This document shows, one piece after another, positions 1 to 39,447 of a DNA stretch of 39,447 bases. The DNA is from Candidatus Actinomarinales bacterium (lineage in GTDB: Bacteria; Actinomycetota; Acidimicrobiia; Actinomarinales; Actinomarinaceae), in contig SGYT01000006.1 of the NCBI GenBank assembly GCA_004214055.1, positions 1-39,447 on the forward strand, in the 5' to 3' direction. Position numbers and translations under genes: made by a program. Each line of letters begins with the position of its first letter. The first letter of the stretch is position 1. Below the pieces are notes generated by a model that was not told the origin of the DNA, made no database searches, and worked only from the letters and a program-made list of their open reading frames with translations.

Positions 1-36
1 TCATTTTTGGATATATCAAATATAATCTTTAAGTAA

Positions 37-118
37 GCCCGGATGGCGGAATTGGCAGACGCGCTGGATTCAAAATCCAGTATCTTCGGATGTGGGGGTT
101 CGACTCCCCCTCCGGGTA
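37..118 (+). tRNA. tRNA-Leu (anticodon CAA)
   Basis: Acceptor gcccgga/tccgggt (first pair G-U), anticodon stem-loop ctgga-ttCAAaa-tccag, long variable arm, T-arm gggggttcgactccccc; no encoded CCA. Confidence 0.95.
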
Positions 119-167
119 CTTTTATTTTTAATTAGGTTTAAATACTGATCAAGTTAATAATGAAGTT

Positions 168-542
168 GTGAATAATATATCAAAAATTAGTTTCTTAATA
201 TTTATTATTTTTGTGACTGGAGTAATAATTTACTCAATAACTACTGCAGAAAATTATGGAGATAACTACATAGAAGAAATACGTGTAGCGGATGCTGATA
301 ATACTCTTGAAACCTTAAATAATGAAATCGCTATTGAGATTGGTAAATCGGTCTGTAATGAAGCAAAAAATTGGAGCGATGAAGAAACATCTTTACTTTC
401 AGTCCAAAACATACTTCATCAAAATGGTATAGATGTAAAAAAAGAAGACAGAATAATTCCAATTTTAAGATTTCAGTCTATTTATGAATTATGTCCCGAA
501 AACATAAGTGTTATGGAAGGAATATTTGGAAACAATGAATAA
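168..542 (+). CDS. Hypothetical single-pass membrane/secreted protein (124 aa, GTG start)
   Basis: ORF track; N-terminal hydrophobic segment ISFLIFIIFVTGVIIYS followed by an acidic soluble region; no recognised family. Confidence 0.55.
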   Translation: MNNISKISFLIFIIFVTGVIIYSITTAENYGDNYIEEIRVADADNTLETLNNEIAIEIGKSVCNEAKNWSDEETSLLSVQNILHQNGIDVKKEDRIIPILRFQSIYELCPENISVMEGIFGNNE

Positions 543-1131
543 ACAAGTTTTAGAGAGGTTACCTCAATTATTGTTTGGTCTATTTTTATGTGGTTTTGGA
601 CTTGCTTTTACAATTGAGGCTAAATTGGGATTAAATTCTTGGGATGTTTTTCATGATGGTTTTAGTCAATTGATAAATGTAAAGATAGGATTTGCTGGAG
701 TCGTTACAGGGTTTATTTTGCTTCTTGGGTGGATTCCATTAAAGCAAAAACCTTTCATTGGAACAATAGTTAATATACTTACAATCGGAAATGTAATTGA
801 TTTGACTATGTATTTCTTACCATCTCCTGATTTATTTTGGCTTAGACATTTGTATCTATATTTTGGTACTGTTGTTTTTGCTATGGGTGTGGGAATATAT
901 ATAGGTTCTGGACTTGGTCCGGGCCCAAGAGATGGAATTATGACAGGAATATCTAGAAAGGGACCAAGTATTAGAAATACAAGAATTGCAATTGATTTTA
1001 CAGCATTCATTATTGGTGTCCTGCTTGGTGGTTCCTACGGATATGGAACAGTAGTTATGGTTTTGACAGTTGGTCCAATAGTTCAGTTTGCTTTAGAAAG
1101 ATATGATAAGGGTACAATTTATAGCTTGTAA
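535..1131 (+). CDS. YczE/YitT-like integral membrane protein
   Basis: GFGLAFTIEAKLGLNSWDVFHDGFS and GIGSGLGPGPRDGIMTGIS-type segments typical of the YczE/YyaS group; internal ATG at 535 preferred over 508 because of overlap with the upstream ORF. Confidence 0.75.
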   Translation: MNKQVLERLPQLLFGLFLCGFGLAFTIEAKLGLNSWDVFHDGFSQLINVKIGFAGVVTGFILLLGWIPLKQKPFIGTIVNILTIGNVIDLTMYFLPSPDLFWLRHLYLYFGTVVFAMGVGIYIGSGLGPGPRDGIMTGISRKGPSIRNTRIAIDFTAFIIGVLLGGSYGYGTVVMVLTVGPIVQFALERYDKGTIYSL

Positions 1132-1698
1132 TTAAATTTTAATAAATTCTTGAGCACCGGTTTTGTTTGTTATCAATTTACGTCTTGGTCTTCCTCTAAA
1201 ATTTACTCTAGAAACAGGTTCTTGACCAAGAAAGCATCCTTTTTCGAAATTAAGAAAAGTTAGGAGCCATTTAGTTTCATTGGGTAATAACCCATTTTCT
1301 ATAGTTTCTAATGTCGGAAGCTCAGTGTTTAAAGTAATCTCATCCCAAGTCGACAAATCATTTCCTTTATAGTTGTAATCAAATCCTGCCTCAAATGTAT
1401 CTGAATCAATTTTTAAATTAACATCTATATCTTTTATTTCTATTTCACATTTAATTCTTATTTTGTATTTTTCAAAAGTTTCTTTTATTTTTACTAATTC
1501 TTCATTTTTTTGATATATATTTACTACTTCACCATTTTGCTCAGTCAAGAACCAATAATTTATCTTTCCATCAGGAAATAGTAGAAAAGATGGTACTATT
1601 TTTCCTTCAACAAATTCATTAGAAATTAGCGAATCTAAAAATGAAACTGCATCTTCTCCTTGAAAAGTTAAGACTTTATCTACTTTTATGTATTCCAT
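1132..1698 (-). CDS. ygfZ: YgfZ/GcvT-like folate-binding protein (compact)
   Basis: KGCFLGQEPVSR matches the K-G-C-[hydrophobic]-x-G-Q-E YgfZ signature; the track start 1719 overlaps ccdA. Confidence 0.8.
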   Translation of the reverse strand: MEYIKVDKVLTFQGEDAVSFLDSLISNEFVEGKIVPSFLLFPDGKINYWFLTEQNGEVVNIYQKNEELVKIKETFEKYKIRIKCEIEIKDIDVNLKIDSDTFEAGFDYNYKGNDLSTWDEITLNTELPTLETIENGLLPNETKWLLTFLNFEKGCFLGQEPVSRVNFRGRPRRKLITNKTGAQEFIKI

Positions 1699-1700
1699 TC

Positions 1701-2408
1701 TTATATTGTACTTAACCAATCAAGTTTTAAATAAATAAATAAGTTTTGAAATAATGAAGCAAGAACGTACATCCTGTCCGAGAATATTAACAAGCCTATA
1801 AAAACTAAAATGCTTCCAGATATTTTATTTGAATATTTCTGAAAAATAGTAAAAAACCTACCTCTAAGATTAACTTTTGTTGAAAGTAATGGCATTGATA
1901 TGAATGGAATAGCTAGTCCTAATGAATAAGCAGATAATAAAAATATACCCTCGCTTACTGTTTGTCTGTTTGATGATAATGTAAGTAGTGCACCTAAAAC
2001 AGGACCTATGCATGGAGTAAATCCAAAAGCAAAAGTTAAACCCAAAATAAAATTTTTAAAACTTTTAAATTTATTCAAATCTACATAATTTGCGGTGTAA
2101 AAATATTTTTGATTCAAATTTGGAAAGAAGAGTATTAAACCAAAAATAATTATAATTAATCCACTTATCATTGATAAAGATTGTGAGTTTCGAGAAAAGA
2201 AAGATCCTATGTTGGTTGCTATTGCAGCTAAAGAAATAAAAACAATTGTAAAGCCAAAAGTGAATTGTATTGAACCAATCAAGCGTGCCCGAATATTTTT
2301 TTCTATTTCTGAAAATATTGCAAGATAACCAGGGACCAAAGGGAGTACGCAAGGTGAGAAAAAAGATAATGCTCCAAAAATAAACGCTATAAATAAATTA
2401 ATTTCCAT
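1701..2408 (-). CDS. ccdA: CcdA/DsbD-type cytochrome c biogenesis transmembrane protein
   Basis: SFFSPCVLPLVPGYL and FTPCIGPVLGALL motifs, multiple TM segments; start at internal ATG MEINLF. Confidence 0.88.
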   Translation of the reverse strand: MEINLFIAFIFGALSFFSPCVLPLVPGYLAIFSEIEKNIRARLIGSIQFTFGFTIVFISLAAIATNIGSFFSRNSQSLSMISGLIIIIFGLILFFPNLNQKYFYTANYVDLNKFKSFKNFILGLTFAFGFTPCIGPVLGALLTLSSNRQTVSEGIFLLSAYSLGLAIPFISMPLLSTKVNLRGRFFTIFQKYSNKISGSILVFIGLLIFSDRMYVLASLFQNLFIYLKLDWLSTI

Positions 2409-2409
2409 A

Positions 2410-3042
2410 TTATTTAATTCCCTTACGACCATATTTGCTACAAATAGGACATAAATCTTTTTTATGTGATATAGCTGGACAGTATTCACGACCAAAATAT
2501 ATCATCTGTAAATGTAGTTTATTCCAAGATTCTTCAGGAAATAAACGTTTTAAATCTTTTTCTGTTTTTTCTACACTTTTCCTTGTAGATAATGCCCACC
2601 TCCAAGCTAAGCGATGAATATGTGTATCTACTGGAAATGCCGGAACTCCAAATGCTTGACTCATAACAACTGAAGCGGTTTTGTGGCCAACACCTGGTAA
2701 TTCTTCTAGCTGTTCGAATTTTTGAGGAACAATCGAGTCATACTTATTAACAAGTATTTTTGATAGTCCCACTATTGCTTTAGATTTCTGTGGAGACAAA
2801 CCGCAAGGTTTTACAATTTTACGAACCTTATTTATACTTTTTTTTGCCATATCATCAGGATTGTTTGCAAGTTTAAATAATTCAGGAGTTACTTCATTTA
2901 CTTTTTTATCTGTACACCTAGCAGATAATAATACAGCTATTAAAAGGGTGTAAGGATCTTTATGGTTTAAAGGTACAGGTGGATTTGGATATTTCTTATC
3001 TAATATCTTCTGAATCTCTTTTACCTTAAGTTGTTTTTTCAT
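2410..3042 (-). CDS. nth: Endonuclease III
   Basis: LPGVGHKTASVV helix-hairpin-helix, VDTHIHRLAWR, C-terminal cysteine cluster CPAISHKKDLCPICSKYG. Confidence 0.95.
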   Translation of the reverse strand: MKKQLKVKEIQKILDKKYPNPPVPLNHKDPYTLLIAVLLSARCTDKKVNEVTPELFKLANNPDDMAKKSINKVRKIVKPCGLSPQKSKAIVGLSKILVNKYDSIVPQKFEQLEELPGVGHKTASVVMSQAFGVPAFPVDTHIHRLAWRWALSTRKSVEKTEKDLKRLFPEESWNKLHLQMIYFGREYCPAISHKKDLCPICSKYGRKGIK

Positions 3043-3082
3043 ATAATTATTTTATACAATATATTAATGTTCACTTATTCAG

Positions 3083-3910
3083 ATGTTTAAGAAAAAAAGA
3101 GTTATAGCTGTTAACGCATTGATCCTTGCAGCTTTATTGTTTGGATCAACCTTTATTATTGTTAAAAACTTGTTAGATTCTTTATCTCCAACAACTGTTG
3201 TCTTTCTGAGATATTTAATTGCATCAATATTATTTCTTTTTTCTGGAGGAATTCCAAACAAAGAATATATAAAACCTGGTTTACTTATGGGACTCTTTCT
3301 ATGGATTGGATATATTACGCAAACTCAAGGTTTACTTACAACTTCAACAATAAATTCAGGAATAGTCACTGGATTCTATATTGTTCTTACACCTATATTT
3401 TCAAAATTTATAAATAAAACAAACATTGAGAAGAAAAATTATATTGGTTCAACATTTGGTTTTCTAGGTATATTTTTAATTGCAATAAATAATATTGATG
3501 AACTATTTGGAAATTTATTTACTTTAATCTGTGCTTCGGGATATGCACTCCATATAGTAATGGTTGAGAGGTATATAAAAGATAAGAATATCTCCAAACT
3601 AATGTTTATACAATCATCTGTTGGTGCATTACTTTGTTTGCCTTTTTTAGAATTTAATGAACTTGGTAAAAGCATTGATTATTTGTATCCAATTATGTTT
3701 CTAGGACTTCTTGTTAACTTTTGTGCTTTTTATCTTCAATTGTTCGGTCAAAAATTTATAAACGCATCTACTGCATCTTTATTATTCGGACTAGAAGGAG
3801 TTTTCGCTTTATTAATTGGAGTATTTTATGTTGATGAAGTATTAAATATGACAAACTGGTTAGGAGTAATAATTGTTCTTTTTTCTATTTACTATGTTAT
3901 TAAAGAATAG
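3083..3910 (+). CDS. EamA/DMT-superfamily transporter
   Basis: About ten hydrophobic helices; FGSTFIIVKNLLDSLSPTTVVFLRYLIA typical of EamA repeats. Confidence 0.88.
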   Translation: MFKKKRVIAVNALILAALLFGSTFIIVKNLLDSLSPTTVVFLRYLIASILFLFSGGIPNKEYIKPGLLMGLFLWIGYITQTQGLLTTSTINSGIVTGFYIVLTPIFSKFINKTNIEKKNYIGSTFGFLGIFLIAINNIDELFGNLFTLICASGYALHIVMVERYIKDKNISKLMFIQSSVGALLCLPFLEFNELGKSIDYLYPIMFLGLLVNFCAFYLQLFGQKFINASTASLLFGLEGVFALLIGVFYVDEVLNMTNWLGVIIVLFSIYYVIKE

Positions 3911-4163
3911 AATTATTTTTTTGAATATTATTCATATATCTCATTATTAATCTAAGTAAAAATACTAATAAGAAAAAAGCACTAATTAAAAATACGAGAA
4001 GTCTGGGACCTTCGCTTATGGGTATGCTGCAATTAACTAGGTCTTCACATAAACCAAAAGCATTGCCCCCATTAGATAGGTCATAAACAATTATTAATGG
4101 ATACCCTAGAATCGATACTAATGAAACTAGAATAAAAAAAACTATAACTCTTAATAAAAACAT
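3900..4163 (-). CDS. Small two-TM membrane protein (87 aa)
   Basis: ORF track; two hydrophobic segments around a Cys-containing loop (CEDLVNC); overlaps EamA tail-to-tail. Confidence 0.55.
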   Translation of the reverse strand: MFLLRVIVFFILVSLVSILGYPLIIVYDLSNGGNAFGLCEDLVNCSIPISEGPRLLVFLISAFFLLVFLLRLIMRYMNNIQKNNSIL

Positions 4164-4177
4164 ATTTTTTTTATTTT

Positions 4178-4185
4178 AATATAGT
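4178..4185. promoter_or_regulatory. Overlapping divergent -10 elements: + TATAGT (4180-4185), - TATATT (4183-4178)
   Basis: Both lie in the 29-bp gap between the 87-aa gene (-) and thyX (+); the + element ends 7 nt before the thyX ATG. Confidence 0.4.
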
Positions 4186-4192
4186 TACATAA

Positions 4193-4849
4193 ATGAAAGT
4201 TAAATTAATAAGTTATTCAAAACCAACTGAAGAAGTTAATAGTGAAGGAATTGAGGATGCTCAAGAATTAGTTGCTTTTTGTGCACGAGTTTCAAACCCA
4301 TCTAATCAATTAAATACTGAAACAAGCGAAAAACTTATAAATTACCTTATTAAAAATGCTCACTGGTCTCCTCTAGAAATGGTAAGTGCTTGTTTAGAAA
4401 TAGAGACAACTAGAGACATTGCAAGACAAATGTTAAGACATAGATCTTTTAGTTTTCAAGAATTCAGTCAAAGATACGCAAACCCAGTTAAAGACTTAGA
4501 ATTTGTAACAAGAGAAGCAAGATTACAAGATCCAAAGAACAGGCAGAATTCTATAGAGACTGATAATTCAGATATTGTAAACGAATGGAATTCTAAGCAA
4601 AATGAGGTTATTGAAATTGCAACAAAAGCATACAACTGGGCTATTGAATCAGGTATTGCAAAAGAACAAGCAAGATCTGTGCTCCCGGAAGGAAATACAG
4701 TAAGTAAATTATATATGAATGGAACTTTAAGAAGTTGGATACATTATATAGAACTTAGAACTGCTAACGGAACACAAAAAGAGCATATGGAGATAGCTAA
4801 TGCATGTGCTGAAGTTATTAATAATATTTTTCCTATGGGGAAAAATTAA
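4193..4849 (+). CDS. thyX: Flavin-dependent thymidylate synthase ThyX
   Basis: RHRSFSFQEFS (RHRx7S ThyX motif), QARSVLPEG. Confidence 0.96.
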   Translation: MKVKLISYSKPTEEVNSEGIEDAQELVAFCARVSNPSNQLNTETSEKLINYLIKNAHWSPLEMVSACLEIETTRDIARQMLRHRSFSFQEFSQRYANPVKDLEFVTREARLQDPKNRQNSIETDNSDIVNEWNSKQNEVIEIATKAYNWAIESGIAKEQARSVLPEGNTVSKLYMNGTLRSWIHYIELRTANGTQKEHMEIANACAEVINNIFPMGKN

Positions 4850-4850
4850 A

Positions 4851-5060
4851 TTAAGAATCTAATTTATATTTAAATACTAAATAATTATCAACAATTTCAA
4901 ATTCTGATTCAGAAATAAGCATATAGTCTTGAAAGTCTTCTTCTGCTTGCTTTATGAAAGCGAGCCTTTCATCACCTCCTACTGGTGGTATAGATCTATT
5001 TTTTACAGCTTCTGCTCTTTCCTTAAATCTATTTTGAAAATCACTTATATTAAATGTCAT
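4851..5060 (-). CDS. Conserved hypothetical protein (69 aa)
   Basis: Fills the gap between thyX and dnaE; RAEAVKNRSIPPVGGDERLAFIKQAEEDFQDY looks conserved-protein-like. Confidence 0.6.
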   Translation of the reverse strand: MTFNISDFQNRFKERAEAVKNRSIPPVGGDERLAFIKQAEEDFQDYMLISESEFEIVDNYLVFKYKLDS

Positions 5061-5073
5061 AATTAGATTGTAA

Positions 5074-8000
5074 TTAGTTTGAAAGTAAAGTATTTATTTC
5101 GTTTCGTAATTCAGTAGTTTTTTTAATATTAATTGACTTTAGTTCTAATAATTTTGAACCCTCAGTAGAACTTACTTCTAACTCAACTTTTGAATTTCCA
5201 GGATGTCTCTGTAATAATTCCTTTAACAATATTAAATTATTCTTATCAAGTATTTCTTCCGATACAGATATTCTCAATGGAGTATTATCTTGATCTAATA
5301 CCATCTTCGATGGTTCTATAATTTCTATATCTCTTGCTCTTATAATATTCTCTGAGCCTCCTACGTATGTACCTGTTACTTTTATATAAGGTTGTCCATC
5401 TAAAGTTGAGTTATATTTATCAACTAATTTATTAAATAGTAAAACTCCTACAGACCCTGTTATTTCTTGTATGTCTAATTGAATCCAAGGATTGCCTCTT
5501 CTAGATACTCTTTTTTGAACATTTGAAACAAGACCTGCAATAACAACATTAATCTCATCTTCATCTGTATAGTCTAATAATTCAATAACGGAATGCGAAG
5601 AATCTGACCTTAGTACTTCTCCGTATCCGTCTAACGGATCTTCACTTACAAAGAAGCCAAGCATTTCCCTTTCTCTATCCAATAATTCATTTTTATCCCA
5701 CTCAATGTTTTGTATTTTTGTTTTATTCTCACTATTTTCGAATTCAAAGAGAGAACGCTGCGAGCTTTGTCCATTTTTCTTAAGTTCTTTTGCATCTTCA
5801 ATCAAATCAACTATTGATTCAAATATTCCCCTTCGTGGGTATCCAAATTTATCAAAAGCCCCACCTTGTACCATGGCTTCTATTCCTCTTTTGTTTAAGG
5901 ATCTAGAGTCAATACGAGATAAAAATTCCTCTATAGATTCAAAACTTCCATTTTCTCTTTCTTTAATTATTTTTTCAGCTGTAACATCACCAACATTTCT
6001 TATAGCTGAAATACCAAAAACTATCTCTTTGTTACTAACTGAAAAATCTTCTAAACTTTCATTTATATCAGGTGTGCAAACTTTAACTCCTAAATCTCTC
6101 GCTTCTGAAAGAAAAATAGCTGTTCTGTCTTTATCTCTTTTAACTGATGTTAAACAAGCAGCTATATATTCAGCTGGATAATTAGCTTTTAAATATGCAG
6201 TTTGATAAGCAAGCAACGCGTAAGGAACTGAATGACTTTTATTAAATCCATATCCAGCAAAATAAGCAATCTGATCAAAAAGTTCTATAGCAAATTGTTG
6301 AGAGTAGCCATTCTTAACCGCACCATTTTTAAATTTTTCTCTTTGCATTTCCATTACTTTAGGTATTTTTTTTCCCATTGCCTTTCTTAATTCATCTGCT
6401 TCATTTAATTCAAAGCCAGATATTTTTTCAGCAATTTGCATTACTTGCTCTTGATATAAAATCACTCCATAAGTTTCCGAAAGTATTTCCTCAAGGTCTT
6501 TATGTAAGTATTCAATTTCTTTTCTTCCTGTAGCCCTATCAGTAAATTCATTATGCATACCCGCGCCAAGGGGCCCGGGTCTAATAAGAGCTACCAATGC
6601 AACTATATCTTCAAAGTTTCTTGTTTTTAAACTTCTAGAGGTTGACTGAGCAACCCTACTTTCTAATTGAAATACTCCTGTCATTTTTCCTTCAGCAAAT
6701 AACTCAAAAGTTTTTTCATCATCTAACGGAACATTATCAATATTTAAATTTTTATCACTTATAAGTTCTAGGGTTCTATCTATAATTGACAGATTCCTTA
6801 ATCCTAAAAAATCCATTTTTAGAAGTCCCAATTTTTCAACTGCGTGCATTTCAAATTGTGTAACTAATTCTGCTTCTTTTCCTTTTTGTTGAACTGGTAA
6901 ATATTTTGTTATAGTGTCTGGTGAAATAACAACTGCAGCCGCGTGAATACCGTCTTGTCTCCTAAGCCCCTCTAAACCAAGTGCTATATCTATTATTTTT
7001 TTTACTTCTTCATCTTTTTTATATTGGTCTCTTAATTCTGATGATGCTGAATAAAATTCTTTACTGTATCCGCTCTTGTTTTCCTCATCTAGTTTTAAAC
7101 ACTCTGAAATTGTCGCAGTATTTCCAAGTATCATTGGTGGCATCATTTTTGCTACTTTATCGCCAGATGAATAAGGAAGTCCTAAAACCCTAGCTGAATC
7201 TCTTATTGCTTGTTTAGCTTTTATAGTTGCAAATGTAATAATATGAGCAACTTTATCTTCACCATATTTATTAATTACGTAATTTATGACGTCAGTTCTA
7301 TATCTTTCATCAAAATCCATATCAATATCTGGTAACTCTTTTCTACCTTTATTAAGAAATCTTTCAAACAATAATCCGTATTTAAGTGGCTCTATACCCG
7401 TAATACCAAGACAATAAGCTACTATTGAACCTGCAGCTGAACCCCTTCCAGCTCCTGTTCTTATTTTATTTTCTTTTGCATAATTAATAAGATCACCAAC
7501 TATAAGAAAATAGGATGCAAAACCCATTGAGTTTATAACTTCAAGTTCGTAATTTATTCGATCTTTAATTTCTTTTGTAATGTCTTGATATACTTCTTTC
7601 GCACCCTCTAATACTTTTTTATTTAAGTATTCTTCTGCCGATGTATTTTCCTTAGGAACAGGAAATGCAGGAAGATAATACTTGGGAGAACTAAAGCTGT
7701 ATTTAATTCTTTCTGCAATTTCTAATGTATTATCACATGCTTTAGGGTATATATTTTCAGGAAATAGTTTTCTCATTTCTTCTGAAGACTTAACATGGTA
7801 CCCAGATCCATCAAATTTAAATCTTGTATCGTCATCTAATGTTGCATTTGTTTGCACGCAAAGCAAAGCATCGTGAGCTGAACTATCTTCTTTATTAACA
7901 TAGTGAGAATCGTTGGTGGCTACTAAAGGAGCGCCGAGATCTTTAGAAATCATAAGTAAATCAGGCAGAATAAGCTTTTGTTGTTCTATTCCATGATTGT

Positions 8001-8565
8001 GTAATTCAATATAAAAGTTTTCTTCACCAAAAATTGATTGATAAAATTTAGCTTTTTCAAGAGCTTTAGAGTAGCTCTTTTCTCCTTCTTTGTTACCTTC
8101 TTCAGTAGAGCCATCAGGTGCTAGAAACTGAGATATCTCACCTCCAAGACATCCAGATAAAGCAATTATTCCTTCGCTGTGTTCTTTTAGTAATTCATAA
8201 TCAACTCTTGGCTTATAATAATAACCTTCTGTAAATGCTCTGCTTGCCATATTAACTAGATTCCAATATCCAATTGTATTTTCAGCTAATAGTGTTAAAT
8301 GGTATCTCTTATTATTCTCTCTATCAGGCCTTTCAAATCTTGAGTCATTAATTACATATGCTTCATAACCAATTATCGGGATTAACTCTTTATCTATTGC
8401 CGAATTATAAAATTCTAAAGCCCCATAAAGGTTTCCATGGTCAGTAATAGCTGCTCCAGGTTGTCCAAGTTCTTTAACTTTATCAAGGTAAGTTTCGATT
8501 TTTGCTGCACCATCTAACATTGAGTACTCAGTGTGTGCATGTAAATGTACAAATGATTTGCTCAT
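5074..8565 (-). CDS. dnaE: DNA polymerase III alpha subunit
   Basis: PHP domain HLHAHTEYSMLDG/TDHGNLYG/TNDSHY, polymerase motif PDIDMDFDERYR, GRGSAAGS, C-terminal OB fold; 1163 aa. Confidence 0.98.
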   Translation of the reverse strand: MSKSFVHLHAHTEYSMLDGAAKIETYLDKVKELGQPGAAITDHGNLYGALEFYNSAIDKELIPIIGYEAYVINDSRFERPDRENNKRYHLTLLAENTIGYWNLVNMASRAFTEGYYYKPRVDYELLKEHSEGIIALSGCLGGEISQFLAPDGSTEEGNKEGEKSYSKALEKAKFYQSIFGEENFYIELHNHGIEQQKLILPDLLMISKDLGAPLVATNDSHYVNKEDSSAHDALLCVQTNATLDDDTRFKFDGSGYHVKSSEEMRKLFPENIYPKACDNTLEIAERIKYSFSSPKYYLPAFPVPKENTSAEEYLNKKVLEGAKEVYQDITKEIKDRINYELEVINSMGFASYFLIVGDLINYAKENKIRTGAGRGSAAGSIVAYCLGITGIEPLKYGLLFERFLNKGRKELPDIDMDFDERYRTDVINYVINKYGEDKVAHIITFATIKAKQAIRDSARVLGLPYSSGDKVAKMMPPMILGNTATISECLKLDEENKSGYSKEFYSASSELRDQYKKDEEVKKIIDIALGLEGLRRQDGIHAAAVVISPDTITKYLPVQQKGKEAELVTQFEMHAVEKLGLLKMDFLGLRNLSIIDRTLELISDKNLNIDNVPLDDEKTFELFAEGKMTGVFQLESRVAQSTSRSLKTRNFEDIVALVALIRPGPLGAGMHNEFTDRATGRKEIEYLHKDLEEILSETYGVILYQEQVMQIAEKISGFELNEADELRKAMGKKIPKVMEMQREKFKNGAVKNGYSQQFAIELFDQIAYFAGYGFNKSHSVPYALLAYQTAYLKANYPAEYIAACLTSVKRDKDRTAIFLSEARDLGVKVCTPDINESLEDFSVSNKEIVFGISAIRNVGDVTAEKIIKERENGSFESIEEFLSRIDSRSLNKRGIEAMVQGGAFDKFGYPRRGIFESIVDLIEDAKELKKNGQSSQRSLFEFENSENKTKIQNIEWDKNELLDREREMLGFFVSEDPLDGYGEVLRSDSSHSVIELLDYTDEDEINVVIAGLVSNVQKRVSRRGNPWIQLDIQEITGSVGVLLFNKLVDKYNSTLDGQPYIKVTGTYVGGSENIIRARDIEIIEPSKMVLDQDNTPLRISVSEEILDKNNLILLKELLQRHPGNSKVELEVSSTEGSKLLELKSINIKKTTELRNEINTLLSN

Positions 8566-8594
8566 AGATTTATTGTAAATGTTTTTTTATAAAT

Positions 8595-9263
8595 TTACAC
8601 TTCCATAACTTTATTATAAAATTCTGGTGGTGATGATTTAAAACTGAAGTTTTTTTTAAATAAAGTAAAATTTAATACATGGGAGTGTAGGCAAATTGCA
8701 AAAGAATTAATTAGATCATTTCTTTTTGCACCATATAAAGTGTCATTAACTATTGGAGCATTTAAATACTCCATTTGAACTCTTACTTGGTGATTTCGTC
8801 CAGTAATTAAGTCGATTAAAACTAATGAATGCTTATGTGTCGAATTAATAATCTCATATTCAGATATTGACATTCTTCCATTCTTAGCTACAGCTCTTTT
8901 TGATCTATTTGATTCAGACCGTTTTAAGGGTAATTCTATTTTTCCAGTTTCAGATGGAAGATGACCTTCTACTATCGCTAAATATTTTTTATTAACTTTT
9001 CTATCTTTGAATTCATTTTTCAAATATTTATATGTTTCATTGTTTAATGCACATACTATAAGTCCAGATGTTACTCTATCCAACCTATGCACTATTCCTT
9101 CCCTATTTTCTTCTCCCCAATCTTTTATTTCTGGTTTAATTTCAATCAAATAATCTCTTAACGTTTTTTCGTTAGATTTATTATTTGGATGAGTTAATAA
9201 ACCATTAGGTTTGTTAAAAACTATAAAGTCATCGTTTTGAAATTTTATTTCTATATTATTTAT
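8595..9263 (-). CDS. RluA/RluD-family pseudouridine synthase without S4 domain; N-terminus extends past the track start
   Basis: GIVHRLDRVTSGL and GRNHQVRVQ motifs; in-frame translation upstream of the track TTG (9149) gives INNIEIKFQNDDFIVFNKPNGLLTHPNNKSNEKTLRDY, a typical family N-terminus, but with no ATG/GTG/TTG. Confidence 0.8.
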   Translation of the reverse strand: MNNIEIKFQNDDFIVFNKPNGLLTHPNNKSNEKTLRDYLIEIKPEIKDWGEENREGIVHRLDRVTSGLIVCALNNETYKYLKNEFKDRKVNKKYLAIVEGHLPSETGKIELPLKRSESNRSKRAVAKNGRMSISEYEIINSTHKHSLVLIDLITGRNHQVRVQMEYLNAPIVNDTLYGAKRNDLINSFAICLHSHVLNFTLFKKNFSFKSSPPEFYNKVMEV

Positions 9264-9714
9264 TTTTTAACTCCGAGAGTATCAATAAACATATACCAAT
9301 AGTTATATATGTATCCGCAAAATTAAAGCTTGGAATAAAAAGTAGTTCAATAAAATCTGTAACTTTTCCATCATTTGATGTTATTAAATTATAAGCTCTT
9401 TCACCTAAATTACCAATTGCACCACCAAGTATCAAAATAAGAGAATAAAATTCCATTGATTTTGGCTCAACTTTAATGAATTGTGTAATTAGCCAAAATA
9501 AAACCATCAACGAAACAACGAATGTAATATTTGTTTTGTCACTAAAAAGTCCAAAAGCTATGCCAGTATTAAAAGTCAGATCTATAACTAATATATTCTC
9601 TATAATTACAGTTTCTTGAATATTATTAAGTCGTACAAAATATTTAATATAATTGTCTATTAAAGCCAGTAAAAAAGATAGCGTTAGCGGTTTAAATAGT
9701 TTATTAAGAATCAA
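9256..9714 (-). CDS. lspA: Prolipoprotein signal peptidase (lipoprotein signal peptidase II)
   Basis: FNTGIAFGLFS, GNLGERAYN...VTDFIEL, FNFADTYITIG; start uncertain (TTG at 9714, or 9762 overlapping the dksA-like gene). Confidence 0.88.
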   Translation of the reverse strand: MILNKLFKPLTLSFLLALIDNYIKYFVRLNNIQETVIIENILVIDLTFNTGIAFGLFSDKTNITFVVSLMVLFWLITQFIKVEPKSMEFYSLILILGGAIGNLGERAYNLITSNDGKVTDFIELLFIPSFNFADTYITIGICLLILSELKNK

Positions 9715-10081
9715 GTAATTCTGCACACTCTTTGCGTAAGGTTGCGTAAGGGAGAGCCTCAAGTCTAGCTACTGGAATAGGTTCACCACAATTTTCACAA
9801 TCTCCGTACTTTTTCTTCTTTATTAAAACTAATGCATGATCAATTTGGTTTAATAAATGTTTTGTGTTTTCATCAAGGGTTAACTCTTTTTCCAATTCAA
9901 ATGCCATGGAACCACCATCAGCTGAAGTTGGATCTGGGCTTCTTTCAGCTGATGCTTCAGAAATTCTAATATTTTCTCTTTCCTGTTGATGTTGTTCCAA
10001 CATTGTTAAAAGCTGTTCACGTTCAGCTAACAGTCTTTTTTCAAATTTCTTTATAGTATTTGGTGCAAGTTTTCTAGCCAT
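9704..10081 (-). CDS. DksA/TraR-type zinc-finger protein
   Basis: CENCGEPIPVARLEALPYATLRKEC with coiled-coil N-terminus; third zinc Cys position is Arg. Confidence 0.85.
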   Translation of the reverse strand: MARKLAPNTIKKFEKRLLAEREQLLTMLEQHQQERENIRISEASAERSPDPTSADGGSMAFELEKELTLDENTKHLLNQIDHALVLIKKKKYGDCENCGEPIPVARLEALPYATLRKECAELLDS

Positions 10082-10202
10082 ATTTTTCTTGTTAATTAAT
10101 GTATCTTACTAAATATTTTTAAAAATAAGAAAATTATATAAATTATTTAATTGTTAATTAAAACAGTGTTTTTCTCAATAAACCCTTTAAAATCTTAAAG
10201 AT

Positions 10203-13200
10203 ATGTTCAAAAGAGTTGATAACAACATTGATTTAGCAAAAAATGAAGATAAAACAGCTAAATATTGGGATGAAATTAATGCATTCCAAAAATCAATTGA
10301 AAATAGAAAAGATGCAAAAATATTTAGATTCTATGATGGGCCTCCATTTCCCACTGGAAGTCCACATTATGGGAATTTATTAGCAGGAGTCATTAAAGAT
10401 ATCGTGCCGAGATATTGGACTATGAGGGGCTATTACGTTGAGAGAAGATTTGGTTGGGACGTACATGGATTACCAATTGAAATGGAAGTCCAAAAAGAAC
10501 TAGGACTTGAGGATCCCCAACAAATTGATGATTATGGAATTGATAAATTTAATGAAGCATGTAGATCTCAAGTCCAAACAAATACTGAAAACTGGGAAAG
10601 AGTAACAAGGAAAATTGGTAGATGGGTTGATTTCGATAATGATTATAAGACTATGGATCTTGATTTTATGGAAAGTGTTTGGTGGGTATTTAAAGAATTG
10701 TGGGAAAATAATTTAATTTATAAAGATTATAAAGTCTTACCTTATTCATGGGCTGCTGCAACTCCTCTTTCAAATTTCGAAGCAAACATGGATTATCGAG
10801 ATATTGAGGATCCTTCTATATTCTTTACCCTAAAAGCAAGAACCGATCACAATAAAATAAAAAAAGATGATGAGTTTCTTGTGTGGACTACTACTCCATG
10901 GTGTATCCCTGGAAACCTGGCAATTGCAATCGGAAATAATATAAAATATTCAAGAGTTTTATTAAACAGAAAACATTATTGGATAGCTACTGAGAGGCTT
11001 GAAGAATTAAAAGAACATGATTATGAAATAGTTGATGAGTCGATTGGCTCAGAATTAGTAGGTGGTGAATACATTCCAGCTTATGATGAGTACGAAAATG
11101 AATATTTAAATGGGGCTTTCAGAATTATCCATAGCGATGATACTAATACTGAGTCTGGATCTGGATTGGTTTCTCAAGCACCTGCTTACGGTGAAAGTGA
11201 TTTTTATGCTTTAAAAAAAGGAGGTATTGATGTAATTGTTGATCCCGTAACACTTTCTGGAAAGTTTGATGAAACAATAAAAGGCTTAGAGAATAAGTTT
11301 GTTAAAGATGCTGATACAAATATTATGGAGCAACTAGAAGAAAGGAATTTATTATTTAGCCGAACAACTGAGACACATTCATACCCATTCTGTTGGAGAA
11401 CTGGTGAACCATTAATATACAAAGCTATACCAACTTGGTTTGTTAGTGTAGAAAAGATTAGAGAAAGGATGGTTGAACTTAATAATAGTACACATTGGGT
11501 TCCTGGTTTTATAGGAGAAAAGCGATTTTCTAACTGGTTAGCAAATGCAAGAGATTGGGCTATTAGTAGAAATAGGTATTGGGGAAGCTGTATCCCAGTT
11601 TGGATTAATATAGAAGACCCGGAAGATTTGATATGTTTAGGGTCTATAGAGGAGCTTGAGTTACTAAGTGGTGAAAAAATTACTGACTTGCATAAACATT
11701 TTCTTGATGATGTAGAGTTAAAAATAGATGGAAAAACTTATAGAAGAACACCAGAAGTATTAGATTGCTGGTTTGAGTCGGGCTCAATGCCCTACGGCCA
11801 GCAACATTATCCATTTGAAAATAAGGACCTATTCATGGAAGGTTTTCCAGCTGATTTTATTGCAGAAGGTCTAGATCAGACAAGAGGATGGTTTTATACC
11901 CTGACTGTTCTTTCAGTAGCATTATTTGACTCTGTTGCTTTTAAGAATTGTATTACGACTGGAATGATTCTTGCTGAGGATGGAAGAAAGATGAGCAAAA
12001 GTTTAAAAAACTACCCTGATCCTGAAGAATTGTTAAATACATATGGAGGCGACAGTCTTAGAGCTTACTTAATAAATTCACCTGTGGTTAGAGGAGAGCC
12101 TTTAAGGTTTTCGGAAGAAGGAGTAAAGCTAGTTACAAGGAATGTAATACTTCCTTTATGGAACAGTTATTCCTTTTTTTCAAACTATGCTAATGCCGAT
12201 GAAATTACATTAGAAGAACTTTCTTCAGCATCTCCTGTCCACGAAAGACCTTTAATGGATCAATGGATTATTTCAACACTTCAATCATTAATTAAAACGG
12301 TTAACGAAAAAATGGAAAATTATTATCTTTATGAAGTAATTCCACCTCTAATGAACTTTATAGATGAATTAACGAATTGGTACGTAAGGTCAAATAGAAA
12401 AAGATTTTGGAAGGAAAGAGGGAAGGATGATTTAGATAAAATAAATGCATTTAAAACATTGCACGAAGTATTAATAGATTTTTCAAAAACAATGGCTCCC
12501 GTTTTACCTTTTATTTGTGAAGAAATCTATCAAGGATTAACAAATGACAAAAATAAAAGTATCCACTTTGAGAACTACCCAGAGTCAAATGATGAATTAA
12601 TTAATCTAGATTTAGAAAAAGAAATGGATATAGCTAAAAATATTATCAAATCAGTTAGAAACATTAGAATTAATGTAGACATTCCAAATAAACAACCATT
12701 GAAAAATTTAAAAATAGTCACCAAAGACTCTAAAAAGATACACCAGATAACAAATGTAAAAGATATTATTCTTAACGAATTAAATATTAAAGATATATCT
12801 TTTGATGATGATTATCAAAGTTGGGTTAAGTATGAATGTAAACCTAATTATGCTTCTTTAGGTCCAAAACTTGGTAAAGAAATTACCAAATTTTCAAAAT
12901 TTTTATCTGAATTAAGTGAGGACGATATTGAAAAATTAATAAATATTAATTATTTATATTTTAATGATAAAAAAATAAGCATTACAGATATAGATATAAG
13001 ACTTACAAAAAAAGAAGATAAGATAAATCAAGAAGTAGTAGATGATTTTTCTGTATATCTTGATATTGAAATTGATGACGAATTGTTATTAGAAAGAGTG
13101 TCGAGAGAACTAGTTTCAACAATCCAAAAACAAAGAAAGGATATGGGTTTTGATATTACTGATAGAATTGTGCTTAATATCTCAACACAAGATGAGATTG

Positions 13201-13334
13201 TACTATCCTCTATTGAAAAATTTAAAGATTATATTCTGAATGAAACACTTACTAAAGAATTCCACACTTTTGAGAATAAAGGTGGAAATAAGATTCTAGA
13301 TTATTTTGTAGATACTGAATTAAAGAAAATCTAA
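10203..13334 (+). CDS. ileS: Isoleucyl-tRNA synthetase (long, IleS2-like)
   Basis: GPPFPTGSPHYGNLL (HIGH-type), GWDVHGLPIE, DGRKMSKSLKNYPDP; 1043 aa. Confidence 0.97.
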   Translation: MFKRVDNNIDLAKNEDKTAKYWDEINAFQKSIENRKDAKIFRFYDGPPFPTGSPHYGNLLAGVIKDIVPRYWTMRGYYVERRFGWDVHGLPIEMEVQKELGLEDPQQIDDYGIDKFNEACRSQVQTNTENWERVTRKIGRWVDFDNDYKTMDLDFMESVWWVFKELWENNLIYKDYKVLPYSWAAATPLSNFEANMDYRDIEDPSIFFTLKARTDHNKIKKDDEFLVWTTTPWCIPGNLAIAIGNNIKYSRVLLNRKHYWIATERLEELKEHDYEIVDESIGSELVGGEYIPAYDEYENEYLNGAFRIIHSDDTNTESGSGLVSQAPAYGESDFYALKKGGIDVIVDPVTLSGKFDETIKGLENKFVKDADTNIMEQLEERNLLFSRTTETHSYPFCWRTGEPLIYKAIPTWFVSVEKIRERMVELNNSTHWVPGFIGEKRFSNWLANARDWAISRNRYWGSCIPVWINIEDPEDLICLGSIEELELLSGEKITDLHKHFLDDVELKIDGKTYRRTPEVLDCWFESGSMPYGQQHYPFENKDLFMEGFPADFIAEGLDQTRGWFYTLTVLSVALFDSVAFKNCITTGMILAEDGRKMSKSLKNYPDPEELLNTYGGDSLRAYLINSPVVRGEPLRFSEEGVKLVTRNVILPLWNSYSFFSNYANADEITLEELSSASPVHERPLMDQWIISTLQSLIKTVNEKMENYYLYEVIPPLMNFIDELTNWYVRSNRKRFWKERGKDDLDKINAFKTLHEVLIDFSKTMAPVLPFICEEIYQGLTNDKNKSIHFENYPESNDELINLDLEKEMDIAKNIIKSVRNIRINVDIPNKQPLKNLKIVTKDSKKIHQITNVKDIILNELNIKDISFDDDYQSWVKYECKPNYASLGPKLGKEITKFSKFLSELSEDDIEKLININYLYFNDKKISITDIDIRLTKKEDKINQEVVDDFSVYLDIEIDDELLLERVSRELVSTIQKQRKDMGFDITDRIVLNISTQDEIVLSSIEKFKDYILNETLTKEFHTFENKGGNKILDYFVDTELKKI

Positions 13335-13600
13335 GAACATAGAAAATTAAAAACCATTGGGTAAATAAAACCAACCCCCAGAATAAGAATAATCGGTGAT
13401 AAATCTAGACCAGCCATACCAATTCTAACTGTTGGTATTACAGATCTTATTGGGGCTAAAATTCGATTATAAAATTGATCCAATATACTTTTAATTTGTC
13501 CAATTGGGTGTTCTTGTGGAATTTGTACCCAAGATAGAATAATCCATAAAAATAAAGAGTAACGAAATAAATTATAAGATAATTCAAGTAAGCTACACAT
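13331..13600 (-). CDS. YggT family membrane protein
   Basis: Two TM segments, FYNRILAPIRSVIPTVRIGMAGLDLSPIILILG; adjacent to sepF. Confidence 0.88.
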   Translation of the reverse strand: MCSLLELSYNLFRYSLFLWIILSWVQIPQEHPIGQIKSILDQFYNRILAPIRSVIPTVRIGMAGLDLSPIILILGVGFIYPMVFNFLCS

Positions 13601-14030
13601 TTATTTTATATAGCCCTAATTCCTGTAGCCTCTCTCTTTCATCAGAAGGTAATGAAGAATTAGAAGGCAAAATTAAAAAAACACCATCTCTATTAATTGA
13701 CCTTAACTTTGCATTGCTTATAAAAGCCATCCCAGTAACAAAATCTAATATTCGTCTTCTCTCAATTTGGTCTTCTATATCTCTTATATCCATAGCAACA
13801 ATAAATTCTTCCTTTATAGCGTCACCAAGGTTATGTATTTCAGAAAAATTTTTTAATACTTTAATTTCAACCTCGTCCTTTGGTTGATGTATTCTTAAAT
13901 CACCTGCATATTCTTCGCTTGCAAATCTATTTTCTGATGATGGCCTTACTGTTGTTGTAGATTCGTCAATATACTGCTCAATTGAGCTGGGTTGTTTCAA
14001 ACCTATTGAAATAAGAAATTTTTCTAACAT
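13593..14030 (-). CDS. sepF: Cell division protein SepF
   Basis: IHQPKDEVEIKVLKNFSEIHNLGDAIKEE...RRRILDFVTGMAFI...FLILPSN. Confidence 0.93.
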   Translation of the reverse strand: MLEKFLISIGLKQPSSIEQYIDESTTTVRPSSENRFASEEYAGDLRIHQPKDEVEIKVLKNFSEIHNLGDAIKEEFIVAMDIRDIEDQIERRRILDFVTGMAFISNAKLRSINRDGVFLILPSNSSLPSDERERLQELGLYKINV

Positions 14031-14656
14031 TAATTAAAAATTTTACTACCTACACGAATTATTGTAGCACCATAATCTAAAGCAACTTGATAATCATTAG
14101 ACATACCCATTGAAAGCTCTCCAATATAGTTTTTATAGTTATCCTTAATTTTCTGATTAATTTTCTGCATTTTAGCAAATGCAATATTCGATTCATTTTC
14201 TAAACTAGGTATGCACATTATTCCAACAGGAAAATAACTAAATTCATCAAATATGCTAAAAAACATATCTACTTCTTCTATCTTTATTCCACTTTTGTTA
14301 GGATCATTATCTATATTTACCTGAACAAATATTTTTTGGCCAAAATAGTTTTCATCAATTATTCTTGCTTCTTTTATTCTTGATAATGTGTGAATAGAAA
14401 TACAATTTTTCATAATTTCTGATATTTTTCTTGATTGTAAGGGAGCTATAAAATGGAACTTTCCATCTTTTATCTTCTTTTTATGTTCTAGTAATTGTTC
14501 TAATCTGTTTTCACCAAATTCTCTGAATCCTAAATTATATATTTTTTCAATATCTTCAATTTTCTTATCTTTTATTACAGGTAATAGTTGAGCATCGTAT
14601 TTTCTAACTAAATTACTTATATTGTCTAAAGATTCTAAATCCATAAAAAACTCCAT
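14030..14656 (-). CDS. yggS: YggS/PLPBP-family PLP-binding protein
   Basis: GFREFGENRLEQLLEHKKK, FHFIAPLQSRK, ELSMGMSNDYQVALDYGATIIRVGSKIF; alternative start 14641. Confidence 0.92.
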   Translation of the reverse strand: MEFFMDLESLDNISNLVRKYDAQLLPVIKDKKIEDIEKIYNLGFREFGENRLEQLLEHKKKIKDGKFHFIAPLQSRKISEIMKNCISIHTLSRIKEARIIDENYFGQKIFVQVNIDNDPNKSGIKIEEVDMFFSIFDEFSYFPVGIMCIPSLENESNIAFAKMQKINQKIKDNYKNYIGELSMGMSNDYQVALDYGATIIRVGSKIFN

Positions 14657-15204
14657 TGTCTGTTGTTCGTTTTATCTCTTCTGTATGAGTTATATTTTTT
14701 ATCTTCAATAGTACATTTGTCAATAATCTCTAAGTCAATAATATTTTTTTCGCAAAACTCTTCTATTTCTTTACTTAGGTTTAAATAAATTATATTGTTG
14801 TACGTACAACATTGCTTTTTAAATTTTGTTTCTAAATCTTTTTTAACTTCATAACAGCACTCTTGCGCATGTGGTCCTATAGATATTTTTAATTTTGATA
14901 AATTAAATTTTGAGATAGTTTTATAGAATATATTATTTTCTAATCCTTTCCAACCTATGTGTATTACACCAACTTTCTCTTCATCAGATATAAGAACAGG
15001 CATACAATCTGCTGTTTTAACTATTAAAGTTAATTTTTTTTCTCTAGTAATTAAAGCATCGGCTTGATAATCACCTGGTTCGTCAATTTCTAAAAAAACA
15101 TCACTATGTGATTGTTCCATTGTTGCTAATTCTAAACCAGTAGGTATTTCGAAATCGAATGCTTCGTTAAATTGTCCGTTTGAGATTAGTTTAGAATGGA
15201 TCAT
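14635..15204 (-). CDS. pgeF: YfiH/PgeF-family protein (laccase-domain, peptidoglycan editing factor)
   Basis: TADCMPVLISDEEKVGVIHIGWKGL, ISIGPHAQECCYEV; immediately downstream of ftsZ. Confidence 0.9.
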   Translation of the reverse strand: MIHSKLISNGQFNEAFDFEIPTGLELATMEQSHSDVFLEIDEPGDYQADALITREKKLTLIVKTADCMPVLISDEEKVGVIHIGWKGLENNIFYKTISKFNLSKLKISIGPHAQECCYEVKKDLETKFKKQCCTYNNIIYLNLSKEIEEFCEKNIIDLEIIDKCTIEDKKYNSYRRDKTNNRQWSFLWI

Positions 15205-16271
15205 CCTCTGATGAAATCAGGGAGACCATCACCTCCACTACCTTCATCACCCTCATCCAAGCCAGTTGGACGCCTATTAGGTCTTGGGCCAAACCCCGCT
15301 GCTACAACTGTCACTTCTACAGCATCGCCTAAAGTATCATCAACAAGATGACCGAAGATAATCTCTGCATTATCATCAGCTCTTTCTGTAATAACTCTGG
15401 CAGCTTCATTAACTTCTTGTAACTTAAGATCTTCTGAACCTGCAATTGTTATAAGCACACCTTCTGCACCATCCATATTAGCTTCAAGTAGGGGTGATGA
15501 GATAGCAGCTTGAGCAGCATTTGGAGCTCTTTGTTCTCCTGTAGATTTACCTATACCTAAAACGGCATTTCCTGCATCTTTTAATATTGTTCTTACATCA
15601 GCAAAGTCAACATTTATAACTCCGGGATTTGTAATCAGACCAGTTATTCCTTTAACACCATTAGCTAAAATTTCATCAGATTTTAGATAAGCTTCACTAA
15701 TTTTAATATCTTTATCACTTATTTGTAACAATCTGTCATTTGGTATAACTATAAGAGTATCGACAACATCCCTTAGAGCTTGGATTCCTTCCTCAGCTTG
15801 TACTGACCTTCTTCTTCCTTCAAAACCGAAAGGTCTAGTTACAACACCTACTGTTAGGGCTCCTAATTCATGTGCTACATTTGCGAGAATTGGAGATGCT
15901 CCCGTACCTGTTCCTCCACCTTCTCCTGCAGCAATAAACACCATATCAGAGCCTTTTAAAGCTTCAACAATTAATTCTTCTGAGTCAACAGCTGCTTGTC
16001 TTCCAATTTCAGGATTTGCTCCAGCGCCTAATCCTCTAGTTGACTTTCTTCCTAAATCTAATTTTAAATCTGCTTTTGATCCGAGCAGGCTTTGAGCATC
16101 AGTATTGCATGCAACAAAATCTACACCCTTAATGCCTAGTTTGATCATTCTGTTCACAGCATTGGTTCCTCCGCCACCAACACCGACTACTTTAATTACA
16201 GCTGAATAATTTCTTGGTCTCATATTTAAATTAACACCTCTCTCTTTCGTATTATTTTTTTTTGTAGCCAT
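15201..16271 (-). CDS. ftsZ: Cell division protein FtsZ
   Basis: Tubulin signature GEGGGTGTGASP, VVGVGGGGTNAVNRM, NDRLL; C-terminal peptide GLPDFIRG. Confidence 0.98.
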   Translation of the reverse strand: MATKKNNTKERGVNLNMRPRNYSAVIKVVGVGGGGTNAVNRMIKLGIKGVDFVACNTDAQSLLGSKADLKLDLGRKSTRGLGAGANPEIGRQAAVDSEELIVEALKGSDMVFIAAGEGGGTGTGASPILANVAHELGALTVGVVTRPFGFEGRRRSVQAEEGIQALRDVVDTLIVIPNDRLLQISDKDIKISEAYLKSDEILANGVKGITGLITNPGVINVDFADVRTILKDAGNAVLGIGKSTGEQRAPNAAQAAISSPLLEANMDGAEGVLITIAGSEDLKLQEVNEAARVITERADDNAEIIFGHLVDDTLGDAVEVTVVAAGFGPRPNRRPTGLDEGDEGSGGDGLPDFIRG

Positions 16272-16343
16272 TTTATAAATCCTTATTTTGAAGATAAGAA
16301 TATCATTGAAATATAACTAAAACAATATTTTTTATCATTTTTT

Positions 16344-16368
16344 TCTATATCTATACTTTAGATATAGA
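16344..16368 (-). other. AU-rich 10-bp hairpin directly after ftsQ stop, in the ftsZ 5' leader
   Basis: TCTATATCTA (16344-16353) / TAGATATAGA (16359-16368), 5-nt loop; no U-run on the transcribed side. Confidence 0.5.
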
Positions 16369-17070
16369 TTATTTACACTTAGTTACAGCTCTAATCTCGT
16401 TTCCATCCTCACTATATATAAGTCTGATTTCCCCAGAGCATGGATTTTCAGCAATGTAGTAGCCAACAACTGATGCTTTTCTTGCAAGATCTGAAGGAGG
16501 TCCCATTGATACTTCAGTATCTAAATGGGATAAATAGAGGCCTTCCCCATCATACGTGACGTCTATGTTGTTTAGGTTTACCGAGTATTTTTTTAAAGTT
16601 AAAACAAAAGTTATTATCTCTTCGTAGAACCCCTCTCTTACCGGTCCATTTTCTATCACTACTTTTGCCAAGGTATCTATATCTTTGTCTCTTTCTAAAT
16701 AGAGATTTTTATAAAGAACTGATATAGCTGAAGGAACCTGTCTTTTATCTTCTATAGCTGCGATTCTATCAGACATGATTATATTTGTAATTAAAGTATC
16801 TGGGAGTTCCTTTCTTATAGAGATACTATCAACAGTAGGGTTGTCGTCATAGAAATCCTGAAAATAATAATCATCAACAAGCCAAATCGAAACGCCAACT
16901 AGTCTTTCAATGGAACTAAAATCGAGATCTTCATTTTCAATATATGATACATTAGAGACTCTATAAACAGTCGAAGAAAGATTAAAGAATATCAATATAA
17001 ATGTCAGTAACAAGGTAGAAAAAGCTAAAAATGTTTTAAAAGTTTGCCTTTCAATGTCGCTATAGTTCAT
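16369..17070 (-). CDS. ftsQ: Cell division protein FtsQ (POTRA-containing)
   Basis: N-terminal TM, position between murB and ftsZ, SISIRKELPDTLITNIIMSDRIAAI POTRA-like segment. Confidence 0.8.
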   Translation of the reverse strand: MNYSDIERQTFKTFLAFSTLLLTFILIFFNLSSTVYRVSNVSYIENEDLDFSSIERLVGVSIWLVDDYYFQDFYDDNPTVDSISIRKELPDTLITNIIMSDRIAAIEDKRQVPSAISVLYKNLYLERDKDIDTLAKVVIENGPVREGFYEEIITFVLTLKKYSVNLNNIDVTYDGEGLYLSHLDTEVSMGPPSDLARKASVVGYYIAENPCSGEIRLIYSEDGNEIRAVTKCK

Positions 17071-17072
17071 AA

Positions 17073-17927
17073 TTAATCAAAGTTGCCAACAAATATTATC
17101 TCTTTTTCTAATGAGACATCAAACTTATTGTAAACAACGTCTTTTACATGATTAACTAACTTATACAAAGAAGAAGACTTTGAGCCTTTTGGAGCTATAA
17201 AAAAGTTTGCATGCTTACTACTTACTCTAACTCCATCGACTTCGTAACCTTTGAGTCCAGCCTTGTCAATTAGCTCTCCAGCAGAGTATTCTTTATGGTT
17301 TTTAAATACACTTCCCGCATTATAAATCCCAGCAGGTTGTGTGTTTTTCCTATAAGTTGTATATTCTTTTAAGCGTTCCTTTATTAGTTTCGGGTCTCCC
17401 TTTATCCCCTTTAATTTTGCAGAAACAATAATTTTTCGTTCTAGATTATTAGACATGCGATAACCGAATTTAATTTGTTGTTTATCTAAGGTCTCATAAT
17501 GTTTTTCAATAAAATTATACGCCTCAAGGGAAACAAACAAATCTGAAAACTCCCACCCGTAAGCACCTGCATTCATTTTTATAGCACCACCTACAGAGCC
17601 AGGGATTCCTATTAAGAACTCTGAATTAATTAGATTATTATTTTTACAAAATCTTGCTAAATCAGGCAAATAGACAGAAGAACCTACATTGATTTCGGAG
17701 GTGTTTTCATCATAAGATATTTTTTTAAACTTTGGATGTATAACATTTCCTGCATAACCTTTGTCTGAGAAGGCAACATTAGACCCTTTACCTAATATGA
17801 AATTATCATTATCTGAAAATATTTCTCTATATTCATTAATATTAGTTTCATTAAGTTCATAATAATTATTACAGAAACCACCAAATTTATAGGTAGTCAC
17901 ACTTGAAAGCTTAATTTTATTTTTCAT
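17073..17927 (-). CDS. murB: UDP-N-acetylenolpyruvoylglucosamine reductase
   Basis: GKGSNVAFSDKGYAG, GIPGSVGGAIKMNAGAYG, GSVFKNHKE. Confidence 0.96.
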   Translation of the reverse strand: MKNKIKLSSVTTYKFGGFCNNYYELNETNINEYREIFSDNDNFILGKGSNVAFSDKGYAGNVIHPKFKKISYDENTSEINVGSSVYLPDLARFCKNNNLINSEFLIGIPGSVGGAIKMNAGAYGWEFSDLFVSLEAYNFIEKHYETLDKQQIKFGYRMSNNLERKIIVSAKLKGIKGDPKLIKERLKEYTTYRKNTQPAGIYNAGSVFKNHKEYSAGELIDKAGLKGYEVDGVRVSSKHANFFIAPKGSKSSSLYKLVNHVKDVVYNKFDVSLEKEIIFVGNFD

Positions 17928-19227
17928 CTAGATATTTTATTATTTGAGGTCCTAATAAAGTAATGTCACCTGCACCTAAGGTTAGCACAATGTCATTCTC
18001 TTTAACTCTTGATGAAAGGTAGGCAGGGATCATTCTTATTGACTTTAAATACTTTATATTCTTTGATTCAAAATTTTTACTAGTAACTCCGGGTATTGGT
18101 TTTTCACCAGCAGGATATATATCAACAACTATTGAAAAATCAGCATACTCCAACTCTTCCTTAAACTTTTCAAATTTTTCATTTGTTCTAGAATATCTAT
18201 GAGGTTGAAAAATGACGTATAATTTTCCTTTAGTAATTTCCTTAAGAGCTGTAATTGTAGCCTTTATTTCTGTTGGATGATGACCGTAGTCATCATACAA
18301 TTTGATGCCTCTAACAGTTCCAAGATATTCTGTTCTTCTATTTACTCCAGGAAAAGATTTTATAGCTTCTAAAGATTCTTCAATCTCAATTCCATTTAAA
18401 AAAGCAAGAGCTATTGCTCCAGTAATGTTTGAAACAAAATGAGAACCAATTAAATTAGAAACAATTTCATATTCTTTACTATTGTGAATAAACTTATTTG
18501 GATAATTAATTTTATATTCAGCACCGTTTTTTGAAGAAAATATAGTATGTTTATTTCTTATTTTTAAATCATTAATATTTTGATCATCATAATTTAAAAC
18601 TAAATTATTTTTAGAATTTAATATTACTTTTCTAAATGCCTCAATTAATTTTTCAAATGTTTCAAAATAATCTAAATGATCTTCGTCAATATTTGTTACT
18701 AATAAATCATCTATTTTTATGTCTTTAAATGTATTGAAAGCTTCATCAACTTCCAATATTATAGGTAAATCTTTTTTTCCATAATGACCACCAATTCCAT
18801 GAAAAGATGTTGATCCACCATAAATATAAGATACGTCTATATTGTTATGATGGAAAATATGAGCTAATAACGCTGTTGTTGATGTTTTCCCATGTGTTCC
18901 TGTTACCCCAATAATTTTGTTCTCATAAGAAAGTTTCTCCAAAAACTCTGCCCTAGATTGCACATTATTATTTGCTAAATTGTTTTTTAAAAATGTCTTA
19001 TCTATTGGTACTGCTGAAGAATAAATGTATAAAACATTAGGAGAATATATAAAATTGTCTATATCAAAATAAACCTTAACTGCGTCTTGTTCAAGTTGAT
19101 TTGTAATGTAAGATTTTCTTTGGTCGTAACCCTCAACTTTCATACCTTTTTGAGCTAAATATTTAGCTATAGAGCTCATTCCAGAACCACCTATTCCTAA
19201 AATGAATACATTCTCAATTTTTTTCAT
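17917..19227 (-). CDS. murC: UDP-N-acetylmuramate--L-alanine ligase
   Basis: LGIGGSGMSSIAKYLAQKG, GVTGTHGKTSTTALL, DDYGHHPTEI. Confidence 0.97.
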   Translation of the reverse strand: MKKIENVFILGIGGSGMSSIAKYLAQKGMKVEGYDQRKSYITNQLEQDAVKVYFDIDNFIYSPNVLYIYSSAVPIDKTFLKNNLANNNVQSRAEFLEKLSYENKIIGVTGTHGKTSTTALLAHIFHHNNIDVSYIYGGSTSFHGIGGHYGKKDLPIILEVDEAFNTFKDIKIDDLLVTNIDEDHLDYFETFEKLIEAFRKVILNSKNNLVLNYDDQNINDLKIRNKHTIFSSKNGAEYKINYPNKFIHNSKEYEIVSNLIGSHFVSNITGAIALAFLNGIEIEESLEAIKSFPGVNRRTEYLGTVRGIKLYDDYGHHPTEIKATITALKEITKGKLYVIFQPHRYSRTNEKFEKFKEELEYADFSIVVDIYPAGEKPIPGVTSKNFESKNIKYLKSIRMIPAYLSSRVKENDIVLTLGAGDITLLGPQIIKYLDEK

Positions 19228-20242
19228 AAATTGCTTCCATTAGATATTTAGTTATTTTCTCATTTCCAGATTGAATATTTGATTTATGTAAATTATTTTT
19301 TTTCCATTCATCAAAATTATTTACTATTTTTAACAATGTTTTTTCAAATTCATTGTACGAATTAACTAATTCAGCTAAGCCAAGGTTATTAAGATATTCT
19401 GCATTTAAAGATTGGTGAGATGAGGTTGTTCCATGTTTGTATGGTATAAGTATTTGTGGTATTTCTAAATAAGCGGCTTCTAATGATCCACCACCTGCTC
19501 TTCCAATTTGAAGGCTTATATTAGAATAATAAATATTCATATCTTCTATAAAATCATATTGTTTATAGTTTTCATAACGATTATCATTTTTTAATTTATT
19601 TTTACCTGTTATATGAATAAAACTAATCTTATTTAAATTGTTGGTATCTAAAAATTTATAAATAAAATCATTTATTTCATCTGAGCCTTGACTTCCTCCC
19701 TGAACACCGATTACAATATTTTGTTTTTTTCTATCAACTTGAAATAGATTTTTATTAAAAATTGGGCCAACAAATTTAATGTTTTTCTTTCGTAGATTTT
19801 TAGTATCTGGGTAAGACGTAAATATTATACCTGGGAGATATGATGAAAATTTATTTCCCAATCCACCATAAATATTTTGTTCTTGACCAAAATATTTAAT
19901 ATTAAGTAACATGCATAAAAAGGAAGCGACTGGAGCAATATATGATCCGGTACAAAAGATAACCTCTATTTTTTCTTTTTTAATCAAATATTTAATATTA
20001 TTTATGTTTTTTATTATTTTCTTAATGTTGAGAATGTATCCTATAATTCCATTATTTGATCTATAAATATTTTCAATATGTACTTTCACCTCTAAATTAT
20101 CAAAATACTGTGCTCCCCTTTTGTCAGTAATTACTACAATATTGTCTAATTCAATATTTTTATCATTTAATTCTTTAATCATATTTTTTGCTGGAAATAC
20201 GTGCCCACCTGTTCCTACGCAAAAAATTCCTATTTTTTTCAT
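19214..20242 (-). CDS. murG: Undecaprenyl-PP-MurNAc-pentapeptide GlcNAc transferase
   Basis: CVGTGGHVFPA, QEQNIYGGLGNK, GVQGGSQGSDEIN, GRAGGGSLEAA. Confidence 0.94.
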   Translation of the reverse strand: MKKIGIFCVGTGGHVFPAKNMIKELNDKNIELDNIVVITDKRGAQYFDNLEVKVHIENIYRSNNGIIGYILNIKKIIKNINNIKYLIKKEKIEVIFCTGSYIAPVASFLCMLLNIKYFGQEQNIYGGLGNKFSSYLPGIIFTSYPDTKNLRKKNIKFVGPIFNKNLFQVDRKKQNIVIGVQGGSQGSDEINDFIYKFLDTNNLNKISFIHITGKNKLKNDNRYENYKQYDFIEDMNIYYSNISLQIGRAGGGSLEAAYLEIPQILIPYKHGTTSSHQSLNAEYLNNLGLAELVNSYNEFEKTLLKIVNNFDEWKKNNLHKSNIQSGNEKITKYLMEAIYEKN

Positions 20243-21357
20243 AATTCATCTGCTTTTTCTTGAGAATATGAAATAGTAAGCCCAATAAAAATAGCTACCA
20301 TAGCAGAACCTCCATATGCTATAAATGGTAAAACAATACCAGTTATTGGCAAAAGTCCAACTATTCCACCTAAATTAAATACTGTTTGAATTAAGACCCA
20401 TGAACCCATCCCTACAAATAACAATCTACTAAATTCAGTATTACTTGTTAAACCAAGGCCAAAAAAAGAAATTATTAATAACATCAAGGCAATAATTAAT
20501 ATTAATAAACCAAAAAAGCCATACTCTTCTCCAGCTATTGAAGCTATAAAATCCGACCATGAATTAGGTAGACTACCCCACCTAGCTCTTGATGTTCCCG
20601 GTCCTAATCCAAATAATCCACCTGAACTTATTGCAACCTTGCTTTGATGAAGTTGATAACATCTGCCAGCAAGATCTACCGGGTCAACATTTGTACCCTC
20701 ACATATTTTAGAAAACCATGTAACAAATCTAGATTCACGATAACCCATTAAATTTATAGCAAAATAAATTGGCAATGGAGAAATTGCAATAATTCCTATT
20801 GGATACCTTAATTTGACTTCGGAGAATAATAATTGAAATAAAATTATCCCTGAAATAATTAATGTAGTTCCAAAGTCTGGTTCAAGAAGTATTAAAACAC
20901 AAGAAAGAGCAGGTAAAATGAGTGTTTTTTTTAAATTATAAAAATCTGATTTGTTTATTTCTAAATTTGATAAATGATAGGCTACAAATAAAATTATTAT
21001 AGGCTTTGCAAATTCACTCGGTTGAAAATAAACATCTCCTAAATTAATCCACCTTCTGCTACCTCCAGCTACAACCCCATATGTAAGTACTAAAAATAAT
21101 ATTACTGAAATTGTAAACATTCCCGTACTAGCTAATTTTTTATAATTTTCATTATTAATTTTTTTGCCTATATTAAAAATTAATAAACCGATAATTATTG
21201 CAGCCATATGTCTTTTAATTAAATGAAAATTGTCATTATACAAATTCATTCCTCGAACAGATGAAGCAGATAAATTAAGCAAAATACCAAAAGTAATAAG
21301 AAACGAGATGGAAATTATATTGATTTTTTTGAATGTGGATTGGCTTAATTTATACAT
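20239..21357 (-). CDS. ftsW: FtsW (SEDS family glycosyltransferase)
   Basis: GGSRRWINLGDVYFQPSEFAK, GPGTSRARWGSLPNSWSDFI, PFIAYGGSAMVA; start at MYKLSQS preferred over track start 21486, which overlaps murD. Confidence 0.95.
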   Translation of the reverse strand: MYKLSQSTFKKINIISISFLITFGILLNLSASSVRGMNLYNDNFHLIKRHMAAIIIGLLIFNIGKKINNENYKKLASTGMFTISVILFLVLTYGVVAGGSRRWINLGDVYFQPSEFAKPIIILFVAYHLSNLEINKSDFYNLKKTLILPALSCVLILLEPDFGTTLIISGIILFQLLFSEVKLRYPIGIIAISPLPIYFAINLMGYRESRFVTWFSKICEGTNVDPVDLAGRCYQLHQSKVAISSGGLFGLGPGTSRARWGSLPNSWSDFIASIAGEEYGFFGLLILIIALMLLIISFFGLGLTSNTEFSRLLFVGMGSWVLIQTVFNLGGIVGLLPITGIVLPFIAYGGSAMVAIFIGLTISYSQEKADEL

Positions 21358-22609
21358 TTCTATCCTTGATATTTGAAACAACTGACTTAAAGAAATTACC
21401 TCTTTCCTCATAATTCTTAAAATCATTAAAGCTTGCTCCCCCACAAGAAAATAAAACTGTTTCAAAAACACCACTATTTTTTCCACGCTGTAGGGCTTTA
21501 GATTTCTTCCAGACTTCTAAATACTTTAATATTTCATTCTCTAAATCAAAGATGCTTTCATAATATTCTTTTTCAAAACTATCAAACCTATTTAACTCAT
21601 ACTTCATATTTTTAGGAACTAATACCAACCCTATGTTTTCTCTTGATATATTTAAGCTGCTTCCAGACATTTGTTTTGTTAACCCATGCAAAATTAACAA
21701 TCCATTTTTTACTCTCTTTGATGCTTCTGATACTGAGTGAAAATTTGTTGATTTTGAATCGTTTATATATGTGATTCCATTAATTATGTCAATAGTTTCA
21801 AACCTATGTTCTAAACTTTTAGTATTTTTTAAATAATCATATGCTTTTGTTACGGATAAATTTAATTGAGGAACTAAAATAAAAAAAGCGTCTAGAAAAT
21901 CATCAAAGTATTTATACCTCATAAAATTCATAGAAAAATTTTTTGGAAACTTTGGTTTATTATATAGCTCTTCGGCTAAGCCTTCATTCATAGATAAGTA
22001 ATTTGGTAATCTACCCGTGGCTATTTTGGATTTTGAAAATTGAAATATTTTCTTTTTAGACTCTGTATATTCTTGTACATTTTCATGCCAATCTAAATGG
22101 TCCTCTTCAATATTTAGTACTATTCCTACTTCTAGTGATAAATTTTTTATATAATGTAGTTGAAAACTTGAAAGTTCCATAACAATATAATCATATTTCT
22201 CTTCAATATAATTTAATGGTGAATCACCTATATTCCCTACTGCTAAAGATTTTAATCCCTGTGAGTTAATAAAATCCGATAATAATTCTACAAATGTTGT
22301 TTTTCCATTAGTACCAGTAACTCCAATTATTGGGGTATTGTGTATTCGATCACGCTCATATATATCTATATCAGTTATTACATTAATTTTTTTTGAATTT
22401 ATTTCTAATATAAGAGGGTGTGTTGGTTTTATTCCTGGTGAGATTATAATTTCATCTATCTCATCAAATGTATTATCTTTAAATTTCTGTTTTTTTGGTA
22501 TTTCTATTTCTTTATCATCATCATATATAAAATACTCAATGTTATTTTTTTGAAAATAAGCTTCTACAGATTTTCCTGTTGCCCCATATCCAAAAATTAG
22601 TTTCTTCAC
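21350..22609 (-). CDS. murD: UDP-N-acetylmuramoylalanine--D-glutamate ligase
   Basis: GVTGTNGKTTFVELL, ELSSFQLHYI, INDSKSTN, cluster position. Confidence 0.94.
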   Translation of the reverse strand: MKKLIFGYGATGKSVEAYFQKNNIEYFIYDDDKEIEIPKKQKFKDNTFDEIDEIIISPGIKPTHPLILEINSKKINVITDIDIYERDRIHNTPIIGVTGTNGKTTFVELLSDFINSQGLKSLAVGNIGDSPLNYIEEKYDYIVMELSSFQLHYIKNLSLEVGIVLNIEEDHLDWHENVQEYTESKKKIFQFSKSKIATGRLPNYLSMNEGLAEELYNKPKFPKNFSMNFMRYKYFDDFLDAFFILVPQLNLSVTKAYDYLKNTKSLEHRFETIDIINGITYINDSKSTNFHSVSEASKRVKNGLLILHGLTKQMSGSSLNISRENIGLVLVPKNMKYELNRFDSFEKEYYESIFDLENEILKYLEVWKKSKALQRGKNSGVFETVLFSCGGASFNDFKNYEERGNFFKSVVSNIKDRNV

Positions 22610-23668
22610 TTAATTACCAAACAAGACCCAATCACCATAGAAAAGACCTAGCCCTATTACAACAACAATTCCATTTATAATCCAAAATCTAACGATAATT
22701 GTCGTTTCTGCCCAATTGCTCATTTCAAAATGATGGTGTATTGGAGTCATCTTAAATACTCTTTTTCCTCTATATTTGAAAGATAATACTTGAATTATTA
22801 CTGACATAGCTTCAACAATATAAAGGAAGCAGAAAAATAAAATAAGGGTATCAGCTCCAATTGCAAATAGTACTAACGGAAATATAGAGCCGATAAATTG
22901 TGAGCCAACGTCACCCATAATTATTTTTGCTGGATTAGTATTCCACCATAAAAAACCTAAACAAGAACCTGCAATAGATGATATTAAAACAGCTAATTCA
23001 ACCGATATAAAAACAGGATTTATAAAATTAGAATAATATTCTGGATGTCTGAATATCCAGAAAGCAATTATTAGTATACCGCCAAATGATACTGAAGAAC
23101 TTCCTGCAACTAAGCCATCCAAACCATCAGTTAAGTTAACTGCATTAGTAATTCCAACTATAATAAAAACAATTAAAAACCATTTAAAAATTCCAACATC
23201 TAAACCAAAACCGCTAAAAAGATAGAAAATAGTTGAATCGTCTAAAAAATAAAAGTAGTAACTTGCTATTGATGCTACAAGTGTTTGAAATAAAAATTTA
23301 TTTCTTGCTTTTAGTCCTAAATTTCTATTTTTATTCACTTTTAAATAGTCATCAATTAAACCTACGAAGCCCATTAATGTACTTAAAATTAACAGATTAA
23401 AAATTTCAAAATTAATTGATAATAACTCAACCTTGAAACCTTTTCCAATAGTCCAAAAATTTATGTGTGATAATATAAACCCAACAAAAGTTCCTAAAAT
23501 TATAAATACACCACCCATTGTTGGGGTACCTTTTTTATGCTCATGAAAATTTAGTTCTTCACGTATGGGTTGTCCAATATTTCTAGTTTTAAAGAAATTG
23601 ACTCCAATTGAAGTAGAAAGTAAAACAAATAAAAAGCTGATACCTCCGGCAACAATTATTCCAATCAT
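22610..23668 (-). CDS. mraY: Phospho-MurNAc-pentapeptide translocase
   Basis: KKGTPTMGG, NAVNLTDGLDGLV, MGDVGSQFIG, PIHHHFE. Confidence 0.97.
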   Translation of the reverse strand: MIGIIVAGGISFLFVLLSTSIGVNFFKTRNIGQPIREELNFHEHKKGTPTMGGVFIILGTFVGFILSHINFWTIGKGFKVELLSINFEIFNLLILSTLMGFVGLIDDYLKVNKNRNLGLKARNKFLFQTLVASIASYYFYFLDDSTIFYLFSGFGLDVGIFKWFLIVFIIVGITNAVNLTDGLDGLVAGSSSVSFGGILIIAFWIFRHPEYYSNFINPVFISVELAVLISSIAGSCLGFLWWNTNPAKIIMGDVGSQFIGSIFPLVLFAIGADTLILFFCFLYIVEAMSVIIQVLSFKYRGKRVFKMTPIHHHFEMSNWAETTIIVRFWIINGIVVVIGLGLFYGDWVLFGN

Positions 23669-25080
23669 AAATTTTCCTTTATATGTTCATTAACGATATT
23701 CTGATCACTAAATTCTATTGAAGTATCCTTAAATTCTTGAATACTCTCATGCCCCTTCCCTAGTATTAATAATACAGAATCTTTTTCAAGATTATTAATT
23801 CCTTCTATTATTGCCTCTTTTCGATTTAGTATTAGTGTTGTATCTTTGTTTAATTCAATTCCTTTTAATATATCTTTTGCTATTTCTTGTTCGTCTTCAT
23901 GACGTGGATTGTCATTTGTTACTATGATTTTGTCAGCTAAATTAGTTGCATTCCCCATCAAAGGTCTTTTTTCTTTGTCTCTTCCTCCACCAGCTCCCAA
24001 AATAACAATAACTTTACTGTATTTGTTTTTTACAGAATTAATTACTTGAGTAATAGACTCGGGTGTATGTGCAAAATCTATTATTATTTCATTATTATTT
24101 TTATATTTAATTATTTCATATCTTCCTTTAGGATTTTTTAAACTTATAGATGCTTCTAACAACGATTCTAAATCATATTTTTCTGAAAAATAGGCCATTG
24201 AAAGAGCCAACAAATAATTGAGGTGAGATTTTGGACCCGATAAAGGTACCGTAATATCATAATCTCTTCCCTCAATTTCAAAATTTATATTATATTTTTC
24301 TTTTGCAAAATTTATATTTTTAATATATAAATTGTTTGTTTTATTCATGCCAATGCTAAACGAAGATATGTTGGTTAATGAATTAACTTTATTACCCCAC
24401 TCAGATTCGATATAGACTAATTTTTCTGATATATCATTACTAAAAAGTTTTAATTTAGAATCGAAGTAGTTTTCTATAGTTTTATGATAATCAAAATGAT
24501 CTTGAGAGAGATTTGTAAACCCAGAAACTTTAAATTTTAAATTTTTTATTCTTTCTTGGTCCAAAGCATGCGAGGAAACTTCAAGAACTATATCATTAAT
24601 GTCACTATTTTCTTTAAGACCTAAAAATTTGATGATATTAAATAACTTTGGTGTAGTGAGGTGTGCTTCATTTGTAATTTTTTTAAATACATCTGCCTCA
24701 GTAGTTCCAATAAATAGGGACTTTGAAATAATTAACTGATTTAAGTAAAATCCAGTTGTTGTTTTTCCATTTGTTCCTGTTATTCCGTAGAAAGTTTTAT
24801 TTTCGAAGTTAGGGCAAATTTTTTCTAAAAAATCTCTATACACTTGATCATAATTATTTACTTTTATTATTTTTTCGTCTGAGATTGAACAATCTTTTGT
24901 AGTTATAATTGCTTTTAATTTATGCTCTAAGGATTCACTAATTAATTTATTTAACTTTTTTAATGATTTGTGATTTAAAAGCAGTATTGAATTCTTAGAT
25001 ATATCAAGAGTACTGTTAATTATTTTGTTAGTATTAAAATCTTTACTGGAAGTTAGGTCTTCAATACTTAATGAACTCAT
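23665..25080 (-). CDS. murE: UDP-MurNAc-tripeptide synthetase, probable meso-DAP-adding MurE
   Basis: GITGTNGKTTTGF, EVSSHALDQERI, FAHTPESI, VTNDNPRHED (DNPR motif associated with mDAP). Confidence 0.94.
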   Translation of the reverse strand: MSSLSIEDLTSSKDFNTNKIINSTLDISKNSILLLNHKSLKKLNKLISESLEHKLKAIITTKDCSISDEKIIKVNNYDQVYRDFLEKICPNFENKTFYGITGTNGKTTTGFYLNQLIISKSLFIGTTEADVFKKITNEAHLTTPKLFNIIKFLGLKENSDINDIVLEVSSHALDQERIKNLKFKVSGFTNLSQDHFDYHKTIENYFDSKLKLFSNDISEKLVYIESEWGNKVNSLTNISSFSIGMNKTNNLYIKNINFAKEKYNINFEIEGRDYDITVPLSGPKSHLNYLLALSMAYFSEKYDLESLLEASISLKNPKGRYEIIKYKNNNEIIIDFAHTPESITQVINSVKNKYSKVIVILGAGGGRDKEKRPLMGNATNLADKIIVTNDNPRHEDEQEIAKDILKGIELNKDTTLILNRKEAIIEGINNLEKDSVLLILGKGHESIQEFKDTSIEFSDQNIVNEHIKENL

Positions 25081-25082
25081 AT

Positions 25083-26756
25083 TTATTCCTTTGGAACAAA
25101 GTAACTAATGATTTTTTTGAATATTGGAGCAGCTGTAGAGCCTCCAGTTACATATTCCGATGTTGGATTAGTTTTTGCCCCCCAAAGAAGCACAGATCCA
25201 ACAACTGGTCCATCTTTTGTTTCAACAAAACCAGTAAAGGAGGTATTAAATCTGTCTTCAGAATAACCTACACCTTCTAAATGAGTTCTACTAGTTCCCG
25301 TTTTACCACCAATAATGTAACCTTCTTTCCTGAGAGATTTTCCTGTACCATTTTCACCTTCTACAACATTTATAAGTAGTGTTTTTAATCGACTTGACAT
25401 CTCAGGGCTAATAATTGTATTGCTTTGAGTATCAACTTTTTCTTTCTGCACTAAAGTTAATTTTACATCTTTGCCACCGTTTGCAATTATGCTATAAGCT
25501 CTAATCATTTGATATTGAGAAACATTTATTGAATAACCAATTGAAAGTGAACTTAGACAGGTAAGACATTTTTTATAACTGACAAAGCCTCCCTTAGCTT
25601 CTCCTGTTAATTCAACTCCTGATTTTTGACCGAAACCGAACTTGGTCAAATACTCCTCAATTTTAAGAACACTAGAATCTTTCGTTATTTTTATTGTTCC
25701 AACATTTGAAGATCTTTCAATAATTTGTTTAACTGATAATTCGTAAGTTTCATGTTTGAGAAAATCACTAAAACAACCCCTCAAACCATCATATAGACTT
25801 TCACATGATGATTCAATAATCTCAATTTGATCTTCTACAATATATTTATCATCTTCATTTAGCAATCCTTCATCAAGAAGTGATCCTATTGTAAATATTT
25901 TTAATGCAGAACCTGGCTCATATAATGCTCTACCACTTATTAAGTTAATATTAAAATATTTGTTATTGCTACTTGATTTCTCAGCAGAAATAATTATTTC
26001 ACCTGTTTCAGCATTTGCAAATACTACTGAACACTTAAATGCATCTGTTCTATCTAAAGCTTCAGCGCACAGTTCTTCAGAAAGGTATTGAAGATCAGAA
26101 TCTAATGAAAGCAATAAATCTTCTCCGTGTATGGGGTCTATTGTTCTAATATCCCCTTGAGGAATAACTGATCCATTTGGTGCTGCCTCATAAGTTAACT
26201 CACCATCAACCCCTTTTAAACTGTTATCAAAATAAAGCTCTAAACCTTCAACTCCATTACCATCAGGGTCTACATGGCCAATAATCTTATTTAAAGATTC
26301 AGAGTATATTACCCTCTTATTTGATGGTTCAATAATAATTCCTTCATAACCCCATTTTTTAATTTTCATACCGATATCAAAAGTTACATTCCTTTGTAGA
26401 TAGAAATAATTATCATTATCATTAAGTCTTTTTAAAATTAATTTACTATCTACCTTTAATAGAGGCGATAAGATATCTGAAATTTCTTTTTTATTTACTA
26501 TTTTATTTGGGTTAATCCCGATATTAAACGCATTAACTGTATCGGCTACTTCATTAAAATTCTTATCTAATATTGAACCCCTTTTTGCCTCAATAACTTC
26601 TGTTTTTTCACGATAAGACAAAGCTTGATTTCTAAAATAGTCAGAATTAGAAAATTGTAATTTAAATACTTGTTCAATAAATAAGCCAGAGGAAAATAGT
26701 ACGAACAAATTTAGAATTAAGAATAAAAATGAAATTCTTGTTTTTTTATATTTCAT
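25083..26756 (-). CDS. ftsI: Penicillin-binding protein (FtsI/PBP3, transpeptidase)
   Basis: N-terminal TM, EPGSALKIF (SxxK), ERSSNVG (SxN), GGKTGTSR (KTG). Confidence 0.94.
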   Translation of the reverse strand: MKYKKTRISFLFLILNLFVLFSSGLFIEQVFKLQFSNSDYFRNQALSYREKTEVIEAKRGSILDKNFNEVADTVNAFNIGINPNKIVNKKEISDILSPLLKVDSKLILKRLNDNDNYFYLQRNVTFDIGMKIKKWGYEGIIIEPSNKRVIYSESLNKIIGHVDPDGNGVEGLELYFDNSLKGVDGELTYEAAPNGSVIPQGDIRTIDPIHGEDLLLSLDSDLQYLSEELCAEALDRTDAFKCSVVFANAETGEIIISAEKSSSNNKYFNINLISGRALYEPGSALKIFTIGSLLDEGLLNEDDKYIVEDQIEIIESSCESLYDGLRGCFSDFLKHETYELSVKQIIERSSNVGTIKITKDSSVLKIEEYLTKFGFGQKSGVELTGEAKGGFVSYKKCLTCLSSLSIGYSINVSQYQMIRAYSIIANGGKDVKLTLVQKEKVDTQSNTIISPEMSSRLKTLLINVVEGENGTGKSLRKEGYIIGGKTGTSRTHLEGVGYSEDRFNTSFTGFVETKDGPVVGSVLLWGAKTNPTSEYVTGGSTAAPIFKKIISYFVPKE

Positions 26757-26758
26757 CT

Positions 26759-27082
26759 TTATTTCCCAAAACCTAAAACTGTTATTTTTTCTTTTTCACG
26801 ATTATTTAACTTATAAGGAATTTCAAGTTTATTTATTTTTTGGGCAACATCAAGCCTTTCATATAAATTAACTTTTGATAATTTATCAATATTAGCAATA
26901 GAAAAGACTTCGTTATGTTCTAATTTGATAGAATTTCTTTCTCTTTCAAGAATTAATATTTCATTATTAATTTCAATAATATGATTTGAGATTTCATTTA
27001 TTTTTATATTGAGAATTAAAGGTACAACTAAAGAAGCAAAAATACATAGATAGAGAATATTGTAAAAATATTGTTTCCTCAT
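26759..27082 (-). CDS. ftsL: FtsL-like septum formation protein
   Basis: Single TM plus coiled coil, between rsmH and ftsI. Confidence 0.6.
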   Translation of the reverse strand: MRKQYFYNILYLCIFASLVVPLILNIKINEISNHIIEINNEILILERERNSIKLEHNEVFSIANIDKLSKVNLYERLDVAQKINKLEIPYKLNNREKEKITVLGFGK

Positions 27083-27996
27083 AGCTTTATCACGTACCTC
27101 ATAATTGCCGATCTTGATCTAGTATTTGATTTTTTTTCATTCTCTGAAGGGGTGTATTTCTTTTTCTTAGGATGAATAAATTGTTGTTTAATTTCACATT
27201 TACATATAGGAAAACTCGGATCACAAATGCAATCTGTAGTAATTTCTTTAAAAAAGCTTTTAACTATTTTATCTTCTAGGGAATGATAAGAAATACAAAT
27301 TATTACTCCTTCTGCAACTATAGATTCTTTAATCGAATGTAAAGAAGATTTAATTTCGTTTAACTCATTATTAACTTCAATTCTTATGGCTTGAAATATT
27401 TTTCGGATAGTTTTTTCAATATAGATAGGATTTTGTTTAGGTATCGCTTCTTTTATTATTTCAACCAACTCGTTTGTTGTCAAAATAGGTCTTGATTCAA
27501 CTATTTTTTTAGTGATTCTGTAATAATATTTATCTTCACTATAAAATTTTAAAACTCTTGCAAGATCTTCTTCCAAATAATTATTTAAAATATACTCTGC
27601 TGTTAATTTTTGTTCACTATCCATCCTCATATCAAGCTGTGTATTTTTTTGAAAAGAGAATCCTCTATGATCCGAATCAATCTGATGAGAAGATAAACCA
27701 AAATCATATAAAATCCCACTAATAGGCAGTAACTCATTAATAAGCAAAAAATTATAAATTTCAGAAAAGTTTAGATGGTTAACATCATGCTCGGTTTTGC
27801 TACTCTTTACTGATTCTAAATCTCTATCAAACCCAATAAATTTTAAATGATTATGCTTTTCTGATAATTTAAAATGAGAACCATAACCATATGTTGCATC
27901 GATGAAATTACCACCTGGGACATCTGCGAGTAAAGAAGAAACATCTTCCACCATCACGCCTTTATGTGGCAAATACTCGGCCCTGTTTGTATTCAT
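27079..27996 (-). CDS. rsmH: 16S rRNA (cytosine-1402 N4) methyltransferase RsmH/MraW
   Basis: HKGVMVEDVSSLL, FIDATYGYGSH, DFGLSSHQID, GFSFQKNTQLDMRMD, SYHSLEDKIVKSFFK. Confidence 0.96.
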   Translation of the reverse strand: MNTNRAEYLPHKGVMVEDVSSLLADVPGGNFIDATYGYGSHFKLSEKHNHLKFIGFDRDLESVKSSKTEHDVNHLNFSEIYNFLLINELLPISGILYDFGLSSHQIDSDHRGFSFQKNTQLDMRMDSEQKLTAEYILNNYLEEDLARVLKFYSEDKYYYRITKKIVESRPILTTNELVEIIKEAIPKQNPIYIEKTIRKIFQAIRIEVNNELNEIKSSLHSIKESIVAEGVIICISYHSLEDKIVKSFFKEITTDCICDPSFPICKCEIKQQFIHPKKKKYTPSENEKKSNTRSRSAIMRYVIKL

Positions 27997-28083
27997 ACCC
28001 AGCTCTCTAGTACTGGCACCAATTGGAAAGTTGGGCGGAGTAAGGGTATTCCAATTTAGTTGTCTAGAGAGCTGGCTATGAAT
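27991..28083 (-). ncRNA. Structured leader between mraZ and rsmH (candidate mraW RNA motif member)
   Basis: 20-nt arms 28083-28064 / 28010-27991 with one mismatch; inner 8-bp stem 28056-28049 / 28028-28021; apical loop 20 nt; rsmH ATG lies in the 3' arm. Confidence 0.75.
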
Positions 28084-28509
28084 CTATCCTTTCACTTCGT
28101 TAATATTGGCAAACGCTTTATCAGCATCATTTTGAATTTTTTTCCAAACTTTTGTTGACCATATTTCAATAACAGGACCGGATCCTGTAACGGTTACATC
28201 ATCATTTATACCGATTTCACTATATTTCCTAAGATTTTCAGGTATTTGTATTCTTCCTGCTGAGTCTAATTTAGAATCTATAGCTCCACTGAATAAAGCC
28301 CTACGTAATTGTCTTGATGTTTTTTCAGTAGAAGGAAGGGAAGCCATCTTTTCAGATTCATCCAACCAATTTGTTTTAGTGAGTATTTGAAGACAGTTAT
28401 CAAGTCCCTTAGTGACCACACAGCCCTGTTGAAGCTCTTTTCTAAATTTCGAAGGTATTACTACCCTTCCCTTCGAATCCATTGTATGTCTAAATTCACC
28501 AAGGAACAC
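28084..28509 (-). CDS. mraZ: Transcriptional regulator MraZ (GTG start)
   Basis: (V)FLGEFRHTMDSKGRVVIPSKFR and DSAGRIQIPENLRKY duplicated AbrB-like motifs; GGCGGAG SD 4 nt before GTG at 28509; track start 28578 falls upstream of the predicted promoter -10. Confidence 0.94.
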   Translation of the reverse strand: MFLGEFRHTMDSKGRVVIPSKFRKELQQGCVVTKGLDNCLQILTKTNWLDESEKMASLPSTEKTSRQLRRALFSGAIDSKLDSAGRIQIPENLRKYSEIGINDDVTVTGSGPVIEIWSTKVWKKIQNDADKAFANINEVKG

Positions 28510-28534
28510 TTTTCTCCGCCTTTCGTGCCTTGAA

Positions 28535-28581
28535 CCACTTTTACACATTATATGACACTTTATGACACAATGCAACACAAA
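28535..28581 (-). promoter_or_regulatory. mraZ promoter (TTGCAT-17-TATAAT) interleaved with five 10-bp-phased MraZ-box-like repeats
   Basis: -10 TATAAT 28552-28547, -35-like TTGCAT 28575-28570; boxes TTTGTGT, ATTGTGT, AAAGTGT, ATAATGT, AAAGTGG starting exactly every 10 nt. Confidence 0.7.
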
Positions 28582-28594
28582 AAAAGAAAAAAAA

Positions 28595-29107
28595 TTATGC
28601 TGAAATTAGGTATTCTTTCCATTCAGGGTCTGGGTTAGACCCAATTATCGTCTTAATCCAGAAATTTCCCTCTGGCTTGGTAGGAAAATTTTTTAGTTTT
28701 AAGATTGTTTGATTTAATAATTTATCAGCCTTAACAAGATTACATTTTTTACAACATGCAACGACATTTGACCATTCATGTTGCCCTCCTTTTGATTTTG
28801 GAATTATATGGTCAATAGATTCTGCATTATTTCCGCAATATTGGCATGTATTAAAATCTCTTATAAATATATTTGAACGATTGAGTGCCACTCGTCTTGC
28901 ATAGGGAGCTTTTACATAATATGTTAGTAAAGCAACTTTTGGAACATTAATTATTTTATTTTCTGAACGAATTTCTAGTTTTGATGTTTTTATTACATTT
29001 ATTTTTTTTGCAAGCATAAGAGCTACAGACCTTTTTGCGGAAGCAACTGAAAGGGGTTGGAAAGTAGAATTTAAGATAAGAGTACGATGATAATTAAAAT
29101 TAGTCAT
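28595..29107 (-). CDS. HNH endonuclease domain protein
   Basis: CQYCGNNAESIDHIIPKSKGGQHEWSNVVACCKKCNLVKADK (HNH with CxxC zinc ribbons). Confidence 0.9.
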   Translation of the reverse strand: MTNFNYHRTLILNSTFQPLSVASAKRSVALMLAKKINVIKTSKLEIRSENKIINVPKVALLTYYVKAPYARRVALNRSNIFIRDFNTCQYCGNNAESIDHIIPKSKGGQHEWSNVVACCKKCNLVKADKLLNQTILKLKNFPTKPEGNFWIKTIIGSNPDPEWKEYLISA

Positions 29108-29134
29108 AAATAGAAATTGAGTATTCTATTTTTG

Positions 29135-29626
29135 CTACGCTTGCTTTTGTTGACTAAGTACATCTTCCTCTACTTTAGTCAGCAAATTTAAAAATCTTTC
29201 TTTATCTAATTCAAATTTCGAAACATCTTCTGTTACTTCTTTTGTAACTTCATCAATAGTTTCAAAAAATGCAAGTTGTCCAGATTTTAAAGCATCGAAA
29301 ACTAGATCTTCTTCTACTGAGTATATAGTGTCACCATCTGATACAAGTTTTACTTCTGAAAGTTGGTTTTCAAGATTCCCATTCCTTGTCAAATACTTCC
29401 ATGCTCTCCTAACTCTTTGGATACTCATACCATTATCTAATAATGTTTTGATAACCCTTAGTGATACTATATCTCTAAATGAGTACAGCTTAGGAACTCC
29501 GGGCTTCCCTTTAGATGATTGAATAGCCGGAGAAACTAACCCAACTTTATCCCAATATCTTAATTGATGTGAAGTGCAGCCTGATAAATAACAAGCTTGC
29601 TTAGATGTAAATGCATCTTTCTTCAA
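29135..29626 (-). CDS. MerR-family regulator, Rv1828/FtsR-like
   Basis: Winged HTH FTSKQACYLSGCTSHQLRYWDKVGLVSPAI...YSFRDIVSLRVIKTLLDNGMSIQRVRRAW; C-terminal VSDGDTIYSVEE resembles Rv1828-type proteins. Confidence 0.82.
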   Translation of the reverse strand: MKKDAFTSKQACYLSGCTSHQLRYWDKVGLVSPAIQSSKGKPGVPKLYSFRDIVSLRVIKTLLDNGMSIQRVRRAWKYLTRNGNLENQLSEVKLVSDGDTIYSVEEDLVFDALKSGQLAFFETIDEVTKEVTEDVSKFELDKERFLNLLTKVEEDVLSQQKQA

Positions 29627-29672
29627 AATCCTTACTCCTTAAAAAACGATGTATTATTAAATTTAATTTATT

Positions 29673-30023
29673 CTATTTATTTTGTCTAGAGCTATCTTTA
29701 TTTCTTAGAAGATTAAAAATTTGTTTAAAATTCCATTCGTTAATATTTTCAGCCTTAAGAAGTGCTCTTGTATTGGTCACAAAGACATAACCTGATAGAG
29801 CCATTAAAACAAAACCCATAACAGCAACAATCGGCTGGGGAATGTAAGAAGCAATCATTATTAAAAAACCAATTAGAAACGTAAATCCTGAAATAATAGA
29901 CCTACTTCTGGAAAAATTAGAAAGCGTCAAAGATTCGACTGCCTTTTCAAGTTTTGGATCATCTACGCTTAATCCCAACTCAATTTGTTTTAAAATTTCT
30001 TCTTCTTTTTTATTCAAACCCAT
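29673..30023 (-). CDS. DUF3040-like two-TM protein
   Basis: MGLNKKEEEILKQIELGLSVDDPKLEKAV N-terminus then two TM helices, typical of the actinobacterial DUF3040 family near mraZ. Confidence 0.75.
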   Translation of the reverse strand: MGLNKKEEEILKQIELGLSVDDPKLEKAVESLTLSNFSRSRSIISGFTFLIGFLIMIASYIPQPIVAVMGFVLMALSGYVFVTNTRALLKAENINEWNFKQIFNLLRNKDSSRQNK

Positions 30024-30036
30024 ATGACGATTTTAA

Positions 30037-30064
30037 TATAATTACAAACTACTCTGTAATTATG
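30037..30064. promoter_or_regulatory. 9-bp dyad overlapping a TATAAT -10 and the start codon of the phosphatase gene
   Basis: ATAATTACA (30038-30046) / TGTAATTAT (30055-30063), 8-nt spacer; TATAAT at 30037-30042. Confidence 0.4.
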
Positions 30065-30616
30065 AGCAAATTATTTTTGAGGCATGGTGAAGTAGACAAC
30101 AGAGAAAATATTTTTTATGGTGACTTGCCAGGATATCAATTAAGCAAAAAAGGACAAGAGCAAGCTAACAAAGCAGCACAATACATTGCGGATAATTTTG
30201 ATATTGAATATATTTTTTGCTCTCCTCTTCTTAGAGCGAGACAAACAGCTAAACCTCTGTCTGATCTTTTAAAGGTTGACGTTACTTATGTAAATAATTT
30301 AATTGAGTGGGGTGGTATAAATATTTGGAAAGGTAAGACTTTTGAAGAATTTAGCCAAACAAAAGAATATGAATTATATGTAGATGATCCTACAAATATA
30401 ACTTCAGCTGAGGAGACTTATTTAAATGTATATAAAAGAGTTCAAGAAATTTATAAACAATCTAGTAGGTCTGTTTTTGTTAGTCACCAAGATACAATAA
30501 GATCTTTTACATACTATGAACTAAAAGAAAAATCATTTAATGTTAATAAACCTGAACATTGTGCTATTCATGAAATTAAAAATAATAAAATTAAGATACA
30601 TACCTACCTTGTTTAG
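30062..30616 (+). CDS. Histidine phosphatase family protein (phosphoglycerate mutase-like)
   Basis: LFLRHGEVDNRENIFYGDLPGYQLSKKGQEQA, SPLLRARQTA, SHQDTIRSF; track start 29954 lies within the divergent DUF3040 gene. Confidence 0.92.
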   Translation: MSKLFLRHGEVDNRENIFYGDLPGYQLSKKGQEQANKAAQYIADNFDIEYIFCSPLLRARQTAKPLSDLLKVDVTYVNNLIEWGGINIWKGKTFEEFSQTKEYELYVDDPTNITSAEETYLNVYKRVQEIYKQSSRSVFVSHQDTIRSFTYYELKEKSFNVNKPEHCAIHEIKNNKIKIHTYLV

Positions 30617-30828
30617 GTAAGTATATTATATAAAATAATCAAACTAATTCCAAAAGAACCACAAAAAGTGATACTCCCGATAATTGGTTCTAGAGATTTT
30701 AAGAATTTTGTTTCAGCCTTTTCTAAATACATTTCGACTATACGTTTGCTTAAAGTAAAAGAAACAAAGCCAGCAACTATAAAATAAACAAAACTCATTA
30801 ATGATAGCCAAGGATTAACAAAATTCAT
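30613..30828 (-). CDS. Small two-TM membrane protein (71 aa)
   Basis: ORF track; two hydrophobic helices; stop overlaps the phosphatase stop. Confidence 0.5.
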   Translation of the reverse strand: MNFVNPWLSLMSFVYFIVAGFVSFTLSKRIVEMYLEKAETKFLKSLEPIIGSITFCGSFGISLIILYNILT

Positions 30829-30851
30829 ACTAAGGTAAACTTAATATCCAT

Positions 30852-31085
30852 ATGATATTTAGCAAGAAAACAAAATTAATTTTTTATACATTAGTTATAG
30901 GATGCTCCACTTATATTGGATATATCCTTGGAAATGCATTTTGTTTAGATAATTGCTCCTTTACAATATTTTTAAATATATTAATTACTAACCTTGTTAC
31001 CTTATTAGGGCTGTATGTTTTAATTAATTTATCAGAAAAATCAATCACTGAATGGAATGAGGAAAGTAGCTACGAAGAAGAATAG
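30852..31085 (+). CDS. Small two-TM membrane protein (77 aa)
   Basis: ORF track; two hydrophobic helices with CLDNC loop. Confidence 0.5.
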   Translation: MIFSKKTKLIFYTLVIGCSTYIGYILGNAFCLDNCSFTIFLNILITNLVTLLGLYVLINLSEKSITEWNEESSYEEE

Positions 31086-32095
31086 TTAACGGTCTCTACT
31101 ATTTCATCTAAATCTTTTTCATTCACATCTTTATGTAATACAATTCTTACAATATTTTTTTTAATTAGTCCTGCTTTAATATTCTTTTCTTCTAGTTTTT
31201 CTAGGAATTTATTAGCTGAAGTATTCTCTTCAAAAGTAAAAAATATCATATTTGTTCCTTTATATTCAATCTCATGAATTAGATTCTTTTTATCATTATT
31301 TTCAATAAGTTTTTTATATATATATTGAGCTTTTTGATGATCTTTAAGTATTTCTTCTCTATTTATTAAAGCAAACTTTGCCGCAGAAGCAATAATCCCA
31401 ACTTGTCTCATTCCTCCCCCAAGTTTTTTTCTGTACTCTCTTGAACTCTCTATAAAATCTTTTGTACCAAGCAACATTGAGCCTACAGGGGCCCCTAATG
31501 CTTTAGAGAAACAAAAAGTGAGACTATCACAATATTCTCCGTAGTCATAACCTTTATCCTCTTCTAAGATAGCATGCCATAGTCTTGCACCATCAATATG
31601 TAGTTTTAAATTATTTTCTCTTGCTATAGAAGAAATTGATTTTATTTTATCATAAGGAACAATACTTCCTCCTGAGGCTAGATGTGTGTTTTCAATACTA
31701 ATTAATGATATTTTCGGTTTGTGTACTTTTGAATTTTCAAGTGTTTGAATTAAATCTTCTTCACTAATCACACCATCTACATTATTAACATCCCTAAATT
31801 GTATACGGGATAAAAATGAGGCAGCACCATGTTCATAATTCTTTATGTGAGAATCGGAAGTTGTGATTACTTCTTCACCAGGGTTTGTATGATTAAGTAA
31901 AGATATTTGATTTCCCATTGTCCCCGAACTAACAAATAAGCCCGCTTCAAATCCTAAAAGTTCTGCACAATAATCTTCTAATTCATTAACAGTCGGATCT
32001 TCTTTGTATTCATCATCTCCTACTTCTGATTCAAGTATTGCATTTAACATTTCTTTAGAAGGCTTAGTGACTGTATCTGAACGTAAATCTATCAT
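31070..32095 (-). CDS. ltaE: Low-specificity threonine aldolase (PLP beta-eliminating lyase family)
   Basis: MIDLRSDTVTKPSKEML, VSSGTMGNQIS, HIDGARLWHA, FCFSKALGAPVGS. Confidence 0.94.
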   Translation of the reverse strand: MIDLRSDTVTKPSKEMLNAILESEVGDDEYKEDPTVNELEDYCAELLGFEAGLFVSSGTMGNQISLLNHTNPGEEVITTSDSHIKNYEHGAASFLSRIQFRDVNNVDGVISEEDLIQTLENSKVHKPKISLISIENTHLASGGSIVPYDKIKSISSIARENNLKLHIDGARLWHAILEEDKGYDYGEYCDSLTFCFSKALGAPVGSMLLGTKDFIESSREYRKKLGGGMRQVGIIASAAKFALINREEILKDHQKAQYIYKKLIENNDKKNLIHEIEYKGTNMIFFTFEENTSANKFLEKLEEKNIKAGLIKKNIVRIVLHKDVNEKDLDEIVETVNYSSS

Positions 32096-32120
32096 ATGTC
32101 ATTCTATCATTCTGAAATAC

Positions 32121-32813
32121 TCATTTAAAAAATTGATCAATTTGAGAGAGAAAATTATCTGATGATCCTTCTTTAATAAGAAAAATTAATTCGATATCAT
32201 CAAAAATCTTTCTGTTTTTTAAATATAAATCTTTATTAATACATAAGCTAATAGATCCCATTGGTCTATCGATTTTTTTATAGAGCTCTCTTGTTTTGTA
32301 AAGTTCACTTAGTGAACCTAGCCATTGATTAATACCAACTGAATATTTTTTCATTATTTGTATATTTTGATTTGAATTGCCACCTAAAAATATATTCTTA
32401 CCTTCTTTAGATATATCAAAATTCTCTATTAAATAAGAAATAACCTCTTCTAAGTTGTTTGAGTAATTTGGTAAATTTTTCTGATATTTATTGTCACCCA
32501 CACCAAGTCCTAACTTAAAGTTTTCAATCTCTAAAAAAGGATTTAAGTATTCTGTAATTAAATTATTAAGTTTTCTTTTATTTATGTTTAGCACTGCTGT
32601 TCCAATATCAAAATTTCTATCTTCATAACTTACTAATAAACTTATTGATTTCTTTATTTCATACATAGCTAATTTATCATCAGCTGGATTAACAGTATGA
32701 TCAAAAACATATACTGTATGGAGATTCTTTAAATTTAAATAATTTAATTTGTATTGGCTATCTTTTTCAAAAAATGAGCCAGGCAGTAGAATAGATTTTT
32801 TTTGATTAATCAT
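32121..32813 (-). CDS. Divergent luciferase-like (LLM/F420-type) monooxygenase homologue
   Basis: VFDHTVNPADD...DIGTAVLNINKRKLNNLITEYLNPF...FKLGLGVG resembles the LLM core pattern; reduced to 230 aa. Confidence 0.5.
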   Translation of the reverse strand: MINQKKSILLPGSFFEKDSQYKLNYLNLKNLHTVYVFDHTVNPADDKLAMYEIKKSISLLVSYEDRNFDIGTAVLNINKRKLNNLITEYLNPFLEIENFKLGLGVGDNKYQKNLPNYSNNLEEVISYLIENFDISKEGKNIFLGGNSNQNIQIMKKYSVGINQWLGSLSELYKTRELYKKIDRPMGSISLCINKDLYLKNRKIFDDIELIFLIKEGSSDNFLSQIDQFFK

Positions 32814-33714
32814 TCAAAGCAAGAATCGCTGCACCAATTATTCCGGAATCTTCTCCTTGAGAAGCAATAAATATATCAGGAAAATTTCTAGATGGAAATT
32901 TGTATCTATTCTTTATATCGCTTTGTATAAGCTTAATTAAATCATAAGGTTCAGACGACATGCTTCCCCCGAGAACAAAAGCTTCATTATCGAATATTTC
33001 AAATAAACTTAACAGCCCATTTGAGATGTTTTGAATTATCTCATCTCTTACAGCAGTTTCTGAGTTTGTTAAGCTCAATGTATTGTCAAACAGTACCGAA
33101 CCAACATTTTTTATAGCAAATATTTTGGCAAGATCTGAATCTTGATTTTTCTTAGTTAGTTCCATACATTTCTTTGTCCACACTGATGCAGCAACTGATG
33201 ACTCAAAACTACCTTTTTTTCCGCTATCGCCTTCGACTTCTCTATCATTTGAGGTAAGCATGTGTCCAATCTCTCCTGCATTTCCTTTTCCTCTTAATAA
33301 TTTATCTTCAGATATTATTCCCCCACCGACTCCCGTACCAAAAGTTAACATAATTATATTTGAATATTTGTTTTTATAGTTTAGAAAATATTCACAATAA
33401 GCTGCCACATTGCCATCATTGTCTAGGTAAAATTCATACTCTGAAAATTTTGATAACTTTGAAAAATCAATATCATATTTTAAATGTGGGCCGTACAAAT
33501 ATTTATTGTTTCCTACATTTACGTATCCTGGCATTGCTACTGAAACTTTTGATATATCTGATAAATTACCTTCAATAATTTTAGAAAATAAATCAATTAA
33601 TTTTTCTTCATTTTCTGGAGTGGGAAACTTGTCTTTGTTGATTATTTCTAAATTATCAGAAACTAAACCATATTTAATCGAGGTACCGCCCACATCAAAT
33701 GCTAAAACATTCAT
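32806..33714 (-). CDS. ROK-family sugar kinase
   Basis: FDVGGTSIKYGLV, LDNDGNVAAYCEY, LTFGTGVGGGIISEDKLLRGKGNAGEIGHM. Confidence 0.9.
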   Translation of the reverse strand: MNVLAFDVGGTSIKYGLVSDNLEIINKDKFPTPENEEKLIDLFSKIIEGNLSDISKVSVAMPGYVNVGNNKYLYGPHLKYDIDFSKLSKFSEYEFYLDNDGNVAAYCEYFLNYKNKYSNIIMLTFGTGVGGGIISEDKLLRGKGNAGEIGHMLTSNDREVEGDSGKKGSFESSVAASVWTKKCMELTKKNQDSDLAKIFAIKNVGSVLFDNTLSLTNSETAVRDEIIQNISNGLLSLFEIFDNEAFVLGGSMSSEPYDLIKLIQSDIKNRYKFPSRNFPDIFIASQGEDSGIIGAAILALND

Positions 33715-34481
33715 ATATCTAATGATGATAATTCTAAATAATGATTATTTGCTCTAAAATATCCGACATTCATACATATTGTTTCACCTAAGTTCCATCT
33801 AGTAGCTTTTGGTTGATGAACATCTCCAAATAATGAAAGTTTAGGTTGGTTTATTCGGATATATTTTTCTAAACTTTTCCATCCCTGCTCCCTCTTATTT
33901 GTAATTACATCAATAATTAATTCATCTACTAGCGGAGGAGCATGTGTGCATATAATATCAACATCAATTAAATTATTTAATTTAACTTCAAAATCTTCTT
34001 CTGATATTTCACCTCTGGCTTTTATTGGTGTTGGAACACCGCCTCCAGCAAAACCTATCTTGTTATCTTTATATTTATGAATTTGACCATCAACATTCGT
34101 TACATTACTCGTCTTTACTGATTCAAATATTTTGAGAGAATCAACATTTCCTGGAATCATCCATACTTCATAATCTTTTAAAACATCAAATACTTCTAAG
34201 TATTGTCTTTCTATTGCATCTTCTATTTTTTGCTGTTTTCCTTTTGGATCGTCTGAAAAAAGATCTTGCCATAGATTTTTTCTTTCGTCAAAATTATGGT
34301 CTTTTCTTAATTCAATAAGTCTATTTAAATTAGCATCTCCAAAAACATCTTTAGCTATTCCATCCCCATTCCTATAATCAATCCAGTTAATTAAATCTCC
34401 TAATATAACTAATGGTTCTTCAGTTTTTGGAAGAAGTTTTAACGAATCTAAACCGTGATGAACATCAGAAATAAATAGCAT
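33711..34481 (-). CDS. Metallophosphoesterase
   Basis: FISDVHHGLDSL, ILGDLINW, IPGNVDSL, CTHAPPLVDE, FGDVHQPKATRW. Confidence 0.88.
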   Translation of the reverse strand: MLFISDVHHGLDSLKLLPKTEEPLVILGDLINWIDYRNGDGIAKDVFGDANLNRLIELRKDHNFDERKNLWQDLFSDDPKGKQQKIEDAIERQYLEVFDVLKDYEVWMIPGNVDSLKIFESVKTSNVTNVDGQIHKYKDNKIGFAGGGVPTPIKARGEISEEDFEVKLNNLIDVDIICTHAPPLVDELIIDVITNKREQGWKSLEKYIRINQPKLSLFGDVHQPKATRWNLGETICMNVGYFRANNHYLELSSLDI

Positions 34482-34490
34482 GTATAATAA

Positions 34491-36152
34491 CTAACCTGTT
34501 ACAGCTCCCTTATCAGCACCTGTAACTAATTTAGAATATTTATTTAGAACTCCAGAATTGTACCTTGGCTCAGGGTTTGTATATTTTTTTAATCTTTTTT
34601 CTATTTCGTCTTCATCAACATTTAGATTTAGTTCCCTTTTTTTTAAGTCCAAGCTTATTTCATCACCAGTTTCACAAATTGCAATCGGTCCATTATCGAA
34701 ACTTTCAGGAGTAACATGTCCAATGCATAAACCAGTTGTCCCACCGGAGAATCTTCCATCTGTGATAAGTAATACATCTTTACCTAGACCTGCTCCTTTC
34801 ATTGCGGCAGTTATTTGTAACATCTCTCTCATTCCAGGTCCCCCTTTTGGCCCTTCATTTCTAATTACAACAACCTCTCCTTTATTAATTTTATTATTAA
34901 AAAGAGCATCCAATGCTTCTTGCTCGCTATCAAAAACATTTGCTGGTCCTTTGAATGTATTAATTTCTATACCTGCAACCTTTACAACTGATCCATTAGG
35001 TGACAGAGATCCTCTTAATATTGCTAGACCTCCCTCTTTAGAAATTGGATTATCCGGAAAATAAACAACATCTTGATCTTTAGGTATTTCAATATTCTCT
35101 AAGTTCTCTCCAACTGTTTTTCCAGTCACCGTTAAACAATTTGGATCTATTAATTTATTCTCGAGCAGTATTTTTGATACAACAGGAACCCCTCCAATCT
35201 TATCAAGGTCGACCATATGATATTTCCCAAATGGTTTCATATCTGCAAGGTGTGGTACATCTCTTGCAAGTTCATCAAATATATCAATAGTTAAAGCAAC
35301 TTTTGCTTCATAAGCAATAGCTAACAAGTGCAATACTGCATTCGTACTTCCTCCAAGAGACAGCACTGTAGTTATTGCATTATGAAAAGCTTCTTTAGTC
35401 ATTATGTCTCTAGGTTTTAAATCATTTTTTAACAAATAATTGAGTTGATTTCCTGTTTCCTTAGCTGCTTTTCTCAATCTTTGATCTTCGGCTTGTATTG
35501 AAGCTGTTCCTGGAAGACTCATTCCGATAGCCTCACCAACTGAAGCCATTGTATTAGCTGTGAACATTCCTGCACAAGACCCTTGCCCTGGACAAGCAGC
35601 ACATTCTATTTCATATAGTTCCTCTTCTGAGATTAAGCCTTTTTCCAATGCACCAATTCCTTCAAAGACATCGACTATAGATATATCTTTACCTTTATAC
35701 TCACCTGGTAAGCTACTTCCTCCATAAAGAAATATGGCTGGTCTATTTATACGTGCTGAAGCCATCAGCATTCCAGGTAAAGATTTATCACAACCAGCTA
35801 TTGTTACCATCCCATCAAATCTTTCTGCATGCATTACTAACTCTACAGAGTCAGCAATTACCTCTCGAGATACTAAAGATGCTCTCATTCCTTCATGTCC
35901 CATCGATATACCGTCTGAGACAGCTATCGTTGAAAAAATTAATCCAGCTGAAATATCTCCATTAACACCTTCTTTTGCATGTACAGAAAGTTCTGGACCA
36001 GTTAGGTTACATGGTGTAACCTCATTTCCTGCAGAAACTATACCAACTTGAAACTTCTGAAAATCTTCATCTTTAAGCCCAACAGCTCTCAACATTGCAC
36101 GAGCAGCTGACTTTTCTACTCCCTGCGTAACATCATCTGAAAATTTAACCAT
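34491..36152 (-). CDS. ilvD: Dihydroxy-acid dehydratase
   Basis: [45 protein letters not shown]. Confidence 0.97.
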
Positions 36153-36166
36153 AGATTAAGGATAGA

Positions 36167-37270
36167 TTATTTGTTTGAGTAAATCATTTCATTTAATCTT
36201 TGATACTCTTGTAAAATCATTTCACTTTTTTCATTTTTGATATCTAGATATTGAGTTACGATCTCAAAGTCTCCTATCTTCCATAAGCCCCAAATGCAAT
36301 AAAATCTTATAAGATCAGAATGAGATTTTAATAAACTAATAAATATCTCTTTAGTATCACTAGATGGATTATTAGCTAGAGCAATAATTGCATTCCTTTT
36401 TAAATAATCACCATTTCTTTTTGGAATGTAAAACCAATTATATAATCTAACTAAATCGTCGCTTTCACTATTAAGAACTTGTACAAGATCAACAGATGTG
36501 TCAGTATTAATATTCATTACACTTCCTTGTCCTGGTGGACAAGATATGAGACATTCATCGCAACCATAAAACCTGTTGCCAATTTGTGCTCTCATATCAT
36601 GTGGAATGATGTCTGGTGATTGTAGCCAATATGAAATGCACTTATTTGAATCTAAAATAAACTCCTCATCTAGTGCACTTGTAGGACATGAAATCTGACA
36701 AAGATTGCAGCTTCCACATGAATAATCTTTTTCAGCCGCTAGATCAAATTTTTTCTCTACATATATATTTCCAATTAATTGCCACGGGCCTTTTCCTGGA
36801 GAAAGCATCATTGTACTTTTTCCTTGCCAGCCTAAACCTGATTGTTCAAAAAATAATCTGTCATAATGTTTTGGATTATCAATAAACTCTGCTGTTCTTA
36901 AATTATTTTTTTTAAAATGTTCCTTGATTTGATTTATGAATTCTTTTAATGGTATGTAATAATCTTTTTTTGCAAATCTTGCAATCGAGCCTCTGCCTGG
37001 TAAAAACCCTAAGTTAGAGTAATTTTCGGTTATATATGAGTATGAGACAACTATGCACGATTCAGCCCACTCAAATTTATCTCCTAATCCTGAATAATTT
37101 GGATCAGAGAAAGTAAATTTCATATTTGCATGTCTATTTTCTTCTTTTGCTCTATTTATCTCTAAGGATTTATTCAATTGTGAAGGGAGTCTGACGACAG
37201 ATATATTAAACCCATCAGGTATGTCTATATTATTTTCAGATAAATAATTTAATAGATTTATATCTTTCAT
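36167..37270 (-). CDS. queG: Epoxyqueuosine reductase
   Basis: CGSCNLCQISCPTSAL and CDECLISCPPG clusters, FFEQSGLGWQGKSTMML, HEAT-like C-terminus. Confidence 0.93.
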   Translation of the reverse strand: MKDINLLNYLSENNIDIPDGFNISVVRLPSQLNKSLEINRAKEENRHANMKFTFSDPNYSGLGDKFEWAESCIVVSYSYITENYSNLGFLPGRGSIARFAKKDYYIPLKEFINQIKEHFKKNNLRTAEFIDNPKHYDRLFFEQSGLGWQGKSTMMLSPGKGPWQLIGNIYVEKKFDLAAEKDYSCGSCNLCQISCPTSALDEEFILDSNKCISYWLQSPDIIPHDMRAQIGNRFYGCDECLISCPPGQGSVMNINTDTSVDLVQVLNSESDDLVRLYNWFYIPKRNGDYLKRNAIIALANNPSSDTKEIFISLLKSHSDLIRFYCIWGLWKIGDFEIVTQYLDIKNEKSEMILQEYQRLNEMIYSNK

Positions 37271-37284
37271 TTCTATCAGGTTTT

Positions 37285-37292
37285 ACTATAGT
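37285..37292. promoter_or_regulatory. Palindromic bidirectional -10 element ACTATAGT
   Basis: Reads TATAGT on + (37287-37292, 8 nt before leader-peptide ATG) and on - (37290-37285, 14 nt before queG ATG). Confidence 0.45.
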
Positions 37293-37300
37293 TAATTCTA

Positions 37301-37351
37301 ATGAAAAAATTAGAAATCTTAATTACTTTATTAGTGCTAGTGCTTATGTAG
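37301..37351 (+). CDS. ilvB leader peptide MKKLEILITLLVLVLM
   Basis: 16 codons, 10 of which are Leu/Ile/Val (6 L, 2 I, 2 V); stop followed by alternating stems and terminator. Confidence 0.85.
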   Translation: MKKLEILITLLVLVLM

Positions 37352-37375
37352 CGCTCATTAGTATGTATTGAGCGC
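37339..37375 (+). promoter_or_regulatory. Attenuator stems: 1:2 (37339-37344/37350-37355) and alternative 2:3 (37351-37357/37369-37375)
   Basis: AGTGCT/AGCGCT (one G-U) versus perfect GCGCTCA/TGAGCGC. Confidence 0.65.
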
Positions 37376-37402
37376 CTCCTTGAACTAAGGAGGTTTTTTT
37401 TT
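37375..37402 (+). terminator. Rho-independent terminator (attenuator) upstream of ilvB
   Basis: CCTCCTT-gaact-AAGGAGG followed by T9, ending 10 nt before the ilvB ATG at 37413. Confidence 0.9.
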
Positions 37403-37412
37403 GAGGATGGAT

Positions 37413-39125
37413 ATGACAAAAGAAACGTTATCTGGAGCAGAATTAATAGTTAGAACCCTTGAATATTTAAAAATTTCTACGGTTTTTGGACTCCCAGGTG
37501 GTGCAATATTGCCTGCTTATGATCCGTTGTATGACAGCCCTATAAGACACATTTTAGCAAGACATGAACAAGGTGCCGGCCATATGGCGGAAGGCTATGC
37601 ACAAGCTACAGGAGAACTTGGGGTAGTAATAGCAACCTCCGGACCTGGTGCAACAAACTTAATAACCTCATTGAACAATGCTTTAATGGACTCGACCCCA
37701 TTGCTTGCCATAACTGGACAAGTTGCAACAGAAGCAATAGGTAACGACGCTTTCCAGGAAGCTTACACAGTTGGGTTAACCATCTCAGCAACAAAACATA
37801 ATTATCTAGTTACTGATGTGAAAGAAATTCCTCAGATACTTCTTGAAGCTAAACATATTGCTACATCAGGTAGGCCTGGTCCTGTTTTAGTGGACATTCC
37901 TAAAGACATTTTGAATGACAAAACAAGTTGGGTAGAACCTAAGTTAGAAGAACTACCAGGTTATAAACCAACTTTAGAAGCAAACCCTAGGATGATTCAA
38001 CAAGCAGCTGAATTAATAAAAAATTCTAAAAAACCAATTCTGTATGTTGGTGGAGGGATAATACATTCAAAAGCCAACCAAGATCTGTTTGAGTTATCTA
38101 CAAAATATAATATACCTGTTGTTACAACTCTTATGGGTAGAGGAGCTTTCCCAGATGGCAATGACTTGTGTATAGGAATGCCTGGTATGCATGGTAATTA
38201 TACAGCAACAACCTCTATGCAGAATTCTGACTTACTTATTGCTTTAGGAGTGAGGTTTGATGACCGAGTTACCGCAAATCCTAAATTTTTTGCTCAAAAA
38301 GCCAAAGTCATCCATGCTGACATAGATCCTGCTGAAATAGGGAAAGTAAGAGAACCAGAAGTTCCTATTGTTGGAGATGCAAAAAGTGTAATTAAAGGTT
38401 TGATTGAAACATTAGGAGATACAAAAGTAGATACAAAAGATTGGCTTAAAGAGATAAAAGAAATGAAAAAAAGTTATCCTTTAAGTTATGACCAAGAAGA
38501 AAAAGGTCCACTTAAAGTTCCATATGTTCTAGAAGAGCTACAAAAAATGTCAGAAGAAGATTCCATAGTTGTTTCTGGAGTTGGCCAACACCAAATGTGG
38601 ATTTCTCTTCATTGGAAATTTACTTCCCCTAACACTTGGTTAAATTCTGGCGGTTTAGGCACAATGGGTTATTCACTTCCTGCAGCAATTGGAGCAAAAG
38701 CTGCATTTCCTGAGAAGCAAGTTCTTGCTTTAGATGGAGATGGTTGTTTCCAAATGACTTGCCAAGAGTTAATTACTGCATCTACTGAAAACATACCATT
38801 AAAGATAGTAGTTTTTAACAATGGAAATCATGGAATGGTAAGGCAATGGCAAAAAATATTTTATGATCATAGATTCTCAGCATCTGAACTAACTCATCAT
38901 ACGCCAGATTATGTAGCTCTTGCTGAAGCTATGGGAGCAGTTGGGCTTAGGATGGTTGAAAAATCGGATGTTAATAGAGTGTTCGAAGAAATGTTCAAAG
39001 TTAATGATAGGCCTGTACTAGTTGATTGTGTTGTAGACCCCGATGACATGGTCTTCCCAATGGTTCCAGCAGGCGGTAGTAATGATGTAGTACTTTTAAA
39101 TGAAGATGACTTGAAGAAAATATGA
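37413..39125 (+). CDS. ilvB: Acetolactate synthase large subunit
   Basis: GLPGGAILPAYD, RHEQGAGHMAEGYAQATGE, ThDP motif GDGCFQMTCQEL...NNGNHGMVRQWQ; GAGG SD 6 nt before ATG 37413 (track start 37401). Confidence 0.97.
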   Translation: MTKETLSGAELIVRTLEYLKISTVFGLPGGAILPAYDPLYDSPIRHILARHEQGAGHMAEGYAQATGELGVVIATSGPGATNLITSLNNALMDSTPLLAITGQVATEAIGNDAFQEAYTVGLTISATKHNYLVTDVKEIPQILLEAKHIATSGRPGPVLVDIPKDILNDKTSWVEPKLEELPGYKPTLEANPRMIQQAAELIKNSKKPILYVGGGIIHSKANQDLFELSTKYNIPVVTTLMGRGAFPDGNDLCIGMPGMHGNYTATTSMQNSDLLIALGVRFDDRVTANPKFFAQKAKVIHADIDPAEIGKVREPEVPIVGDAKSVIKGLIETLGDTKVDTKDWLKEIKEMKKSYPLSYDQEEKGPLKVPYVLEELQKMSEEDSIVVSGVGQHQMWISLHWKFTSPNTWLNSGGLGTMGYSLPAAIGAKAAFPEKQVLALDGDGCFQMTCQELITASTENIPLKIVVFNNGNHGMVRQWQKIFYDHRFSASELTHHTPDYVALAEAMGAVGLRMVEKSDVNRVFEEMFKVNDRPVLVDCVVDPDDMVFPMVPAGGSNDVVLLNEDDLKKI

Positions 39126-39447
39126 GTGAAAGAATCCTAAGCGTTCTAGTTGAAGATAAGCCAGGAGTATTAGCTAGGGTTGCATTAACTATTTCTAGAA
39201 GAGGATTCAATATTAATTCTTTATCTGTGGGGCCAACAAATATTGAAGGTAGATCAAAGATGACGATAGTTACAGAACTTGAGTCAGTAGAGCAAGTAAA
39301 AAAACAATTAAACAAGCTAGTAAATGTGATAAAGATTGTTGAATTAGATCCAGATAATACTATTGAATCTGAAGTTTTACTTATGAAAGTATCAATTAAC
39401 AAAGAAACTCAAACATCTGTTATTGAAAAAGCTTCTTTATCGGGAGC
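39122..39447 (+). CDS. ilvN: Acetolactate synthase small subunit, truncated by window edge
   Basis: ATGA overlap with ilvB; MSERILSVLVEDKPGVLARVALTISRRGFNINSLSVGPTNIEGRSKMTIVT (ACT domain); not in the ORF track because no stop in the window. Confidence 0.95.
   Translation, partial: MSERILSVLVEDKPGVLARVALTISRRGFNINSLSVGPTNIEGRSKMTIVTELESVEQVKKQLNKLVNVIKIVELDPDNTIESEVLLMKVSINKETQTSVIEKASLSG

Follow-up and report, generated by a model that had tools for sequence, protein, structure and literature searches.

In the ilvBN, ilvGMEDA and trp attenuators of E. coli, ribosome stalling at control codons selects either a terminator or an antiterminator, and the 2:3 hairpin has a whole arm in common with the 3:4 hairpin. 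Leader-peptide attenuators of ilvB are known from Corynebacterium, Mycobacterium and Streptomyces (PMC1262725, PMC10272879, PMC11857589, PMC13236596). The C. glutamicum ilvBNC "fast attenuator" (PMC11857589) and the ilvB-II RNAs (PMC10272879) have a near-leaderless uORF with branched-chain amino acid (BCAA) codons, followed by adjacent antiterminator and terminator hairpins that have only a few boundary bases in common; the boundary-base logic in C. glutamicum is backed by mutations, and mutations in the foot raised valine synthesis about tenfold (PMC11857589). The M. tuberculosis ilvB1 leader combines a BCAA uORF, a GUA control codon and an intrinsic terminator, and its dependence on these codons is experimental (PMC13236596). 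The Streptomyces ilvL, leuL and trpL group includes leaderless peptides before ilvB, leuA and leuS, several of them with terminators (PMC8079986, PMC1262725), and ilvB-OMG is an ilvB-associated RNA with a BCAA-rich uORF for which attenuation has been proposed (PMC10272879).

The leader described here lies upstream of ilvB in a 39,447-nucleotide stretch of Candidatus Actinomarinales DNA (contig SGYT01000006.1, analyzed at its full length and called the window below). In sequence and layout the leader and its relatives resemble each of the above systems, and the stalling logic proposed for it is that of E. coli; however, its two hairpins share at most two bases rather than a whole arm. These boundary bases are GC in the Actinomarina leader and GCC in C. 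glutamicum. In ilvB-II most of P1, the first hairpin, lies within the uORF, whereas the Actinomarina uORF stops at 37351, where P1 begins, and the pairing of the P1 loop with the right shoulder of the terminator that was proposed for ilvB-II is possible in the window but is not conserved. The M. tuberculosis leader is longer. The BCAA codons of S. lividans IlvL (MRTRILVLGKRVG) lie farther from the stop codon than those of the Actinomarina leader, and the Streptomyces descriptions consulted mention no hairpin starting within the stop codon. The ilvB-OMG uORF is, by its description, also Thr-rich; a gammaproteobacterial origin of the window and direct filing of its leader under ilvB-OMG were both dropped once the relatives proved to be Candidatus Actinomarina.

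We therefore class the window leader with the ilvB leader-peptide attenuators already known from actinobacteria, while the class-wide, codon-swapped, two-hairpin form documented below is undescribed in Rfam 15 and in the literature searched. Neither the window leader nor 20 loci of its group matched Rfam 15 (ppGpp riboswitch, T-box and known leaders) at the curated thresholds; the best leader match was Phe_leader, at 15.6 bits against a threshold of 55, and no ilvB-named family was returned for the window leader even at E up to 10. A literature search, with most subscription journals outside its reach, gave no paper on attenuators in Acidimicrobiia or upstream of cimA. The original prediction's word "uncharted" therefore holds for the lineage, within that literature, but not for ilvB leader-peptide attenuation as such, which was known in the three genera above.

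The ilvB locus and its leader in Actinomarina

The source genome groups with Candidatus Actinomarina (Actinomycetota, Acidimicrobiia); its closest named relatives are Actinomarina single-cell genomes and metagenome-assembled genomes (MAGs), and the next closest are Acidimicrobiia. The nearest record, L032 (CAJWPI010000052.1, 98% IlvB identity), carries the label of a gammaproteobacterial MAG, which is probably wrong because the records that come next after it are Actinomarina. The labels of L032, L092 and L104 (Gammaproteobacteria, Bifidobacterium breve) all misfit sequences that group with Actinomarina and Acidimicrobiia, and these are probably mislabelled MAGs. The gene proposed to be regulated, ilvB (acetolactate synthase large subunit, 37413-39125, + strand; NCBIfam TIGR00118, 751 bits, cut-off 538), is followed on the + strand by ilvN (small subunit, 39122-39447; TIGR00119), which is truncated by the end of the contig. 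In the relative L033 the operon continues with ilvC and leuA (contig gene order; genes named by sequence). A queG-like gene (36167-37270, - strand; NCBIfam TIGR00276, 166 bits, below the cut-off of 200) diverges from a common promoter region and lies outside the device.

Upstream of the leader is a near-palindromic promoter element, TTTACTATAGTTA (37282-37294, + strand), which is identical in 30/30 genus loci except at one A/T position. About one exact copy is found per Actinomarina genome, nearly always at ilvB; the form TTWACTATAGTTA at 37282-37294 was present at every Actinomarina ilvB promoter read. The element may be a symmetric -10 region common to the divergent queG, or an operator. Within it TATAGT (37287-37292) is a plausible -10 box that ends 8 nt upstream of the leader ATG (7-8 nt across the genus), and transcription is therefore predicted to start at the ATG or within a few bases of it. 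The 16-codon uORF, MKKLEILITLLVLVLM* (37301-37351, + strand; ATG at 37301, TAG at 37349-37351), has no Shine-Dalgarno sequence, and 10 of its 16 residues are branched-chain; its reading frame, near-constant length and C-terminal residues are kept in 30/30 genus loci. Elsewhere in the class, 27 of 65 leaders have a promoter-like pair whose -10 ends 5-11 nt upstream of an in-frame start, as against 2 and 4 leaders in control windows of the same width; in the Acidimicrobiia these pairs peak 6-9 nt upstream of the leader start, and just 2 of the 27 leaders have a Shine-Dalgarno-like tetramer. These distances suggest that the leader peptide is probably leaderless, as is documented for leader peptides in Streptomyces (PMC8079986) and C. 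glutamicum (PMC11857589).

The control codons, TTA GTG CTA GTG CTT (Leu-Val-Leu-Val-Leu, 37331-37345, + strand), were delimited by genus conservation and by masked folding. Leu-Val-Leu is invariant among them and Ile is absent from that stretch of codons, which refines the original prediction of a leader that senses Leu-, Val- and Ile-tRNA charging. The P1 hairpin (37351-37375, + strand; stem 2:3 of that prediction), our putative antiterminator on grounds of class covariation and masked folding, begins in the stop codon and pairs GCGCTCA (37351-37357) with TGAGCGC (37369-37375). It is followed by an intrinsic terminator, T (37374-37402, + strand; stem 37374-37394), with the core stem CCTCCTT/AAGGAGG at 37375-37393 and a T9 tract at 37394-37402; the GAGG directly 3' of this tract (37403-37406, + strand) is, by inspection, the likely ilvB ribosome binding site. 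The 3' arm of P1 and the foot of T have the GC at 37374-37375 (+ strand) in common, and computed pair probabilities place the switch point there. The overlap had been put at a single base, which is correct for Watson-Crick pairs (C37375), but G37374 is a second common base through a G-U pair. The uORF, stems and terminator that had been predicted are otherwise present exactly as claimed.

Two further pairings are possible in the window. In the 1:2 pairing (37333-37355, + strand), which dominates the fold of untranslated RNA and is a possible anti-antiterminator, AGTGCT (37339-37344, with a second copy at 37333-37338) can pair with AGCGCT (37350-37355); it is too invariant in the genus to allow a covariation test. 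As an element of the whole class it was rejected, since comparison with swapped and shuffled segments revealed no equivalent in other Acidimicrobiia. The second is the region-2:terminator pairing of CTCATTAGT (37354-37362) with ACTAAGGAG (37384-37392), which is present as had been predicted, with one mismatch (8/9 pairs). The segment 37345-37402 folds with z = -3.77 relative to shuffles. A scan of both strands of the 39.4 kb for a stop codon with a hairpin of at least 6 bp and an abutting terminator found the ilvB leader as the sole site, and the same criterion gave no site in 20 shuffles of the + strand.

We searched 42 genomes of the genus and read the 30 best ilvB loci; the leader (uORF, P1 and T) precedes ilvB in all 30. 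Across these loci conservation covers the promoter element, the reading frame of the uORF with its Leu-Val-Leu codons and its stop, GCGCTC...GAGCGCC, and the stem and T run of the terminator; the loops differ between loci, as do the peptide's N-terminal half and the distance to ilvB. Since P1 is near-invariant within the genus, the genus alone is no proof of pairing, and covariation can come from other genera only.

P1 and the terminator across the Acidimicrobiia

The regions upstream of Acidimicrobiia ilvB genes (54-61% IlvB identity) have a matching plan in a different sequence: a short uORF with a terminal run (for example LVVVT, LVLP or LVVLIV), a GC-rich hairpin that starts no more than 3 bases from the first base of the stop codon, and then a CCTCC-type terminator. 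A related leader is found upstream of nearly all the other Acidimicrobiia ilvB genes examined. Of 89 loci, a covariance model trained on 46 leaders (R1) matched 87 with E no higher than 1 and 85 with E <0.001, training leaders included. In a phylum-wide sample of 297 genomes it had matches in 71, and in 22 of the 27 listed from Acidimicrobiia. In the window's own genome R1 finds the ilvB site only; leuA-type and cimA probes from distant relatives gave no match there, which shows little in a genome that is 78% complete.

Both hairpins covary in the class. Two-sided changes at kept P1 and T pairs numbered 154 cells against 42.3 +/- 7.1 in shuffles and no more than 21 in slid controls, and when each leader's own arms were compared with arms swapped across species the z values were -23.9 for P1 and -16.1 for T, in tests whose shuffles treat the leaders as unrelated. 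Alignment of ilvB leaders from relatives bears out the BCAA codons and the terminator that had been predicted. The same own-versus-swapped comparison of 65 class leaders gave no support to uORF:P1, uORF:T or P1 loop:T pairings, and shuffling of segments within leaders, which detects invariant complementarity, agrees in finding P1 and T only. Among nine leader segments no third helix was supported; the sole nominal match, between the 5' arm of T and the 30 nt after T, had p 0.006 among 36 tests.

These comparisons bear on which pairing is the antiterminator, for which the original prediction had left two candidates. As in the Corynebacterium ilvB-II model, the 5' arm and loop of P1 could pair with the loop and 3' arm of T (37354-37362 with 37384-37392). 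Within the genus, own partners pair slightly better than swapped ones (p = 0.008), and in L005 the match is 9/9 with two positions changed on both sides relative to L001; however, this helix is worth just -3.2 to -3.3 kcal/mol in L007, L011, L015 and L017, and in the 65 class leaders own partners are no better than swapped ones (z -0.1) or shuffled loops (z 0.3). We consider this antiterminator quite improbable. Of the two candidates P1 is the conserved one and is favored by masked folding (below), while the region-2:terminator pairing is not conserved.

Across the class the stop codon and the T core are 26-44 nt apart (26 nt in the window), and in 62 of 65 class leaders 1-8 nt separate the T core from the 3' end of P1. 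When T is given its longest possible stem, at least 1 nt lies between it and P1 in 45 of the 65, and the two overlap in just 12. Textbook attenuators have mutually exclusive hairpins, whereas here two conserved hairpins share no more than two bases and usually none.

Ribosome position and the fate of the terminator: a probable switch

We folded the leaders at equilibrium with an assumed ribosome footprint that reaches 18 nt 5' and 12 nt 3' of the first base in the A site. In the window leader the foot pair 37375-37393 has a probability of 1.00 with the ribosome at the stop codon and of 0.22-0.23 with the ribosome stalled at codons 37331, 37334 or 37337, the fall being due to capture of C37375 by P1; P1 is freed by a ribosome stalled on codon -6, -5 or -4 relative to the stop (37331-37339). 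With the ribosome at the stop, the foot pair lies at 0.72-1.00 in 22 distinct Actinomarina leaders, and in 19 of them it falls to 0.03-0.43 upon stalling at -6 to -4, so that P1 wins the foot in these 19 when the competing structures are folded under a ribosome mask; the exceptions (L019, L021 and L022) retain 0.85-0.90. Footprint edges from 9 to 15 nt move the permissive positions by about one codon. When no ribosome is present 1:2 dominates and T forms.

We therefore think it likely, from these computed structures and from comparison of genomes, that the leader attenuates transcription of the ilvB-ilvN(-ilvC-leuA) operon according to ribosome position, with P1 as its antiterminator. RNA polymerase would start the leader at or very near the uORF AUG with a ribosome trailing it. 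With charged Leu- and Val-tRNA at hand, the ribosome would reach the stop codon with its leading edge over the 5' arm of P1; P1 would be blocked, T would close to its foot and transcription would end upstream of ilvB. If charged Leu- or Val-tRNA were scarce, the ribosome would stall on Leu-Val-Leu, 4-6 codons before the stop, with its edge just short of P1; P1 could then form and take the GC at 37374-37375 from the foot of T, and with P1 leaving a gap before the U-tract and abutting T the polymerase would read through. In the absence of translation, 1:2 might replace P1 and the operon would stay off.

Formation of P1 is compatible with most of the T stem and costs the foot only about two pairs, a loss that we infer would be sufficient for read-through. 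Closure of the last 2-3 bp is cited as essential for termination (PMC4824070). Outside Actinomarina most P1 hairpins have no overlap with T and the foot pairs hardly change (computed foot pairing shifts by more than half a pair in just 7 of 65 class leaders), so base-stealing is not a class-wide rule. Elsewhere in the Acidimicrobiia, where P1 mostly just abuts T, the simplest reading would be that P1 sterically hinders closure of the foot, as does a ribosome beside an E. coli terminator. There a stop codon 28 nt upstream, a distance to compare with the 26 nt of the window leader, left about 90% termination, and one 5 nt upstream left <10% (PMC4824070).

Stated by itself, this idea is that the bulk of a P1 duplex within a few bases of the T foot acts with no common bases at all, and it is compatible with P1 as antiterminator, being its possible class-wide form. 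The 1-8 nt spacing and the lack of any supported third helix are in its favor, as is the near abolition of termination by nearby ribosomes in E. coli (PMC4824070); however, we found no precedent for a hairpin acting in this way, equilibrium folding permits both hairpins, and stacking of P1 on T could in principle aid termination instead. We regard it as a possibility of some substance, though a doubtful one. If P1 does block termination, contact with the T foot would suffice as a gene switch, which would bear on the mechanism of intrinsic termination and offer a simple part for synthetic biology.

Pause hairpins assist other attenuators, and P1 is well located to pause polymerase within the 5' arm of T. 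P1 might thus only let the ribosome catch up, with T as the sole switch element and control exerted through ribosome-polymerase coupling or another step. A pause hairpin would leave unexplained why P1 starts in the stop codon and ends at T, and why rare codons lie where the ribosome edge meets P1, and we consider it unlikely. The computed P1 probability in class leaders is 0.93 with the ribosome at codon -4, 0.45 at -3 and 0 at -2, a fall that comes in the region where GTA is located.

Control codons and the genes downstream

The codons at which a ribosome would stall track the gene that follows. Some genomes have two R1 sites, and the second copies are mostly upstream of other BCAA genes. Because the codon bias of R1 had to be removed, we built a second model (R2) of P1 and T only, from the stop codon onward and with no uORF. 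R2 found 37 sites in 23 of 40 class genomes, and it misses all Actinomarina genomes because its P1 was trained on GC-rich relatives. An ORF with branched-chain codons ends at P1 in 35 of the 37 sites, including 15 of 17 in previously unsearched genomes; the two without one are L194 and L182, the latter adjoining masked sequence. Leaders of ilvB have Leu, Val and some Ile codons, those of cimA have Ile runs such as SIIIIR, those of leuB have Ile and Val codons, those of leuA have LLLL or LLLP, and a leuS leader from the phylum search has LLL. NCBIfam searches of representatives returned TIGR00977 (citramalate synthase), NF002898 (3-isopropylmalate dehydrogenase) and NF002991 and NF002086 (2-isopropylmalate synthase); for leuS, leucine--tRNA ligase was the best match on a fragment, below the cut-off.

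We counted branched-chain codons in the last seven positions, with gene classes assigned by characteristic sequence and the table transcribed by hand. Ile accounts for 45 of 50 such codons in cimA leaders against 13 of 89 in ilvB leaders, and Leu for 13 of 13 in leuA and leuS leaders; a match this good was reached by 0 of 100,000 label shuffles, which treat the leaders as unrelated. The P1 and T cassette with Leu, Ile or Val codons according to the gene is a natural codon-swap experiment, and it provides strong comparative evidence that tRNA charging is sensed in this marine lineage, which is abundant and little studied, and in the class to which it belongs. Attenuation by a BCAA leader peptide, as originally predicted, is thereby supported by the 30/30 genus loci, by P1 and T covariation in the class and by codons that track the gene.

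That there is no attenuator here, and that T ends a constitutive small RNA or belongs to a 5' region with an incidental ORF, is very hard to credit. Codon changes in the S. coelicolor ilvB leader were reportedly without effect (as quoted in PMC1262725); against this stand the codon runs that track the downstream gene across the class, and the leader codons of M. tuberculosis ilvB1, which have been shown to matter (PMC13236596). A broader proposal, which we offer tentatively and hold to be somewhat more doubtful than not, is that Acidimicrobiia and some other Actinomycetota possess a codon-programmable attenuator of two compatible hairpins, in which the stop-codon hairpin would disarm T by lying against its foot, with no arm in common, and that this cassette has been reused before ilvB, cimA, leuB, leuA and leuS with its codons swapped.

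Choice among synonymous codons is also skewed. In Acidimicrobiia ilvB leaders GTA makes up 96 of 158 Val codons in the last seven positions, where 12.1 are expected from the flanking genes; it is concentrated at codons -5 to -3, and each of GTT, GTC and GTG falls short of expectation. Shuffled codons pair with T more than the control codons do, so avoidance of pairing may contribute to the choice of GTA, though it leaves the shortage of GTT unexplained. The control Val codon of Actinomarina is GTG, which is 6.9% of the Val codons in the window, and constraint from the possible 1:2 pairing may also hold it in place. The rare control codons, GTA where genomes are GC-rich and GTG in the AT-rich Actinomarina, are informative on which codons make sensitive sensors.

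Leaders of cimA with Ile runs are found in L142, L144, L146, L148, L150, L153 and L160, and further ones in L161, L172, L184, L189, L193 and L196; judged by their codons these are probable isoleucine-sensing attenuators. In L143, L147, L149, L151, L173, L175, L180 and L195 the leuB leaders have Ile and Val codons and hardly any Leu, which suggests that leuB in those genomes is regulated for the isoleucine (citramalate) route. Finally, a related leader with Leu codons occurs upstream of leuS twice in one genome (L156 and L157).
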